Source: an uncultured Chlorobiaceae bacterium (GTDB taxonomy: Bacteria > Bacteroidota > Chlorobiia > Chlorobiales > Chlorobiaceae). Taken from it: a stretch of 64,000 nucleotides of DNA. The stretch covers positions 1 to 64,000 of the forward strand of contig CAIPMW010000065.1 in assembly GCA_903866255.1 (NCBI GenBank). Direction: 5' to 3'. The notes under the pieces are model-generated. The model searched no databases. It was not told the origin of the DNA and saw only the letters and a program-made list of their open reading frames with translations. The position numbers and the translations under genes were made by a program. Shown here piece after piece: positions 1 through 64,000 of this stretch. Position 1 is the stretch's first letter; every line of letters begins with the position of its first letter.

Positions 1-139
1 AATGGAAAGTAGTGCCTGGAATCCAGCATACCGGTTTATGTGCTGGCTTATTGCTTCAGTGTTATACGTGACTGCCAGCCCGCGCTTGGGTGTTCTCCTC
101 TGGATAAGAAAATCATCATAAGCCTTCTGGTGCTTTGCT
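1..139 (-). pseudogene. truncated copy of an IS1634/IS4-like transposase
   Basis: On the minus strand these bases read without a stop as about 46 residues (for example KAYDDFLIQRRTPKRGL and YNTEAISQ). They match the part of the intact transposase encoded at about 523-660, with many substitutions. The fragment has the same orientation as the intact element and stops exactly where that element's left inverted repeat begins. It is therefore the remainder of a second, diverged element of the same family; the rest lies beyond the window edge and cannot be judged. Confidence 0.85.
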
Positions 140-140
140 A

Positions 141-169
141 CCTAATTTCCCGTGGAAATTATAACTACG
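141..169. repeat. left terminal inverted repeat of the IS
   Basis: It begins CCTAATTTCCCG and ends TTATAACTACG. It pairs with the reverse complement of 1828-1856, with mismatches confined to positions 4, 13 and 15-18. The transposase stop codon lies inside this repeat at 165-167. Confidence 0.85.
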
Positions 170-1727
170 AGCAACCAGACAGATGAACTCCCAGCTCTTT
201 ACAAATCACCCGCTGCACCTTGGTAACCTCGGTGTGAATGTGTCCATACCTCCCAGAATATTGCACTTTGACAATAGTCTCCATTTCACGCAGGAGATCA
301 TGGACTGTGTATTTCTCTATGAGTCCAGATGTTCTCATTTTCTGGCGTAGAGCGCTGATCAGGATTAGAGCGATGAACTGGATGAAGAGTCTTCCGTCGA
401 CAGTCGCCGACTGGTGCATCCTTAGACGATTCATGTCTAACGAGTTCTTCAGGTCATCGAAGCACGTCTCAATCGCATCTTTGTCACGATAAACCCTCAT
501 TGCCTCCACTGGATCCTTGATTCCATTGGAAAGAAGTCCCTGGAATCCGGCATACCGGCTAATGTATTGGCTTATTGCTTCGGTGTTATAAGAGACCTGC
601 AGACCGCGCTTGGGAGTTTTCTTCTGGATAAAGAAATTGTCATAGGCTTTCTGGTGCTCTTTCACTGGCTTGCCTGACTCAAGTTCTTGTTTGTAATCAA
701 GCAGTTCCCCATTAAACATGTCCACATCCTTGGCATGGCTGGTGGCGTTATAATACAGGTGGAGATAACAGCGGCGCTTCTTCTCTCCCCAAAGATATAA
801 ACGCGAGTGAACATAAAGTATCTCCTCATCAAGCTTGCAGTATCCCGCAGGACCATGAATGGTATCACGAATATCGTCGATGGCATGCTGCAACCACTTG
901 TTGCTCAAGGGAACTCCGATCGTGAAGCGATCATGGTGTTCTGTTAATTCATCAAGGTTCGTTTTGCTGTAGAACCCCTTATCCATTACAAAATGGAGTC
1001 GTTTTACTTCAAGCTTCTTGAAGGTCAACATAAGATTGTGCAGCGTTGAAACATCATTGATGCTTCCCGGAACGCGGTGGTAATAGACAGGCAGAGCTGA
1101 AATCTGGCCGAATAGCATCGCAAGGTTGAGTTGGGGGAGCTTCTCACCATCACGGTTATAGCCATATTTGATGTATTCGTTCAGTTCTGAGTATGAAGAG
1201 ATCGAGGTAATGTCGTAGCAGATGAAGTCATTTTCCAACGTCTTTTTCATCCATTTTGCCAAAAATGTCTGTTTGGCATCGGTTCCGATGGAGGAGAGTA
1301 TCTCACTGATCCGTTGGCTGGTTAAGGAGTTTGCAAGGTCAGGTTCATGGCTTTTCGCCCAAGATGAGCAATGGCTAAGCGCACCGCCCTGTATGGCAAG
1401 GTAATTTGCCATTGCCAGTATTTGTCTGTGGGTGTCGGGAAAACAGGATTTCAGCAAGTCAGCCAAACCGGTAAGTTTGGAAAACTCATTGAGTACTGCC
1501 ACTGGCCCGATTATCTGGGCTGATGCAGTGACTGCTGGGTCCCGAATGGCCGCCTGTTGTGGGTTCAGTCGTTTAGAGGGAATGAACGTCCCAGTAGCAG
1601 GATCGATCTTGCCGACACACACCTGCTTGTTACGCGACTGCTTGATTTCCTTATTATAGGTAGAGACAGCCTCATAGACGTAAGTAACTCCGCTTTTCTT
1701 ATTGAGTTGATGAACTTTGAATGCCAT
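165..1727 (-). CDS. IS1634/IS4-family DDE transposase
   Basis: This 520-residue protein should cut and rejoin the ends of the surrounding insertion sequence. The likely catalytic triad is D172 in CYDITS, D249 in VMDKGF and E420 in AIETCFDDLK, the last in the YREK-like context usual for IS4-type enzymes. I chose the ATG at 1727 because it follows an AAAGAGAAA ribosome-binding site and opens the conserved MAFKVHQLNKKSG start; the frame can be extended 18 codons upstream without support. The reading frame is full length with no frameshift, so the enzyme could be active. Its stop codon sits within the left inverted repeat. The subgroup assignment (IS1634 rather than another IS4 branch) is from memory of the family. 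Confidence 0.88.
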   Translation of the reverse strand: MAFKVHQLNKKSGVTYVYEAVSTYNKEIKQSRNKQVCVGKIDPATGTFIPSKRLNPQQAAIRDPAVTASAQIIGPVAVLNEFSKLTGLADLLKSCFPDTHRQILAMANYLAIQGGALSHCSSWAKSHEPDLANSLTSQRISEILSSIGTDAKQTFLAKWMKKTLENDFICYDITSISSYSELNEYIKYGYNRDGEKLPQLNLAMLFGQISALPVYYHRVPGSINDVSTLHNLMLTFKKLEVKRLHFVMDKGFYSKTNLDELTEHHDRFTIGVPLSNKWLQHAIDDIRDTIHGPAGYCKLDEEILYVHSRLYLWGEKKRRCYLHLYYNATSHAKDVDMFNGELLDYKQELESGKPVKEHQKAYDNFFIQKKTPKRGLQVSYNTEAISQYISRYAGFQGLLSNGIKDPVEAMRVYRDKDAIETCFDDLKNSLDMNRLRMHQSATVDGRLFIQFIALILISALRQKMRTSGLIEKYTVHDLLREMETIVKVQYSGRYGHIHTEVTKVQRVICKELGVHLSGCS

Positions 1728-1827
1728 AATTTCTCTTTTGGTTAGAGTTATAATAATAACTCTATTTCGTGAGGAAAACAAGCAAAAAAAGCTTGTAACC
1801 CGCTTGATTTTATCAAATTAGTTATGG

Positions 1828-1856
1828 CGTAGTTATAAAAATCTCGGGAAATAAGG
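1828..1856. repeat. right terminal inverted repeat of the IS
   Basis: Read on the minus strand it begins CCTTATTTCCCG and ends TTATAACTACG, matching the left repeat at 23 of 29 positions. It lies about 100 bases upstream of the transposase start, leaving room for the transposase promoter inside the element. Confidence 0.85.
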
Positions 1857-1951
1857 ATGTATGATAGTTTTTCGAGTGTAGGGTTGAGCAGCTTTTTCCC
1901 CAATACCAAACACCCTGTATCTTCCAACAGGGCATCCAGCACGGAAGGCGT
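1857..1951. other. remnant stretch between IS and ferredoxin gene
   Basis: On the minus strand a short frame opens at 1942 and reads about 29 residues (MLDALLEDTGCLVLGKKLLN and a few more) before running into the insertion sequence. I do not recognise it. It may be the start of a gene cut by the insertion, or noncoding. A 6-bp hairpin (1913-1918 with 1927-1932, ccctgt/acaggg) about 20-40 bases after the ferredoxin stop could act as a weak terminator. Confidence 0.35.
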
Positions 1952-2260
1952 TCAGTTAATCAGATGCGCTTCGCACGCTTCACCCTCTTCGAGAGCGTCA
2001 AGTATTTCATCAATTTTATACTCGCTGTCAATCTCGCCATACCAGAAGCTTTCGGGATAGACGACAAGCACAGGCCCTTTCTCGCAAAGATTGAGGCAAC
2101 CGGTTGCCGAGACGGTAACGTCGGTCATGCCACGGTCAGAAAGCTCACTTTCAATGTAGGGAATCAGGCCGAGCGACTCCTTTTTATGACAAATTCCCTG
2201 CGGTGTGCCCTGCGCCCGAAAACTTGCGCAGACCAGAATGTGATGCTTTGGTTTATCCAT
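1952..2260 (-). CDS. thioredoxin-like [2Fe-2S] ferredoxin of the nif operon
   Basis: A 102-residue electron carrier of the thioredoxin-fold [2Fe-2S] ferredoxin family (Shethna protein I / Clostridium pasteurianum 2Fe-2S type). Cluster ligands are C11, C24, C55 and C59, spaced C-x12-C then C-x3-C in the TGCLNLCEKGP motif. It is the last gene of the nif run, 117 bases after nifB, and homologues commonly sit near nif genes, so electron donation to nitrogenase or to cofactor assembly is likely but inferred. The C-terminus is acidic. The gene appears intact despite the insertion sequence about 95 bases downstream. Confidence 0.92.
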   Translation of the reverse strand: MDKPKHHILVCASFRAQGTPQGICHKKESLGLIPYIESELSDRGMTDVTVSATGCLNLCEKGPVLVVYPESFWYGEIDSEYKIDEILDALEEGEACEAHLIN

Positions 2261-2334
2261 TTTTTGACTCCAGATAATTATTTAATCATTTATTTATCGA
2301 TTACTCCATAACTCGTTGCCCTAAATCTTAAACT

Positions 2335-2362
2335 TTGAACCTTGAACCCTGAACCTTGAACT
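2335..2362. repeat. four tandem 7-bp units (TTGAACC-like)
   Basis: In the 117-base gap between nifB and the ferredoxin gene, the heptamer TTGAACC is repeated four times with single-base changes (units at 2335, 2342, 2349 and 2356). It shows no dyad symmetry and lies about 75 bases upstream of the ferredoxin start. It may be simple slippage DNA; no regulatory role can be shown. Confidence 0.7.
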
Positions 2363-2377
2363 TTAAAACAACCCTCC

Positions 2378-3649
2378 TCACCCGCATCCCCCTCCAGTAC
2401 CGCTGCAGCTTGATCCGCAGGCGTGAATCTGGCTGCTTTTCATCAGGTGTTTCAGATCCTGTCCGGTAAATATGCCGTATACAGCCTCTTCGATAACGCC
2501 TTCGAGCACAAGCACATCAATACCGTGCGCATTCAGAACTTTTTTGGGCGAGTCGCCCGCGCCATTGACCAGCAGCGCCCGACAGTCGCTGAGGGTTCCG
2601 GCCAGAGCCTCCCAACGCTCTTTTCCGCCTCCAGCCGGTGGAGCAGTTCTTGAATCGATCAGGAGGCACTCTCCAGAATCGTCCATACTGTAAATCAGAA
2701 ACCGATCAGCTTCACCAAGATGTTGGTTGATCAGAACTCCTTCCATGCTGCTGACGGCAATATATGGCCGAACATCAGCCGGGTTGCCTGGCATTGCCGC
2801 CGCTTCTGCCAGTTTCTGCATCATCTCCTCCGTGTTGATTTCGCCAATAATTCCGACCGCATCAGCCCTGCAGCGTGCACAGTGTTTCATCTGTGGAAGA
2901 AATTCACTTGTCGCTTTCTGGATTTCGGTTACCATCTCCAGAGAGGGTTCCGCAATGTTTTCAAAGACCGTCTCGTGCGTGTTGTAGTAGGGAAGACAGT
3001 TCAAAATGTCAGCGCCAAGTTCAGCCACTTTTGAAGCGACGGCGATGACGTGCGAATCGTTCACTCCTGGAATGATAATGGAGTTTACCTTGGCAGTGAT
3101 ACCGGCCTCCTTCAGCTTTTTCAGCGACTCAAGCTGGTTCTTGATCAGCACTTTGGCCGCATCGATACCCCGATACATTTTTTTGTTGTACCTCACCCAC
3201 GCATAGATTTCGGCACCAATTTCCGGGTCAATGGCATTGATGGTGATGGTGACATGGCTGACCTGCAACCGGGCGAACTCATCAATGTACGGGAGCAGTT
3301 CGAGGCCGTTGGTTGCCAGGCAGAGCAGCATCTCCGGATATTTTGCCCGAACCAGCCGCAGTGTCTCCATGGTTTCGTCCGGGTTGGCAAAGGGATCTCC
3401 AGGGCCAGCAATGCCAACAACAGCAATATTGGGAGAGAGTATCATCGCCTGATCAAGGTAGTACAATGCCTGCTTTGGTGACAGCACCTTGCTGGTGACG
3501 CCGGGCCGGTTCTCGTTCATGCAGTCGAATTTGCGGCTGCAATAGTTGCACTGGATATTGCATTTCGGCGCAACAGGGAGGTGAATACGCCCGAACTTGT
3601 GTCGGGATGCATCGTTGAAACAGGGGTGGTTTGCAATTTTGAGTGTCAT
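2378..3649 (-). CDS. nifB: nitrogenase FeMo-cofactor biosynthesis protein NifB
   Basis: This 423-residue radical SAM enzyme makes NifB-co, the 8Fe-9S-C core of FeMo-co. The radical SAM ligands are C30, C34 and C37 (CxxxCxxC), followed by the FDCMNENRPG stretch typical of NifB. After a short linker from about residue 290, a NifX/NafY-type cofactor-binding domain follows (YIAVSSMEGVLINQHLGEA), so this is the two-domain form. The C-terminus is rich in Cys and Gly. It starts 11 bases after the nifN stop and is presumably co-transcribed with it. The full length and all expected motifs make this assignment secure. Confidence 0.97.
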   Translation of the reverse strand: MTLKIANHPCFNDASRHKFGRIHLPVAPKCNIQCNYCSRKFDCMNENRPGVTSKVLSPKQALYYLDQAMILSPNIAVVGIAGPGDPFANPDETMETLRLVRAKYPEMLLCLATNGLELLPYIDEFARLQVSHVTITINAIDPEIGAEIYAWVRYNKKMYRGIDAAKVLIKNQLESLKKLKEAGITAKVNSIIIPGVNDSHVIAVASKVAELGADILNCLPYYNTHETVFENIAEPSLEMVTEIQKATSEFLPQMKHCARCRADAVGIIGEINTEEMMQKLAEAAAMPGNPADVRPYIAVSSMEGVLINQHLGEADRFLIYSMDDSGECLLIDSRTAPPAGGGKERWEALAGTLSDCRALLVNGAGDSPKKVLNAHGIDVLVLEGVIEEAVYGIFTGQDLKHLMKSSQIHACGSSCSGTGGGCG

Positions 3650-3660
3650 AATATCCTCCC

Positions 3661-5019
3661 TTACATATAAGTGTAGCCGATTGATGAAGCATTCTGCCGC
3701 TGTTCGATAACGGTGTTGACTATTCGGTCAAAGAGTTCCTGGGTACCACGGTAGCCGAGGTGGTGCATCCGCTGTCCACCAAAGCGATCGTGAATCGGGA
3801 ACCCGAGTCTGAGCAGCGGGATATTATTTTTTCTTGACATGGTATACCCTTTGCTGTTGCCGATAAGAAAATCGGGTTGGAGTATTTTCGCCTCATCCTC
3901 AATATCGACGAAGTCAACACCTTCGCGTACTTTGATGCCGAGTTCATCCATGTCAGGAACCAGTTCCGCAATCCGTTTTTTCATCAGCCCGCTCTTGCCG
4001 CCCGAGGCGCAGAGCACAGGCACCATACCGATCTCGCGAAGGAAGGCGGTCATACCGATGACCAGATCCTCTTCGCCGTAAATGATTACTCTCTTGTCAA
4101 AAACATATTTATGGCCATCAGCGTATGCATCAACAAGCCGACGGCGCTCATCTTCATATTTTTCATCTCGTTTTTCGCCGGTCAACGTTTCGAGCAGGCT
4201 GAAAAATTTGTCGCTCCCATTGATACCGATAGGCAGAGGGAGATGATAAGCCGGGACCCCAAACATCACATCCAGGTATCCGGCTGCCGATTTTGAGGCT
4301 TCAATTGTTGAACCAAACTCAATACTTGCCATGGCACTGGCCGCCGTTGCAATGGCGCTCGCTGGTGTGCCACCCGGTGGTATGCGATGGTACTCACCCC
4401 ATGGGCCGCCATCCATGGTCTGTGAATAGTCGGGCAGCATCATGTATGGCACTCCGAAATCTTCAAGAATCTCCTTCAGATAACGCAAGTCAGCAGGGGA
4501 GACCATGTTCGGAAAAAGGTTTATCAGCCTCTGCCATGGCATTTTTTCAGCCAGAGCTTTCACCGAAGCATGGACAGCGGCATGAAATCCGTCGATATGG
4601 CTGCCCTGATAGCTTGGCGTTGACGCATGGATCAGAATCGGCATAGGCGAGCCGTTTTTGAACTCCTTTTTGTATTCCCGCAGAATCATCGGAACATCGT
4701 CTCCAATCGTTTCGCTCAGGCAGGTGGTGGCCACCCCAATAACATCGGGCTTGTACTGATCGCTGACGTTTTTCAGCCCGATTTTCAGGTTATGGCTGCC
4801 GCCAAAAACCGCGCTCTCTTCATGAAAGTTTGATGATGCAATATCAATCGGCTCTTTATAGTGGCTGATCAGATAACGTCGTATATAGGTTGCACACCCC
4901 TGCGAGCCGTGCAGGAATGGGACACAGTTCTCTATTCCCCGGAAGGCGAGGCATGCACCAAGAGGGTTGCAAAGTTTGCAGGCGTTCTGTGTTGCTGTTT
5001 TTGCGTGTTCGTGTTTCAT
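3661..5019 (-). CDS. nifN: FeMo-cofactor scaffold subunit NifN
   Basis: This 452-residue NifK paralogue forms the NifEN scaffold on which FeMo-co matures. Cluster-region cysteines lie in NACKLCNPLGAC, HGSQGCATY and TTCLSETIGDD, the same arrangement as NifK. I place the start at 5019 because a strong AAGGAGG lies just upstream within the nifE end and the ATG overlaps the nifE stop as ATGA, a translational-coupling arrangement; the frame can be extended 11 codons to 5052 but that would run further into nifE. It is not fused to NifB or NifX. The assignment as NifN rather than NifK rests on the adjacent nifE and the separate nifK. Confidence 0.95.
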   Translation of the reverse strand: MKHEHAKTATQNACKLCNPLGACLAFRGIENCVPFLHGSQGCATYIRRYLISHYKEPIDIASSNFHEESAVFGGSHNLKIGLKNVSDQYKPDVIGVATTCLSETIGDDVPMILREYKKEFKNGSPMPILIHASTPSYQGSHIDGFHAAVHASVKALAEKMPWQRLINLFPNMVSPADLRYLKEILEDFGVPYMMLPDYSQTMDGGPWGEYHRIPPGGTPASAIATAASAMASIEFGSTIEASKSAAGYLDVMFGVPAYHLPLPIGINGSDKFFSLLETLTGEKRDEKYEDERRRLVDAYADGHKYVFDKRVIIYGEEDLVIGMTAFLREIGMVPVLCASGGKSGLMKKRIAELVPDMDELGIKVREGVDFVDIEDEAKILQPDFLIGNSKGYTMSRKNNIPLLRLGFPIHDRFGGQRMHHLGYRGTQELFDRIVNTVIEQRQNASSIGYTYM

Positions 5020-6377
5020 AGGGAGCCTCCTTTTCTTGGAGCGAACTGCCATACCGGGCTCATGACCGATTGATAGACCTCCAGTGCAAAATTGTACATG
5101 CCGACAAATCCGGCGAGAGGGATCTTCCTCTCATGGTTATGATCACAAAATCCTATACCAAGCTTGAAGGCGATTGGCCGCTCCTTGACACCGCCAATAA
5201 GCAGGTCAGCCCCTTTTTCAAGGATAAATTTCGAGAGTTCGACTGGGTTTGAATCATCCACAATCACCGTTCCCTCATCGCACATCTCTTTGAGTCGGGC
5301 ATAATCTTCCTGGTTGCCGGTCTGTGAACCAGCCAGCACAACTGACATACCGATTGAACGGAGCGCTTTAATGAGCGAAAAGGTCTTGAATGCGCCACCA
5401 ACATAGATAGCGGCCTTTTTGCCCGTAAGCGCTTTTTTGAATTTCTGGAGCGAAGGGTAGAGTGTTTTCACCTCTTCACTGACAATTTGTTTTGCTGCTT
5501 CCATAATATCTGGCCGGTCAGGAAATTTGACGGCCACATCATAGAGTGATTTCGACATATCCTCAATTCCGAAATAGGAGACACGAATGTAGGGAATTCC
5601 ATATTTCTCCTCCATCTCTTTGGCAAGCCAGGTCATTGAGCCTGAACACTGCACCACGTTGAGCGTTGCGCCATGAGCGCGTCGGACAGCATCAATACGT
5701 CCGTCACCAGTCAGTGTCGCTACAACCTCAATGCCCATTTTTTCATAGTATTGGCGTATAATCCACGCTTCACCGGCAAGGTTGAATTCGCCGAGGATGT
5801 TGATACTGTATTTGCTGATATCCTCAGTTGAGCCTGTGCCGATCAGCTTCATCAGAGCATGGCAAGCCGCTTTATAGCCATCTTTTTTTGTACCCTTGAA
5901 TCCTTCTGAGTGGACCGGAAGCACTGGAATGCCTGTCTCCCGTGCAACTTTTTTGCAGATTGCCTCAATATCATCGCCGATGAGGCCGACAATACAGGTT
6001 GAGTAGATAAAGGCAGCTTTGGGTTTGTACTGCTCAATCAGCTCAATCAGTGACTTGTAAAGCTTTTTTTCGCCGCCGTAAATAACATCCATCTCTTGCA
6101 GGTCGGTCGAAAAACTCAAACGGTGGAGCTCAGGTCCTGAAGAGACTGCTCCACGAATGTCCCAGGTGTATGCTGCACATCCGATAGGCCCGTGAACCAG
6201 ATGAATGGCATCGGCTACGGGATAGAGTACAACCCTGGAACCGCAAAAGACGCAGGCACGCTGGCTCACCGATCCCGACAGGCTGGAGGTGTCACAAGCG
6301 ATATCGGCTTGAGCCACACCACTGTTCTTTTCGAGCACCTGCCTCTCTCTTCCCTCAAGAATACCAATCTGTTCCAT
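5016..6377 (-). CDS. nifE: FeMo-cofactor scaffold subunit NifE
   Basis: A 453-residue NifD paralogue and partner of NifN in the NifEN scaffold. The cysteines expected for the P-cluster-like site lie in CVFCGSRVV, HGPIGCAAYTWD and STCIVGLIGDD. The N-terminus IGILEGRERQV is typical of NifE. Two in-frame ATGs are possible, at 6383 and 6377. AAGAGG at 6385-6390 is one base from the first but seven bases from the second, so I chose 6377 (MEQIGILEG). The gene overlaps nifN by four bases and lies about 216 bases downstream of nifK, a gap filled by repeats. Confidence 0.95.
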   Translation of the reverse strand: MEQIGILEGRERQVLEKNSGVAQADIACDTSSLSGSVSQRACVFCGSRVVLYPVADAIHLVHGPIGCAAYTWDIRGAVSSGPELHRLSFSTDLQEMDVIYGGEKKLYKSLIELIEQYKPKAAFIYSTCIVGLIGDDIEAICKKVARETGIPVLPVHSEGFKGTKKDGYKAACHALMKLIGTGSTEDISKYSINILGEFNLAGEAWIIRQYYEKMGIEVVATLTGDGRIDAVRRAHGATLNVVQCSGSMTWLAKEMEEKYGIPYIRVSYFGIEDMSKSLYDVAVKFPDRPDIMEAAKQIVSEEVKTLYPSLQKFKKALTGKKAAIYVGGAFKTFSLIKALRSIGMSVVLAGSQTGNQEDYARLKEMCDEGTVIVDDSNPVELSKFILEKGADLLIGGVKERPIAFKLGIGFCDHNHERKIPLAGFVGMYNFALEVYQSVMSPVWQFAPRKGGSL

Positions 6378-6448
6378 AGCCATACCTCTTAATATTGTTG
6401 GGGGATGTGAATTCCGTTGTTCCCCGGTGTCCCGTGTTTTCCGGGGTG

Positions 6449-6488
6449 TCCCGTGTGTCCCGTGTATCCCGTGTATCCCGTGTGTCCC
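6449..6488. repeat. tandem 9-bp repeats (TCCCGTGTN) in the nifK-nifE gap
   Basis: Four contiguous units TCCCGTGTR at 6449, 6458, 6467 and 6476 are followed by a partial unit. An imperfect outlying copy lies at 6430-6438 and a related TTCCGGGG stretch between them. They occupy the transcribed gap between nifK and nifE and so would lie in the mRNA. The repeat encodes a three-residue periodicity if read (VSR/IPC), but no gene is supported here. Confidence 0.75.
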
Positions 6489-6529
6489 AGGGCTTCACCC
6501 TGGGCTATTGTATGTCGCCCCTTCGGGGC
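6486..6529. repeat. double-hairpin intergenic element in the nifK-nifE gap
   Basis: Two perfect hairpins stand side by side: cccaggg (6486-6492) with ccctggg (6498-6504) around a five-base loop, then gcccc (6517-6521) with ggggc (6525-6529) around TTC. Just downstream comes ACCCCGAAGGT. The block resembles a dispersed intergenic element I have seen in genomes of several phyla, often misannotated as small ORFs; that resemblance is from memory. In the nif transcript it would form stable RNA structure between nifK and nifE and could alter mRNA stability or stoichiometry. Confidence 0.6.
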
Positions 6530-6593
6530 TTAAGAACAATGGTTTTATATACCCCGAAGGTGCAGCATTTTTCACCCTTCACCCTTTTTTCTC

Positions 6594-7976
6594 TTACATC
6601 ACCAGTTCAAACTTCTCCTCAAGCGCATCACGATCCTGGCGATCCATGATGGCATTCAGAATCTTTTCGAGCAGTCTCAGGCTGCCGCTGTACCCGATAT
6701 TCGGGAAGTAGCTGTGGCCAATTCTGTCAAGAATCGGGAAGCCAAACCTGATGAACGGAATATCCTCGTCGCGGGCCATGTATTTGCCGTAAGTGTTTCC
6801 GATCAAAAGGTCGACAGGCTCGTTCTTCATCCACTGGTGAAGCAGGAACATGTCTGCCTGAAGCCCGCTCTTGAAGTTTGTTTCCGGTGACCTCTCGTCA
6901 AGAAGCTGGCGCATCTGCTTCTCAAATTTCTGTCCAGGTGTGCCGCTGACGATATGTACTGGCTTCATGCCCAGGTCAAGCAGGAACTCGGTGAGCGGCA
7001 AAATCTGATCCGGGTCACCAAAGAGCGCAACCCGCTTGCCGTGCAGATACTGCTCCATGTCGCACATCACATCAACCAGTCGTCCTCGGTCAGCCGTAAT
7101 CTCATCGGGTACTGTTACTCCGGCAACTTTGCTGATTCCCATAATGAAGCGGTCAGTTGCTGTGAGGCCGATTGGTATGTCGAGCGTTTCAAACGGCACC
7201 TTGCACTTCTTTTCAAGCGCTATTGCCGCAGGCTCGGCACTGATGCTTCCGAGCGCCAGTGAAGCAAGGCTGTCGCCGCTGCTCTTCAGCTCTTCCACCG
7301 TTGTGCCACCTTTTGGATAAAAGACATGCTTGCCCGTCTGCGGTGCATCAAGAACGTCTGAAGTGTCAGGAAAGAGCACAATGTTGATGCCCATCACCTT
7401 CGCCAGTCGTTTGATTTCGCGCATATCCGAAGGCTCCATCCATCCGGCAATAATGTTGTACTGGCTCTTTTTGACACCGGTTGACTCCGCAAATTGTGTC
7501 GCTATGCCAGCAACCATGTTTGAGTAGCCGGTGACGTGCGAACCAACAAAACTCGGCGTGCTGGCATAAATCACATACTTGCCTTCTGGAATTTTACCGT
7601 CATCACTTGCCTTTTTCGTGATCTGCTGCAAGTCATCACCGATAGTTTCGCTGAGGCAGGTTGAGTGCACCGCGATGATATCCGGATCATAGACCGCGAA
7701 GATAGTGTCAATGGCGGCCAGAAGGTTTGCCTGGCCACCGAACACCGAAGCTCCCTCGGTGAACGAACTTGTTGCCGCCATAACAGGCTCTTTGTAGTGG
7801 CGGGTCAGGGTGCTCCTGTGATAGGAGCAACACCCTTGTGAGCCATGGCTGTGAGGCAGACAGCCGTGAATTCCAAGCGCGGCATACATGGCACCGATCG
7901 GCTGGCAGGTCTTTGCCGGGTTGATCGTCAGCCCCTCGCGCACTTTAACCTCTTTTGATGTGTGTCGTAATAGCAT
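6594..7976 (-). CDS. nifK: nitrogenase MoFe protein beta subunit NifK (short form)
   Basis: This 460-residue subunit pairs with NifD to form the MoFe protein. The P-cluster ligands are C24 (KTCQPIGA), C49 (HGSQGC) and C107 (STCLSETIGDD). Compared with Azotobacter NifK, where the first ligand is residue 70, the N-terminus is shorter by about 45 residues, as in Clostridium-type enzymes. It follows nifD by 27 bases. The length fits a complete gene. The short N-terminus together with the long NifD places this nitrogenase in the Chlorobi/Clostridium-like group. Confidence 0.97.
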   Translation of the reverse strand: MLLRHTSKEVKVREGLTINPAKTCQPIGAMYAALGIHGCLPHSHGSQGCCSYHRSTLTRHYKEPVMAATSSFTEGASVFGGQANLLAAIDTIFAVYDPDIIAVHSTCLSETIGDDLQQITKKASDDGKIPEGKYVIYASTPSFVGSHVTGYSNMVAGIATQFAESTGVKKSQYNIIAGWMEPSDMREIKRLAKVMGINIVLFPDTSDVLDAPQTGKHVFYPKGGTTVEELKSSGDSLASLALGSISAEPAAIALEKKCKVPFETLDIPIGLTATDRFIMGISKVAGVTVPDEITADRGRLVDVMCDMEQYLHGKRVALFGDPDQILPLTEFLLDLGMKPVHIVSGTPGQKFEKQMRQLLDERSPETNFKSGLQADMFLLHQWMKNEPVDLLIGNTYGKYMARDEDIPFIRFGFPILDRIGHSYFPNIGYSGSLRLLEKILNAIMDRQDRDALEEKFELVM

Positions 7977-8003
7977 AATTCAATAGTCTCCGTTTTCCAT
8001 TCA

Positions 8004-9644
8004 TTACTGTGTCACGTAACTGGCTGCAAGTTCTCCACCTTTCCCGTTTCCTGCTGTTTCCCATGGCGCCTTGATGAGCTTCCATACCGGGTTGTTTACC
8101 ATACGATCAATGTCTTTGTAGAAGTTTACTGCCCCCTCAAAGCCAGTGTAAGGACCGCCGTAGTCGTAGCTGTGAAGCTGTTTCAGCGGAATGCCCATCT
8201 TCTGTACCACATACTTTTCCTTGATACCGGCACAAAAAATATCCGGCTTGTAGATCTCAATCAGCTTTTCTGACTCATAGTGGCTCAGGTCATCAACAAC
8301 CAATGACTTTTTGGTCATCTGCTTCATCATTCCTTCGTAGCCGTTAATCTCTAACCCTTTCTCCTTCAGTGCCTCAAGTTCCGCCTCTGTTTTTCTCGGG
8401 TTGTAGAGCTCAGGATCAGCGACGACTTTCAGCTCCTCAATATTTTTGCTGTCAGCATCAACCTTGATCTTCGGCAGTACTTCACGACCCTCATAGTCAT
8501 CACGGTGAGCAAACTCATACCCTGCGGCTACCGTTGTCATTCCAAGCTCAGCAAAGAGATCCTGGTAATGGTGAGCACGTGAGCCACCGACAAAGAGCAT
8601 AGCTGTTTTACCTTTGGTTCTCGGAAGAATCTCCTCAATTACCGCTTTCACTTTTGGTGCCTCTTCAGCAATGACGGCTTCAATTCGTGCTTTCAACTTC
8701 TCATCACCAAAGTATTCGCCAATTTTGCGGAGTGACTTTGCTGTTGATTCTGCTCCGACAAAGTTGACCTTCATCCATGGAATCCCGTACTTCGTCTCCA
8801 TCATGTCGCCCATGTAGTTGATCGAGCGGTGGCAGAGAATGACGTTAAGGTCTGCCGTATGGGAATTTTCAATTGCTCTGACTGTCGAGTTGCCGCTGAA
8901 TGAAGCAACCAGCGTGATGCCAACTTTTTCAAAAATGCGTTCAATTTCAAAAGCATCACCGCCGATGTTGTATTCACCAAGCAGGTTCAACTTGAACTTT
9001 CCTTCACTCGGGGTGTTGTCGCGGCCAACCATGTGCTTGAATACACCGTTGTTAGCAATGTGGTGACCTGCTGACTGACTGACGCCCCTGTACCCTTCGC
9101 AACTGAAACCGAAGACGTTGCAATCTCCGAACTTCTCCTTCATCTCTCTGGCCGCAGCGTGCACATCATCTCCAATAAGACCAACCGGGCAGGTCGAGAA
9201 GATGGCAATTGATTTTGGATGAAAGAGGTCATAGGCCTCCTGGATCGCAATCTTCAACTTCTTTTCACCGCCAAAAACGATATTCTCCTCCTGCATGTCG
9301 GTTGAAAAACAGTAGGGAATGTAGTTTTCATCCATCAGCGACTCTGGCTTCGTCTGGTTACGACGGGTTAACCAGGCATAAAAACTGCATCCGATAGGGC
9401 CGTGAACAATGTTGACAATGTCACGGGTAGGCCCAAGCACCACACCTTTGCAGCCAGCATAAGAGCATCCACGCTGGGTGATGATTCCCGGAACGGTACG
9501 CACGTTGGCTTGTACTTCGGGGATGATCTCAGGATCGTTGATCACAATCGACTTGGCCCGTTTTTTTGCCACCTTCGCCGGGTATTTCTGTATCAGCTCC
9601 TCCCTTACCTGGGCCGGATCTGGAATAATTCTGTTCGCCTCCAT
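8004..9644 (-). CDS. nifD: nitrogenase MoFe protein alpha subunit NifD (long form)
   Basis: This 546-residue subunit carries the FeMo-cofactor. P-cluster ligands are C60 (QRGCSYAGC), C86 (HGPIGC) and C152 (STCPVGLIGDD); the cofactor ligands are C271 (ILCHRSINY) and H491 (LHSYDYGGPY). The histidine lies about 50 residues later than in Azotobacter (H442) because of an insertion at about residues 390-445 (around DADSKNIEELKVVADPEL). Q190 and H194 of SQSAGHH correspond to the substrate-site Gln and His. The insertion is known from Clostridium-type NifD. The gene sits between nifI2 and nifK in a tight operon. Confidence 0.97.
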   Translation of the reverse strand: MEANRIIPDPAQVREELIQKYPAKVAKKRAKSIVINDPEIIPEVQANVRTVPGIITQRGCSYAGCKGVVLGPTRDIVNIVHGPIGCSFYAWLTRRNQTKPESLMDENYIPYCFSTDMQEENIVFGGEKKLKIAIQEAYDLFHPKSIAIFSTCPVGLIGDDVHAAAREMKEKFGDCNVFGFSCEGYRGVSQSAGHHIANNGVFKHMVGRDNTPSEGKFKLNLLGEYNIGGDAFEIERIFEKVGITLVASFSGNSTVRAIENSHTADLNVILCHRSINYMGDMMETKYGIPWMKVNFVGAESTAKSLRKIGEYFGDEKLKARIEAVIAEEAPKVKAVIEEILPRTKGKTAMLFVGGSRAHHYQDLFAELGMTTVAAGYEFAHRDDYEGREVLPKIKVDADSKNIEELKVVADPELYNPRKTEAELEALKEKGLEINGYEGMMKQMTKKSLVVDDLSHYESEKLIEIYKPDIFCAGIKEKYVVQKMGIPLKQLHSYDYGGPYTGFEGAVNFYKDIDRMVNNPVWKLIKAPWETAGNGKGGELAASYVTQ

Positions 9645-9681
9645 GGAACTCTCTCCGTTTACACCTGTTAAATATTGATCG

Positions 9682-10059
9682 TTAGTTCAGCGCTGCATCG
9701 CCCTTTTCACCCGTTCTTACCCTGATAGTTTCAAGAATCGGGGTTACAAAAATCTTCCCATCACCAGGTTTTCCTGTCTGGTTTGTCTTGATAATGGTGT
9801 CGATTGCTGTTTTGCATAACTCATCAGGGATGACAACCGTCACAATTCGCTTTGCTACCAGCCTTGGTGCATTGCCGAGCTGTGCAATTGCCTCTGGATG
9901 ACCCGCCTCAGCACCTTTGAGAATGTCGTAATGAACCTGCCCCTTTCCGCGTCCCATCACCCTGCCAGTAGCCGTGAAAGCCGGAATACCTGCGTCGATA
10001 AGCGCCTTTTTGGTTGCGTTCACTTTGTTGATCCGTATGACTGCAATAATCTCTTTCAT
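9682..10059 (-). CDS. nifI2: nitrogen-regulatory PII-type protein NifI2
   Basis: This 125-residue GlnB-family protein is of the nif-specific NifI2 type. In methanogens NifI1 and NifI2 together bind and inhibit the MoFe protein in response to 2-oxoglutarate and ATP; the same role is likely here. The PII fold signatures are RINKVNATKKALIDAG at the start and TNQTGKPGDGKIFV at 92-105. The T-loop (about 36-60) is longer than in GlnB, as is usual for NifI2. Its ATG immediately follows the nifI1 stop (TGAATG), with AAAGGAGG inside the nifI1 end as ribosome-binding site, so the two are translationally coupled. Confidence 0.94.
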   Translation of the reverse strand: MKEIIAVIRINKVNATKKALIDAGIPAFTATGRVMGRGKGQVHYDILKGAEAGHPEAIAQLGNAPRLVAKRIVTVVIPDELCKTAIDTIIKTNQTGKPGDGKIFVTPILETIRVRTGEKGDAALN

Positions 10060-10413
10060 TCAAGCCTCCTTTGCTGGAAGAAATGGATCAGTTTCCCGTT
10101 CACCGGTGCTGATGGTGTATACTTCTTCAACGGCCGACACAAAAATCTTTCCATCACCAAATTTCCCATCCGGTCCTGATTTGGCATTATCAAGGATTGC
10201 CCGTAATACAAAATCTTTATCGGTATTCGGAACCACCGTGAACAACATCTCTTTAGGAATTTCATCATAGACCACGTCACCGACGCGCAAACCGCGTTGT
10301 TTACCGCGTCCAACCACCGAGATTTTTGTTATAGATGGATAGCCCGCATCAAGCAATCCCTGCATGACATCATACACTTTTTCAGGCCTGACGATTGTTC
10401 TGATCATTAACAT
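10060..10413 (-). CDS. nifI1: nitrogen-regulatory PII-type protein NifI1
   Basis: A 117-residue GlnB-family protein (MLMIRTIVRPEKVYDVMQGL) with the short T-loop of NifI1 and the C-terminal signature FGDGKIFVSAVEEVYTI. It lies between nifH and nifI2, the diagnostic position. An open frame continues upstream into nifH antiphase, so the start has to be chosen: the ATG at 10413 has GGAG nine bases upstream, and a second ATG at 10407 has AGAGAG six bases upstream. Either is plausible and they differ by two residues. It is expected to act with NifI2 in reversible switch-off of nitrogenase. Confidence 0.93.
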   Translation of the reverse strand: MLMIRTIVRPEKVYDVMQGLLDAGYPSITKISVVGRGKQRGLRVGDVVYDEIPKEMLFTVVPNTDKDFVLRAILDNAKSGPDGKFGDGKIFVSAVEEVYTISTGERETDPFLPAKEA

Positions 10414-10432
10414 CTCTCTGTACTCCGTTGTT

Positions 10433-11275
<843 letters not shown>

Positions 11276-11295
11276 TTATCGTTACCTTTATCTTC

Positions 11296-11333
11296 AACTA
11301 TTCAGGCTTTATTTATTGTTGCCCTGAATAGTT
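11296..11333. promoter_or_regulatory. perfect 11-bp inverted repeat upstream of nifH
   Basis: AACTATTCAGG (11296-11306) and CCTGAATAGTT (11323-11333) are perfect complements separated by 16 bases. The proximal arm is 38 bases before the nifH start codon. It could be an operator for a dimeric regulator, or a hairpin in the 5' leader of the nif mRNA. Chlorobi generally lack NifA, so how nif transcription is controlled is an open question; the assignment as an operator is inference. Confidence 0.5.
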
Positions 11334-11650
11334 ATGTCTTTTATGAAGCAAGAAGCGTGCCAAAGCTTCTTACTTACAGGAGATTGTTTGAGAAAAAGAG
11401 AGTTGGCGCCCTCAAAGCTGCACGGCTAAAGGTTTTTTGCTTCTTGATGAGACGCGGATTAGTTATTCAGGCGGTTGAATATGATCTCTTGCAGGGTGTA
11501 TTGAATGGTGGAAAGAGCTACAAATTGGTGGAAATGTAAAGAAAACTACATTTATGTGGGTAGTGAGACGATTTCAGCAGATTGTGCCGTCCTGAAGTTA
11601 TTGGGGCAATTTTGGCTGGTTGTTGCAGATGCACGGAATACAACAGGGAG

Positions 11651-11693
11651 CCCCCCACTATAACCTTTAAGGGAATAAGGCTGTAATGGGGGG
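11651..11693. terminator. long imperfect hairpin after the NotI-like gene
   Basis: The arms 11651-11667 (ccccccactataacctt) and 11677-11693 (aaggctgtaatgggggg) pair at about 15 of 17 positions, counting one G-U, around a nine-base loop. It lies about 45 bases beyond the stop of the minus-strand NotI-like gene and could end that transcript or insulate the nif promoter. There is no U-tract, so Rho-independent termination is uncertain. A run of ten G follows at 11688-11697. Confidence 0.35.
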
Positions 11694-11736
11694 GGGGCGG
11701 CAGGGCGGGATGAAATGAAGTTTTCACAGCAAGTTG

Positions 11737-13140
11737 TTACCTGTCAGCAAGTTCAGGCAGCAGCTTCATGAAATGCTCAATATTATCAGGATAGGAAACT
11801 GACAATGCTGAAAGTGTCCGCTGGAATTTTGTATAGACAACATTTGTCCTTCTGAGTTCATAACTTTCATTTTCTGCGTTTATCACCGGTTCAAGAGCGT
11901 AAATAAACCAGGCAATTTCTGCCTCCTGTTTTTCAACCGGCACCAGATTCGGAAGTGCTTCGAAGTAGTTCCGATCAATGGCAACAGCAATTTTTTTATT
12001 CCATGAATTCAGAATAGAGCCCTTGAAGATAAGTTGAGGCACAAGGCTCTCTCTCATTGCTGAAACATAATCGGATTGAGGGTAGTTGGACTGTGCTGAC
12101 CAATCCATCAATGAGTTTGTCTGTGGATCCCTCATGTAAAAATCGAATGGATCGCGCACATTTCCGTCGATAAAAGCTGACTGGATTTCGATAGCCCCAA
12201 AATCAGTCATTTTACCCGTGTCGTCATAAGCGACAAGAACAACATCAATATTACCAGCAGATTTACCATAAGCATCAGTTAACTCTACCTCTGTCAGAGA
12301 GCTCCAGCGAACCCCTTCCGGGAAAAAGAATGAAGCGGCATCATCAGTAATAAGCCACTCTTCGCGAAAACGAACAGGGCATGTAATCACTGGCTTATTA
12401 TTATGCAGAAGACTGCATACTCCAAGAGGATTATTTGGGTTCTCGTTGGTGCAGTTGGGAACGCGGTTATTGAAAGGGCAATGGCGGTGAGAGCGGTACC
12501 GTTGTGCCTTGGAAGAGAGGTCGGTCGTTGTAAAACCAAAAACCTCAGCTAACGGATTCTTGAAAGTGTTCATGCTGTAAAAATTTTGCGACGCGGTGGG
12601 TTGGAAGTGACTTATAGAGCTGCTTTTCGTTACCTGTTGCACAAGGCCAATATTGTGGTGAATCGAAGTGAACGGTCGTGTGCCAGTACTCATGGAATCA
12701 GGCGAAGTTGCTGGAGAGTTGGCTGGTTGCAAGCCATCCGCAGAATCCTCTGTTCTCTCTGCTTCTGGTACATCCGGCTCCATGAAAGGGACAATATCAC
12801 TGAACATATCGCGAGGCAACTCAGCCTGAATGGTAGATTCGGTACTGCCGGAACCACCATTATCAAGAGTATTATCCTCTGAAGCGAGCTGAAAGGGTGC
12901 CAATGGTGTCTTGGCCATAACACGGGGTGCAGAATCCTGATACGGTCCACCGTTTACAAGATCCATACTCTGCTGCAGTTGATCCACATGCAACTGCTCG
13001 TTCTTGCTTATCTGCAAGAGTCTCTTTTTGATATCCGCATCATCCACGTCTGCCGCGAGCGTAAAAAAAACATCCCTTTTTTGTTTTTTAATCTCAGCCA
13101 TGGAGGAGAAAAAATCGAGCAAATCCTTATTAATAAACAT
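11737..13140 (-). CDS. NotI-like restriction endonuclease with helical N-terminal extension
   Basis: This 467-residue protein resembles the NotI endonuclease family in its second half. After NPLAEVFGF (195-203) come four cysteines, C221 (CPF), C230, C242 (GVC) and C254 (TCP), the same pattern that holds the iron in NotI. The PD-(D/E)xK core follows: D299 (NIDVVLVAY), then E318 and Q320 in GAIEIQ. NotI itself is about 380 residues; here about 190 residues precede the match. The first 60 residues form two predicted helices (FTLAADVDDADIKKRLLQIS, then NEQLHVDQL) that look like half of a ferritin/rubrerythrin bundle, followed by a Ser/Pro/Thr-rich linker. The start overlaps the preceding small gene by 11 bases. 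No DNA methyltransferase is visible in the window, so a normal restriction-modification role is unproven. Confidence 0.75.
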   Translation of the reverse strand: MFINKDLLDFFSSMAEIKKQKRDVFFTLAADVDDADIKKRLLQISKNEQLHVDQLQQSMDLVNGGPYQDSAPRVMAKTPLAPFQLASEDNTLDNGGSGSTESTIQAELPRDMFSDIVPFMEPDVPEAERTEDSADGLQPANSPATSPDSMSTGTRPFTSIHHNIGLVQQVTKSSSISHFQPTASQNFYSMNTFKNPLAEVFGFTTTDLSSKAQRYRSHRHCPFNNRVPNCTNENPNNPLGVCSLLHNNKPVITCPVRFREEWLITDDAASFFFPEGVRWSSLTEVELTDAYGKSAGNIDVVLVAYDDTGKMTDFGAIEIQSAFIDGNVRDPFDFYMRDPQTNSLMDWSAQSNYPQSDYVSAMRESLVPQLIFKGSILNSWNKKIAVAIDRNYFEALPNLVPVEKQEAEIAWFIYALEPVINAENESYELRRTNVVYTKFQRTLSALSVSYPDNIEHFMKLLPELADR

Positions 13141-13369
13141 CTTTTGTGCTTTTTTCTATGGATTCAATAAGAGTTTTTGTGTATTCCTTTTGTTTTTTCA
13201 TATCGATATCAAGCTGTTGCAACATATCAAGAATCCTTGATTGTACACCTTCGTCAAGTGTTGAATATCTAAGGACATTCTGAATATGGTTTGAGTAAAT
13301 GGAAATAACCGATTCCTCGCTTTGCTCAATGGCGCTTATTTTGTGGAGTAATTCTTGCTTTTCGATCAT
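13130..13369 (-). CDS. small helical (ferritin-like?) protein, partner of the NotI-like protein
   Basis: This 79-residue protein, almost all helix, overlaps the start of the NotI-like gene by 11 bases, so the two are probably translated together. The pattern SAIEQSEESVISIYSNHIQN, then LDMLQQLDIDMKKQKEY, resembles the helix pairs of rubrerythrin-type ferritin-like proteins, and it resembles the N-terminus of its neighbour in layout. The metal-binding E-x2-H motif of true ferritin-like proteins is not complete. A likely role is dimerisation or complex formation with the neighbour's N-terminal helices; this is inference. It has no signal peptide. Confidence 0.6.
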   Translation of the reverse strand: MIEKQELLHKISAIEQSEESVISIYSNHIQNVLRYSTLDEGVQSRILDMLQQLDIDMKKQKEYTKTLIESIEKSTKDVY

Positions 13370-13493
13370 GGTTGAAATACGTTAGAAAATGGGGCCGCCA
13401 AAACCAGAGAGTACTCATCAGCAGAGCCGGAAATACGGGAAAAAGTATGAATTTTTCTCCATATTCCAAATAGCCAACGAGTAAACACCAAGT

Positions 13494-13522
13494 TATCCCA
13501 GTTGTGAGTCACAACTGGGATA
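13494..13522. terminator. perfect 13-bp hairpin between the Nif11 peptide gene and the NotI-like pair
   Basis: TATCCCAGTTGTG (13494-13506) and CACAACTGGGATA (13510-13522) pair perfectly around a three-base loop. The hairpin lies about 27 bases beyond the stop codon of the minus-strand Nif11-type gene and 125 bases before the next gene. It lacks a clear U-tract on the minus strand, so it may be a weak terminator, an mRNA-stabilising 3' end, or an operator. Confidence 0.55.
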
Positions 13523-13548
13523 TTTCAGGATGATAATAACTCCCGCAT

Positions 13549-13758
13549 TTACCCCCAATGTTCGGAGGCTGGCAGGCAAGGCCCTCCGGTGGTGCTTTCC
13601 GAATCTTGAAGGGCGATGAACTCATCCCAATTCACCTTGCTGAGCTCCTCCAAAGTGAACGAAAACCCCTCTTTCCTGATGAATGCAAGAAAACGCGCAC
13701 TCATTCTCGGGTCATTTTTCAATTTCGCAATGAATCTTCTTGCTTGTTCTTCCGACAT
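13549..13758 (-). CDS. Nif11-type leader peptide, candidate RiPP precursor
   Basis: This 69-residue protein has the Nif11 leader pattern: MSEEQARRFIAKLKNDPRMS, then a helix and GFSFTLEEL at 31-39. Nif11 domains are known as leader peptides of ribosomally made, modified peptides in cyanobacteria and others, and also occur beside nif genes. A Gly-Gly at 58-59 (STTGG) is followed by a ten-residue tail, PCLPASEHWG, with one Cys and one Ser that could be modified. No lanthionine synthetase, radical SAM modifier or C39 peptidase transporter is seen nearby. The start codon lies 47 bases inside the 3' end of the GH8 gene, so it belongs to the exopolysaccharide operon. Confidence 0.75.
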   Translation of the reverse strand: MSEEQARRFIAKLKNDPRMSARFLAFIRKEGFSFTLEELSKVNWDEFIALQDSESTTGGPCLPASEHWG

Positions 13759-15004
13759 AGCCCACCCCGCATATAAGGTTTCGAGATGAAAAAAATCTAC
13801 CCAAAGGTGAACAGATTTTTTTCAATAAAAGTTCACCAGTGAGGCGTATTTCATTACGAAAAGATGTGTTTTTAGCGTGATATTTGGTGGAGAGCGGAGG
13901 ATACTTCAGTTTACCAGCTAATTTTAAGCTGTTATAGTACTCAGGTAACCAGGAGATACTGTTGATGTAGTAGTCATTATTATCGTTGTAATATAATCCC
14001 TCATTGTTTTTCCGAATACACTGTCTGAGGCGTTGCAGTACTGCCAGGGAAAGGGGTGAGCCAGCAGTCTCTGTTGCAGCGTATACTGCACTGTAAAATA
14101 GGGCATTTTCATAAGTTTGACCCTTTGATGGTTCAGCGTACTCCTTTTCGAAGGATGCGGCAAAATGACGAAGCACATCAAGGGCACGACTATCCCCATA
14201 GAGATAATAATCAGCGGCAATTCTCAAGGGAATCCTCACAGCATCCCATCCATAGTCAAGGGGTTTTCCTGGCAGTTCAACAAAACTTCCATTCTGGTCA
14301 ACAGCAATCCAGTCAGGTACCCCCCCCTTTTTTTTTAGTTCACCCGGGGACGCCTCAAGAAGATGTCCGAGGATAGAGTATGTGGTATCGACAAGATCAA
14401 GCCAGCGCTTGTCCCCACTGACCTCAAAAAAGAGCTTGAAATGAGAGGGCGCATAGTACGAGGGGTTCAAGGCAACAACGTTACCCTCACGGTTGTTCTG
14501 TTTCGGCCATGGAAGTAAATAAAGTTTTCCATTAATGACCGATGTCTCTTGATCAAGAACACTTTTGAGCACTTCGCTCGCAAGCGTCACATAGTGCACA
14601 TCATCCCATTTGCGGGAAGCAAGAATAAGGCTGTATGCATAATCAATGTCAGCATCTGATGCTGACTTTCTGTCGATGACATGTCCATTTTCAAAGTGCC
14701 ATGCCAGCAACCTGTCACCATGTGATATCTTTCTGGAGAGTTGAGCTTCCGTCCAGTCCAGGCACTCATCAAAAGTTTTGCGGTCATCCAGCAGCACAGC
14801 GCGAAGCATCCCGTAGGCCTGACCCTCCGAAACGGTATCATTGTTGTTTTTAGGGCGAAAAACCCTCCCTTGACGAATAAAGGTCTGTTTATAGTGAGCC
14901 CATGAGGCCTGGGCAATCTTTTCAGGGTTCTGGGGGACTGAGGAGCAGTTTATTGCAAGTAATGGAAAAACCAAAACCAGAAAAAGCAAAACTGACTGCT
15001 TCAT
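13712..15004 (-). CDS. glycoside hydrolase family 8 (BcsZ-like endoglucanase)
   Basis: This 430-residue exported enzyme of family GH8 probably trims a beta-linked glucan as it is made. E60 in SEGQAYGMLRAV is the expected catalytic acid and D117 in DADIDYAYSL the base region; DYGWDAVRIPLR at about 280 is also typical. The N-terminus MKQSVLLFLVLVFPLLAINC is a signal peptide with a possible, atypical lipobox (AINC). The last 40 residues, after STKYHAKNTS, extend past the usual GH8 domain. It overlaps the synthase gene by four bases and the Nif11-type gene by 47. Family members act on cellulose, chitosan or lichenin, so the substrate is not fixed. Confidence 0.88.
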   Translation of the reverse strand: MKQSVLLFLVLVFPLLAINCSSVPQNPEKIAQASWAHYKQTFIRQGRVFRPKNNNDTVSEGQAYGMLRAVLLDDRKTFDECLDWTEAQLSRKISHGDRLLAWHFENGHVIDRKSASDADIDYAYSLILASRKWDDVHYVTLASEVLKSVLDQETSVINGKLYLLPWPKQNNREGNVVALNPSYYAPSHFKLFFEVSGDKRWLDLVDTTYSILGHLLEASPGELKKKGGVPDWIAVDQNGSFVELPGKPLDYGWDAVRIPLRIAADYYLYGDSRALDVLRHFAASFEKEYAEPSKGQTYENALFYSAVYAATETAGSPLSLAVLQRLRQCIRKNNEGLYYNDNNDYYINSISWLPEYYNSLKLAGKLKYPPLSTKYHAKNTSFRNEIRLTGELLLKKICSPLGRFFSSRNLICGVGYVGRTSKKIHCEIEK

Positions 15005-16515
15005 TTTCTGTTGAAATGAAAAAGTCCACTGAGTAGAATAAGCTGAAAACCCATCCAGAATACATTGACGGCAAGTATGCTTTGAACACCATCATTCGTC
15101 AATAGCCGCATAACGCCCCAGGAAAATGTTACAAACACTGTAGTGATCAGCAACAACTGTGGCCAGAGGCTTTTCCAGGGAACATTGGATGAGTTCCCCT
15201 TTGGAGTGACCTGAAACCCTTTTTTACTGATATTGAGTATGCCAACAATTGATGCACTCAAATATACAGGCATGGAGAGAGCTGTCAGCATCTGCACCTT
15301 GATCATATTGCTGAGTTTATATTTTTTCTTGACCATGCTGCCGTAAAAAACAAGATTCGAGAGTATGAAAAACGGAATAAATGTTATCGAGTAGAAAAAT
15401 GAATCAATATTATACGAGTTGATATCCAGAAAAATATACAGCATTGGACCTGCCATCAGAATAAAATATGCTATCCCTATAAAATAGTAGGTTGTTGATA
15501 TGAAATACTCAAGCCACTGTTCTGGGCGTAGCGACTTTATATCGGTAAAAAAGATTTTTACCAGCTTGCGGAAGAGTTGTGAAGTGCCCAACGCCCAGCG
15601 GTTCTGCTGGGTAAAGTATGCTGCCAAATCCTCCGGAGCCATACCGAATGTATAGGCTTTGTGAATAAAAAATGATTTCCAGCTTTTCGTATGGAGCTTC
15701 AGTGAGGTGGCAATATCCTCTGTGACGGTCTCTTCATCAAAATTGCCAACACTGTTCAGAGCAGCGCGACGGAAAACAACATTGGTGCCACAGCAAAACA
15801 TCGCCTTGTTTATTGTTTTTCCAAGACAGATATACTCATAAAAAATAGCCTGCTGGTTATGCGCAATCATCGCCACAATGCTGTCGTCACCATTTGAATA
15901 GAACTGGGGGGTCTGTACAAAGGCAAGGCGATCATCACCCTCAAGAAAAGGTACAAGTGTCTTCAAAAACACTGGCATGGGGTTCTGATCAGCATCAAAG
16001 ATAGCAATATATTTTTCATTGAGAGTTTTCAGCACCTCGTTGATCATGCCAGCTTTTGCCCCGCGGTTGTCGCTGCGGGTAAAGAGGTTGACTCCCAGTT
16101 GTTCTGAAAGTTCCTTTGCTTCACGCTTGTAACTTTCAATGGTTGAGTCATCAAGCAGATAGACATTTTTGTTCTTGTATGCAATGTTCTTGCATGTCAG
16201 GAGTGTTGTCTCAATAATATCCCTTGATTCGTGCCGAGCCGGTATCAGAATCGCTACAGAGGCACCCTTGCCGGGGCTCTTCTGCGGTGGGGATAATGGA
16301 CGCAAATTCTCACGAAGTACATCAACAAAAAAGAAAAACGAATGGAACAAAATAAATATCTCGGCACAGAAAAATATCAGACTGAATACGAGTTCAAGCG
16401 TAGTAAATGGCGCAATTAAGATGTAGTAAATGCGGACGCCAACATATATGGCGAGCAGAAGCAACAGCAAAACTATCTGTAGAATCAGAAACCAGGAATT
16501 TTTCTTGTCACGCAT
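15001..16515 (-). CDS. membrane glycosyltransferase family 2, cellulose-synthase-like
   Basis: This 504-residue processive synthase of the BcsA type polymerises a sugar-nucleotide into a beta-glycan and probably threads it through the inner membrane. Two membrane helices precede the GT domain, which shows DDS (122-124), DAD (174-176), TED (265-267) and QQNRW (303-307); four to five further helices follow. It ends at about residue 504 without a PilZ domain, so c-di-GMP control like that of BcsA is not expected in this polypeptide. It lies between the porin gene (26-base gap) and the GH8 gene (4-base overlap). No bcsB homologue is seen. Confidence 0.88.
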   Translation of the reverse strand: MRDKKNSWFLILQIVLLLLLLAIYVGVRIYYILIAPFTTLELVFSLIFFCAEIFILFHSFFFFVDVLRENLRPLSPPQKSPGKGASVAILIPARHESRDIIETTLLTCKNIAYKNKNVYLLDDSTIESYKREAKELSEQLGVNLFTRSDNRGAKAGMINEVLKTLNEKYIAIFDADQNPMPVFLKTLVPFLEGDDRLAFVQTPQFYSNGDDSIVAMIAHNQQAIFYEYICLGKTINKAMFCCGTNVVFRRAALNSVGNFDEETVTEDIATSLKLHTKSWKSFFIHKAYTFGMAPEDLAAYFTQQNRWALGTSQLFRKLVKIFFTDIKSLRPEQWLEYFISTTYYFIGIAYFILMAGPMLYIFLDINSYNIDSFFYSITFIPFFILSNLVFYGSMVKKKYKLSNMIKVQMLTALSMPVYLSASIVGILNISKKGFQVTPKGNSSNVPWKSLWPQLLLITTVFVTFSWGVMRLLTNDGVQSILAVNVFWMGFQLILLSGLFHFNRK

Positions 16516-16541
16516 TTTTGTCGAAATTTATAAAAGCACAA

Positions 16542-18692
16542 TTAAAAAAACCACCGGATTTCTGTTTTAAGCAGCTTGTCTTCATAGAAAGACTTTGTAG
16601 CCCAGGAATACTGTCCCTCAATTGATGAGGAAAAGCGGTTACTCCAGTCGTGGTATAACATTGCTCGAATCTGGTGCGAGATATTATTCTCGGGTTCAGC
16701 AATAATTTTGTATGAGGCTGAATAATATGTTTCATTGACACCCTGAAAAAGCTCATCATTAAAATAACTGCGGAATTCCATACCTAATGAATGAGTGTTA
16801 AACGATGAGGGGCTCCAGTAGCTATGAGGAGTCGAATTGGAGAAGCCATAGTTCTGAAACCGGTATGTAAGGTTCAGTCGCTTCTGACCAAAAAGGAGAT
16901 GAGACGTAACATCACCGCCAGTGGTATGACCACGGTTGCCATCTGAATAGTGAGCAAAATCGTAATCCAATCCGGCATTCCAGTTTCGATAACCGTCATA
17001 GTTTAAGCGATATTGTAATCGATTTCTCCTGAGTTGTTTACGAAATGTTTCGGCATTATCAATCACCTCTTCACGGCGAAACGCAAATCCAAGGTGAATG
17101 TTGTTCAGTGGTTCGCTTTGAGTTTCAACAAAGCCTGTATGAGATCCTGCTGAATTTCCAGAGTTGACGTGATAGCTGTACGCCCCCCGAACCAGTATAT
17201 CAGGGATGTTCCGGTATTCAAAACCAGTTGTCAAGTTATTTTGAGTGACGTTTCCCGCACGACTTTCAAAACGGAAGGATTTGTTGTCGTAGCGCAGAAA
17301 ACCGGAAAACTGATCGTCATAAGGCCAGGAGATTGATGAGTAGATTCCTGTATAGGTGACATTCATGCTTTTCCACTTGCTGTTGACATCGAAATATTCT
17401 GCACCGCTCTGGAGCGTCGGCATGGCAGAGAGAATGCCGGTTTTCTTTTGCGCAAGTGCTGCCTGCTGATGTTCCGGCATGTTGGTTAACATCAGATTAA
17501 ACGTATCCCTTGCCTCTTTCCAGTGTGCGCTCTGCATAAAGAGCTGGCCAAGGTCAAAAAGCGCTTCAGGCTCATTTGGTTCAATCGCAAGCCACTCCCT
17601 GTATGCCTTTACCGCAGGTCGATAAGCGCTGCGGTAATAGTTTTTCTTGGCGGTTGCTTCAGCCTTGAGCGCCTTGCTCTCAGGATAAGCGACAAGTCCT
17701 TCATCGTACGCAGCAGTTGCGTTTCCATATTTTGCCATCCATCCAAGTACGCGGCCCTTTTCGCGATATGCCTTCAGTCGAAAATAATCGATCCGATGGG
17801 CATTGTCCAGGGTAATAAGTTTGTCATAATTGACAAGAGAGGTTGCATAATCTTGTTGCCAGCTCGCAATTTCAGCTTTAATCAGCAATGCTGTTTGGTT
17901 GATCTTATTTTTAGGTGAGTGCTTGATCAACTCATCACATGCCTGTAACGCTGCCGCAAAGTCCTGCCGTCCCAAAGCAAAATATGCCTTGGTTTCCAGA
18001 ACATAACTGTCTGCAGGATAGTACTTTTCGACCGAGTCCAGTAACTTTTTTGCTTCCGCCAACTCTTTGACTGAGGAAAGCTTATTGGCAAAAGCGATTG
18101 CGTTATCTTTCTGTCTGTTTTTTTCAAAAAGTTTCTGGTAATATACACCTGCGTCCACATACTGTTTGTTGCTGAAGAGCACATCAGCATATTCACGCTG
18201 AATAGAATCACTTATCTCACTGGGAGTGACAACAGTATCAACAAGTTTCAGCGCTGTATCCCAACGTCCAGTCCACGAATAGGCCCTGGCCGCATTAAGG
18301 AGCAGTTGCGTGTTTTCAGGTTCAATTTTTATCCACTGTTCATACAATGGAAGAGCCTTTTCGGCTTTTTGCGCGGACAAAAAAAGATCAATGACTTTTT
18401 TCAAAACGAACGTATCCGTCGGGTATAACTCAACGAGTCTGGCAGCGACCTCCTCACCGTCTTGATAGGCTTTGTTGGCAAAGCAGGCGGAAGCAAGTTT
18501 CAGTGTTGATGTCTTGTCAAGAGCGCCCGCCTTGAACAGATCCATAGAGACTGGTGCAATGGATTGAATTTCCTGAATCCGTTTTTTTTGATTTTTTGAT
18601 TTACTTTGCCCGGCAGCATGGCTTACGGCAGGTTCACTCACAATGGCAATTCCTGCCATGGCTACTAAAAAAAATGCATTACCTGATTTCAT
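16542..18692 (-). CDS. TPR/beta-barrel outer-membrane protein of the exopolysaccharide operon
   Basis: This 716-residue protein has a signal peptide (ending about SHAAG), TPR repeats from about residue 60 to 420 (for example PLYEQWIKIEPENTQLLLNA and WLAIEPNEPEALFDLGQLF), then a barrel-like C-terminal region from about 430 that alternates aromatic residues and ends in RWFF. The layout is that of BcsC, PgaA and YaiO-like export porins, in which periplasmic TPRs feed a beta-barrel. It is first in the minus-strand operon and probably exports the polymer made by the neighbouring synthase. The barrel is shorter than that of BcsC. Confidence 0.82.
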   Translation of the reverse strand: MKSGNAFFLVAMAGIAIVSEPAVSHAAGQSKSKNQKKRIQEIQSIAPVSMDLFKAGALDKTSTLKLASACFANKAYQDGEEVAARLVELYPTDTFVLKKVIDLFLSAQKAEKALPLYEQWIKIEPENTQLLLNAARAYSWTGRWDTALKLVDTVVTPSEISDSIQREYADVLFSNKQYVDAGVYYQKLFEKNRQKDNAIAFANKLSSVKELAEAKKLLDSVEKYYPADSYVLETKAYFALGRQDFAAALQACDELIKHSPKNKINQTALLIKAEIASWQQDYATSLVNYDKLITLDNAHRIDYFRLKAYREKGRVLGWMAKYGNATAAYDEGLVAYPESKALKAEATAKKNYYRSAYRPAVKAYREWLAIEPNEPEALFDLGQLFMQSAHWKEARDTFNLMLTNMPEHQQAALAQKKTGILSAMPTLQSGAEYFDVNSKWKSMNVTYTGIYSSISWPYDDQFSGFLRYDNKSFRFESRAGNVTQNNLTTGFEYRNIPDILVRGAYSYHVNSGNSAGSHTGFVETQSEPLNNIHLGFAFRREEVIDNAETFRKQLRRNRLQYRLNYDGYRNWNAGLDYDFAHYSDGNRGHTTGGDVTSHLLFGQKRLNLTYRFQNYGFSNSTPHSYWSPSSFNTHSLGMEFRSYFNDELFQGVNETYYSASYKIIAEPENNISHQIRAMLYHDWSNRFSSSIEGQYSWATKSFYEDKLLKTEIRWFF

Positions 18693-19133
18693 TATAAATC
18701 TTCGCAGAATTTAGCGGTACTATTATAGAATTATAAAATTCGCAGCTTTGCGCTTCTCCGTTGGTCACTTCACTACAAAACCTGCCAACCCACCTCGCGT
18801 TCAAAACAAGAACCATCAGGAGGTCTGGACATCCATGCACTCGCTACCACTGTTCAAGTCAACCAGGGTTGCGAGTGCTTTATGTGAGTTCCTGCAACAG
18901 TGCTTCTGGCCAGGACGCTCCTCGCCGATTATACTAAAGCTTTATGAAATAAACAAAATTCCCTTCTGGAGAAATATCTGCAAGTATATCATTATTGTCA
19001 GCTTTTGCGCTAAAATATGCGTGCTGTCTGCGTGGCCACAATGTGGAAATTAGAGCTTGGAATAATAAATATTTTTGTACTTTTAACTGTCGAAACGTGA
19101 TGCCTGATACCAATAATAAATGATGAGGAATAG
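18693..19133. other. 441-base gap, no supported gene
   Basis: A 101-codon plus-strand frame (18748-19053) and several broken minus-strand frames occur, none with a ribosome-binding site or a recognised product. The part at 18745-18930 differs in composition from its surroundings and may be a fragment of a mobile or repeated element; I cannot identify it. The divergent promoters of the porin operon (minus) and of the lipoprotein pair (plus) must also lie here. Confidence 0.4.
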
Positions 19134-19532
19134 ATGAAAACATTACTTTTTGCTGCCGTTATTGCGTTGTCGCTTGGTGGTTGCATGAGCGCAGCCGACC
19201 ATGCAGCACAATTACCCCAGCCATCCGGTCGGGAGCTGACGGCTGGCGCTGTTCAGCGGGACATCCGCAAGGGGATGAGCCAGGCAGCAGTTGCCGACGC
19301 GCTCGGCTCGCCCAATATTGCGGCCAGAGATCTTGATGGAAAAGAGAGCTGGATCTATGACAGGATCGCCACTGAGGCCTCCTATTCCGCAGGAAACAAC
19401 GGAATCCTCTCCGTGCTTCTTGGTTCCCGAAATGCTGGTGCGATCTCTTCATCACAAAAGAGTCTGACGGTGATTATCAAGTTTACCAATGGAATTGTCA
19501 GCGACTACTCATACCACAGCAGCAAATTTTAA
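19134..19532 (+). CDS. lipoprotein with BamE/SmpA-like fold
   Basis: This 132-residue lipoprotein has a type II signal peptide with lipobox LGGC (C17). The region IRKGMSQAAVADALGSPNIAA, followed by KESWIYDR, matches the helix-turn-strand pattern of SmpA/OmlA (BamE-like) domains, which bind other envelope proteins. The middle is rich in Ser/Gly/Asn. The next gene starts nine bases after its stop and is also a lipoprotein, so they form a pair. The precise function is unknown. Confidence 0.75.
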   Translation: MKTLLFAAVIALSLGGCMSAADHAAQLPQPSGRELTAGAVQRDIRKGMSQAAVADALGSPNIAARDLDGKESWIYDRIATEASYSAGNNGILSVLLGSRNAGAISSSQKSLTVIIKFTNGIVSDYSYHSSKF

Positions 19533-19541
19533 GGAGAACGC

Positions 19542-20048
19542 ATGAAGCACCAAGTACTTGCCTCCGTTATCGGTGCATCTCTTTTTTTGGGTGCATGCGA
19601 TGCTACATTACAGCCGGTGGCCCAGAAAACCCAGTTGCAGGTGCGTGAATCCCAGTCGCGACTTTACGATGTCAGCGACTTGAAACTGGTGATGAAAGCG
19701 CTCATGAATACCTTGCAGGATGACAATTTTATTGTTCAGCAGGCTAATGTTGATTTGGGTCTTTTGACCGCTCAGAAAGAGGTTGATATTGAAAATCCTG
19801 CTGAATCTTTTTTTGCCAGAACATTTTCCAATCGTCCAGAGTATAAAAAAAACAGTATTACCGAAGCCTCGGCCAATATCAGTGAATTTGGAAAGCAGGT
19901 CAGAGTACGCATCAACTTCAGATACAAGGAGCTCAACAACAAAGGGGGAGTGATGCGTTTGACCCAGATTGAAGACGACCGATACTACCAGGACTTTTTT
20001 GCAAAAGTTGACAAATCGCTCTATCTCGGAAAGCAGAAAATCCAGTAA
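19542..20048 (+). CDS. lipoprotein of unknown function
   Basis: This 168-residue protein has a type II signal peptide with lipobox LGAC (C19), then a soluble alpha/beta domain ([20 protein letters not shown], then strands ending [13 protein letters not shown]). It is preceded by AAGGAGA six bases before the ATG. I do not recognise a named family. It is the second gene of a lipoprotein pair and the dCMP deaminase gene starts 24 bases after it. It probably resides at the outer or inner membrane facing the periplasm. Confidence 0.7.
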
Positions 20049-20071
20049 ACATTATCAACCAAGGGGTGAGC

Positions 20072-20605
20072 ATGTCGGAAGAGAAGGGAAGCCTGTGCTG
20101 CTGCTCAGGGGTCGGGAGCGTTTCGTCACAGGAGGAACGCCTCAGTTGGCAAGAGTATTTCATGAGTGTCGCCCATCTGATATCTCGCAGGGCCACCTGT
20201 ACACGCGGTCACATTGGCGCGGTCATTGTGCGGGATAACAACATTCTTTCGACAGGCTACAACGGTGCCCCTTCGGGTCTGCCTCATTGCAATGATAGCG
20301 GCAGCGCCTGCCGCATTTTCAGGAGCATCCACCCCGACGGCACCATCGAAGAGAACTGCGTCAACACCATTCATGCCGAAATCAATGCCATTGCCCAGGC
20401 AGCAAAACATGGTGTTTCCATCAGGGATTCCGATATTTACATTACAGCGAGCCCCTGCATTCACTGTCTAAAAGTGCTCATCAACGTGGGGATCAAGATC
20501 ATCTACTACGCTAACCCTTATAAAATCGAGCATATAGCAGAGCTTGTCAAGCTCTCGGGGATCCAGTTTGTACGGGTAACCGTCGACTCTACCGGCAGGA
20601 GGTAA
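20072..20605 (+). CDS. deoxycytidylate (dCMP) deaminase
   Basis: This 177-residue zinc deaminase of the ComEB/dCMP deaminase family converts dCMP to dUMP for thymidylate synthesis. Motifs are HAEINAI (Zn His and catalytic Glu) and SPCIHCLK (two Zn Cys), with GHIGAVIV and GYNGAPSG ahead of them. I use the ATG at 20072, which AAGGGG (20061-20066) precedes by five bases, rather than the GTG at 20066. The extra N-terminal stretch ([12 protein letters not shown]) with three adjacent cysteines is unusual; the conserved domain begins at about residue 24. ribD follows three bases after the stop. Confidence 0.9.
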
Positions 20606-20607
20606 CC

Positions 20608-21738
20608 ATGTCCCAGACCGACGACGCCCGCTGCATGAGGCGCTGCTTGGATCTTGCTTTGCTGGGAGCGGGTCGTGTGAGTCCCAATCCCATGGTTGGA
20701 GCTCTCCTTGTTGCTGATGGAGAGATTATCGGAGAGGGTTTCCATCACCATTTTGGTGCTCCTCATGCAGAGGTGGAGGCCATCGAATCCGTTACTGACC
20801 AGAGAAAGCTGCGCGATGCCACGCTTTACGTCTCGCTTGAGCCCTGCGGCCATTTTGGCAAAACCCCACCATGCAGCCAGCTTATCATTGAAAAAGCCAT
20901 TCCACGCGTCGTCATCGGCTGCGGCGATCCCAATCCCGATGTTTCGGGGAAAGGAGTTGCTCAACTTCGTGCTGCCGGAGTGACGGTTACCGAAGGGGTG
21001 CTTGAAGCTGAGTGTCTGAAAGCCAATGAAGCATTCATTAAAAGCCACACCGACGGGTTCCCTTTTGTCACTATCAAACTTGCCCAGACCCTCGACGGTA
21101 AAATTGCAACCAGTCTTGGCGCATCCCACTGGATCACCGGAGATAAGGCAAGGCATGAAGTGCACCGTTTGCGCAGTATTCAGGATGCTGTTTTGATTGG
21201 TGAAGCCACGGTTACGGCTGACGATGCCCATCTCACCGTCCGGCACTGTGCTGGACGAAATCCTCTGCGCGTTGTGCTCGATCGTCACCTCCGTCTTTCA
21301 CCCGAAGCTAAAATATTTGATGGCGCCGCACCTACCCTTCTCTTTGCATCATCTTCATGGGAGCGATTGCCGAAGGCAGAGCTGTTTCGGCAGCGGGGAG
21401 TGACCGTTCTCTTTGTTGAAGAGCATGCTGAGGAGCTGGACCTGCGACAGGTGCTTCAGGAGCTGCATCAACGCCATATTCTCTCCGTGATGGTTGAGGG
21501 AGGTAGTCGGCTTTCGGCCTCATTTATTCGTGCGGGACTTGCTGATAAAATTATTATGTTTATAGCTCCCAAACTCTTTGGAGGTGACGCATTGAGTGCT
21601 TTTGCACCTCTTGGCATTGATATGCCGGACCAGGCGATTCATCTGCGCTTCGAACTACCCCGATTTTATGGGATTGATATGCAGGTGGTTGCCTATATTC
21701 AAGCACAAACGGCATCCCCGTGTCAGGCTGAGCGATAA
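20608..21738 (+). CDS. ribD: riboflavin biosynthesis deaminase/reductase RibD
   Basis: This 376-residue bifunctional enzyme of riboflavin synthesis deaminates the pyrimidine product of GTP cyclohydrolase II and reduces its ribosyl side chain. The N-terminal deaminase has HAEVEAI and PCGHFGKTPPC for zinc. The C-terminal reductase starts at about residue 145 (FVTIKLAQTLDGKIA) and includes GGSRLSASFIRAGLADK. It follows the dCMP deaminase gene by three bases and is separated from ribE by the broken doxX gene, so the riboflavin genes are partly clustered. No FMN riboswitch was recognised upstream. Confidence 0.96.
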   Translation: MSQTDDARCMRRCLDLALLGAGRVSPNPMVGALLVADGEIIGEGFHHHFGAPHAEVEAIESVTDQRKLRDATLYVSLEPCGHFGKTPPCSQLIIEKAIPRVVIGCGDPNPDVSGKGVAQLRAAGVTVTEGVLEAECLKANEAFIKSHTDGFPFVTIKLAQTLDGKIATSLGASHWITGDKARHEVHRLRSIQDAVLIGEATVTADDAHLTVRHCAGRNPLRVVLDRHLRLSPEAKIFDGAAPTLLFASSSWERLPKAELFRQRGVTVLFVEEHAEELDLRQVLQELHQRHILSVMVEGGSRLSASFIRAGLADKIIMFIAPKLFGGDALSAFAPLGIDMPDQAIHLRFELPRFYGIDMQVVAYIQAQTASPCQAER

Positions 21739-21757
21739 CCAAAATCCTGATTGAGCA

Positions 21758-22208
21758 ATGGCAAAACGATTTACACGAAAAAGATATCCCCTGATTGAGG
21801 GCTTTGTCAACAACGGTGATCTTGGCAGGTTGCTTCTGCGCGTTCCGCTTGCCCTTCTCATGCTTTTTCACGGGATTCACAAGCTTCTGTATGGATATGG
21901 TTTTGTAAGAGGCCATGCTTCTCAAAGCAAGGCTCCCCGGCTATCTGTCACACGGCATCCTTATCGGCGAAATTCTTGCACCACTGCTCATACTGCTTGG
22001 CATATACACCCGTCCCGCTGCGTTCTTGCAGGTTGTTGTCATGGTTATGGCCATTTACCTTGTTCACTCCAGAGAGATGTTCTCAATCGGCGAGCAGGGT
22101 GGCTATGCACTTGAACTGCAGATGCTCTACCTCGCCGGTTCACTTGCGGTTTTCTTTCTTGGAGCGGGGCGCTTCAGTCTCTCGAAAGATGGCAGGAAGA
22201 GGTATTAA
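21758..22208 (+). pseudogene. DoxX-family membrane protein, frameshifted
   Basis: Two overlapping frames together make one DoxX-type protein of about 150 residues. The first (from 21758) gives MAKRFTRKRYPLIEGF and the first membrane helix ending LFHGIHKLLYGYGFV. The second (from about 21909) continues MLLKARLPGYLSHGILIGEI and three more helices to 22208. Removing one A at 21907-21908 joins GTA directly to GAG GCC ATG and restores a continuous reading, FVEAMLLKARL. A plus-one frameshift, by mutation or sequencing error, is therefore likely. It lies between ribD and ribE. Confidence 0.8.
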
Positions 22209-22229
22209 GCGAAAGAGAAAAATGGAACA

Positions 22230-22889
22230 ATGTTTACCGGAATAATCAAGCACGTCGGCAGGGTGAGGGGAGTAACCCGACGGGAGGGCGGTGCTCTCCG
22301 TCTTATGGTGCTCTACACCAATTCTGAAGAGTTCATCAATCTCTCGCCTGATGAGAGCATCAGTATCAATGGCGTATGCCAGACCATTGTCACCTGTGGA
22401 GAGGGGTGGTTCGAAGTTGATACGGTCGAAGAGACTCTTGGCAAAACAACACTTGGCGCTCTTCAAAACGGTTCACTGGTCAACCTCGAACGCGCACTCC
22501 GTCCCATTGATCGACTTGGCGGCCATTTCGTTCTTGGCCATGTTGATTGTGCCGCACCCATCCATGATATCCGGCAGCTCGCCTCCAGTCTAGAGCTTTG
22601 GATAACCTTTCCGCAGGAGTTCAGCCATCTTTTGGTCTCCGCCGGCTCCATCACCATCGACGGCATAAGCCTCACGGTCGCCAGGTTGAAGGCTGATCGC
22701 TTTGCCGTGGCGATTATCCCCTTTACCTTTGCTCATACGACGATCAATGATCTCAAAACAGGAGACCGGGTGAACCTTGAGTTTGACATCCTCGGCAAAT
22801 ATGTGGCCCGTCAACTTGCAGGAGCCTCCATGTCGGTAGGAGAGGTTTCAAAGGTTACTGAAGAGTGGCTGATGCAGCAAGGATTTTAA
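22230..22889 (+). CDS. ribE: riboflavin synthase alpha subunit RibE
   Basis: This 219-residue enzyme joins two molecules of dimethylribityllumazine to make riboflavin. It has the two-fold repeat of lumazine-binding domains: [12 protein letters not shown] with [10 protein letters not shown] in the first half, [10 protein letters not shown] then [11 protein letters not shown] in the second. The start is the ATG of MFTGII, which opens every family member. The stop overlaps the rarA start by one base (TAATG). In many species this gene is called ribE or ribC; the function is not in doubt. Confidence 0.97.
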
Positions 22890-24232
22890 TGGCACACGGA
22901 GAGAACATTCAGCCCGACCTTTTCGGCTTTTCATCAACTCCTGAAACAAGAGACTCTTTTCAGCCACTTGCCGAACGTGTGCGTCCCCGTACCCTCGACG
23001 ATATTGCCGGGCAGAAGCATCTTGTTGGTCCAGACGGGCCGATTCGAAACTTCATTGCCAGTGGTCAGATGCCCTCCATGATCTTCTGGGGTCCTCCCGG
23101 TTCAGGAAAAACCTCACTTGCCCTGCTTTGTGCCGAATCACTGAACTGCCATTTTAATCAGCTCTCCGCCATTGATTCAGGGGTGAAGGATGTTCGTAAA
23201 GCGCTCGACAACGCAGAAAAAGCACAACGCCTGGGCCAGCGAAGCATCCTTTTTATCGATGAAATTCATCGCTTCAACAAAGCACAGCAGGATACCCTGT
23301 TGCATGCCATCGAGCAGGGGCTCATTATCCTTATTGGAGCAACCACCGAAAACCCCTCTTTTGAGGTCAATGGAGCACTGTTGAGCCGGATGCAGCTCTA
23401 CATTCTCAAGCCACTTGCTCCAGAGGAGATTCAGACGGTGATTCAGCGGGCGCTCAAAGAGGATCTCCGTTTCAGAAGTGAGCCTGTTGAGATCAATGAT
23501 TTTGATTTTCTGTTTCAGTTTTCAGGAGGCGATGGCCGCAAGGCGCTGAATGCCATCGAGGCAGCCATCTCCCTTCTTCCTGCTGGACCCTCTCCGAGGG
23601 TGCTCAAAAGGGAGCACTTCGAAGCCGCCCTTCAACATAAAGCACCCATTTACGACAAAGGTGGCGAAAACCATTACGACACCATCTCCGCCTTTATAAA
23701 ATCTATGCGGGGCTCCGACCCCGATGCATCTCTTTTCTGGCTTGCCCGAATGATTGAGGGTGGTGAAGATCCAAAATTTATTGCCCGGAGAATGGTTATT
23801 TTTGCAAGCGAAGATATTGGCAACGCCGATCCTTATGCCATTACCCTCGCAATTTCGGTCTGTCAGGCTGTTGCCATGATCGGCATGCCCGAAGCACGTA
23901 TCAACCTGGCACAGGGAGTCACCTATCTGGCCTCAGCCCCCAAATCAAACGCAAGTTATCAGGCCATCAACGAGGCGATGGGCGATGCAAAATTCATGCA
24001 GGATAACAGTGTTCCACTCCATCTGCGTAACTCCCCAACCATGGTTATGAAAAACGAGGGGTATGGAGCAGGATACTGTTATCCCCACAGTTACCCTGAA
24101 CATTTTGTTGTACAGCGCTACTTCCCCGAAGGAGTTGATCCCAGAGCCTACTATCGTCCCGGAGAGGAGGGACGTGAAAAGTATATCAGAGATCGTCTCG
24201 TCCACCTTTGGGGAGAACGATATAGCCCTTGA
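22889..24232 (+). CDS. rarA: replication-associated recombination protein A (RarA/MgsA)
   Basis: This 447-residue AAA+ ATPase acts at stalled replication forks and is related to clamp-loader subunits. The Walker A motif is GPPGSGKT and Walker B is [12 protein letters not shown], followed by [12 protein letters not shown], which is diagnostic of RarA. The C-terminal tetramerisation region includes [13 protein letters not shown]-like and HYSYPEHF-like segments (here [13 protein letters not shown] and [11 protein letters not shown]). I use the ATG at 22889, which overlaps the ribE stop, instead of an in-frame start eight codons earlier inside ribE. Confidence 0.96.
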
Positions 24233-24328
24233 TTGTTATGAAACCAGGGCACTGTGTATATTATCACCCGTATTAACCCATGCAACAGAGGTGGGAAGAA
24301 GATTTTTTTCATCAACAAAGGTACATTC

Positions 24329-25681
24329 ATGAACAGAATTAAACCGAGAGTTTTCTTTCTTTTTTTTCTTCTTCTGCTTATTACGCAATTACCTCTTTGT
24401 GGTGTCGCTTTGTCCGGTGCTCCGCTCACTCTTCACGATGCTGTGTGTATCGGGCTTGAAAAGAGCCGGACGCTTGAAATTGCAAGACTTGATCGTGCCA
24501 TGGCTGACCAGAAAATCAGGGAGAGCTGGTCAGACGTTCTGCCGCATATTTCTGTCAGCAGCAGCTTCACGAGAACACTGAAACCTTCAGTGCTGCTTAT
24601 GCCCCCAAACCCGATTTTTCCCACAGGTGTGCTTCAGACGAGCTTCGACAACGCTGCACGTGCTTCAATTGACCTTCGTCAGACACTTTTCGACCAATCG
24701 GCATTTGCTGGCATAAGGGCGGCTGGCATTGTCCGTAAAATGAGTGAAGAGGCCTACCGGGCAGCCGAGGCCAATGTCGTTACCGACATAAAATTAGCAT
24801 ACTTCGATGTTCTGATTTCAAAAGAGCAGTTGCAGCTTCTTGAACAGAGTATTGCGCGCTGGGAGCAATCCCGAAAGGATACACGGGCCATGTTCAGGCA
24901 GGGAGTTGTTGCCGATATTGATACTCTCAAGGCGTACCTCTCCGTTGAAAACCTCCGCCCGGAGCTGATGCAGGCCGAAAATCGGGTTGCATCTTCCATG
25001 ACCAGGCTCAAAAACGTCATGGGCATCCCCGTTGACAGCAGTGTTTCACTTGGCGGTAAGCTGGTGGTTTCTGAAGCATCATACCCAAGCGATATTGCTG
25101 CCGCATACCGTGAAGCGGTTGAGGCGAGGCCTGAGCTGCGTCAGCTCAACTATCAGGTGCAGGCTGAGGGAGAAAAGGTGAATGCGGTTCGCGCTGAACA
25201 TTTTCCACTTCTCAGCGCCTTCGGTAAACTTGAATCACAAACAGCATTCAAGGATGGTACTCCACTCTCTGATGCAAACTGGCCCACCTCCTCCTCTGTT
25301 GGCCTGCAGCTCACCATGCCGCTTTTTACCGGTTTTAGAATCAGCTCAAGGGTTGAACAGGCCAGGATCGGGCAACTGCAAACCCGCACCAGATATGAAG
25401 AGCTTAAGGCCAACATCAGGGCGGAAATTGAGTTAAGAGTCTTAAACGTCAAAGAGTCGCAAAAGCGTATAGAGGTACAGTCAAAAACCATCAGCGTCGC
25501 CGAGCGAAACTATAACATTTCACAGATTCGCTTCAAAGAGGGGATTGGTTCACGCCTTGAACTCACCGATGCCGAATTGCAGCTCAATAAAGCGAAAACC
25601 AATTTCCTCCAGGCGGTGTACGACAATCTTGTGGCATCCACTCAACTGGAAAAAGCCCTGGGTCGAAGGGAAGCACAATAG
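24329..25681 (+). CDS. TolC-family outer-membrane efflux protein
   Basis: This 450-residue protein has a signal peptide (MNRIKPRVFFLFFLLLLITQ, cleavage about residue 30) and the two-fold repeat of long helices and strands of the TolC/OEP family (for example LTLHDAVCIGLEKSRTLEIA and LTDAELQLNKAKTNFLQA). It should form the outer-membrane exit duct for a tripartite pump or type I system, but no inner-membrane partner is next to it, so the cargo is unknown. I chose the ATG at 24329 since the 25 upstream codons contain no signal peptide. Its end overlaps the convergent methyltransferase gene by 40 bases. Confidence 0.9.
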   Translation: MNRIKPRVFFLFFLLLLITQLPLCGVALSGAPLTLHDAVCIGLEKSRTLEIARLDRAMADQKIRESWSDVLPHISVSSSFTRTLKPSVLLMPPNPIFPTGVLQTSFDNAARASIDLRQTLFDQSAFAGIRAAGIVRKMSEEAYRAAEANVVTDIKLAYFDVLISKEQLQLLEQSIARWEQSRKDTRAMFRQGVVADIDTLKAYLSVENLRPELMQAENRVASSMTRLKNVMGIPVDSSVSLGGKLVVSEASYPSDIAAAYREAVEARPELRQLNYQVQAEGEKVNAVRAEHFPLLSAFGKLESQTAFKDGTPLSDANWPTSSSVGLQLTMPLFTGFRISSRVEQARIGQLQTRTRYEELKANIRAEIELRVLNVKESQKRIEVQSKTISVAERNYNISQIRFKEGIGSRLELTDAELQLNKAKTNFLQAVYDNLVASTQLEKALGRREAQ

Positions 25682-26589
25682 AGCACTCCGGCACCCTTCC
25701 CGGGGATTGCCATACCCGTCAAAGCCTCCATTACCCCCCGGAAGAGTGCGCTGCACTGCCGCAGAAGAGTAAAGGGCCGCTCGCCCATTTCACAGCAGAG
25801 TTGTTCACTGTACAGCGCATTATAGAGAGCATCCGGCCAGTAGGAGATCACTCTGCACAACATCAGTCCATGCGGTTCAAGGAGCTTTGCAAGGGTGCCA
25901 GGCATAAAATGGTAGAGATGGCGAGGAGCATCCCAGGCAATCCAGCTCTCCTGATAATGGGAGGCACCGGAACAGGCTGGATTGGGGAGCGCAATCAACA
26001 CCAGGCCATCAGGCTTCAGTCGCCTGCTGACTGCGTGCAGCGTTTCATGGAGGTCGTGAATGTGCTCAAGCGTATGCCACAGTACAATACGATCAAATTC
26101 CCCCTCCAACTCATGCACCGAAGTGCTCACCTTCAGTCCGAAACGCTTCGTGGAGTGAGCTGCTGATGCAGCATCAGGCTCAACACCGGCAAGGCAAGCG
26201 AGCGGAACACCTTTGTGGCAATGAAAAAAGTTCAGCAATTCACCCGTCGAGGAGCCAATTTCAAGGATTGAGAGCCGCTCGGGAGGCTCCGTCCAGCCAT
26301 GCAGGACAAGTCGGGACCTGTAGTGCAGCAGAAGCGATCGTGCAAAAAGGTAAGCCCTATTCCTGATTGATTTTACGTTCCCCCGGTGCAGAAAGGGATC
26401 GTAGTGAGCCGAGCGGTAATGAGAAGCAATTTCAGAGGATTCTGGACGGGGATTAAGCATCACCAGGCCAGAGGCGCACGACTGAACAAGCTGCCAGCGT
26501 AGTTCTCTGGAATGGTCAAAACGGTCAGGCAGTATCAGCCAGGGGATAAACTCCATGGAGTTGCTTATCGGGCAGGGAACACTCTCCAT
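25642..26589 (-). CDS. SAM-dependent methyltransferase (Methyltransf_23 type)
   Basis: This 315-residue class I methyltransferase has its SAM motif I at LSILEIGSSTGELLNFF and the post-motif VLWHTLEHIHD. The N-terminus resembles zinc-ribbon methyltransferases in which CxxCG precedes LVFLNPRP, but here the text is SCASGLVMLNPRP, so at least one Cys of the ribbon is lost. The C-terminal part (RHLYHFMPGTLAKLLEPHG) matches the same group. Substrates in this family include sugars and quinone-like molecules; none can be named here. It follows the HIT gene by 18 bases on the minus strand. Confidence 0.85.
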   Translation of the reverse strand: MESVPCPISNSMEFIPWLILPDRFDHSRELRWQLVQSCASGLVMLNPRPESSEIASHYRSAHYDPFLHRGNVKSIRNRAYLFARSLLLHYRSRLVLHGWTEPPERLSILEIGSSTGELLNFFHCHKGVPLACLAGVEPDAASAAHSTKRFGLKVSTSVHELEGEFDRIVLWHTLEHIHDLHETLHAVSRRLKPDGLVLIALPNPACSGASHYQESWIAWDAPRHLYHFMPGTLAKLLEPHGLMLCRVISYWPDALYNALYSEQLCCEMGERPFTLLRQCSALFRGVMEALTGMAIPGKGAGVLYCASLRPRAFSS

Positions 26590-26607
26590 CTCAATGCGGG
26601 AAAGAGT

Positions 26608-27126
26608 TTACTGCTTTTCCCGTCTGGTCAGGTCAGCAAAGGCGTTTTTAAGACTCTTGTAGGTAGATTTCATATCATTACTGAGTACTTTGGCGTCAGC
26701 AAGCACCGGCATGAAGTTGGTGTCGCCTTCCCAGCGGGGTACGATATGAAAATGAATATGGTTGTCAACACTGCCACCGGCAATGCGTCCCAGATTTGCG
26801 CCAACATTAAAGCCCTGGGGCTTCAGGGTAAGGCGCAGGGCTTTGATCGACAGGTCGGTCAACTCCATCACCTCAAGCTTCGTCGCGGTGTCAAGCTCAG
26901 AAAACTCGGAAGTCTGAAGATATGGAATCACCATGAGGTGCCCACAGTTGTAGGGATAAAGGTTCATGATGATAAAGCAGCTTTTTCCCCTGTAGAGCAC
27001 AAAGCGCTTCTCATCCTCATCGGGAGGAATATCAGCAAAAACAGACCTACCATCTTTGCCTGCAGGCTTGTCATCCTTGAAAGACTGCATGTACACTTCA
27101 CGCCAAGGCGAGTACATTCTGTTCAT
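26608..27126 (-). CDS. HIT-family nucleotide-binding hydrolase
   Basis: This 172-residue histidine-triad protein has the active-site motif HIHFHIVPRW and the upstream strand IIMNLYPYNCGHLMVIP. HIT enzymes hydrolyse nucleotide phosphoramidates or dinucleoside polyphosphates (AP4A phosphorylase-like branch). I use the ATG at 27126 (MNRMYSPWREVYM) because the frame's 19 earlier codons run into a tRNA gene. It is followed at 18 bases by the methyltransferase gene, and two tRNA-Leu genes on the same strand precede it, so it may be co-transcribed with them. Confidence 0.92.
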   Translation of the reverse strand: MNRMYSPWREVYMQSFKDDKPAGKDGRSVFADIPPDEDEKRFVLYRGKSCFIIMNLYPYNCGHLMVIPYLQTSEFSELDTATKLEVMELTDLSIKALRLTLKPQGFNVGANLGRIAGGSVDNHIHFHIVPRWEGDTNFMPVLADAKVLSNDMKSTYKSLKNAFADLTRREKQ

Positions 27127-27153
27127 GACCGGGACATCTGCTATAATTAAAAA

Positions 27154-27241
27154 TGGTACCAAAGATGGGAATCGAACCCACACGAGTTATTCACTCACTG
27201 GATTTTGAGTCCAGCGCGTCTACCAGTTCCGCCACTTTGGC
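27154..27241 (-). tRNA. tRNA-Leu (CAA anticodon)
   Basis: An 88-base leucine tRNA on the minus strand with a 7-bp acceptor stem (GCCAAAG with CTTTGGT), the anticodon stem CTGGA/TCCAG with loop CTCAAAA giving anticodon CAA, a class II variable arm (GTGAGTGAATAACTC) and T-arm GGGTTCGAATCCC. The 3' CCA is encoded in the DNA (27154-27156). Confidence 0.95.
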
Positions 27242-27252
27242 ATGGTTACGAG

Positions 27253-27337
27253 TGGTGCGAGAGAAGGGAATCGAACCCTCACGCCTCACGGCACCAGTTC
27301 CTAAGACTGGCGTGTATACCAATTTCACCACTCTCGC
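27253..27337 (-). tRNA. tRNA-Leu (UAG anticodon)
   Basis: An 85-base leucine tRNA on the minus strand with acceptor stem GCGAGAG/CTCTCGC, anticodon stem CCAGT/ACTGG with loop CTTAGGA giving anticodon UAG, a long variable arm and T-arm GGGTTCGATTCCC. CCA is encoded (27253-27255). It lies 11 bases upstream of the CAA leucine tRNA, so both are probably processed from one transcript. Confidence 0.95.
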
Positions 27338-27476
27338 ATTTCAGGCAAACAATATACGTGGTTTTTATTCTAATAAAAACTATCTTCGGAGAAAGTTTTG
27401 CTGCGTATACTGTTATCCACTGGCAAAAAGTAGCTTGCCACAGCAGATTTATCCCCTTTTCTACAGTTTTGAGCCT

Positions 27477-28070
27477 ATGCCGTCTCATTTACACCGTGTT
27501 GCAGGCGTTCTGTCGTGGCTTATCAGCCCGGTAATGGTTGCGCCAACTGCATACTCAGCTATTGTGATGTTCGGATTTGGCAACAACCCGAACCGCATCT
27601 CTTTTGTGATGGTGCTCTTGTTTGCAAGTACCCTTGTTCCTGTTCTTCTGATTTCCGGGCTAAAAAAAACAGGAAAAATTTCTGATTACAATATCACCTT
27701 CCGTGAGCAAAGATTTTTTCCCCTGCTGGCGCTTGTTGGTGTCAACGCCCTTGGCTATGAGCTTATGCAGCAGCTCGCAGCTCCGAGACTTCTGGGTGGA
27801 ATTCTGCTTTTCAACGCGCTCAATATGGTTTTTATACTTCTGGTCACCCTTCAGTGGAAGATTAGCATACACCTCTTCACCCTGGCATCATCCATAGCCT
27901 TGCTCTTTGTGCAGTTTGGTTCCATAACCCTTTGGCTACTGTTTCTTGTGCCGATCCTGATGTGGTCGAGAATTGTCCTGAAGGCTCATAATCTCATGCA
28001 GACCCTTGTTGGAGGAGTGGTTGGCTTTGTTGTCACCTTTGCTGAGTTAACATGGTGGACGGGATTGTGA
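27477..28070 (+). CDS. integral membrane protein related to PAP2 phosphatases
   Basis: This 197-residue protein is nearly all membrane, with about six helices. Near the C-terminus, WSRIVLKAHNLMQTLVGG resembles PAP2 motif 3 (SRxxxxxHxxxD), but the final Asp is Gln, and no PSGH motif is evident, so phosphatase activity is doubtful. I take the ATG at 27477 (MPSHLHRVAG); the open frame continues back through the tRNA region but that is not coding. It overlaps the following ferrochelatase-like gene by 19 bases. Confidence 0.7.
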   Translation: MPSHLHRVAGVLSWLISPVMVAPTAYSAIVMFGFGNNPNRISFVMVLLFASTLVPVLLISGLKKTGKISDYNITFREQRFFPLLALVGVNALGYELMQQLAAPRLLGGILLFNALNMVFILLVTLQWKISIHLFTLASSIALLFVQFGSITLWLLFLVPILMWSRIVLKAHNLMQTLVGGVVGFVVTFAELTWWTGL

Positions 28071-29116
28071 GCCGAAAGAGATATGCTGTTATTGTAACCA
28101 CCTATGGAGAGGTCGAGGAGGTTACCATAAGGAACCTCTGGCCGAGCTCACGGAAAATTCTTAGGTCAGTAACCCGTCAAATTGTTAAAATCCCGGAGGC
28201 GCTGATCTACTTTATTGCTGATTATCGATCAACAAAACACTACATCAAGTGGAAACGTAACCGTTACCACTCTTCGCTTCTTGCTATCAATCGAGCCCAG
28301 ACTGCGATGCTGCAAGAAGCACTTGTTGCCAGCAGAAGCACCATGCCTGCTACTTTTGAGGTTACGCTCACTGATGCCTACTATTTTGTTCACCCCTATC
28401 TCGAAGAGAAGCTTCAGCAGATGTGGAACCACTATGACGGTATTATTGTTTTGCCCATGATTCCAGTTGAATCAGCATTTTCCTGCGGGGTGGCCTGCCA
28501 GATGGTGACTGATGTATTTGGAGACGGTGGGTTCGGCAAGGTAAAAGTGCTCAGCAAACTCTGGAATGACCCGCATCTTCACCGTATTTATACTGATTAT
28601 CTCTTCAGAGAGGTTTCTGAGCAGATGCGACTTCGGAAAAAGGCAAAAATAGGGCTGGTACTGGTCATTCATGGGACGTTGGTCAAAGATCGTGCCGGCA
28701 ATACGCCAGAACTCTTTACCGGTCTTGCCGAAACCATTGCATTTTTTGAGGCTATGAAGCGGATGATCATGGCAGATTCAAAAAATATCTTCACGGATGT
28801 GCGCCAGGGCTGTATGAACCACTCAAGGGGGGGGGAGTGGACCTCCGAGACTATTGAAAAAGCTTTTGAAGGTTTTAAGGCTGAGGGTTATGATGGAGTG
28901 GTCATGTTTCCTTATGGTTTTTTTGCCGACAACAGCGAAACAGAATATGATGCCTGCAGGAAACTTGAAGAGGCAGCTTTTCCTCTTTCGCAGTATATCA
29001 GGTGCATCAACGATAACCCTGAATTTGGCCAATGGCTTTCGGGCAAAGTGCTTGACGGCCTTCAAGCACTTAACAATCTGCAGTGCGCTCTTGAACCTCA
29101 TGACACAGAATCGTAA
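28052..29116 (+). CDS. ferrochelatase-like protein (HemH family)
   Basis: This 354-residue protein has the layout of ferrochelatase: IVTTYGEVEE at the start, LVLVIHGTLVKDRAGN where ferrochelatase has its catalytic His, and VVMFPYGFFADNSETEYD matching the IGFVSDHxETLYE motif. It would insert iron into protoporphyrin or a related tetrapyrrole. Chlorobi make large amounts of chlorophylls and several chelatases exist, so the exact metal and ring are not certain. It overlaps the membrane-protein gene by 19 bases. The start is an ATG within that gene, which fits coupling. Confidence 0.8.
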   Translation: MVDGIVSRKRYAVIVTTYGEVEEVTIRNLWPSSRKILRSVTRQIVKIPEALIYFIADYRSTKHYIKWKRNRYHSSLLAINRAQTAMLQEALVASRSTMPATFEVTLTDAYYFVHPYLEEKLQQMWNHYDGIIVLPMIPVESAFSCGVACQMVTDVFGDGGFGKVKVLSKLWNDPHLHRIYTDYLFREVSEQMRLRKKAKIGLVLVIHGTLVKDRAGNTPELFTGLAETIAFFEAMKRMIMADSKNIFTDVRQGCMNHSRGGEWTSETIEKAFEGFKAEGYDGVVMFPYGFFADNSETEYDACRKLEEAAFPLSQYIRCINDNPEFGQWLSGKVLDGLQALNNLQCALEPHDTES

Positions 29117-29125
29117 CTTGCACCT

Positions 29126-29728
29126 ATGGGAAATGATAAAGAGAGATTGGAGAGAGGGGATGCTATCGGGAACGCCCCTGGTTATGGTGAGCAGGATCTG
29201 TACAAGCTGGCGCTGATTGCGCTTGAGCAGCAGCGAAACAGTGGAGCGCTTGAACTGCTTGACTGCTGCATTGAGGCGAGACCTCGTGATCCGGCGGTGC
29301 TCTATGCCCGTGCCGTTACCAATATCTCCATGGGGGACTATCGGAAAGCTGCCTGCGATCTCCTGAAAACCATTGTCATTGATCGCACTCTTCTCCATGC
29401 ATGGAAGCAGCTTGGTTTTGTGCAGTTCATGCTTGGAAAAGAGGAGGACGCCATTAAGACCCTTAAAAAAGGGCTGGAGATTGATCCTCGCTATGCCGAC
29501 ATCTACTGCGTTCTGGGAGACATCTATATAGATCGTTGCGAGCACGACAAGGCAAAGGAGGCCTTTGATAAAGCGCTTGAACTTGAGCCCGACAATCCTG
29601 AGCCCCACAGCAAGCTTGCCATGTACTTTCTTGCAAGGGGCGATATGAAGGGGTTAAGAAGGGAGTATGAACTTCTTAAGACAGTTGATGCCGAACTGGC
29701 AGAACAGATTGGAACCCTCTATTTTTAA
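29126..29728 (+). CDS. TPR-repeat protein
   Basis: This 200-residue soluble protein is composed of about four TPR units (for example ALELLDCCIEARPRDPAVLYA, LKKGLEIDPRYADIYCVLGD and AFDKALELEPDNPEPHSKLA). It has no signal peptide and no catalytic domain. TPRs mediate protein contacts; the partner is unknown. It follows the ferrochelatase-like gene by nine bases and precedes a small membrane-protein gene by six, so these may form one operon. Confidence 0.85.
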   Translation: MGNDKERLERGDAIGNAPGYGEQDLYKLALIALEQQRNSGALELLDCCIEARPRDPAVLYARAVTNISMGDYRKAACDLLKTIVIDRTLLHAWKQLGFVQFMLGKEEDAIKTLKKGLEIDPRYADIYCVLGDIYIDRCEHDKAKEAFDKALELEPDNPEPHSKLAMYFLARGDMKGLRREYELLKTVDAELAEQIGTLYF

Positions 29729-29734
29729 CCGGCC

Positions 29735-29983
29735 ATGAAACTTTTTGCTGATACCGAGAAGAGAAAGAAGTTTATGAAAACAGGGCTCTCTTCCCTGCTG
29801 ACCATTGCCTGGACTCCAATCATTGGAGTGGCTGTTGCCGCGATAGTTGGCGCACCACTTGCTGAATTGCTGGGCTGGCCTGTAACGCTGGGGCTCACAG
29901 CCATCATAACCCTGTTGCTGGCGTGGCTGTTTCTGAAGTTATTTCAACGAACAGGTCACAGGTTTTCCCGAGACAGCAGATGA
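29735..29983 (+). CDS. small two-helix membrane protein
   Basis: This 82-residue protein has two hydrophobic helices (about 18-38 and 46-68) joined by a short Pro/Gly turn, with basic ends (MKLFADTEKRKKFMKTG and RTGHRFSRDSR). It is the last gene of the small plus-strand group before nuo. No family was recognised. The 155 bases that follow hold an AT-rich stretch that must include the nuo promoter. Confidence 0.65.
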   Translation: MKLFADTEKRKKFMKTGLSSLLTIAWTPIIGVAVAAIVGAPLAELLGWPVTLGLTAIITLLLAWLFLKLFQRTGHRFSRDSR

Positions 29984-30189
29984 ACAGGGGGAAGGGAATG
30001 CTGTTTTTTTTGTGTCGCACAGAAAAAAATAACACTAAAAAGGAGTGAGAAGCACTTGTCAGGAGTCAAAGCGTATTTTTTTTCTGTGTTGAAATAAAAT
30101 TTTTACTATATTTCGCTACATTTGGATTTATATAGGAATTGCAGGAGCACCGCAACGGTAAAACCGGGATCAACTCAAATTGGCACGAC

Positions 30190-30633
30190 ATGGATCAGAC
30201 GCTGAGTAATTTTGGCAATGTATTTGTCTTTCTTGTTCTTGGCATAGTCTTTGTGGCTGGTGGTTTTTTGACCGCCCGCCTTCTCCGTCCACAGAGGCCT
30301 AACCCGGCGAAGAATTCCACCTACGAGTGCGGTGAAGAGGCAGTGGGGAGTGCCTGGGTCAAATTCAATATCAGGTTTTATGTTGTCGCCCTTATTTTTA
30401 TCATTTTTGACGTAGAGGTTGTTTTTCTCTTTCCGTGGGCAACCGTTTTCAAGCAGCTTGGTTCATTTGCTCTCATAGAGGCGCTCGTTTTTGCCGGTAT
30501 TCTCATTATTGGACTTGCTTACGCGTGGGTGAAGGGTGATCTCGACTGGGTAAGACCGACACCGGTTACGCCAAAAATGCCGGAGATGCCAGAGTTGTCA
30601 TCAACGAAATCTACCTCATTCACCATTCAATAG
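30190..30633 (+). CDS. nuoA: NADH-quinone oxidoreductase subunit A (NuoA)
   Basis: This 147-residue membrane subunit has three helices and the family signature [22 protein letters not shown] followed by [15 protein letters not shown]. The C-terminal tail ([13 protein letters not shown]) is rich in Pro, Thr and Ser. I chose the ATG at 30190 ([12 protein letters not shown]); a TTG at 30139 would add 17 residues and cannot be excluded since neither has a strong ribosome-binding site. It opens the nuo operon; nuoB starts six bases after its stop. Confidence 0.94.
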
Positions 30634-30639
30634 AGCGTT

Positions 30640-31209
30640 ATGGGTTTACTTGATGCTGGAATAACAAGGCATAACGTCCTGGTAACATCAGTTGACAATG
30701 TCCTGAACTGGGCGCGTCTCTCTTCACTTTGGCCGATGGGATTCGGTCTGGCATGTTGTGCCATTGAGATGATGGCTACCAACGCTTCAAACTACGATCT
30801 TGAACGTTTTGGTATTTTTCCTCGTTCATCACCACGTCAGTCCGATCTGATGATTGTTGCCGGAACCGTCACCATGAAGATGGCTGACCGGGTTGTACGT
30901 CTTTACGAGCAGATGCCGGAGCCGCGTTATGTACTCTCCATGGGAAGTTGCTCCAACTGCGGTGGCCCATATCAGGACCACGGTTATCATGTGCTCAAGG
31001 GTGTTGATCGTGTTATTCCAGTTGATGTGTATGTGCCTGGTTGTCCTCCGCGTCCGGAGGCGCTTATTGGCGGCCTCATGAAGGTACAGGAGCTGATACG
31101 GATGGAGCAGATTGGCGTGTCCAGAGCAGATGCATTGAAAAAGCTTGCGGAAAAGGCTCAGGATCCCCGGTTTATTGTCGAGCGGGAGCGAAAAGCTGCT
31201 CGGGCTTAA
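30640..31209 (+). CDS. nuoB: NADH-quinone oxidoreductase subunit B (NuoB)
   Basis: This 189-residue peripheral-arm subunit holds the N2 [4Fe-4S] cluster next to the quinone site. Ligands are C39 and C40 (GLACCAIEM), C104 ([10 protein letters not shown]) and C135 (VPGCPPRPE). The tail after about 160 is charged ([10 protein letters not shown]). The spacing to nuoA and nuoC shows a standard operon. Confidence 0.97.
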
Positions 31210-31237
31210 TTTAACAATAAGATTTATTCCCGGTAAG

Positions 31238-31756
31238 ATGGAAGAAGTAAAGGAAGTATCGCGGTTAGTTCAGGAGAGCACTGCGGCATACAGGATAATC
31301 TGTGAGCAGTTTGGCGAGGCTGTTTCTGCGCTTGATTCTAACGATACAATGCCATTTTTTGAAGTACTTGAGAGTGGTCGCTGGGTTGAGATAGCGCTTT
31401 TCATGCGCGATCATGCAAAGCTGAAGTTTAATTACATGGCCTGTATGAGTGGTGTTGACTATCCGACGGAGGGGAAGGTAGGCATTGTCTGTAACTTTCA
31501 GTCACTAGCTCTTCTGAATCACAAACTCTCGGTAAAGGTGAAGTGTGACAGGGCTGGTGGTTGCATTCCGAGCGTTTCGCGTGTCTGGCATACAGCCAAC
31601 TGGCACGAACGGGAGGCTTACGATCTTTTCGGTATGATCTTTACAGGACATCCCGAGTTGAAAAGAATTCTCTGCCCCGACGATTGGGAGGGATATCCGC
31701 TTCGCAAGGATTACAAGGTGCAGGAGAGATATCACGGTATCAAGGTACCCTACTGA
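31238..31756 (+). CDS. nuoC: NADH-quinone oxidoreductase subunit C (NuoC)
   Basis: This 172-residue subunit of the Q-module has the usual signature HTANWHEREAYDLFGMIFTGHP, then RILCPDDWEGYPLRKDY. It is a separate gene, not fused to NuoD as in enterobacteria. I take the ATG at 31238 because the frame's upstream 31 codons overlap nuoB. Confidence 0.95.
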   Translation: MEEVKEVSRLVQESTAAYRIICEQFGEAVSALDSNDTMPFFEVLESGRWVEIALFMRDHAKLKFNYMACMSGVDYPTEGKVGIVCNFQSLALLNHKLSVKVKCDRAGGCIPSVSRVWHTANWHEREAYDLFGMIFTGHPELKRILCPDDWEGYPLRKDYKVQERYHGIKVPY

Positions 31757-31790
31757 AACAGTGTTATAAATTGTAAAAGCAGCTCACAGT

Positions 31791-32993
31791 ATGCAGGAAT
31801 TAGATACAGTCGGACAGGGTTCAGTCAGGGTTACCCGCAAAAGCGACAAGCTTGTCATTCTTGAAAAAGATCTTGCTACCGAGCAGATGGTGCTTGCCAT
31901 GGGTCCGCAGCATCCTTCAACTCACGGTGTGCTCAAACTGGAGTGTCTTACCGACGGCGAGGTGATTACCGAAGCCATACCTTGTCTCGGTTATCTCCAT
32001 CGTTGTTTTGAGAAGTGTTGCGAAAACGTCGATTACCCGGCAATTGTTCCCTATACCGACAGGCTTGATTACCTTTCCGGTATGAACAGTGAATTTGCCT
32101 ACGCTTTGGCCGTTGAAAAGCTTCTTGATCTTGAAATTCCCCGTCGTGTCGAATTTATACGTGTCATTGTCTCTGAGCTGAACAGGATTGCATCCCATCT
32201 CGTAGCCATTGGCACATATGGCATTGACCTTGGCGCCTTCACCCCCTTTCTTTTCTGTTTCCGCGACCGTGAAATTATTCTTGGCCTTCTTGAGTGGGCA
32301 TCCGGCGCAAGAATGCTCTATAACTATATCTGGATCGGTGGACTTGCCTATGATGTACCAACCGATTTCCTGAAAAGAGTGAGAGAGTTCGTTGCCTACT
32401 TCAGGCCAAAAGCAGTCGAACTGCAGAACCTGCTGACCGAAAACGAGATCTTTGTCAAACGCACCCATGGCATCGGTATCATGCCCGCAGATGTAGCCAT
32501 AAACTATGGCTGGTCAGGCCCTATGCTTCGTGGTTCGGGTGTGAAGTGGGATTTAAGAAGAAACGATCCCTATTCTGTCTATCCAGAGATCGATTTCAAG
32601 GTTGCTGTTCCCGACGGGAAGCACTCTGTCATTGGTGACTGCCTTTCACGCCACCTTGTTCGTGCTGTTGAGATGGAGGAGAGTTTGAAGATTATTGAAC
32701 AGTGCATTGACAAAATACCATCCCCGGAGGGGTTCAACTCAAGGTCGGCCATTCCGAAACGTATCCGTCCCAAAGCGGGCGAAGTCTACTCCCGTGCCGA
32801 GAATCCCCGTGGTGAACTTGGCTTTTACCTTGAGAGCGATGGCAAGTCGACCAAACCGGTTCGTTGCAAGGCCCGTTCATCATGCTTTGTCAATCTTTCA
32901 GCCATGAAAGATCTCTCAAAAGGTCAGCTCATACCCGATCTTGTCGCCATTATCGGCAGCATTGACATTGTGCTTGGGGAGGTTGACAGATGA
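31791..32993 (+). CDS. nuoD: NADH-quinone oxidoreductase subunit D (NuoD)
   Basis: This 400-residue 49-kDa-type subunit of the quinone site has [15 protein letters not shown] near the N-terminus and [21 protein letters not shown]-like helix residues in the middle. It ends in [10 protein letters not shown], as is usual. Its stop overlaps the nuoH start by four bases (ATGA). Confidence 0.97.
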
Positions 32994-34108
32994 GCACAAC
33001 CGCATTATCTCAATTCAGCATGCCTCTTCTTATGGGTAACAGTCTCAATGCCTGGTCAGAAGCGCTCATCGGCTTCAATCTTCTGGGTCTTCCTCTCGGC
33101 CTCATTGTCATTGCGGTTATTCCGCTGCTCTTTATCGCTCTCTACTCTCTCACCTATGGTGTATATGGTGAAAGAAAGATCTCAGCCTTCATGCAGGATC
33201 GTCTCGGGCCGATGGAGGTTGGTAAATGGGGCATTCTCCAGACCATTGCAGATATTCTGAAACTCATCCAGAAGGAGGATATTCTTCCAACTTCTGCCGA
33301 CAGATTTCTCTTTGTTATTGGCCCGGGCATTCTCTTTGTCGGTTCCTTTCTTGCTTATGCGGTGCTGCCCTTCAGTCCCGCCTTCATTGGAGCAAGCCTC
33401 AATGTGGGCCTTTACTATGCTATAGGTATTGTTGCTCTCGAAGTGGTCGGTATCCTGGCCGCAGGATGGGGCTCGAACAACAAGTGGTCACTTTACGGTG
33501 CTGTACGCAGTGTTGCGCAGATTGTGAGTTACGAAATTCCTGCCGCCATTGCCCTGCTCTGTGGTGCCATGATGGCAGGCACCCTCGACATGCAGCAGAT
33601 CAATGTGCTGCAGTCAGGCGAGTATGGATTTGCCCATTTCTACCTCTTTCAGTCGCCGATCGCCTGGCTCCCTTTCCTTATCTACTTTATCGCCTCACTT
33701 GCCGAGGTGAATCGCGCACCATTCGATATACCTGAGGCTGAATCAGAGCTCGTCGCGGGATACTTTACTGAATACTCCGGCATGAAGTTTGCCGTCATTT
33801 TTCTTGCCGAATATGGGAGTATGTTCATGGTCTCAGCCATTATATCAGTTGTATTTCTTGGTGGTTGGAACTCTCCGCTTCCAAATCTTGGATCGTTTGC
33901 CCTGAACACCTGGACCAATGGCCCGGTATGGGGTGCTTTCTGGATGATTTCGAAGGGTTTCTTCTTTATCTTTGTTCAGATGTGGCTTCGCTGGACGCTG
34001 CCACGCCTGAGGGTCGACCAGTTGATGTACCTCTGCTGGAAGGTGCTGACACCATTTGCCTTTATCAGTTTTGTGCTGACCGCCATATGGGAAATCTATG
34101 TTCCATAA
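32990..34108 (+). CDS. nuoH: NADH-quinone oxidoreductase subunit H (NuoH)
   Basis: This 372-residue membrane subunit forms the quinone-cavity side of the membrane arm. It has about eight helices and the conserved [15 protein letters not shown] and [20 protein letters not shown] loops. It overlaps nuoD by four bases and is followed by nuoI after 54 bases. Confidence 0.97.
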
Positions 34109-34162
34109 GCGGGCGATGAGAAATTTAACAGTCAATGCAGGAACCGTAATGACGTACAGATT

Positions 34163-34759
34163 ATGAGTGAGTATTTCGGGAATATAAAAACCGGTGCAGT
34201 CACCATTGCCACAGGCATGGGTATCACCCTGAAGCATTTTTTCAATGCCGTCCATCGCAAAGGTGATGCTGGTCTTGACGATGTCGACTATTTCCGCCAG
34301 GTTGATGGTCTTTGTACCCTTCAGTACCCGCATGAGACCATTCCTACCCCAGCCAATGCTCGCTATCGTCTCAATAATGATATTGATGACTGTATTGGTT
34401 GTGGACAGTGCGTGAGGGCTTGCCCAATAGGCTGTATCACTATGGAGACTGTCAAGGTCGCTCCGGATGACTTGGGTGCCTGTGGAAAGACCAGAGATGG
34501 TCAGCAAAAGAAATTCTGGATTCCGGTATTTGATATTGATGTTGCAAAGTGCATGACCTGTGGAATTTGTACCACAGTATGTCCTACAGAGTGCCTTGCC
34601 CACACCCCGGTTGCAGACTTTTCTGAGTTCGATCGCAGTAACTTCATCTACCATTTCGGCAACCTCACCCGTCTTGAAGCTGAGGCAAAGCGACGCAAAC
34701 TGGCCGATATACAGGCAAAAGCCAAGGCGGAGAAAGAGAAAAAAGAAGAGGAAAACTGA
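34163..34759 (+). CDS. nuoI: NADH-quinone oxidoreductase subunit I (NuoI)
   Basis: This 198-residue ferredoxin-like subunit carries clusters N6a and N6b. The two motifs CIGCGQCVRACP and CMTCGICTTVCP are separated by a longer spacer than in E. coli, including DDLGACGKTRDGQQKKF. The tail is a charged Lys/Glu-rich helix (AEKEKKEEEN). In a complex without NuoEFG, NuoI is a likely point where an external ferredoxin could dock; this is inference. Confidence 0.96.
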   Translation: MSEYFGNIKTGAVTIATGMGITLKHFFNAVHRKGDAGLDDVDYFRQVDGLCTLQYPHETIPTPANARYRLNNDIDDCIGCGQCVRACPIGCITMETVKVAPDDLGACGKTRDGQQKKFWIPVFDIDVAKCMTCGICTTVCPTECLAHTPVADFSEFDRSNFIYHFGNLTRLEAEAKRRKLADIQAKAKAEKEKKEEEN

Positions 34760-34773
34760 TATCACTACACATT

Positions 34774-35286
34774 ATGAGTAACCAAACCTATACGGTCATC
34801 TTTTATCTCTTTGCAGCGCTCACGGTCTGTTCGGCAGCGTTTGTTGTGTTGACTCGGAATGTTATCTATTCCGCATTTTCGCTGCTTTTCACCTTTTTTG
34901 GTGTTGCGGCCCTTTACGTATTCCTTAGCGCCGACTTTATTGCCGTCACACAGGTTGTTGTCTATGTCGGTGGTATTCTTGTGTTGCTTCTCTTTGGTGT
35001 CATGTTTACCAACAGCATCATGAATCCCGGACAGAAGAGCGAAGTCTTTAATGTCTTTCCCGGAGTGCTCATCCTTACGGGTGTTATAGGATCGCTGCTC
35101 TATACGTTTTACAATACGAAGGGCTGGATGGTCACAGGGAGAACGCTGCAGGGGAGTATTGTTGAGCGGATTGGGTTTGAAACCATGTCGCGCTACGTGC
35201 TGCCCTTTGAGATGGTCTCAATTCTGCTGCTTGCCGCTCTTATTGGCGCAGCATTTCTTGCACGTTTTGACAAGACAGGGAAATAA
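34774..35286 (+). CDS. nuoJ: NADH-quinone oxidoreductase subunit J (NuoJ)
   Basis: This 170-residue membrane subunit has five helices, including the conserved FIAVTQVVVYVGGILVLLLF stretch. It follows nuoI by 14 bases. Confidence 0.95.
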   Translation: MSNQTYTVIFYLFAALTVCSAAFVVLTRNVIYSAFSLLFTFFGVAALYVFLSADFIAVTQVVVYVGGILVLLLFGVMFTNSIMNPGQKSEVFNVFPGVLILTGVIGSLLYTFYNTKGWMVTGRTLQGSIVERIGFETMSRYVLPFEMVSILLLAALIGAAFLARFDKTGK

Positions 35287-35304
35287 CGAAAAAAGTTTTA
35301 CACC

Positions 35305-35622
35305 ATGGAACAGTTGACAACCATAGGGCTCAACCACTATCTCACCATATCGGCCTTTCTTCTTGGCTTCGGTCTTTTTGCCGTTGTGACCCGGAAAAAT
35401 GCAATTGTTATTTTGATGGGTGTTGAGCTTATACTTAACGCCGCAAACATCAATTTTCTGGCATTTTCAAAATATAATGGCGAAATGCAGGGGGCGATGT
35501 TTTCACTTTTTATTATTGTTATTGCCGCTGCCGAGGCGGCTATTGCCCTCGCTATTGTGATCAACATCTTCAAGATCTTCAAGAGTGTAGATGTTTCGAG
35601 TATTGACAGCCTGAAAGAGTAA
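35305..35622 (+). CDS. nuoK: NADH-quinone oxidoreductase subunit K (NuoK)
   Basis: This 105-residue three-helix subunit has the conserved glutamates in VILMGVELILNAANINF and VIAAAEAAIALAIVI, which are part of the proton path. It follows nuoJ by 18 bases. Confidence 0.96.
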   Translation: MEQLTTIGLNHYLTISAFLLGFGLFAVVTRKNAIVILMGVELILNAANINFLAFSKYNGEMQGAMFSLFIIVIAAAEAAIALAIVINIFKIFKSVDVSSIDSLKE

Positions 35623-35659
35623 GAAGTTTTAATTTATTTGTGTAACCATCACCAAGAAC

Positions 35660-37963
35660 ATGCACAGTTTAATTCAGTTATCAATAGTCGTACTGCTGCT
35701 GCCGCTGCTCTCGTTTGTCATTCTTATTTTCTTTAATCGCAAGCTGCCGCGCAGAGGCGATTTTGTAGGGGTAGGAATACTGGGATCAGCATTTGCAATC
35801 TCTGCCTATATTTTCTGGCAGGTTGTGGTACAGGCTTATGACCCGGCGTTCAGGATTGCCTGGGACTTTACCTGGATGGATCTCGGCAATGTCCCCGGTG
35901 TTGGCTCGCTCCAGATTAAAATGGGTGTGGTGATCGACAACCTCACCTCCATCATGCTGGCGATGGTCACCCTTATCAGCCTGCTTGTCCACCTTTACTC
36001 AACCGGGTATATGGCGGGTGACAAGAATTATGGTCGCTACTTCGCCTTTCTTGGTATCTTCACCTTCTCCATGCTCGGTATTGTTCTCTCCGACAACCTC
36101 TTCTCTATCTATATTTTCTGGGAGTTGGTCGGTCTCTCATCCTACCTGCTCATTGGATTCTTTTTCGAGAAACAGAGCGCTGCTGATGCCCAGAAAAAGG
36201 CCTTTCTTGCCAACCGTGTCGGCGATATCGGCATGTGGCTCGGTATTCTGATTCTCTACTCCCAGTTCCACACCTTCAGCTTTGCAGAGATCTATGCCAA
36301 CCTTGCGGCGGGCAAATTCGGCCTCTCCAACGCCTGGCTCACCGCTGCCGGCATTCTGCTCTTTATGGGATGCGTCGGTAAATCAGCACAGTTTCCGCTC
36401 CACGTCTGGCTGCCTGATGCCATGGAGGGTCCTACGCCCGTCTCCGCCCTTATCCATGCTGCCACCATGGTTGCCGCCGGGGTCTACTTTGTCGCCCGCA
36501 TTTTTGTTCTTCTTACCGCTGATGCGCTCCACGTGATTGCCTTTATCGGAGCCTTCACCGCCTTCATGGCTGCCACCATTGCCATCACCCAGCACGACAT
36601 CAAGCGGGTTCTGGCCTACTCGACGGTCTCCCAGCTTGGCTACATGGTGCTTGGTCTCGGTGTTGGTGCCTACTCCGCAGCGCTTTTTCATCTGGTGACG
36701 CACGCCTTCTTCAAGGCATGTCTCTTCCTCGGCTCAGGCGCCATCATTCACGCCATGCACCATGAGCAGGATATGCGCTGGATGGGTGGCCTTCGTAAAA
36801 ATATGCCCTGGACCTTTGCAACCTTTACCCTTGCCACGCTTGCCCTTGCCGGTCTGCCACTTACCAGCGGCTTCCTCAGCAAGGATGCCATTCTTGCCGG
36901 AGCCATTGGTTTTGCCAATGTTGAGGGGGGCGGAATTTTTTATCTGATTCCCCTGCTCGGTTTCTTCTCTGCCATGCTCACCGCCTTCTACATGGGTCGT
37001 CAGATATGGCTTGTCTTTTTCGGAGAGAGCCGCACCCATCTCAAACCTGTTGAAGAGGATAATCATGCAGGCCATCATGCTCATGCCAGTCATGATGCCC
37101 ATAGTGACGATCATCATGAAGAGCACGGAGTGCATGAGGTCTCCTGGAACATGAGAGCCCCGCTGGTTATCCTTGCAGCTCTTTCGGTTTTCTTTGTCTA
37201 TTCACCCGATCCACTTGATGGTGGCAAAGGGTGGTTCATGAAGATGATTCCAACCCCCCCAACCGTGGTCGGCGCGGCCAACCCCCAGAAGGGAGCAATG
37301 CTTGCCGGAGTAACCGCTCCACTTCACGCAGAGGCGGCATCGCCCGCAGTGCATGGTGAAGTTGCCCCTGCAAGTGAACATGACGCTGCGGTAGCCACGC
37401 ATGGTGGAGCCACCGCAGCAGGAGCGCATGGCGAAGCGAAGGGAGGACACTCCTACTCCGACCCACGTCAGGCTGAAGTTGTGCATGCAGGCCATGCCGC
37501 GCATTACACTGCAATCTATATCTCCAGTGTTATGGTTGTGCTTGGTTTGAGTCTCGCATTGATTGTTTATGTTTTTGGAATTATTGACCCCGACAAGACA
37601 GCTCTTGCCATCAGGCCTCTCTACCTCTTTTCGCTCAACAAGTGGTACTGGGATGAAATCTACGAAGCCACCTTCATCAAAGGTTCAATGGTACTGGCGA
37701 GGATACTCACCTGGTTCGATATCAATGTTGTTGATGGCATCGTGAACGGTGTCGCCACACTTGTCAGGAAGTTTGCCTTCCTCAACAACAGCTTCGACAA
37801 GTATGTGGTCGACGGGGCTGTTAACTTTACCGCCTTTACGGTCAATACCACAGGAGCGGTGCTCCGGAAATTACAGACAGGAAAGGTGCAGAGCTATGTC
37901 GTGATGCTTCTTGTTCTTGTGTTTGGTTACTTTGTCTTTTACTTTACTCGATTGATACATTAA
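35660..37963 (+). CDS. nuoL: NADH-quinone oxidoreductase subunit L (NuoL), with His-rich insertions
   Basis: This 767-residue antiporter-like proton-pumping subunit includes SYLLIGFFFEKQSAADAQKK and PLHVWLPDAMEGPTPVSALI. It is longer than the usual 610-650 residues because of two soluble insertions near the C-terminal half: residues about 460-497 (HAGHHAHASHDAHSDDHHEE, 10 His) and about 545-620 (His- and Ala-rich, with HGEVAPASEHDAAVATHGG). The helices resume at YTAIYISSVMVVLG. Such His-rich loops might bind metal or simply be loop growth. It follows nuoK by 37 bases. Confidence 0.96.
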   Translation: MHSLIQLSIVVLLLPLLSFVILIFFNRKLPRRGDFVGVGILGSAFAISAYIFWQVVVQAYDPAFRIAWDFTWMDLGNVPGVGSLQIKMGVVIDNLTSIMLAMVTLISLLVHLYSTGYMAGDKNYGRYFAFLGIFTFSMLGIVLSDNLFSIYIFWELVGLSSYLLIGFFFEKQSAADAQKKAFLANRVGDIGMWLGILILYSQFHTFSFAEIYANLAAGKFGLSNAWLTAAGILLFMGCVGKSAQFPLHVWLPDAMEGPTPVSALIHAATMVAAGVYFVARIFVLLTADALHVIAFIGAFTAFMAATIAITQHDIKRVLAYSTVSQLGYMVLGLGVGAYSAALFHLVTHAFFKACLFLGSGAIIHAMHHEQDMRWMGGLRKNMPWTFATFTLATLALAGLPLTSGFLSKDAILAGAIGFANVEGGGIFYLIPLLGFFSAMLTAFYMGRQIWLVFFGESRTHLKPVEEDNHAGHHAHASHDAHSDDHHEEHGVHEVSWNMRAPLVILAALSVFFVYSPDPLDGGKGWFMKMIPTPPTVVGAANPQKGAMLAGVTAPLHAEAASPAVHGEVAPASEHDAAVATHGGATAAGAHGEAKGGHSYSDPRQAEVVHAGHAAHYTAIYISSVMVVLGLSLALIVYVFGIIDPDKTALAIRPLYLFSLNKWYWDEIYEATFIKGSMVLARILTWFDINVVDGIVNGVATLVRKFAFLNNSFDKYVVDGAVNFTAFTVNTTGAVLRKLQTGKVQSYVVMLLVLVFGYFVFYFTRLIH

Positions 37964-38026
37964 AAGAGATATACCAGGAATTTACCAAGGATTTACTTTC
38001 AATCAGAAAACTTACAGATACGGAAC

Positions 38027-39661
38027 ATGCTGAGTTTAATTGTTTTTCTGCCAATCATCGCCGGTCTGATTATTCTTGCCGTGCCGTCATCGCAAAAGCA
38101 GATAATCAGAATTGTTTCACTGCTTGCGGCGCTTGCCCAGGGAGTGCTGTCAGTTCTGATCTGGAGAGGTTATAATCCAGCTCTGCCTGGCATTACAGCC
38201 GGACCGGGAGGTAGCCCTCTTGGCTCTTTCCAGTTTGTCGAACGGGTTCCATGGATCAATCTCGATCTTGCGGGATTTGGTCCACTCAATATTGAGTATT
38301 TTCTCGGTGTTGATGGTATCTCCATTACCATGGTTATTCTCACCGCTCTTGTTTCGGCAATCGGTGTCTTGTCAAGCTGGACAATACAGAAGCAGGTAAA
38401 AGGGTACTTTATTCTCTACAACCTGCTTGCTTCTGCCATGATGGGCTGCTTTGTTGCGCTTGATTTCTTCCTTTTCTATGTTTTCTGGGAGGTGATGCTT
38501 CTGCCGATGTACTTCCTTATCGGTATCTGGGGTGGTCCAAATCGCGAATATGCAGCGATCAAGTTTTTCCTCTACACCTTGTTTGGTTCAGTTTTTATGC
38601 TTCTGGTGATGATTGGTCTGTACTTCAGCGTTACCGATCCTGTCACGGGGAACCACACCTTCAGTCTTGTTGCCATGGCGACCCAGAGCAACTTTATTAA
38701 AGATTCGATTCTTGGTCCAGATAATGTGATGTGGCGTTACGTTTCGTTTATTGTTCTCTTTATTGGATTTGCCATCAAGGTGCCGATGTTTCCTTTTCAC
38801 ACCTGGTTGCCGGATGCCCACGTTGAAGCGCCGACCCCTATTTCAGTTATTCTTGCCGGTGTTCTGTTGAAGCTGGGAACTTACGGTATGATTCGTATCA
38901 ACTTCCCTATTTTCCCTGAGGTTTTTCATGCAGGGATGTATGTGATCGGTATCTTTGGCGCCATTAATATTATTTATGGCGCAATGTGTGCGCTGGCCCA
39001 GCAGGATCTCAAGAAGATGGTGGCCTACTCCTCGATCAGCCACATGGGTTACGTTCTCCTTGGCCTGTCCGCAGGAAACAGCGAGGGAATGGTTGGAGCG
39101 CTCTACCAGATGTTTAACCATGGCACCATTACGGCCATGCTCTTCTTGCTGGTTGGTGTTATTTATGATCGTGCCCACACTCGCCAGATCGACAAGTTTG
39201 GTGGTCTTGCATCGCACATGCCCCATTATGCAGCTTTTGTGACTGTTGCCTGGTTTGCCTCACTTGGTCTTCCAGGGCTCAGCGGCTTCATCTCTGAAGC
39301 ACTTGTCTTTGTCGGAGCCTTCAGTTCGGTGACTACCCGTTATATTGCTATGGTGTCGGTACTTGGTATTGTTTTTGGTGCGGCCTACCTGCTCTGGTCA
39401 CTCCAGAGGATGTTCCTTGGTCAGAGAAAGCCCGATGCTGCCTACGATCTTGTCGCGGATGAGGATGGTCATGAACATATCCATTTCCACGACTGGAGGG
39501 GCAAGATTGATCTTGATGGTCGTGAACTTGCCATGCTTGTTCCGCTCCTTATTATCACCATAGTACTTGGTGTTTACCCCATGCCGGTGCTCGGGATGCT
39601 GACCTCAAGTATCAACAAACTTGTCGAGGTACTTTCGCCGGTCGTTTTATCGCAACTGTGA
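38027..39661 (+). CDS. nuoM: NADH-quinone oxidoreductase subunit M (NuoM)
   Basis: This 544-residue antiporter-like subunit has the conserved LLPMYFLIGIWGGPNREYAA and PFHTWLPDAHVEAPTPISVI. Between the last helices a short soluble stretch (DLVADEDGHEHIHFHDWRG) is His-rich, like that in NuoL. It lies 63 bases after nuoL. Confidence 0.97.
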   Translation: MLSLIVFLPIIAGLIILAVPSSQKQIIRIVSLLAALAQGVLSVLIWRGYNPALPGITAGPGGSPLGSFQFVERVPWINLDLAGFGPLNIEYFLGVDGISITMVILTALVSAIGVLSSWTIQKQVKGYFILYNLLASAMMGCFVALDFFLFYVFWEVMLLPMYFLIGIWGGPNREYAAIKFFLYTLFGSVFMLLVMIGLYFSVTDPVTGNHTFSLVAMATQSNFIKDSILGPDNVMWRYVSFIVLFIGFAIKVPMFPFHTWLPDAHVEAPTPISVILAGVLLKLGTYGMIRINFPIFPEVFHAGMYVIGIFGAINIIYGAMCALAQQDLKKMVAYSSISHMGYVLLGLSAGNSEGMVGALYQMFNHGTITAMLFLLVGVIYDRAHTRQIDKFGGLASHMPHYAAFVTVAWFASLGLPGLSGFISEALVFVGAFSSVTTRYIAMVSVLGIVFGAAYLLWSLQRMFLGQRKPDAAYDLVADEDGHEHIHFHDWRGKIDLDGRELAMLVPLLIITIVLGVYPMPVLGMLTSSINKLVEVLSPVVLSQL

Positions 39662-39707
39662 TCTTATTGAATTTGAGAGAGAGGATTAAAGAATAAACAA
39701 GAGAATT

Positions 39708-41246
39708 ATGTTTGAGCTGCCAACAGGTGCTGAAATCCAGGGTATCATTGCAAGTCTGAAAGTGAGCGTTGGTTTTTTTATACCTGAAATTTATCTCTCA
39801 TTGCTTTTTATGTTCCTGATCGTCGTTGATCTGGTTGCAAAAGGCAGGAAAAACAGTATGCTCGCCATCAGCACCCTTGCAGGGCTGGCCGGAAGCTTTT
39901 TCTTTATTTACCAGCAGCAGAGCTTGCATGCAGGGGAGTTTTTCTTCGGGATGTATGTCCTCGACGAGTTTGCCCTCTTCTTCAAGTACTTTTTTGTACT
40001 TTCAGGAATATTTGCTGTCATCATAACGATGGCTGACGAGCAGTTTGACAGAGAGGTGAAGAGTATGGGCGAGTATTACGCACTGATTGTGTCGATGGTT
40101 ATCGGGATGATCATGATGGCCTCATCTGCTGATCTTATGATGATTTTCCTCTCAATGGAGCTGGTTAGCTTCTCTGCATATATTCTTACCGGCTACTTCA
40201 AGCGTAACGCCCGCTCTTCTGAAGCTGCTTTGAAGTATCTCGTCTATGGTGCGGTCTCGTCTGGCCTGATGGTCTATGGTTTTTCGCTGATTTATGGCCT
40301 CACCGGCGAGACAAACCTGATTAAAACAGGAGCTGCGCTTGCTGCACAAGGCAATACTCATTCACTTGTCTTGATGTTGTCTTCGCTGCTGATTATTGCC
40401 GGTTTTGGTTACAAGATAGGCGCTGTACCATTTCACTTTTGGTCGCCTGACGTCTATGAAGGTGCTCCAACCCCCATTACTGCCTATCTTTCAGTCGCCT
40501 CAAAGGCTGCTGGAGTAGCGCTTCTTATCCGGTTTTTCTACATTGCCATACCGCATGGCACACTCGAAGTCTCATCTCAAACCGGCATTGACTGGGTGAT
40601 GATGCTTCTTGTCCTTTCGGTTGGTTCAATGATTTATGGCAACGTGGTGGCGCTCTGGCAGAAGAATGTGAAGCGAATGCTGGCCTACTCCTCTATTGCT
40701 CATGCTGGCTATTTGCTCCTCGGTATTATTGTGCTGGGCAAGTTTGGTACCCAGGCTACGCTTTTCTATCTGCTCTCCTATTTTCTCATGAATTTCGGCG
40801 CTTTCTATGTGGTAATTTTGATTGCTAACAAGATCGGCAGTGAAAATCTCGACGACTATCGCGGTCTTGGGAAAAAAATGCCCCTTGCTGCTGCCGCACT
40901 CACTGTTTTTCTTGTCTCGCTGGTTGGGCTTCCTCCAACACTCGGTTTTATTGGCAAACTGATGATCTTCTCTGCTCTTCTTGCCAAAGGCTCACTCTAC
41001 TTGTGGCTTGCGCTTATCGGCATTATGACCAGTGTAATCTCTCTGTACTATTATATGCTTATTCCGTTGAACATGTATCTCCGTGAGTCGAGTCAGAATG
41101 ATAACAAGGAGATGAATCCTGGTATTTTTGCCCAGGCGCTTATGGCGGTGCTGATGTTCCTCACCATTTATTTCGGACTTTTTTTTACTCCACTCTCACA
41201 TTTTTCAAAATATGCTTCAGCCATGTTTGGGATAACGCTCAATTGA
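39708..41246 (+). CDS. nuoN: NADH-quinone oxidoreductase subunit N (NuoN)
   Basis: This 512-residue antiporter-like subunit has MELVSFSAYILTGYFKRNAR and PFHFWSPDVYEGAPTPITAY. It is the last nuo gene, followed after 30 bases by a strong hairpin terminator. No nuoE, nuoF or nuoG is present before or after. Confidence 0.97.
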   Translation: MFELPTGAEIQGIIASLKVSVGFFIPEIYLSLLFMFLIVVDLVAKGRKNSMLAISTLAGLAGSFFFIYQQQSLHAGEFFFGMYVLDEFALFFKYFFVLSGIFAVIITMADEQFDREVKSMGEYYALIVSMVIGMIMMASSADLMMIFLSMELVSFSAYILTGYFKRNARSSEAALKYLVYGAVSSGLMVYGFSLIYGLTGETNLIKTGAALAAQGNTHSLVLMLSSLLIIAGFGYKIGAVPFHFWSPDVYEGAPTPITAYLSVASKAAGVALLIRFFYIAIPHGTLEVSSQTGIDWVMMLLVLSVGSMIYGNVVALWQKNVKRMLAYSSIAHAGYLLLGIIVLGKFGTQATLFYLLSYFLMNFGAFYVVILIANKIGSENLDDYRGLGKKMPLAAAALTVFLVSLVGLPPTLGFIGKLMIFSALLAKGSLYLWLALIGIMTSVISLYYYMLIPLNMYLRESSQNDNKEMNPGIFAQALMAVLMFLTIYFGLFFTPLSHFSKYASAMFGITLN

Positions 41247-41276
41247 CCGACCTCGAGAAAACATAACATGATGCAT

Positions 41277-41313
41277 AATAACCCCGTTTTGACGACCTGT
41301 TAACGGGGTTATT
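41277..41313 (+). terminator. terminator of the nuo operon
   Basis: A perfect 12-bp stem (AATAACCCCGTT at 41277-41288 with AACGGGGTTATT at 41302-41313) around a 13-base loop is followed by TTGTTT. It lies 31 bases after the nuoN stop and would also act in part on the convergent maf transcript. Confidence 0.9.
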
Positions 41314-41469
41314 TTGTTTCTGCCGTTATTGGTTTCGCTCTCTTGGCGGACAAAAGTCATGTCAAAGATACAGGATGTTGTCAGAAAATCTAATACTGTG
41401 CTGTATAAAACAACTTCTGTCCACATAATCTTTTCAGATGTTGCTGTTTGCGGCGGCGATATAAACTTG

Positions 41470-42039
41470 TCAGAATGCCTTGAGCGCTTTCCAGACCCGT
41501 GAGAGTGGCAGCCCCACAACATTATGGTAGCACCCCTCAATCCGTTTGACATAACAGGCAAGAAGCGGATCCTGGATGCCATAAGCTCCTGCTTTGTCGT
41601 AAGGCTCTTCCGAGAGGATGTAGCGCTCTATCTCCTGATCCGACATTGGTTCAAACTCCACGGTGGTGCTGACGCATTCAGTATGTGTTTTCTTGGCCGA
41701 GAGGAGTACAAAGCCGGTGTAGACCCGATGTGAGCGGTTTTGGAGAATTTTAAGCATAGAGAATGCCTCATCAAATCCAGATGGTTTTTCGAAGATCTGA
41801 TTTCCTTTTGCGACAACCGTATCAGCCGCGAGAGTGATGGTGTTGCGCCCTTGCCCGAGCGGTAATGCAGCCAGCGCTTTTTCATAAGCAAGGCGGGTAA
41901 CATTATCTTCAATTGAGAACGCCGGATCGAGAATTTCCGGCGTTTCGACTGACACTGTTTCAAAAGGGATCCTGGTCAGTGAGAGAATCGTGCGCCTTCG
42001 TGGTGATTGTGAGGCAAGGATAAGGATTGGTTTTCCCAT
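41470..42039 (-). CDS. Maf-family nucleoside triphosphate pyrophosphatase
   Basis: This 189-residue protein removes pyrophosphate from dTTP, UTP or modified nucleotides as house-cleaning. It has the Maf signature ILASQSPRRRTIL at the N-terminus, ADTVVAKGNQIFEKP in the middle and EEPYDKAGAYGIQD near the C-terminus. I use the ATG at 42039 (MGKPILILASQSPRR); the longer frame to 42153 would run into the symporter gene. It is the last gene of a minus-strand operon, ten bases after the symporter stop. Confidence 0.94.
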   Translation of the reverse strand: MGKPILILASQSPRRRTILSLTRIPFETVSVETPEILDPAFSIEDNVTRLAYEKALAALPLGQGRNTITLAADTVVAKGNQIFEKPSGFDEAFSMLKILQNRSHRVYTGFVLLSAKKTHTECVSTTVEFEPMSDQEIERYILSEEPYDKAGAYGIQDPLLACYVKRIEGCYHNVVGLPLSRVWKALKAF

Positions 42040-42049
42040 AAAGGAGTTA

Positions 42050-43813
42050 TCAATTGAGTGTGTTCCAGCCACGTCGGTTGAGATCGGCAAAGATAAGTGA
42101 CCCCGCAACCACCCCAGCGCCGAGAAAGAGTACTCCCTGCATTGTATCTCCAAAGATCACTCTTCCGGTGCCAAAGAGGATAGTGTAGATCATGACAATG
42201 CCGAGCGCCCAATCCACAAAAAGCATGGCAAAACCGGTGTCTGAAACAACGTCAGGCAGATTATTGGAGACTTTTTTCCAGAGCACACCGCCAACCCGCG
42301 TGGTTCTGTAGAAGAGTTCCAACCGGGTAATCTCCGTTGGTGGAGTCAGAAAGGTGACGAGCAGAGTTGCCGCAATGGTAAAGGCGACGATGATAAAAAT
42401 CGAGAAGGGAAAGGTGATATCGGTAAAGAGCTGCAGCCACCCGAAAGCGAGAAATGGTGCCACCATGGAGGTGATCTCCGACCAGGCGTTGAGCCGCCAC
42501 CAGAACCAGCGGAGAATCAACACAAAGCCGGTCCCTGCGCCGCACTGGATAATAAATTCCCATGCGCCGGTGATGGTCTCCAGCACAAAGAAGGTGATGT
42601 AGAGGGCGAAGGCAGCCGTCAGAAATGTGGTGACTTTGGAAATGGTGACATAGTGTTGTTCATCGCCATCGGTTTTCAGGAACCGCCGGTAGAGGTCGTT
42701 GATGAGGTAGCTTGTGCCCCAGTTGAGGTGGGTTGAGAGCGTTGACATGTAGGCAGCAAGAAAGGCGGCAATAAGCAGCCCCTTCAGCCCGGGAGGGAGT
42801 ACCGCCTGCATGACGTAGACAAAGCCGTCCTCCTTCTGGTTCATCGGAAGGTCGGGGAACATGACAAGGCTGACAAGCCCCACAATAATCCATGGCCATG
42901 GCCTCAGGCAGTAGTGGGCCACCGTGAACCAGAGTGTTGCAAGGAGTGAATGTTTTTCATTTTTGGCGCTCATCATGCGCTGGGCAATGTAGCCTCCACC
43001 ACCAGGCTCGGATCCGGGGTACCAGGAGGCCCACCACTGCACAAAGGCCATGGCGGCAAACGAGATGAAGGGTAGTGCCACTGCTCCAGTGAGACTTCTC
43101 TCTGAAGAAGATGAGGTGAAGGTGGGGAAGAAGTCGAACATCCATGCAGGAAGCGCTTTGGTGAGCCCTCCGGCGGAGACTACAGCGGGAGACTGCACCG
43201 CAAGAACCGCAAGAATAATGCAGCCAGTCATGGCGATGACAAATTGTACTGCGTCGGTAATGGAGACTCCCCAGAGCCCTGAGAGGCCCGAATAGAAGGT
43301 GGTGAGCAGAACGAGGGCAACAATGGTGAGTTCGGGGTTCAGTTCCGGCATCAAGATGCGGATAATTTTGAACATGGCAAGGTTGACCCAACCGATAATA
43401 ACGGCGTTGATGAAGAGACCGAAATAGATCGCCTTGAAGCCACGGAGAAAACGTGCCGCTTTGCCACTGTAGCGCAGCTCAATGAACTCAAGGTCGGTCA
43501 ATATTTCTGCTCGCCGCCAGAGCCTTGCAAAAAAGAAGACCGTTAACATACCGCCCGAAACAAAGGTCCACCAGACCCAGTTGCCGGCAATACCGTTTTT
43601 TGCCACAAATCCTGCCACGGCAAGCGGTGTATCAGCGGCAAAGGTGGTTGCCACCATGCCGGTGCCAGCAATCCACCAGGGGAGCTGACGTCCGGAGAGA
43701 AAGAACTCTCCCACACTCTCCGAGGCGCGCCTTGAAAACCAGAGGCCGATCACCAGCGTCAGCAGGAGGTAGCCCACAATGAAGCTGTAGTCAAGTATGT
43801 TAAGTTGCTCCAT
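42050..43813 (-). CDS. sodium:solute symporter (SSS family)
   Basis: This 587-residue membrane protein has about 13-14 helices of the LeuT-like SSS type, with FSRRASESVGEFFLSGRQLP and WWIAGTGMVATTFAADTPLA near the N-terminus, features of sodium-coupled carriers of sugars, amino acids or inositol. I use the ATG at 43813 (MEQLNILDYSF); a GTG three codons earlier is possible. The gene lies between a PfkB kinase and maf, ten to twelve bases apart. Together with the GH13-like gene this suggests sugar uptake and use, but the substrate is unknown. Confidence 0.9.
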   Translation of the reverse strand: MEQLNILDYSFIVGYLLLTLVIGLWFSRRASESVGEFFLSGRQLPWWIAGTGMVATTFAADTPLAVAGFVAKNGIAGNWVWWTFVSGGMLTVFFFARLWRRAEILTDLEFIELRYSGKAARFLRGFKAIYFGLFINAVIIGWVNLAMFKIIRILMPELNPELTIVALVLLTTFYSGLSGLWGVSITDAVQFVIAMTGCIILAVLAVQSPAVVSAGGLTKALPAWMFDFFPTFTSSSSERSLTGAVALPFISFAAMAFVQWWASWYPGSEPGGGGYIAQRMMSAKNEKHSLLATLWFTVAHYCLRPWPWIIVGLVSLVMFPDLPMNQKEDGFVYVMQAVLPPGLKGLLIAAFLAAYMSTLSTHLNWGTSYLINDLYRRFLKTDGDEQHYVTISKVTTFLTAAFALYITFFVLETITGAWEFIIQCGAGTGFVLILRWFWWRLNAWSEITSMVAPFLAFGWLQLFTDITFPFSIFIIVAFTIAATLLVTFLTPPTEITRLELFYRTTRVGGVLWKKVSNNLPDVVSDTGFAMLFVDWALGIVMIYTILFGTGRVIFGDTMQGVLFLGAGVVAGSLIFADLNRRGWNTLN

Positions 43814-43825
43814 GCTGCTCACTGT

Positions 43826-44737
43826 TTATTCTTCTATTCTTGAAAGCTCACGGAAGCTCTGGTAACGATCCTCAATCTCCAGCAGGTCGAGCGCAGCAAT
43901 TTTTTCAGTGCCAAACTTTTCAACGCAGAAACTTGCCATGGCGCTGCCGTAGAGCACCGCACGGCGCATCTCGGTATCGGTTATGGTTTCGCAACGGGAG
44001 AGGTGGCCGATGAAACCTCCTGCAAAGGTGTCGCCAGCGCCAGTGGGGTCGTAGATTGACTCAAGCGGAAAGGCCGGGGCTGCAAAGATGCCGTTATCGT
44101 TAAAGAGCAGGGCGCCGTGTTCACCTTTTTTGATAATTAGCGTTTTTGGACCCATTTCGCGGATGATTCGTGCTGACTTGACCAGGTTGGGGTCGCCGCT
44201 GAGCAGGCGTGCCTCACTGTCGTTGAGGATGAAGATATTAACATGCTGCAGGGTTTTTTTAAGCTCCTCCTGTTTTGACTCAATCCAGAAGTTCATAGTG
44301 TCGAGGATTACCAGCTTCGGCTTGCTGATCTGACCGAGCACTTTGAGTTGCAGTTCAGGGTCGATGTTGCCGAGGCAGATATATTCAGCATTGCGGTACT
44401 CTGCTGGCACCACGGGGTCAAAATCGGCGAAGACATTCAATCGGGTGTCGAGCGTATCGCGGGTATTCATGTCGTAGTGGTAGCGTCCGGACCAGCGAAA
44501 TGTTTTGCCATCTTCGATTTTTTGCACCCCTCTGGTGTCGATCTGCCTCGAGTGGAGCAGTTCGAAATGGACTTTCTCAAAGTCGGAGCCGACCACGCCA
44601 ACGATCTGAATTTTGTCGGTAAAGTAGCTGGCTGAGAGGGCAATGTAAGTGGATGAACCGCCAAGGGTGTTCAGAGAGCTTCCGAAGGGAGTTTCGATAT
44701 CGTCAAAGGCAAGAGAGCCGACAATGAGAATAGACAT
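43826..44737 (-). CDS. PfkB-family carbohydrate/nucleoside kinase
   Basis: This 303-residue kinase has the PfkB signature 2, IYDPTGAGDTFAGGFIGHL, and the N-terminal GGSSTYIALSASYF. It phosphorylates a sugar or nucleoside with ATP. I use the ATG at 44737 (MSILIVGSLAFDD); 14 codons upstream lack support and run toward the GH13-like gene. The neighbours are a GH13-like enzyme (28 bases upstream) and a symporter. Confidence 0.92.
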   Translation of the reverse strand: MSILIVGSLAFDDIETPFGSSLNTLGGSSTYIALSASYFTDKIQIVGVVGSDFEKVHFELLHSRQIDTRGVQKIEDGKTFRWSGRYHYDMNTRDTLDTRLNVFADFDPVVPAEYRNAEYICLGNIDPELQLKVLGQISKPKLVILDTMNFWIESKQEELKKTLQHVNIFILNDSEARLLSGDPNLVKSARIIREMGPKTLIIKKGEHGALLFNDNGIFAAPAFPLESIYDPTGAGDTFAGGFIGHLSRCETITDTEMRRAVLYGSAMASFCVEKFGTEKIAALDLLEIEDRYQSFRELSRIEE

Positions 44738-44765
44738 AAGGGAAATAGTGGTTGGTTGGTAAAAG

Positions 44766-46670
44766 TTATGGTAGTTCAAAAATCATGCACTCTCCCGGTT
44801 TGCAGTTTACCTGAAGCCGGTGCTCCCTGATCGCTTGCGGCTGTTCGCTGATCAGGTCGTGCAGCTCACAGCTCTCCATACTGAACTCCAGAAAACCGCT
44901 TCTGTTGTTGTAAAGGTTGCTGTTGCCGATAAAAAGGAGCGTTTTTCCGGCGGAGTTTCTCATCACGGCAAAAATATCGGCTTCACTGGTGTAGGGGATA
45001 GTCATTGAGCCAGCCTCCCCACAAAGGAGAAGGTCAAGGTATCTGGCCCGTATCTCCAAAATTTTTGCAATATAGCCGTTGAGTGGCGCCAAGTCATTGC
45101 TCTTTTCCCAGTCGTAGGCGAAGGTGCTGAAGAGTGGCAGTGTTTCGGGTGGATAAAGCGACCGGTCTTCATCGGTGAAGTTGAGTCCGAGGTTGACTGG
45201 GTGCCATTCACAGAGTTCCATGCCTGATTGAAGGAAAGGTATGGCTGGAAGTACGGCGCTGAGCGTGAAGATAAAGGTTGAGAAGTTCCGTCCGGCCTCC
45301 TGACGTGGATAGCGGAAGCAGACGCGCGGCGTGTTGTGGTTCTCTCCGGTTCCGAAAAATGGCAGGGCCACACCGGTTCGGTTCAGGTGGTTCAGGAGAC
45401 CCCTGATAAAGACAATATCGTGAATAACGAAGGGGAGTGAGCCGAGTACGGCATTGAATCCCTCGTTACGGATTTCAGGAGAGGGGTTGAAGTTTTCGTC
45501 CCAGAAGGCGAAATCGGGCCGTTTTTCGCGCGCATTTCGTACGATGGCCTGTTTCAGGACGGTTGGCAGAGCGTGACCCATGTCGATCATGGCGCCATCA
45601 ATCTGATATGCCTCCTCATAAAAGGGGATGATGCCAGCAATCTCATCCCATAAGCTACTGTTGAAGGTTTCAGGATTGTCGAGAGCGCTGTCGTACATCC
45701 TGATGGTGTTGTAGGCCATATAGTTGAACGCTTCATGGGTGTGCATTTTGAGATAAGTGACATCACTCCATGCTGGTTGCTGGTCGTCAGGCGGCCAGTC
45801 GGAAAAGGCGCTGGCTATGGAACAGGGTGTTCCGTCCGCCGTTGTGCCGCAAATTTTTCCACTCTCTTCATGCACGGTTACCGGTTGTGCGACGAACTGC
45901 TCACGGTAGTCGCTTGATGGAGCGGGAAGGTTCTGCATTTCATGGCGTTCAACCTGCTCATAAATTCTGCCCAGCGTGCCATGGTCAAAGTGGGGGCGAC
46001 CAAAAGCGTTGTGATCTTCATGCTTTTTCAACCAGTAAAACCAGTCGGGATGCACTTGTATCCAACTGCTGTCAATTGCGGTCGTCCTGAAAACAAATTC
46101 AAGCACCACGTGCATCTCAAGCAGGTGTGCCGCCTCCACAAAGGCTTTAAGAAGGGTTTCCGCCGATAGTCCGAGCACCGGTTCGTTAAGCAGCGGGTCA
46201 AGTTTATGTGGATTTTTTATTGCATAAGGTGAGCCTAAGGAGCCTTTGCGGCTCTCAATGCCGATTTCTGTGACAGGGAGCAGGTAGAGTGTATTGACTC
46301 CGAGATTTTTTATATAGGGGAGGAGAGCAATGGCTTTCAGCAGTGTGCCGGTTTCCCTGAATCCGGATTCGAGTGGTTCAGCGCTGATGGCGCCATCGCC
46401 GTTATGGTCAAAAGCGGTTGTGAGGCGTATGAAAAGGTTATAGACGACAGCCGCATTTTTCCAGTCACCCGAGCCTGATAACGATGGGTTGGCCGGGATG
46501 TTGCTGAGGATCTTTTCCAGGATATGACCGTAATAGATGGCAGGGTTGACCTCCTCAGCTCCCTTTGATGTCCCACTCCACAAGGTGGGTACCCGGTAGG
46601 ACTTTTCTGTGATATGAGCCGGCAGGCATTTGATTGCCAGAAGCAGCGCTTCAAGATGGGTTGTCTCCAA
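44766..46670 (-). CDS. GH13 (alpha-amylase family) protein with altered catalytic residues
   Basis: About 634 residues with a (beta/alpha)8 barrel of the GH13 type: [25 protein letters not shown] and [10 protein letters not shown] resemble GlgE-like enzymes. The usual catalytic motifs are changed: region II reads [14 protein letters not shown] (the Arg before the nucleophile Asp is Met), region [11 protein letters not shown] keeps a Glu, and region IV reads GENHNTPR with Asn where the transition-state Asp is expected. Activity may therefore be altered or lost. The start is uncertain. The frame is open to 46889, but that part overlaps the divergent truA; I use a TTG at 46670 because no ATG suits. 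It heads the operon with pfkB and the symporter. Confidence 0.75.
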
Positions 46671-46776
46671 TGTGATACTTTTTTCGGTATGGGAAATGCC
46701 TGAAAAATGATAACCTTTTTTAAGAATGGAATGTACTAAATTAGGGGTAACTCTGTGAAAAGAATAACCTCCCCGG

Positions 46777-47508
46777 ATGAAAAATATCAGGATGACAGTT
46801 GAATATGATGGAACCTCTTTTGCCGGGTGGCAGAGGCAGTCCTTCGGGATTATGACGGTACAGGGTGAGATTGAGGCGGCGCTTCGCATGATTCTGCAGG
46901 AGCCAGTCTCTCTTGCTGCTGCTGGCAGAACCGATAAAGGTGTTCATGCCCGGGAGCAGACAGCTAACTTTGTGACGCACTCTTTAATGGAACCGTCCAG
47001 GATCGTGCATTCGCTGAACTCGCTTTTGCCCGCAACGATTCGGGTAACCAATCCTCTTGAAGTCTCTATGGATTTTCATGCCCGGCATAGTGCGAAAGAG
47101 AGGCAATATCGCTATTTTGTCACTGAGGAACATTCGGCGGTTTATGGTCGGTTTGCGGGCTGTTCTTGTGGTCCGCTTGATATTGCTGTTATGCGCCGGA
47201 TTGCGGCATTGGTTGAGGGTGTTCATGATTTTACCGCCTTTTCAAAGGAAAATCGTGATAATCCTGATAGGATTTGCCGGGTATATGGCTGTAAGTGGCA
47301 TCGTGATCGTCGGTTTCTGGTTTTTCAGATTTCGGCGAACCGGTTTTTAAGGAGCATGGTGCGCTATCTTGTGGATGCAATGACAAGCGCGGGCAAGGGT
47401 CTGCTCTCTGTTGAGGAATTTACCCGGGTGCTTGAAACCGGTGTGGTGACTTTTCCGTTACATCCAGCGCCTCCCGCCGGTCTTTTTCTCTGGAAGGCGA
47501 GGTACTGA
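46777..47508 (+). CDS. truA: tRNA pseudouridine synthase A
   Basis: This 243-residue enzyme makes pseudouridine at positions 38-40 of tRNAs. The catalytic Asp is in [12 protein letters not shown], and [16 protein letters not shown] and [14 protein letters not shown] are typical. It is divergent from the GH13-like gene and its start is the ATG of [12 protein letters not shown]. The transglycosylase gene follows after 40 bases. Confidence 0.96.
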
Positions 47509-47548
47509 CAGAAATATATGGTTATTGTAATAGTCTGGAGCTGTTTTT

Positions 47549-49192
47549 ATGTTAACCACTTCTCTAATTAAACTGCGGTTTGTGAAAATCAGTCGTTTAC
47601 ACAGGATGTTCAGAGTGTTGGCTGCAGCGCTTTTTTTCCAGTTGTTGGTGTTGCCTGTTTGCGCTGTTGAGCAATCGGTTCTGCCTGTCGACAAAGGGCT
47701 GGTGAGCCAATCAACCGTTTCCGATATGCTTGACAGCCTGGTCAATGCCACCTATTTTAAGGATGAACACTTCTCAGGGCCATCAAAAGAGGTAAACAAA
47801 TTTGGATTTCCGCTCAATTTTGTTCCGCAGTATAATGATTCCACCTACGCGGCAAGAATTGCGTCGTTGAATACCAAAACACCAATCCGTTTTGTCTACA
47901 ACGCCCAGGTCAAGGGATTTATCAGGGCCTATGCCGTTGAACGGAGAAGTATGACTGCGAAAATTCTTGGATTGTCGAGACTCTACTTCCCCCTTTTTGA
48001 GGAGCAGCTTGATGGGGCAAATGTTCCGCTTGAGATGAAGTATCTGGCTATTGTTGAATCAGCTCTCAACCCTGCGGCAGTCTCTTCAGCAGGAGCCAAA
48101 GGGTTGTGGCAGTTCATGTATGGCACGGGCAAGATGTACGGTCTGGAGTCTACGTCGTTTATTGAGGATCGGTACGACCCCTACAAGGCAACCGTAGCAG
48201 CAAGCAAGCATCTGAGAGATCTCCACACTATTTATGGAGACTGGCTTCTTGCCCTTGCAGCCTACAATTGTGGCCCCGGGAATGTCAACAAAGCGATCAG
48301 AAAAGCTGGCGGAGTAAAGGATTACTGGGCAATATGGGATTATCTTCCAGCCGAAACCAGGGGGTATGTTCCTGCCTTTATTGCGGTGAACTATATCATG
48401 AATTATTACAGCGAGCATAATATTCGTCCTGTTGAGCCCGGGTATCTTTATCAGGATGTCGATACGCTGCGCACTTCCCGCCTTGTATCGTTTGAGCAGA
48501 TCTCCGAGACGATAGGTGTGCCTTCTGCGGATCTCCAGTTTCTCAATCCGCAGTACAAACTTGGTATTATTCCGGCTGCCGTCGGCGCCCCAAATATTCT
48601 CAGACTTCCAAAAAAGTATACAGTTCCATTCCAGAAGCGGGAAGGGGAGATTTACGCCTGGAAGTCAGCAAAAACTCTTGAACGCGATGAGCTTCTTGCC
48701 CGAGCAAGGAGTCTTCAGGGGGGAGCGGCTCTTCAGGGGGTTGATGGCAAAACAGAGAAGGTCCATATTGTGGAAGCGGGCGAGACACTGGGCTCTATTG
48801 CCAGATTATACCGCATCTACATCAGTCAGCTTATCGCCTGGAACAAGCTGAAGGATGCTGATGTTACTCCCGGCCAGAAGCTGATTATTTTCTCCGCTTC
48901 TGCGTCTAACTCCAGTGCTGAGTCCCAGGTGAAGGTGACACAGCGTTACAAGGTGAAAAAAGGGGAGACTCTTGCCTCTGTTGCTGAAAAATATGGAATG
49001 AGTGTTGAACGACTCTCAGAGTTGAACCGTTTGGGCCGAAAGAGAACTCTTGCTGTCGGTACTCGTCTCAAGGTTGAGAAAACGGTGGGCGTGAAACGGG
49101 AACGTACCGTATCGAAGAAATTATCCAGGGCAAAAAAATCAAAGACATCGAAAGCAAGAAGCGCTCGTTCGTCCAGTAAACGGCAGCGGTAA
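47549..49192 (+). CDS. lytic murein transglycosylase with LysM domains (MltD-like)
   Basis: This 547-residue periplasmic protein has a signal peptide (cleaved near PVCAVEQ), an SLT domain (catalytic Glu in [20 protein letters not shown], then [15 protein letters not shown] and [13 protein letters not shown]) and two LysM repeats ([20 protein letters not shown] and [19 protein letters not shown]) that bind peptidoglycan. The tail is very basic ([20 protein letters not shown]), unusual for MltD. The start used is the first ATG; a second at codon 20 also gives a signal peptide. Confidence 0.93.
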
Positions 49193-49324
49193 TGGTAACG
49201 GAATTGAGTTGTGGGGGGCTGATATGAATTGTTTTCATGTTCAATTAAAGGATATTATTATTATCTTTGCTGGCACAGATCGCGTTAATTCAATAATTTT
49301 TTAAATGAGCAATCATTAAAGCGT

Positions 49325-50515
49325 ATGCGTAATATCATTTTTACCGGAAAAGGAGGCGTTGGTAAAACCTCAATTGCTGCAGCAACGGCGCTCAGGGCAG
49401 CGGATATGGGGTACAAGACACTTATTATGTCTACCGATCCGGCACACAGTCTGGGTGACTCGCTTGATGTCAAGTTAGGGCCTTCGCCTGTCAAAATTTG
49501 TGAAAATCTCTGGGGTCAGGAGGTGAGTGTTTTCGGTGATCTCAATCTGAACTGGGATGTTGTTCGTGAGCACTTTGCTCACTTGATGGCTGCCCGCGGT
49601 ATTGAAGGTGTTTATGCTGAAGAGATGGGTGTTCTGCCTGGAATGGAGGAGCTCTTTTCGCTCTCCTATATCAAGCGTTATAATGAACAGAATGAATACG
49701 ATCTTCTTGTTGTTGACTGTGCACCTACCGGCGAAACGCTTCGTCTTCTATCTCTTCCCGAAACATTCGGATGGTTTATCAAGATGATCCGCAATGTCGA
49801 GAAGTTTATGGTGAAACCGGTAATCAGGCCTCTTGCCAAGAAAGTCAACAAGATAAACGATTTTGTTGCTCCTGTAGAGGTGTATGAAAAGGTTGACAAC
49901 CTCTTCTCTTCAACCGAAGGTATTATTGACCTGCTTGCTGATGGATCCAAAACAACGATGCGCCTTGTCATGAACCCTGAAAAGATGGTTATCAAGGAGT
50001 CGATGCGAGCCTTGACCTATCTTAATCTTTATGGCATTACGGTTGATCGTATTACCATTAACCGGGTTATGCCCGATCAGAGCCCTGATCCTTACTTCCA
50101 GAAATGGCGTAGCATTCAGCAGAAGTATATTGAGCAGATTGAGGAGGCTTTTGCGCCTATTCCGATTGCTGAGGTGCCGCTGTTTGATGATGAGGTTGTC
50201 GGGTTGGCCATGCTTCGCAGAGTGGGCGAGAAGGTCTATGAAGACAAGAATCCGCTTGATGTCTTTTTTACCGAGAACCCGATTGATATTTCAAAAGTCT
50301 CTGAAGGTCACTACAAGGTGCGCGTGAGATTGCCGTTTATGGAGAATATGGGGCTTGAACCAAAGATTCTCAAGCTTGGGGATGATCTCACTATCCGTAT
50401 CGGTGATTATCAGAAGATTGTTGCCCTGCCAATATTCCTTGCAGGTATGGACTCTACTGGGGCCTCTTATGAAGACAAGTGGCTCAGCATTGATTTTGAA
50501 AAAGCTGCCAGGTAA
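49325..50515 (+). CDS. ArsA/GET3-like ATPase with C-terminal HSP20-like domain
   Basis: This 396-residue cytoplasmic ATPase has the deviant P-loop GKGGVGKTS, the switch [11 protein letters not shown] and [11 protein letters not shown]. About residues 300-396 form a beta-rich domain ([13 protein letters not shown] and [15 protein letters not shown]) of the ArsA-HSP20 type. Chlorobi have several such proteins, thought to work in chlorosome or membrane-protein biogenesis rather than arsenite efflux; no ars genes are nearby. It lies 132 bases after the transglycosylase and ends at a bidirectional terminator. Confidence 0.9.
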
Positions 50516-50540
50516 TCTTTTTGATTGATCGGTTGCAATA

Positions 50541-50570
50541 AAAAAACCTGCTTTTTGGAGCAGGTTTTTT
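50541..50570. terminator. bidirectional terminator between the ArsA-like gene and serA
   Basis: AAAAAACCTGCT (50541-50552) and AGCAGGTTTTTT (50559-50570) pair perfectly around a six-base loop, with a T-run at the plus-strand end and A-run at the other. It lies 25 bases after the ArsA-like stop and 20 bases after the serA stop on the opposite strand, so it can end both transcripts. Confidence 0.92.
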
Positions 50571-50589
50571 TATTGACATGTTGCAAGGT

Positions 50590-52170
50590 TCAGAGGGATA
50601 CAAGGTGAGCGACCTCGACGCCGTTCACACATCGTATCTCATCAAGCAGATCGAGGGTAACATTGCCATCGACAACAATTGCGGTCATCGCTACCTTTTT
50701 CTCTTCATCCCTTGAGAGGGCTACATAAGCCACATTCAGATTGTGCTGCAGCAGAAGTTGGGTGACATGGGCGATGACGCCGGGTTTGTCTGCATTGTTG
50801 TAGATAATAATATTGCCTTCAGGCTTGAACTCTACAAGAAACTGGTCGATCATCACGATGCGCACCTCTTTGTCGCCAAAGACCGTTCCGCCGATCATTC
50901 GTTTTGTTGTGTCGTTTTCGAGCTCTATGCGGATAAGGTTGGTGTAGTCAAGGTTCTCCTTCTCAAACTTCTGGTTAAGGCTGATTCCGCACTCTCTGGC
51001 CATGGTGAATGCATTGATGTAGTTGGTATCTTTTGACTGCCGGATGTCAAGAAATCCTTTAAGGGCTGCAGCGGTGATCACCTCATTGAATTTGTGAAGA
51101 AACTCACCAGAGGTTCTTACGGTCATCTTATGGGCATCAACTGGCGTCATCTGAGCGAGTGTTGCACCGAGTTTTTCGGCAAGGTTGAGATAGGATTGTA
51201 CGCCGGGAACCTGTGCCAGTTCGACAGCAGAGGCGTTGACGGCTCCTTCAAGTTTTCCTGTCCGTTTCCATCCGACGATCTGTTCGGCAATCTGAATTGC
51301 CACTTTTTTCTGTGCCTCAGCAGTCGATGCTGCGATATGCGGTGTGGCAATCACCTGTTCAAGTTTCAGCAGAGGATTGTCGGGGTCGACCGGCTCTTTT
51401 TCAAAAACATCGAGCGCAACAGCAGCCACTTTGCCTGATATGATGGCTTCAGCAAGGTCGGCTTCGTTTATGATGCCTCCTCTGGCGCAGTTGACGATGA
51501 TAACCCCCTCTTTCATCAGCTCAAAGGTATCTTTCGAGATGAGATTGCGAGTTGATTCGTTAAGTGATGAGTGAATGGTGATGAAGTCGGCATGGATAAA
51601 ATTTTCATGCAGGGGAAGAAGATCAATATTGAGCTGCGCGGCATATTCGTCCGGGATCATAGGGTCGTAGGCGATGGTTTTCATACCGAAAGCCTGCATC
51701 CGGGAGGCAACTTCACGTCCGATTTTTCCAAGGCCGATGATGGAGAGGGTTTTACCTTCCAGCTCCACTCCGCTGAATCTTGTCTTGTTCCAGTGGCCCT
51801 GTTTCAGGTCTGCAGTTGCCTGCGGGATGTGGCGAGCGGCTGCAAGCATCATGGCACAGGTGTGCTCTGCTGCCGAAACGGTATTGCCACCGGGGGTATT
51901 CATTACAATAACCCCTTTTCGGGTAGCAGCCTCAAGGTCAATATTGTCAACTCCGGCTCCGGCTCTTCCTATTAGATTGAGTTTGGTGCCACATTCCAGA
52001 ATTTCAGCGGTAACCTTTGTTGCGCTTCTGACGATCAGCTTGTCAAAGTTTCCGATGATCTCTTTGAGCTCGTCCTTGCTTATTTTTGCTCGTTCGGTTA
52101 CGTCAAAACCGTTCTGCGTGAGGATTTGAGCGCATTGGGGATCAATACCGTCAGTGATCAGTATATTCAT
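50590..52170 (-). CDS. serA: D-3-phosphoglycerate dehydrogenase
   Basis: This 526-residue enzyme oxidises 3-phosphoglycerate for serine synthesis. It has the NAD-binding GLGKIGREVASRMQAFGMK, catalytic region HIAASTAEAQ, an intervening ASB domain and a C-terminal ACT domain (NADKPGVIAHVTQLLLQ), so it is the long form that serine may regulate. The start is the ATG at 52170 (MNILITDG); an upstream TTG in frame is unlikely. The gene is divergent from the DAHP synthase gene across about 218 bases. Confidence 0.96.
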   Translation of the reverse strand: MNILITDGIDPQCAQILTQNGFDVTERAKISKDELKEIIGNFDKLIVRSATKVTAEILECGTKLNLIGRAGAGVDNIDLEAATRKGVIVMNTPGGNTVSAAEHTCAMMLAAARHIPQATADLKQGHWNKTRFSGVELEGKTLSIIGLGKIGREVASRMQAFGMKTIAYDPMIPDEYAAQLNIDLLPLHENFIHADFITIHSSLNESTRNLISKDTFELMKEGVIIVNCARGGIINEADLAEAIISGKVAAVALDVFEKEPVDPDNPLLKLEQVIATPHIAASTAEAQKKVAIQIAEQIVGWKRTGKLEGAVNASAVELAQVPGVQSYLNLAEKLGATLAQMTPVDAHKMTVRTSGEFLHKFNEVITAAALKGFLDIRQSKDTNYINAFTMARECGISLNQKFEKENLDYTNLIRIELENDTTKRMIGGTVFGDKEVRIVMIDQFLVEFKPEGNIIIYNNADKPGVIAHVTQLLLQHNLNVAYVALSRDEEKKVAMTAIVVDGNVTLDLLDEIRCVNGVEVAHLVSL

Positions 52171-52388
52171 ATTTTTCGTATCGGTGATTTGAATTGCCTG
52201 CAATTTCTATGTCCAAGTGCGTCAATATAAAGAAATTTTGCTGCTCTGCGTTTTTTTGGAGGAGTTTATCCTGTTTTCAGAAATGGGGCGGTATGGATAC
52301 TGCACTATATATATCCGGTGGTTTTTTTTATCTTGCGTACTGTAATTTTAGTGATATTATCAGTGATGTTATTATAGGTGTAAAACGG

Positions 52389-53441
52389 ATGGAACAGTTA
52401 CATGATTTAAGAGTTTCACGAATTATTCGGCTTCCTTCACCAGGAGCGCTCAAGGGGTTGTTGCCGGTGGATGAACAGGTGGCTGCTACGGTTACCGTCG
52501 GGCGTCGTGAAGTTGAACATATTTTAACCGGCAAGGATGGTCGATTGCTGGTGATTGTGGGGCCCTGCTCTATCCATGATATGGATGCAGCTCGTGAGTA
52601 TGCCGAGAGACTTGCCCTGTTGCGCAGGGAGCTTCAGCATGAACTTTGTATCATGATGAGGGTCTATTTTGAAAAGCCTCGTACCACTGTCGGATGGAAA
52701 GGGTTCATTAACGATCCCCATCTGGATGATACGTATGATATTGAACACGGGATTTTTCATGCGCGCAAGCTTCTTATCGAGATCAATGAGATGGGTCTGC
52801 CTGCGGCAACGGAATTTCTTGATCCCATATCGCCCCAGTATGTGGCTGATGTGGTGAGCTGGGCAGCAATTGGCGCACGGACGATTGAGTCACAGACGCA
52901 CCGCCAGATGGCCAGTGGTCTTTCGATGCCTGTCGGGTTCAAGAATTCGACTGATGGTCGGCTTGGTGTGGCGGTTGATGCGATTCGCTCGGCCATGCAC
53001 CCGCATAGTTTTCTTGGTATTGATCAGGATGGGTACAGCAGTGTTATTACCACAAAGGGCAATCCGCTCGGCCATCTTGTGCTTCGTGGAGGCCAGCATC
53101 CCAATTATGATGAGGAGAGTATTGCTGCGGCTGAGTTGTTGATTGGCAAGGCTGGTTTGCAGCAGTCGCTGCTTGTTGATTGCAGCCATGCCAATTCCGG
53201 CAAAAAACATGAGCGACAATTGCTGGTGTGGGAAAATATTCTGAAGCAGAAGGTGGGTGGCAACAAGAGTATTGTCGGTGTCATGATTGAGAGCAATCTT
53301 CATTGTGGAAATCAGCCATTTCCAGAGGAGCCTGACAAGCTTGTGTTCGGGGTGTCAATAACTGATGAGTGTCTATCATGGGAAGAGACGGAACGTATGC
53401 TTCGTTATGGGGCTGAAGTTATGCATAATCTTGTCAAGTGA
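52389..53441 (+). CDS. 3-deoxy-7-phosphoheptulonate (DAHP) synthase, AroF/G/H type
   Basis: This 350-residue type I enzyme makes the first shikimate-pathway intermediate from PEP and erythrose-4-phosphate. It has [26 protein letters not shown], the metal region [10 protein letters not shown] and LHCGNQPF. I use the ATG at 52389 ([12 protein letters not shown]); the 65 codons upstream in frame include no conserved sequence. The GNAT-like gene follows after ten bases with a strong AGGAGG overlapping the end. Which aromatic amino acid inhibits it cannot be told. Confidence 0.95.
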
Positions 53442-53451
53442 GGAGGAGTGT

Positions 53452-54585
53452 ATGGCAATAGAGATCCGGAAGGTTGGCAACAAAAAAGAGAAAAAAGAGT
53501 TTATAACCTTTGCATGGCAGATCTACCGCAAGGATCCAGAACTCAATAAAAATTGGGTACCTCCGGTTATTGACGATTACATGAAAACACTTGATACAGA
53601 AGTGTTTCCCCTGTATGAACATGCCGATCTGGCAATGTTTACCGCCTGGAAAGATGGAGCTATGGCGGGGACTATTGCTGCTGTCGAAAACCGTCGCCAT
53701 AACCAGGTGCATGAAGACAAGGTTGGCTTCTGGGGCTTTTTTGAGTGTATCAATGATCAGGGGGTTGCCAATGCCCTTTTTGAAGCTGCGGGCGGGTGGC
53801 TGAAGCAAAAGGGACTTACTGCCATGCGCGGGCCGGTCAGCCCTTCCATGAACGACCAGTGCGGTATGTTGACCAGAGGGTACGATAGCCCTCCGGTTTT
53901 CCTCATGCTGTACAATCCTCCCTACTATAACGACCTGGTTCTGAAGAGTGGACATCATATCGGTCAGGAGCTGCTTGCCTGGTATATCGATCAGGAGAGC
54001 ATTGATATCGGTCGTCTTCGCCGCATATCGGAGCATGTCAAGAAACGGGAAGGGCTGACGATACGTACCATGAACCTTAAGGATTTTGACCGGGAAGTTG
54101 ATCGTATGCGGGAGATCTATAACAAAGCCTGGGAGAAAAACTGGGGTTTTGTGCCCATGACCGACAAGGAGTTCTATTTTCTTGGAAAAAGTCTCAAGCC
54201 CATTGCAAATCCGCATTACATTTTTTTTGTCGAGGATCGTAATGGGCGTACGGTTGGCTTTTCACTTTCGCTCCCTGATGTCAATCAGGCACTCAGGCAT
54301 GTCAATGGAAACCCTTTTTCGCCCATTGGGCTTCTGAAGTATCTCTGGTACAGCAGGAACATTACCATGGTGCGTACCATCGTGATGGGTGTTTTGCCTG
54401 AGTATCGCAACAAGGGGGTGGATAGTATTATGAATGCCGAAATTGCCGACTACGGGGGTAAACACGGGGTTCGAGCGAGTGAGATGAGCTGGGTGCTGAA
54501 GGCCAACGAGGCGATGAGCAAGCTGGCAAAAGTGATAGGCGGGACGCCGTACAAGGAGTATGTTATCTACGAGGCTGATCTGTAG
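53452..54585 (+). CDS. GNAT-fold protein (N-acetyltransferase-like)
   Basis: This 377-residue protein has the GNAT layout near its C-terminal half, where VMGVLPEYRNKGVDSIMNAE resembles the acetyl-CoA-binding motif (R/Q-x-x-G-x-A/G). The first half (WQIYRKDPELNKNWVPP and GFFECINDQGVANALFEAA) matches a family of large GNAT-related proteins of unknown substrate. The start is the ATG at 53452, preceded by AGGAGGAG. It follows the DAHP synthase gene by ten bases. A terminator follows. Confidence 0.8.
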   Translation: MAIEIRKVGNKKEKKEFITFAWQIYRKDPELNKNWVPPVIDDYMKTLDTEVFPLYEHADLAMFTAWKDGAMAGTIAAVENRRHNQVHEDKVGFWGFFECINDQGVANALFEAAGGWLKQKGLTAMRGPVSPSMNDQCGMLTRGYDSPPVFLMLYNPPYYNDLVLKSGHHIGQELLAWYIDQESIDIGRLRRISEHVKKREGLTIRTMNLKDFDREVDRMREIYNKAWEKNWGFVPMTDKEFYFLGKSLKPIANPHYIFFVEDRNGRTVGFSLSLPDVNQALRHVNGNPFSPIGLLKYLWYSRNITMVRTIVMGVLPEYRNKGVDSIMNAEIADYGGKHGVRASEMSWVLKANEAMSKLAKVIGGTPYKEYVIYEADL

Positions 54586-54605
54586 GCTTTGGCTGTTTTG
54601 CACAC

Positions 54606-54638
54606 AAAGAAGAGACTGTCAAAAACAGCCTCTTCTTT
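54606..54638. terminator. bidirectional terminator after the GNAT-like gene
   Basis: AAAGAAGAGACTGT (54606-54619) and ACAGCCTCTTCTTT (54625-54638) pair at 13 of 14 positions around a five-base loop. It lies between two convergent genes, 20 bases after the GNAT-like stop and 18 bases after the stop of the minus-strand outer-membrane protein gene. Confidence 0.85.
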
Positions 54639-54656
54639 AATAGAATGAAACCCGAT

Positions 54657-55364
54657 TCAGAACGATGCGGCGAAGACCAAACCAGAATGCTCCTCTGCAG
54701 GGTTGTAAACGTAAGAGACGCTGAAGTTCTCTTTTGAAACCGTGCAACCAACATTAACAAGTGCAAAATGATTTGTTCCCTTTGAAACAGCATAAGCACC
54801 CTCATCGCCGAGGCCTACTGTTGCTTTAGCGGTGAATTTGTTCTTGTTGTGAAACTGGTAGCCAGCTTCAACATATTTGGCATTCTTGAAGGTGTTGCCA
54901 CCGACAAACACTGAGCCAAGTAAGCTGAAATCATTGACGTTGCAGGCAGCAGTCAGATCAAGTGTGTTCGGACCGTCACTTTTGAAATCAAAAGCTTTTG
55001 TGCTTGCCGTAAGACTTTGGGAAGGGATGTAGTAATCAATCAAAGAGATATTGACAAGGCCTACCGGAACTGTAATATAAAGATCGGTCTCACGGTATCT
55101 TTTGACTGTTGCGGCCGAGACCTCACCGAAGTTATTTGTTCCCCATGCACCTATAATAACACCGATGCCATCGAAAGTGTAGGAAGCGAAAGGCTGAATA
55201 GATGGGGATTCGCTGAGTTCACTACCTCTCCAAACATAGCTGCTGACAACATCAACGCCAAGCTTGAAGCCTTCTGTTTTTGAAGATTCTTCTGCTTGCG
55301 CGGTACCACTCATTCCTGCAAAAAGGAGCACAGCGAAGCATATAAGTTTTGCTTTTTTTTCCAT
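54657..55364 (-). CDS. outer-membrane beta-barrel protein of the Gcw_chp family
   Basis: This 235-residue protein has a signal peptide (ending SGTAQA) and a beta-rich body that alternates aromatic residues and ends in GLVFAASF, as porin-like barrels do. VDVVSSYVWRGSELSESPSI and SYTFDGIGVIIGAWGTNNFG match the family annotated as Gcw_chp, of unknown function. Transport or structural roles in the outer membrane are possible. It is monocistronic, convergent with the GNAT-like gene and divergent from the RsbW-like gene. Confidence 0.82.
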   Translation of the reverse strand: MEKKAKLICFAVLLFAGMSGTAQAEESSKTEGFKLGVDVVSSYVWRGSELSESPSIQPFASYTFDGIGVIIGAWGTNNFGEVSAATVKRYRETDLYITVPVGLVNISLIDYYIPSQSLTASTKAFDFKSDGPNTLDLTAACNVNDFSLLGSVFVGGNTFKNAKYVEAGYQFHNKNKFTAKATVGLGDEGAYAVSKGTNHFALVNVGCTVSKENFSVSYVYNPAEEHSGLVFAASF

Positions 55365-55604
55365 TGTTTTATCCTTGTTTTCTGGTTTTTGGCCCTGTTT
55401 TACTGCCTCGTGAATTTACTGAAATTTTGGTCGGCAATATATAAAACTGATAAATTTATCCAAATTCAGGAACCGGGAGTGTTCAATATAATCATGCCCC
55501 CAATCAACAGGGCTGCTTTAGTTCATTTGGCAGAATATTTGTTTCGTTGTACATTGCTCTTGACGTTCCTTGGGCGATTCAACGGGGTTAAGCAGGAGAT
55601 TCTC

Positions 55605-56012
55605 ATGAAGCGGGCTGCTATTGTGCTTTCTGGCCGTTATGGCTCGTACGAGTTACTCCGTGATTTTATTGCTCTTTTTGCTGAAGAGGAGAGATATAGT
55701 TTTCCATTTGTTGAGGCGCTTCAATTGAGCATGAAAGAGGCCTTTGTCAATGCCATTCGACACGGAAATAGTGGGCGGGAGGATTTAACAGTTTCCTGCA
55801 AACTGACAGCATCGCCATCAATACTTCTTGCCTTTGTGCGGGATTGTGGAAAAGGCTTCAATCCTGATGATCAGCCAAGTCCTGTCAATCCTCTCCACCT
55901 TTTTAAACTTTCTGGCCGAGGTATCTATATTATCCGAAGTATTGCCGAAATCATCGCTCTTGAGCGTGACGTTGATGGTTCTACCCTGGTGTTGCGTTAC
56001 ATTCCCTATTGA
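55605..56012 (+). CDS. RsbW/SpoIIAB-like anti-sigma histidine-kinase-fold protein
   Basis: This 135-residue protein has the HATPase fold: the N box [14 protein letters not shown], the G1 motif [12 protein letters not shown] and the G2 motif [11 protein letters not shown]. RsbW-type proteins bind ATP and hold or phosphorylate anti-sigma antagonists. No anti-anti-sigma (STAS) or sigma gene is next to it, so it may work with partners elsewhere. I use the ATG at 55605, preceded by AGGAG; the longer frame upstream is not conserved. pgi follows after a gap of 71 bases. Confidence 0.85.
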
Positions 56013-56083
56013 AATTGTTGTCATGCTGTCGAGCTGTTTCTCTCGGGCTTGATAAATATTGTACTTTTGTAATAACAGGTAAG

Positions 56084-57778
56084 ATGATACTTTTTATGGA
56101 TATGTCGCAAAGCGAAGCGTGGCGCAACCTTCAGGCGCACAAACTTGAGATTGAAGGATTGAAGATGAGTGAGATGTTTTGTGAAGATCCGGAGCGTTTT
56201 GAGCGCTTCTCAATGCAGTGGAAGGGCTTTTTGCTGGATTATTCAAAAAACAGGATTACTCCGAGAACCATGGAGTTGCTGCTTGAGCTGGCGTGCCATG
56301 CCGGGCTGGAGAAAAAGCGTGATGCCATGTTTGAGGGCGAGTCGATAAACGTTACTGAACACAGGGCGGTGTTGCATACGGCGCTGCGCAGGCCACCAGG
56401 GTACAAGCTTCACGCCGATGGGCTTGATCTTTCAGCGGAGATTGCTGAGGTGCTTGGCCAGATGAAGGAGTGTTGTGATCGGGTTATTTCAGGGAGCTGG
56501 AGGGGTTTCACGGGCAAGCGGATGACGGATGTGGTCAATATTGGTATTGGCGGTTCTGATCTTGGCCCCTATATGGTGACCGAAGCGCTCCGCCCCTTTG
56601 CCCACGGTCAGCTTCAGGTTCATTTTGTCTCCAATATTGATGGCACCCACGTCAGCGAGACTCTCAAAAAGCTTGATCCTGAAACCACCCTCTTTATCAT
56701 TGCCTCCAAAACTTTTACCACTCAGGAGACACTCACCAATGCCATGACTGCCCGCGAATGGTTTTTGAATCACGCACGGGAAGAATCGCATATTGCCCGA
56801 CATTTTGTGGCAGTTTCAACCAATCGCGCCAAGGTTGTTGAGTTTGGTATTGATGAGGCCAATATGTTCCGATTCTGGGACTGGGTTGGCGGGCGCTACT
56901 CCCTCTGGTCTTCTATTGGTCTGTCAATTGCCCTTTTCCTCGGGTTTGACCATTTTCAGGAGCTTCTTGACGGCGCTTATGCTATGGATGAGCATTTTCG
57001 TCAGGAGCCACTTGAACGTAATATTCCTGTTCTTCTGGCACTGCTCGGCATTTGGTACAACAATTTCTTTGCCTGTTCATCCCATGCGGTTATTCCTTAT
57101 GACCAGTATCTGCACCGTTTTCCCGCCTATCTTCAGCAACTTGATATGGAGAGCAATGGCAAGCGGGTCACGTGTGAGGGTGCAATGGTGGATTATGCAA
57201 CCGGTCCGGTGATATGGGGTGAGCCGGGAACAAACTCTCAACATGCATTTTTCCAGCTTCTGCATCAGGGTACGGAGGTTATTCCTGCTGATTTTATTGT
57301 GCCGCTCAAAACACAGAATCCCGTGGGAGAGCATCATGATATACTGCTTGCCAACTGTTTTGCGCAGACCGAAGCGTTGATGAAGGGTAAAAGCGCCCAG
57401 GAGGTACAGCGAGAGCTTGAGGCGGCTGGTTGCAGCGTTTCAGAGTTGACTGCGCTGTTACCTCACAAGGTTTTTCCTGGTAATCGTCCGACCAACACCA
57501 TGCTTCTTGATGAGCTCAACCCGTTTACTCTTGGAAGTCTGATTGCCATGTATGAGCACAAGGTCTTTGTGCAGGGTATTATCTGGGAGATCAATTCTTT
57601 CGATCAGTGGGGTGTAGAGCTTGGCAAGCAGCTTGCCAGGGTGATTTTCCCTGAAATCAGGCAACCCGGGAGGGTCACCGGCCACGACAGCTCAACCAAT
57701 TCGCTGATCAATGCATACCGGGCTTCCCGTGCAAAAAGTACAGTGCAAAAAAAGGAGCAACTCTCATTTTTTGATTGA
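56084..57778 (+). CDS. pgi: glucose-6-phosphate isomerase
   Basis: This 564-residue enzyme interconverts glucose-6- and fructose-6-phosphate. It has the signatures [33 protein letters not shown] and the C-terminal [20 protein letters not shown] use the ATG at 56084 since AGG lies four bases upstream; ATGs at 56096 and 56102 are alternatives that change the N-terminus by a few residues. The gene overlaps nothing and is followed by a hairpin. Confidence 0.96.
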
Positions 57779-57790
57779 TTCCTGATATGT

Positions 57791-57825
57791 GTGGCGTGCC
57801 GGTAGATTGAGTGCCGACACGCCAC
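57791..57825. terminator. hairpin between pgi and the metacaspase gene
   Basis: GTGGCGTG (57791-57798) pairs with CACGCCAC (57818-57825), and inside a mismatch the stem continues with about five more pairs around GATTGAG. It lies between the two convergent stops (57778 and 57836), so it could end transcription from both sides, though U-tracts are weak. Confidence 0.7.
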
Positions 57826-57835
57826 ATTCGCCAGC

Positions 57836-58690
57836 TCAGGTGAATACCTTTTCGTTGAGCGTTGTGGCGGTGCCTTCGAGCTGTGGCACCTGGGCATATC
57901 CCATCGCTTTGATATTTCTTGCTACTTGACTATCCAGGTTTTTCCGCGTGATTGTTACCCCTGCGCCTCTTAATACTTTGCAGAAGTTAAGGGTGAAGAG
58001 ACCTCGATACGTACCGTCGATGGAGGCTTCGGCTGAGGTTTGGTTGTCGCGGCATCCTGCCCAGAGGACGTGAGTAAGCTCTGTTGCAATTTTTACCTCT
58101 TTCACTCCATTTCTCTGTTTGAGCAGACCGCGCACCGGTAGTGAAGGATTTGTGTCAAGGAAGAAGCCCCAATCGAGAGGTGGTTGAACGAACCGATAAC
58201 TGACACTCAATCTTTCGTCGGTGGCAGCAAGAGCAGCCAACTCTCTGGTTCCGCTGCCGGAAAAGCATGAGTCGAGAATGACATCAAGACTGACCTCTGC
58301 CGGAAGAGTGGCAAAGGCGTTGCGTAAATCGTCATCCTTGATCATTCCTGCGGTTGCAAAGTCGTGTGGACAGATGGTCTCATCTTTTCCATCCGGTTCA
58401 TCTCCCTCAACATCGATCAGTTGTGAACCATGGCCTGAATAATAGAATACCAGCGCGTCTCCGGGTCTTGCTCCGGTAGTCAGCCATTGCAGTCCAGCCA
58501 TGATCGCTGCCCTGGTTGCTCGAACATCGGTCAGAATCCGCATTGTCGTAGGGCTTGAAGGCACAATACCAAGCGCCGAAAGGGTGTTGGCCATATCCTG
58601 AACATCGTTCACGCATCCGCGCAGATCAGGCCCCCCTGATCCGGCAGGGGCATAATCATTGATTCCAACAAGTAAAGCTTTTTTTGCCAT
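57836..58690 (-). CDS. metacaspase-type peptidase (C14 family)
   Basis: This 284-residue cysteine peptidase has the caspase fold: MAKKALLVGINDY at the start, catalytic H87 in FYYSGHGSQ, C142 in ILDSCFSGSGT, and DGKDETICPHDF as the acidic pocket region that favours Arg/Lys at P1. There is no signal peptide or extra domain, so it acts in the cytoplasm. I use the ATG at 58690; the 33 codons upstream are not conserved. Its neighbours (pgi and the LRR gene) suggest no role. Confidence 0.9.
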   Translation of the reverse strand: MAKKALLVGINDYAPAGSGGPDLRGCVNDVQDMANTLSALGIVPSSPTTMRILTDVRATRAAIMAGLQWLTTGARPGDALVFYYSGHGSQLIDVEGDEPDGKDETICPHDFATAGMIKDDDLRNAFATLPAEVSLDVILDSCFSGSGTRELAALAATDERLSVSYRFVQPPLDWGFFLDTNPSLPVRGLLKQRNGVKEVKIATELTHVLWAGCRDNQTSAEASIDGTYRGLFTLNFCKVLRGAGVTITRKNLDSQVARNIKAMGYAQVPQLEGTATTLNEKVFT

Positions 58691-58849
58691 AAGCGCCACT
58701 CCATTGTTTAACGGTGAAAAAAAACAGCACGGTATAGTTTCGATTGTGCCGCGACGGTGTCGGATGGCGTAAAAAAACCATCTTGTCATGATAATAAAAA
58801 TGCCTTACAGCGCAAAATTTTAATATCAGCCATGACGGGAAGTTTGTTG

Positions 58850-60067
58850 TTATGGTTTGAGCACCACTTCGCAGTCAGGATGAAGTTCAATAAAGTGTTC
58901 GAGCTCTTCATCAGGAACGCTGCCTGCTGTAAGTTCAACTTTTTCAAGTTGCTGCAGATGCATGATGGGGCCGATGGTAGTGATGAGGGTATTGCAGATA
59001 TCAAGCTCTTCAAGGTTATCCAGCTCCTCCAGCGCTTCAATTGATGCAAGGGGTGTCTGTGCCAGGCTTAATTCTCGCAGCTCGGAGAGAGTTCTCAGCT
59101 TCTCAATACTCTTGATACCTGTTTTATTGCATCGGAGATATTCAAGATTGTGAAGCCCTGCGAGTGGTGACAGATCGCTTATTCCTGAATTGTTGATGCC
59201 AAGTTCAATGAGATTTTCAAGGTGTCGTATTGGTTCAAGGGAGATGACGGCTGTTTTGTAACAACTGAGTTTTTGAAGATTGAGCAGTCCTTTCAATGGG
59301 GAAAGATCGGTGATCATGGTTTCGGAGCAATAGAGTTCTTCAAGAGAGAAGAGCTGGCTGATTGGCTCAAGGGAGTTTATCTGGGTGCTTGAAACCCAGA
59401 GAAGTTTCAGGGTTGCAAGGTTCCGAAGAGGCTCAAGCGATGAAAAGTCGCAGTCGAAGGCGTAGAGGTGCTGCATCTTTTTGAGATGCATAAGGGGTTC
59501 AAGATCCTCTACAGGCGATTCATCACAACGGAGGTGCTGAAGCTTTTCAAGCAGACGAACCGGTAACAGATTGTGAACTCTTCTGTTGTCGCATCGGAGA
59601 TGTGTTGTTTCAAAAAAGGCAAGCAACTCTATATCTGACGGCTCGCGGTTAACCTTCAGGGTTGTTTTAACGACCTCCTTCCAGTCGGAGGTGATGCTGT
59701 CCCACCATTTTTTTCGGGAAGCAGAGTCGTGCATTACCTCTGCTCTTGATACAGTGCGAAGGTATTCTCCTTGATCGTTGTTTCGGTATCCATGTTGTTC
59801 GTTATTCTCAGGATCTTTTTTTCCTTGCCGGGGGTGAGCCGAGGTGTCGTCTGTGGTGACGTTGAGCTTTTCAGTCAGGCATCGTGTGTACCACTCAGCT
59901 TTTTTATCCTCAAGGTTATGATGGTGATATTCCGGTGATTGTTGGTCAAGCGAAGAGATATCTTCAAAAATATCGTTTCCGCACCTTGGGCATACTGCGT
60001 TGTCCATGGTGAGAGGGTAGCCACAGATTGGGCATTGATTGTAAGTATGTTGCTCCAAAATTCTCAA
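58850..60067 (-). CDS. zinc-ribbon protein with leucine-rich repeats
   Basis: This 405-residue protein has an N-terminal zinc ribbon (C12, C15, C26 and C29, CPICG then CPRCG), a charged linker and from about residue 150 to 395 some ten LRR units of the 22-residue SDS22/internalin kind (for example LEELYCSETMITDLSPLKGL). There is no signal peptide or membrane segment, so it is probably a cytoplasmic protein-binding scaffold; LRR proteins with this layout are uncommon in such genomes. It lies 159 bases upstream of the metacaspase start, same strand. Confidence 0.87.
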   Translation of the reverse strand: MRILEQHTYNQCPICGYPLTMDNAVCPRCGNDIFEDISSLDQQSPEYHHHNLEDKKAEWYTRCLTEKLNVTTDDTSAHPRQGKKDPENNEQHGYRNNDQGEYLRTVSRAEVMHDSASRKKWWDSITSDWKEVVKTTLKVNREPSDIELLAFFETTHLRCDNRRVHNLLPVRLLEKLQHLRCDESPVEDLEPLMHLKKMQHLYAFDCDFSSLEPLRNLATLKLLWVSSTQINSLEPISQLFSLEELYCSETMITDLSPLKGLLNLQKLSCYKTAVISLEPIRHLENLIELGINNSGISDLSPLAGLHNLEYLRCNKTGIKSIEKLRTLSELRELSLAQTPLASIEALEELDNLEELDICNTLITTIGPIMHLQQLEKVELTAGSVPDEELEHFIELHPDCEVVLKP

Positions 60068-60263
60068 GGCATTTAATATTGTGGGGAGTGTACTACAGAG
60101 AGAGTATTATCTCCATAATATAAAAAAAAGCGTTATGGCCATAAAACGGGGAGATAATTATCGGTAAATTTCTCTGTCCAAAATGTGCTATTTTGGGTTT
60201 CAAATGTTCTGCAGGTGAGGCATCTCTTCACTATTTCTCCAAAGATGATCTGTTTCTGATATT

Positions 60264-63200
60264 ATGGCTTTTATACACTTGCATACCCATACGCACTACT
60301 CAATGCAGAGCAGTCCGATTTTTCCCTGCGAGTTGTTTGACGCAGCGCTGAAGTTTGGCATGGAGAGTATTGCGGTCACTGATTATTGTGCCATGTTCAA
60401 TATGCCTGAGCTTTTCACTGAGGCAAAAAATGCTGGCGTTCGTCTTATTATCGGCAGTGAGCTTCTGTTGCTTGAAGCTGATGCCCATCAGGGTCGGCGT
60501 GTTCCTGTCTCTCCTTCACTGGTCGTGCTTGTCCAGAATGAGGTGGGATACAGAAATCTCTGTATTCTTCTGTCGAGAGCGGCAAAAGATGGATTTCTGA
60601 ATGGTATGCCGCACATTGAGAGCCGTTTGCTTGAATGTTATCATGAGGGGCTTGTCTCTCTCTCGGGTTACTCTTCGGGAAGAATAGGGAGGGCACTGCT
60701 TGCTGGCGCTCTTGATGAGGCTGAGACCTTCACTGCTTATTATCAGGAGATTTTTGGTGATAATTTCTATCTGGAGCTTCAGCGTCATCATACCCCGTTT
60801 GATGAAAAGCTCAATCAGCAGATTATTGACCTTGCGGAAAAATTTTCTGTTGAGCTGGTTGCCACCAATAATGTTCACTATCTCGAGCGAAAGGATGCAG
60901 GCTGTTACAGGGCCATGGTGGCAAACCGCACCAAGGAGAAGCTTTCCAGTCCGAATCTGCTTGCTCTTTCGGGGAGCGAGCATTACCTGAAATCGTCTGA
61001 GGAGATGAACGCCCTCTTCAGTGATGAGCATCGGGAGTTGACCAATACGGTGCGCATTGCGGAAAAGTGCTCATACCAATTTGGTGACAAGGAACCTGTG
61101 CTGCCGCATTTCCCTCTTCCTGAGGGGTTTGGTGATGAGGCGGCATATCTTCGTCATCTTACCTGGGAGGGAGCCAGGGAGAAGTACACTGATGCTGCGG
61201 TCGATGGCATCTCTTCCGGGGAGGTGAAGGCGAGAATAGAACTTGAGCTCGGGGTAATTGAAAAGATGGGCTTCAGCTCCTACTTCCTTATTGTCAGCGA
61301 TCTTATCGCAGCATCAAGGCGTCTTGGCTATTCGGTTGGTCCTGGTCGGGGCTCAGCGGCGGGGAGTATTGTCGCCTATCTTACCGGCATCACAAGGATT
61401 GATCCGCTGAAGTACAAGCTTCTTTTCGAGCGCTTTCTTAATCCAGAGCGCTCCTCGATGCCTGATATTGATATTGATTTTACCCCTGTTGGCAAGCAGA
61501 AGGTTCTTGAATATACGGTTGAAAAGTATGGTGCCGAGAGTGTTGCCAAGGTTATTGCCATCGGTACCTTTGGTGCCAAGGCGGCAATTCGTGATGCGGG
61601 TCGGGCGCTTGAGGTTCCACTTACTCTGGTGGATAAACTTGCAAAACTGGTTCCTGTCAAGCCAGGCATTACCCTTGCAAAGGCACTGAGCGAAGCCAAA
61701 GAGCTGAAGCTGCTTGCTGAAAGCACTCCTGAGCTTCGGGAGCTGATGGCCTCGGCCCGGGCGCTTGAGGGGCGGGCACGTAACGTCTCCATGCATGCCG
61801 GGGCGGTGGTTATTACCGATGGGCCGCTGGAGGAGCAGGTTCCGCTCTATGTCTCCAACAAGATAGAGACTGAGGTTCGGATGTTTGCCGATGAGTTTGA
61901 TCTTGATGCACCCGAGCATGTGAGGGGAAAAGCCTCCGATGGCAGTGAAGAGAAGCAGGTTGTTACCCAGTTTGACAAGAATTGGATTGAGACCTCCGGG
62001 CTGCTCAAGATCGATTATCTTGGCCTTGAGACGCTTGCTGTTATTGATGAGACACTGAAGATGATCAAGCGACGCCACAATCTTGATATTGAGCTTGAGA
62101 AGGTGCCTATGACCGACCGCAAGACCTTCAAGATTTTTCAGGAGGGGAAGATGGCCGGTATTTTCCAGTTTGAGTCATCCGGGATGCAGAGTTATATGAC
62201 CCGCTTGCAGCCCACCCAGATTGGCGACATCATTGCCATGAGTGCCCTCTACCGTCCGGGCGCTCTCAATGCACGGATTGATGAACGGCGTAATGCTGTA
62301 GATCTCTTTGTTGATCGCAAGCATGGCCGTGAGTCAATTGATTATATGCACCCGATGCTTGAGGGTATTCTGAAGGAGACTTATGGCGTTATTGTCTATC
62401 AGGAGCAGGTGATGCAGATTTCGCAGGTGATGGGTGGCTTCTCTCTTGCCAAGGCGGATAATCTGCGCAAGGCGATGGGTAAAAAGAAGCCTGAAATTAT
62501 GGAGAAGTACAAGGCCGATTTTGTGAAGGGGGCGGTTGAACAGGGGGTGCATGATACGCTTGCCACCAGGGTTTTTGAGTTGATGGCCGAGTTTGCCGGG
62601 TATGGTTTTAACAAAAGCCACTCTGCGGCTTATGGGGTGCTTGCCTACTGGACAGGCTACCTCAAGGCTCATTATCCGATAGAGTTTGTGACGGCGGTAC
62701 TGAACAGTGAAATCGGTGATATTGAACGGATGAAGCATTTGACTGATGAGGCAAAGAGTTTTGGTATAGCAACACTTCCTCCGTCGATCAACAAGAGTGA
62801 TGCGCTCTTTTCGGTGGAGGATGCTGACGGGCGTTCATTCATCCGTGTCGGCCTCAGCGCCATCAAGCAGGTTGGGGGGGCGGCAAGAGCGGTCGTCACC
62901 TCAAGGATGCGGCGCAAACGTGATTTTGTCAACCTCTTTGACCTGGCGGTATCGGTCGATCTGCGGGTGATGAACCGCAAGGCGCTGGAGTGTCTTATTC
63001 TTGCTGGAGCATTTGATGAACTTGATCGTCATCGCGCAAGGCTGCTTGCCAATGTTGACAAGGCTATCAAATTTGGTCAGATGCAGAATCGTTCAGTGAC
63101 ACTCGGGCAGTGTGGCTTTTTTTCGGCGGAGGAAGGAGCGGAGCTTGAGGATGCCCACTATCCTGATATGGACTCTGCGGAGATGATGCCTGAAGCGGAA

Positions 63201-63833
63201 AAACTTCTTCATGAAAAGAAGCTGGTTGGTTTTTACCTTAGCCACCACCCACTTGAGCCCTATCGTCGAGACTGGCAGGCATTTACAACGCTTCAGCTTC
63301 AGGCAAAAGAGGTTGTTGCTGCCAAGCAGTACAAGGTGATCGGAGTTATCGTATCGGTGAAGCACCACCAGGACAAGAAGGGAAAGCAGATGCTTTTTGG
63401 TATTATCGAGGATTTTACCGGCAAGGCCGATTTTACCGTTTTTGCAAGTCTCTATGAGCAGTATGGTCATCTTATCAGCCCAGAGGAGGTGCTGATGCTT
63501 GTGGCTGAAGGTGAGGTGAGTGGTGGGATGCTCAAATTGCTTGTCAGAGAGGTTGTGCCGATAAAAAAGGTGAGGCATAGCCTTGTCAAGAAACTTGTTC
63601 TTGATATTGATGCCGATGATCCCCTACAGATTGAAAAACTTGGAAAGGTGAGAAAAATATTTGAATCCAGCAAGGGAGGCACACCGGTTGAGTTTGAGGT
63701 GAAGGCGCAATCGGGAGATAATATTGAGACAATCACTCTTTTTGCCCGAAGTACCCCTGTCGATCCAATGGAGGCCACCATAAAAAAGCTTGAGGAGATT
63801 CTTGGCCCTGACAGTGTGCGGATTTCCGGATAG
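60264..63833 (+). CDS. dnaE: DNA polymerase III alpha subunit DnaE
   Basis: This 1189-residue replicative polymerase has the PHP domain (HLHTHTHYSMQSS) at the N-terminus, the palm motifs GPGRGSAAGS and the catalytic aspartates in PDIDIDF (about 397-403), the helix-hairpin-helix FDELDRHRARLL region, and a C-terminal OB fold (VIGVIVSVKHHQDKKGK). The length is that of the usual bacterial enzyme without the N-terminal exonuclease of PolC. The ATG at 60264 opens the conserved MAFIHLH start. The thioredoxin gene follows at 101 bases. Confidence 0.97.
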   Translation: MAFIHLHTHTHYSMQSSPIFPCELFDAALKFGMESIAVTDYCAMFNMPELFTEAKNAGVRLIIGSELLLLEADAHQGRRVPVSPSLVVLVQNEVGYRNLCILLSRAAKDGFLNGMPHIESRLLECYHEGLVSLSGYSSGRIGRALLAGALDEAETFTAYYQEIFGDNFYLELQRHHTPFDEKLNQQIIDLAEKFSVELVATNNVHYLERKDAGCYRAMVANRTKEKLSSPNLLALSGSEHYLKSSEEMNALFSDEHRELTNTVRIAEKCSYQFGDKEPVLPHFPLPEGFGDEAAYLRHLTWEGAREKYTDAAVDGISSGEVKARIELELGVIEKMGFSSYFLIVSDLIAASRRLGYSVGPGRGSAAGSIVAYLTGITRIDPLKYKLLFERFLNPERSSMPDIDIDFTPVGKQKVLEYTVEKYGAESVAKVIAIGTFGAKAAIRDAGRALEVPLTLVDKLAKLVPVKPGITLAKALSEAKELKLLAESTPELRELMASARALEGRARNVSMHAGAVVITDGPLEEQVPLYVSNKIETEVRMFADEFDLDAPEHVRGKASDGSEEKQVVTQFDKNWIETSGLLKIDYLGLETLAVIDETLKMIKRRHNLDIELEKVPMTDRKTFKIFQEGKMAGIFQFESSGMQSYMTRLQPTQIGDIIAMSALYRPGALNARIDERRNAVDLFVDRKHGRESIDYMHPMLEGILKETYGVIVYQEQVMQISQVMGGFSLAKADNLRKAMGKKKPEIMEKYKADFVKGAVEQGVHDTLATRVFELMAEFAGYGFNKSHSAAYGVLAYWTGYLKAHYPIEFVTAVLNSEIGDIERMKHLTDEAKSFGIATLPPSINKSDALFSVEDADGRSFIRVGLSAIKQVGGAARAVVTSRMRRKRDFVNLFDLAVSVDLRVMNRKALECLILAGAFDELDRHRARLLANVDKAIKFGQMQNRSVTLGQCGFFSAEEGAELEDAHYPDMDSAEMMPEAEKLLHEKKLVGFYLSHHPLEPYRRDWQAFTTLQLQAKEVVAAKQYKVIGVIVSVKHHQDKKGKQMLFGIIEDFTGKADFTVFASLYEQYGHLISPEEVLMLVAEGEVSGGMLKLLVREVVPIKKVRHSLVKKLVLDIDADDPLQIEKLGKVRKIFESSKGGTPVEFEVKAQSGDNIETITLFARSTPVDPMEATIKKLEEILGPDSVRISG

Positions 63834-63934
63834 GGTGATTTGTTTAAGAATAATTTTATTACTTTCTTGGACAGTTGTTTGTGATTGTATTATGTCAAGA
63901 CTGATTATTAATTTTAAACCGGTAGACAAAAATA

Positions 63935-64000
63935 ATGAGTGGAAAATATCTTGTGGCCACAGACCAGAATTTCAAGTCGGAGATACTTGATTCAGACAAG
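63935..64000 (+). CDS. trxA: thioredoxin, 5' part only
   Basis: The last 66 bases encode 22 residues, MSGKYLVATDQNFKSEILDS then DK, which match the start of bacterial thioredoxin (usually followed by PVLVDFWA and the CGPC site). The gene runs off the window edge, so the active site is not seen. The assignment rests on the N-terminal pattern only. Confidence 0.8.
   Translation, partial: MSGKYLVATDQNFKSEILDSDK

Follow-up and report, generated by a model that had tools for sequence, protein, structure and literature searches.

The window, by which we mean the whole stretch of 64,000 nucleotides of DNA from an uncultured Chlorobiaceae bacterium that was analysed, contains an open reading frame of 467 aa with an ATG start at 11737-13140 on the minus strand. 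Its closest relatives were found in Chlorobium and Chlorobiaceae genomes. The protein is a fusion of a short N-terminal domain (N), a linker and a NotI-family domain, and the start of its gene is overlapped by 11 nt by an upstream gene for a small protein, here termed P. Genes for a Nif11-domain peptide, a GH8 endoglucanase, a GT2 protein and a TPR protein lie upstream of P and the fusion on the same strand, and the genes downstream are, from our reading of the sequence, presumably a nif cluster. The features are:

11737..12564, minus strand: NotI-family domain of the fusion, residues 193-467 plus stop, with Cys4, D299, E318 and Q320 (Pfam, Foldseek, alignments)
12565..12930, minus strand: linker of the fusion, residues 71-192, disordered and fast-evolving (pLDDT <50; dN/dS mostly 0.3-1.2; 44% S/T/P/N/Q)
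12931..13140, minus strand: N domain of the fusion, residues 1-70, a two-helix hairpin (3-31, 35-62) from AlphaFold2, alignments and stand-alone homologues of 65-101 aa
13130..13369, minus strand: P, 79 aa, predicted two-helix hairpin (4-34, 40-73)
13549..13758, minus strand: Nif11-domain peptide, 69 aa, C-terminus LPASEHWG (Pfam)
13712..15004, minus strand: GH8 (BcsZ-like) endoglucanase (PF01270 E=4.8e-48; BcsZ model below cut-off)
15001..16515, minus strand: GT2, cellulose-synthase-like catalytic subunit (CelA model E=1.1e-75, short of its cut-off; GT2 Pfam models)
16542..18692, minus strand: TPR protein (TPR matches; PgaA model E=6e-17, below cut-off)

A sequence-only reading had described the protein as a NotI-like nuclease with four cysteines, a D...EIQ core, a low-complexity linker and a helical N-terminal extension, and all of these features were recovered. 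The profile search that it had proposed matched residues 209-423 to the NotI family (PF12183; E=3e-54, 184 bits where the cut-off is 22). With the predicted model as query, Foldseek returned significant hits to NotI entries only (3bvq, E=1.4e-9; 3c25, E=2.3e-8). Neither profile A1 nor the very divergent protein L024 retrieved a NotI structure in sequence searches. The AlphaFold2 model shows the N-terminal helices 3-31 and 35-62 at a pLDDT of about 85-93, a linker at about 23-32, and a folded domain from about residue 193 onward. Residues C221, C230, C242, C254 and D299 showed no variation in an alignment of 29 relatives. D299 is carried by a predicted strand at 294-305 and E318-x-Q320 by another at 311-320, and these residues match the PD-(D/E)xQ catalytic core, in which the K is replaced by Q in the NotI family (PMC4081073). 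The fold, the Cys4 site, D299 and the ExQ motif are thus common to NotI, its stand-alone relatives and the window domain, the latter being mostly 55-65% identical to stand-alone proteins from Chlorobium, archaea and planctomycetes. Unlike these enzymes, the window protein is fused to N and the linker, has no methyltransferase, is acidic and lacks an arginine conserved throughout the restriction-modification (RM) enzymes; many of its relatives, again unlike the stand-alone enzymes, have altered catalytic residues. No report of an N-NotI-type fusion was found in a literature search to which most subscription papers were inaccessible.

The N-terminal extension had further been likened to two helices of a ferritin-like bundle. 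The two helices were confirmed by prediction, while the ferritin likeness is weak by sequence (DUF2383, E=0.11 in Pfam; EncFtn, 5n5e, E=0.028) and plausible by fold, with target-normalised TM-scores in Foldseek of 0.83 for EncB, 0.61 for EncFtn and 0.46 for PA2169, none of them accompanied by a significant E-value. Judged from the model, a ferritin-like fold is plausible for N, bearing in mind that a two-helix hairpin resembles many bundles. N has in common with EncFtn, EncB and PA2169/DUF2383 the helical hairpin and, in many copies, an ExxH motif, which reads NEQLH in the window. The conserved ExxH iron ligands of a ferritin-like diiron protein were not found, as other N copies have NQQQQ, DEERQ, DEQQD or GERQL at this position. 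A further difference from EncFtn and EncB is that encapsulin (PF04454) was detected in none of 65 genomes of the genus, in a search whose positive controls worked, and a classical encapsulin cargo was ruled out on this ground.

The upstream genes recall the bcs and PNAG synthase operons, in which a GT2 synthase, a GH8 endoglucanase and a TPR protein are encoded in one run together with small accessory genes. Each of the three gene kinds is present near the fusion, although in contrast to those operons each scores below the curated equivalog cut-off (CelA, BcsZ and PgaA, respectively), and no PilZ match was found in the GT2 protein. From its sequence the TPR protein is possibly a BcsC/PgaA-like outer-membrane exporter. 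N and P correspond to no named Bcs subunit. At 430 aa, the GH8 frame of the window (13712-15004) exceeds most of its relatives (about 376 aa) by about 54 residues and reads into the Nif11 frame, an extension that resembles a lost stop or a frameshift.

Nif11-derived peptides (N11P, TIGR03798) are natural-product precursors, and the family has been reported in Chlorobium luteolum and as paralogous sets (Haft et al., 2010; PMC2887384). The window peptide has the same leader-type domain as the N11P family but differs in its C-terminus, which is a conserved LPASEHW instead of a clear GG-cleaved core. Next to it no modifying enzyme was seen, and none was obvious beside the other Nif11 loci that were read. 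Across Chlorobium, Nif11 paralogues are scattered and end in conserved aromatic tails (GYEHWxG, GYEYWVG, LPASEHW). A peptide ending in LPASEHW adjoins 15 of the 17 fusion loci and none of the 13 N-P loci that are free of NotI. It is absent beside the fusions of G273 and G265, which weakens the candidacy of the peptide as a strict antitoxin, though both of these fusions carry the change E284A.

The absence of a methyltransferase, which the sequence-only reading had pointed out, held for the window (none among the 26 ORFs scanned with Pfam, a set without the nif-like and small ORFs) and, for relatives of the cognate enzyme, for the whole genome, the vicinity of the fusion included. The pairing of endonuclease and cognate methyltransferase that is typical of type II RM systems is therefore not found for the window fusion. 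It is found for the stand-alone NotI-family proteins (about 293-306 aa), for which the gene directly following encodes an adenine methyltransferase of the D12 class (PF02086, E=1.4e-12) in Chlorobium, in Methanosaeta and Methanothrix MAGs, in a planctomycete, in Scalindua and on four viral contigs; truncated or contig-edge loci (L036, L131, L040, L042) are uninformative about the neighbour. Since the viral contigs (L156, L157, L158, L159) carry a NotI-family endonuclease together with a D12 methyltransferase, the RM pair is mobile. In four fusion genomes (G006, G019, G023, G031) the RM system, and with it the methyltransferase, is present as well, while two others, G003 and G029, gave no D12 match at all, the latter being the nearest relative of the window genome, about 90% complete and with an intact catalytic motif. 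The D12 genes of the window genome, on its contig C1, differ from the cognate enzyme. Two D12 matches fall within one 647-aa open frame there (G000:C1:1687-3336), possibly, to go by the sequence, a double methyltransferase.

P was found in all 28 of the Chlorobiales genomes that carry the GT2 synthase and in one of the 70 others, out of 98 genomes of the order; the P profile behind this count (A6) has P of G001 and of G162 among its members. The one additional P genome (G223), which brings the total to 29, has an N gene broken by a stop. With a narrower P profile and a search with the window protein, the figures within the genus were 26 of 28 against 1 of 37 (Fisher p=1e-14, uncorrected for kinship); as the co-occurrence is limited to one genus or lineage, such counts are not independent events and relatedness inflates the p-values. 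The 28 synthase genomes divide into 17 with a fusion and 11 with an N or N-like gene but no NotI, and absences are weak in the six fusion genomes that are less than 90% complete. NotI-free N (65-101 aa) and P lie mostly beside the GT2/GH8/TPR cluster, as in L132 and L133, where the order is P-N-TPR-GT2-GH8 and N overlaps the TPR gene, or in G001 and G162, where divergent P-like and N-like genes directly follow GH8. Two NotI-free N-P pairs lie away from the polysaccharide cluster, namely L055, a second pair in G026, and L130 in G223. N is followed at one NotI-free locus by a further small P-related gene, the third there (L050, 10192-10386). From this distribution N and P are seemingly previously undescribed, obligate partners of a cellulose-like synthase. 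A role of P as a dedicated nuclease inhibitor was ruled out because P accompanies N where the nuclease is absent.

P and the fusion are located at the polysaccharide locus in nine of the 17 genomes and elsewhere, as a convergent pair, in the remaining eight, in which the synthase is nevertheless still present. In the tree the convergent-pair fusions formed one group (97/97). A single fusion event is the simplest reading because the three labels given to relatives require just two changes in total, the fork uniting all fusions being itself poorly supported.

The eight convergent-pair genomes contain an inverted duplication in which both NotI domains are conserved and the remaining parts have decayed in a complementary manner. 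In copy 1, N is intact and is preceded upstream by a relic of the last ~20 codons of P; this relic is clear in L043, L044, L045, L048 and L129 but more strongly degraded in L046, L127 and L128. In copy 2, P is intact and N has decayed; this N scores 40-60 bits against the N profile as compared with 126-142 bits for intact N, where both were scored, and shows dN/dS >1 in one of two pairs tested. In G028 the duplicated module is distributed over two contigs (L047, L048). Each of these genomes thus retains both NotI domains in conserved form but only a single P and a single N, which indicates that each of the two small proteins is still needed in one copy. The arrangement is compatible with a NotI heterodimer formed from the duplicate pair.

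Pairwise dN/dS of the NotI domain in the fusions was 0.05-0.14 at dS 0.2-1.4, and equally low values were obtained for copies with Q320H and for second copies whose own N has decayed. N gave about 0.04-0.2 in first copies and the linker mostly 0.3-1.2. No stops were found inside fusion copies. To locate changes, 91 columns invariant among 14 stand-alone proteins (the very divergent L024 being left out) were followed into the fusions: 48 are unchanged in every fusion and six are changed in every fusion. One of these six is R365, which is S or N in all 26 fusion rows, 25 of them distinct as L035 and L126 are the same gene; L024 has T here. Q320H occurs in 16 rows, that is in all convergent-pair copies, E318D in four, E284D in four and E284A in two, so that 20 of the 26 rows carry Q320H, E318D or E284A. 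The changes from E to D may be mild. Cys4 is intact in every fusion copy, and E284, D299, E318 and Q320 are all intact in the window, L031, L034, L035/L126 and L052. As a crude proxy, net charge was computed over residues 191-455. Stand-alone proteins span -5 to +9, with a median of 1.5; fusions located at the synthase lie between -11 and -7, and those of the convergent pairs range from -9 to +1, which overlaps with the stand-alone values.

Taking the sequence evidence together, we consider it probable that a restriction-enzyme domain has been recruited by exaptation into an accessory complex of a polysaccharide synthase, where it serves for binding or as a scaffold, its cleavage being weakened or lost. 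On this view the cellulose-like exopolysaccharide synthase of Chlorobium would have N and P as small accessory subunits, two helical hairpins that probably pair as a four-helix bundle. In one lineage the endonuclease gene of a mobile type II RM system (NotI family, working with a D12 adenine methyltransferase) would have been fused behind N via the flexible linker, with the methyltransferase left behind and the fusion presumably having proceeded in this direction. Strong purifying selection would then have retained the NotI domain as a folded module, probably dimeric and stabilised by metal, while its active site and positive charge eroded. Its present job would most likely be binding or scaffolding in a synthase-linked complex, through a protein partner or a weak nucleic-acid contact; site-specific cutting would be slight or absent, and there is perhaps an effect on the polysaccharide. 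Because the window copy keeps E284, D299, E318 and Q320, we infer the loss of cleavage rather than take it as demonstrated. A more far-reaching version can be put forward only tentatively: that the type II endonuclease became a non-cutting structural or sensory subunit of the synthase, acting as a heterodimer in some species, with the Nif11 peptide as a dedicated third component.

The sequence-only reading had instead envisaged an orphan nuclease controlled by a partner, or used for defence or host killing. Part of this is borne out, in that the methyltransferase is missing and a partner gene exists in P. An active nuclease with either of these tasks is not supported, given the association of N-P with the polysaccharide-synthase operon, where it also exists without NotI, and the loss from the fused domain of R365, of positive charge and, in several lineages, of catalytic-motif residues. 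In a related explanation, N-P would tether an active enzyme of the NotI type to the synthase complex; the enzyme would cut incoming DNA there, self-DNA being spared through site avoidance, weak activity, or control by P or the Nif11 peptide. The intact catalytic residues of the window and the few copies like it, the strong purifying selection and the Nif11 peptide beside most fusions fit this, and for the window's own copy an active tethered nuclease is possible. As a general account we regard it as unlikely in view of R365, gone from all fusions, the Q320H, E318D and E284A changes, the acidic shift, the lack of a cognate methyltransferase in G000 and of any D12 gene in the intact-motif G029, and the P that also accompanies NotI-free N. 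The erosion of the active site in several lineages and the nearly neutral linker could alternatively mean that the joining of NotI to N was accidental and that the domain, with no selected role of its own, survives only because N is needed. Such hitchhiking is difficult to reconcile with the low dN/dS of the NotI domain, also in second copies with decayed N, or with the absence of stops, and appears quite improbable.

Two further rivals assign other tasks to the small proteins. N-P could be a two-subunit ferritin-like iron or redox unit that regulates the NotI domain, as the fold similarity to EncFtn and EncB and the ExxH of many N copies would suggest; with that motif varying among copies and encapsulin missing from all 65 genomes, we hold this to be very unlikely. 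The succession of domain, variable linker and payload, accompanied by two helical partner proteins, is also reminiscent of an interbacterial or polymorphic toxin, with N for delivery, NotI as payload, P as chaperone and the Nif11 peptide as immunity protein. Where polymorphic toxins join one trafficking domain to varied payloads, N was found alone, as in 11 genomes, or with NotI only; the peptide is missing at two fusions and the catalytic site has eroded, which together make a toxin highly improbable.

Restriction enzymes are usually regarded as mobile, addictive and rapidly lost genes. If the exaptation proposed above is correct, 17 genomes of a single genus have apparently retained such an enzyme in disarmed form, linked to a surface-polysaccharide system. 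Sister species still have the stand-alone type along with its methyltransferase, and hence proteins that are ~60% identical are available for a direct comparison of cleavage.

Two other features were noted elsewhere in the window. A caspase-domain (Peptidase_C14) protein is encoded at 57836-58789 (E=2.5e-30), and a short repeated motif, read as VSRVSRVSRVS in small ORFs, is found at 6395-6711 at the end of a nif-like gene.

Follow-up and report, generated by a model that had tools for sequence, protein, structure and literature searches.

Among the described systems closest to the locus reported here are the Nif11-derived peptides, or N11P (TIGR03798/PF07862), which include the prochlorosin-type precursors and whose leader is closed by a Gly-Gly cleavage motif, ELSDEELEAVAGG (Haft et al., 2010; PMC2887384). 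Two other systems invite comparison: PqqA and MftA (mycofactocin), short precursors of RiPP cofactors with a constant core, and, for a gene next to the Nif11 gene, the NotI restriction endonuclease (PF12183; PDB 3bvq and 3c25), which bears no relation to the Nif11 protein. It is routine to annotate Nif11 proteins as RiPP precursors. The present case lies in a 64,000-nucleotide stretch of DNA (hereafter the window) from a Chlorobiaceae genome of 117 contigs and 2.8 Mb, with a completeness of 99% (hereafter the window genome), for which a preliminary description had proposed a Gly-Gly-cleaved Nif11 peptide linked to exopolysaccharide genes.

The 69-residue reading frame at 13549-13758, given in that description without a strand, is a real gene on the minus strand and encodes the protein MSEEQARRFIAKLKNDPRMSARFLAFIRKEGFSFTLEELSKVNWDEFIALQDSESTTGGPCLPASEHWG. 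Its Nif11 homology had been recognized correctly: the protein passes the gathering cut-off of PF07862 (34.3 bits, 3e-08; cut-off 23.8) and, narrowly, the curated cut-off of TIGR03798 (33.0 bits, 5.4e-08; cut-off 32.3), in an alignment that covers positions 1-51 of the 68 of the latter profile and stops short of the model end. It consists of a Nif11-type helical head (residues ~1-45), a variable linker (51-61) and the tail LPASEHW (62-68), followed by one residue. In a predicted structural model (mean pLDDT 74.8), helices span residues 3-56 and the tail comes out as disordered, with pLDDT below 50 at residues 56-64. Pairwise dN/dS values of 0.13-0.33, together with an invariant tail, indicate that this is more than a chance reading frame. 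A structured RNA was rejected as Rfam gave no match, and a phage or plasmid origin because searches of phages, plasmids and viral contigs returned no match.

Homologues were searched for in 61 genomes, the window genome included, of which 37 are Chlorobiaceae. Seventeen genomes encode homologues and 11, again including the window genome, encode a true orthologue, referred to as type A. All 11 type-A proteins share the heptapeptide LPASEHW without a single change, and its codons show 0 nonsynonymous versus 187 synonymous differences when summed over the 55 pairs (dN = 0). Synonymous change is near-saturated there and, since two to four codons are in use at each degenerate position with no nonsynonymous change, the constraint acts on the protein. 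In the window, the codons of LPASEHW(G) occupy 13552-13575 on the minus strand; a search with the corresponding DNA pattern, CTNCCNGCNWSNGARCAYTGG (13555-13575), finds 11 places, exactly in the 11 type-A genomes of the 61, and 0 in the control. The tail is thus kept more strongly than had been proposed and, being invariant, is not the unconserved end of a decaying frame.

A second set of proteins, type B, ends in GYEHWxG. This motif followed by a stop codon was found at 18 places in 12 genomes (control, 0), and all 18 close small Nif11-like proteins, one of which is cut by a contig end. The middles of these proteins are unalignable across subgroups, and the residues common to type-A and type-B tails are E, H and W only. 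Deviating tails occur among near relatives, namely GYEYWVG, GYENWCG and GDKQWQG. The window genome has one gene of each type. The type-A protein belongs to a family specific to Chlorobiaceae, in which a shortened Nif11 head is followed by a rapidly evolving, flexible linker and then by a C-terminal peptide that does not vary. With LPASEHW as this peptide in type A and GYEHWxG in type B, the family can be read as a new constant-tail Nif11 subfamily. In the literature searched, no paper was found that links Chlorobi Nif11 proteins to an EHW tail. A sortase-like reading of LPAS was rejected, because the protein has no membrane anchor and LPAS is missing from type B. A second Nif11 family without Gly-Gly (MSQDSAKLFLAKMKQDKE...EAKLLADWL) was also observed, nearly identical in three genomes (L019, L032 and L033).

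Comparison of the orthologues bears directly on the Gly-Gly site, which had been taken for a classic cleavage context followed by a ten-residue tail. STTGG is present in the window genome only (1/11); at this position the type-A relatives have SASGSSS, DLPDTPN, PLHARPN or a seven-residue deletion. The site lies in the fastest-evolving segment of the protein, residues 51-61, with a summed pN of 0.50 versus 0.27 for the head and body and 0.00 for the tail. As the Gly-Gly is private to the window genome and sits where constraint is lowest, the inference of a Gly-Gly leader fails, and this reading of the site was rejected. No conserved Gly-Gly motif closing the leader was found among the 11 type-A orthologues; where the head ends, an invariant Trp (Trp44) stands in place of it. 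Genuine Gly-Gly precursors were found in sister genomes of the same genus, such as ...SELSDDELDQAAGG... and ...SELSDDELDQAAGGAYGGG...; their head is ~9 residues longer and ends in ELSDDEL...GG, both of which are missing from the type-A protein.

The type-A protein thus resembles N11P in being small, in having an N-terminal Nif11 domain above the curated cut-off and several dispersed paralogues per genome, and in having phototrophic, nitrogen-fixing hosts. Unlike N11P, it has a head shorter by the same ~9 residues, which ends in the invariant Trp without Gly-Gly, and a C-terminus that is conserved and not hypervariable: after the head comes a variable linker and then the invariant LPASEHW, and no hypervariable core was found. 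Nor were the LanM, YcaO or C39 exporter of N11P systems found in the window genome. Profile searches of this genome detected no LANC_like (LanM), YcaO or MNIO protein and nothing above the cut-off for the NHLM C39 exporter (TIGR03796), the best ABC match starting at position 172 of the 710 of that profile, past the peptidase region; no modifying enzyme adjoins any family member. Since the type-A protein passes the profile cut-offs and fails the Gly-Gly, variable-core and machinery features, it is a variant of the Nif11 kind and is not filed here as an N11P natural-product precursor. A well-delimited Nif11 branch can therefore score above the curated cut-off without the defining features, with conservation reversed, the middle being variable and the end invariant. 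Genome-mining pipelines would call type A a Gly-Gly-leader bacteriocin and predict the wrong core.

Three genes on the minus strand of the window underlie the proposed link with exopolysaccharide: a TPR/porin-like protein (16542-18692) and a cellulose-synthase-like glycosyltransferase (15001-16515), both recognized by profile matches and found by locus comparison to be facultative neighbours, and a BcsZ-like GH8 protein (13712-15004; PF01270, 164 bits). This linkage is real in the window, and in 6 of the 11 type-A genomes the gene has porin-synthase-GH8 on one side and the genes c2 and c1 (see below) on the other, with nifH next in 4 of these 6. It is not constant, however: the other five carry the type-A gene at another chromosomal site, without polysaccharide genes and between two copies of c1 plus c2 (in G028, one of the five, this locus is divided between two contigs). 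As several Chlorobiaceae additionally have the operon without a Nif11 gene, polysaccharide export was rejected as a conserved link. The 47-base overlap with the GH8 gene that had been pointed out is likewise present in the annotated reading frames, but private, being a product of the loss of the GH8 stop codon in the window genome. At the place of AAATATCACG in the window, the closest relative has the stop codon GGATAACACG, and the GH8 protein is 376 aa long in L061 and L063; by this comparison of lengths and stops, the last ~54 codons of the window gene (13712-13860) are a private stop-loss extension running across the intergenic region into the Nif11 gene.

The preliminary description stressed the polysaccharide genes and left unmentioned c1 and c2, the neighbours kept in every type-A locus. 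The c2 gene (13130-13369, minus strand) encodes a helical protein of 79 aa, identified as a constant neighbour by locus comparison and homologue search, which also occurs in polysaccharide operons of other Chlorobiaceae without Nif11 or NotI. The c1 gene (11737-13140, minus strand) encodes a 467-aa fusion protein, with a ferritin-like hairpin of helices at residues 1-68 and a NotI fold at ~190-466. The latter assignment is based on PF12183 (184 bits), on fold comparison (NotI 3c25_A: Z 11.6, rmsd 5.0, 226 aligned residues; Foldseek, NotI at 3.9e-07) and on an alignment in which this part displays four Cys and an ExQ-type motif, the putative NotI active site by the pattern of the PD-(D/E)XK fold. 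Sequence searches of the PDB with c1 gave chance-level matches only. The hairpin compares with EncB/rubrerythrin-like hairpins at Z ~9-10, a score that, for short helices, may mean a mere common arrangement. In sum, c1 shares with NotI its fold and Cys motif and, unlike NotI, is fused to a ferritin-like hairpin, has no DNA methyltransferase beside it at any fused-c1 locus compared, and has an active-site motif that drifts in several copies.

Type A, the c1 form in which the N-terminal part is fused to NotI, and close c2 orthologues are found in the same 11 genomes (11/61, or 11/37 Chlorobiaceae). Over the 37 Chlorobiaceae, Fisher's test gives 1.2e-9 for this co-occurrence on the assumption of independent genomes; because these genomes are related, the occurrence at two chromosomal sites is better evidence of pairing than the Fisher figure. 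In two further genomes, from a second collection and found via the Nif11 query only, c1 and c2 also flank the type-A gene, and the pairing of type A with the NotI fusion is thus strict over 13 genomes and two chromosomal sites. That a Nif11 protein is consistently paired with a fused and seemingly domesticated NotI domain provides a concrete genetic handle on its function. A second copy of the NotI fusion, with a degraded N-terminal hairpin and a VAD tandem repeat, was noted in L064 (8642-9769).

Relatives of c1 outside the type-A loci hint at how the fusion arose. Several Chlorobiaceae have the arrangement porin-synthase-GH8-c2-c1N (c1N denoting a c1 that consists of the hairpin only), with no Nif11 gene there. 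Solitary NotI genes of Chlorobiaceae, in turn, share a conserved second neighbour; the only one of these neighbours to be scanned, that in L117, is a D12 DNA methyltransferase. All of the solitary NotI copies (10/10) retain the ExQ motif; among the fused copies, ExQ or DxQ is found in the first, polysaccharide-linked context, and every copy of the second has (E/D)xH. Taken with the lack of a methyltransferase beside fused c1, these observations suggest that a protein of the polysaccharide operon gained a NotI domain roughly when the Nif11 gene arrived, and that the catalytic site of the fused domain is drifting. Two sets of loci were recorded in the course of this comparison: in L110-L116, small overlapping helical genes of 79 and ~82 aa (the second ferritin-like) end a synthase/GH8/TPR-porin operon with no adjoining Nif11 or NotI gene, and in L117-L125, a solitary NotI-family endonuclease and a second conserved gene (the D12-class methyltransferase in L117) form probable restriction-modification pairs.

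The DNA flanking the type-A gene is also partly conserved. In both chromosomal contexts, an element of the form GAACTTTTATCGAGAAAAGATAGTT precedes type A by ~75-160 bases and, at up to 6 mismatches, is found only upstream of type-A genes among the loci compared. The mismatch search places the window copy (GAACTTTTATYGAGAAAAGATAGTT-like), which is the most diverged with 6 mismatches, at 13800-13834 on the minus strand, within the spurious GH8 extension. Immediately downstream of the type-A gene, a 13-bp hairpin without a T-run (13494-13522, minus strand) is a possible transcript end; in L064 a terminator-like hairpin with a T-run lies downstream of the type-A gene, and the hairpin search found none at this position in L061 or L063. 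These features are suggestive of a type-A gene forming its own transcription unit, and each gene of the family would probably be a small transcription unit of its own, inserted into the polysaccharide operon rather than belonging to it.

How the protein works can be proposed from this anatomy. The Nif11 head would be a docking domain and the tail the working end, and a trans-acting partner common to the dispersed paralogues would either modify the fixed tail, in the manner of a constant-core RiPP such as PqqA or MftA, or bind it, type A being probably used together with the c1 and c2 proteins. As the known role of Nif11 heads elsewhere is that of leaders recognized by enzymes, we lean slightly, and with less than even confidence, towards a constant-core peptide whose tail is modified in trans; this reserve applies to the mechanism, i.e., modification in trans, and not to the anatomy. 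As with PqqA and MftA, the invariant C-terminal residues of a short precursor would be the part that does the work, and the genome encodes a candidate SPASM radical-SAM enzyme; unlike in those systems, there is no adjacent maturase, there are several precursors per genome and the sequences are unrelated. The window genome has SPASM radical-SAM genes on two contigs. One of them, in the C27 pair (L178, 3437-5422), encodes a 359-aa SPASM radical-SAM enzyme and adjoins a methyltransferase gene. In a test covering 25 Chlorobiaceae, this enzyme was found, at 89-98% identity, in 6 of the 8 type-A genomes scanned (window genome included) and in 0 of 17 others, the two type-A genomes that miss it being 81% and 88% complete. 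No small conserved precursor was seen by eye in the 700 bases upstream of the pair. The C27 pair is thus a lead as candidate trans-acting enzyme for the tail. However, it is not beside the type-A gene and its co-occurrence may be plain shared descent; several dispersed precursors with a fixed core in one genome would also be unusual for a natural product, and the sharing of just E, H and W between type-A and type-B tails, together with the deviating relatives, would likewise argue against a common modification.

It is also possible, if somewhat less likely than not, that type A is a docking or regulatory small protein, in which the Nif11 head and the SEHW tail would form a bipartite module that recruits or restrains c1, together with c2, for instance by inhibiting a domesticated nuclease that no longer has its methyltransferase, or by acting as its adaptor. 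The strict pairing over 13 genomes and two sites would fit such a role, as would the contrast between solitary NotI, paired with a second neighbour (the D12 methyltransferase in the one tested), and c1, which has none, the drift from the ExQ kept in all solitary copies to DxQ or, throughout the second context, (E/D)xH, and the absence from the window genome of all the RiPP machinery searched for. Type-B paralogues, however, have a near-identical tail and no NotI protein nearby, so that the EHW motif cannot be NotI-specific.

A broader proposition, which is rather doubtful as a whole, is that the SEHW/GYEHW tail represents a new system in green sulfur bacteria, based on a fixed C-terminal peptide. 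Several dispersed Nif11-headed carriers would then present one near-identical peptide to a single processing or reading partner, one carrier having joined with the domesticated, methyltransferase-less fusion of NotI and a ferritin-like hairpin, entered a polysaccharide operon and been transplanted elsewhere as well.

That the protein binds a pigment, haem or metal, the Glu-His-Trp tail being the ligand site and the head an assembly domain in an anaerobic phototrophic host, is unlikely. A His-Trp pair is found at known ligand sites for bacteriochlorophyll and NotI binds iron; E-H-W is invariant in type A and present in most of type B, and c1 combines a ferritin-like hairpin with four conserved Cys like those of the iron-binding NotI. 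Yet no linkage to genes for pigments or chlorosomes was apparent in the ~20 neighbourhoods read, and the His is replaced by N or Y in divergent members. Least probable by far is the original proposal of a precursor cleaved at Gly-Gly to release PCLPASEHWG as the core of a bacteriocin or RiPP exported by a polysaccharide-linked path, which the Nif11 profile matches and the Gly-Gly ten residues from the end in the window genome had favoured and which, on comparison of the orthologues, is refuted for the family as a whole, given that the Gly-Gly is missing from 10/10 type-A relatives and falls in the least constrained segment, that the TIGR03798 match ends at 51 of 68, that the window genome has no NHLM C39 exporter above the cut-off and that polysaccharide genes are missing at 5/11 loci.

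A separate observation concerns the radical-SAM genes. In the window genome, L179 (C2:1000-10000) contains a SynChlorMet-like cassette made of two radical-SAM/SPASM enzymes of 378 and 400 aa, PqqD, a ScmC-like protein and an ABC exporter. SynChlorMet is not mentioned in the literature searched, and the proteins of this cassette all score below the NCBIfam curated cut-offs. It is a possible candidate for a peptide-modifying cluster, and close relatives of its two radical-SAM enzymes occur in two other Chlorobiaceae (G010 and G024).
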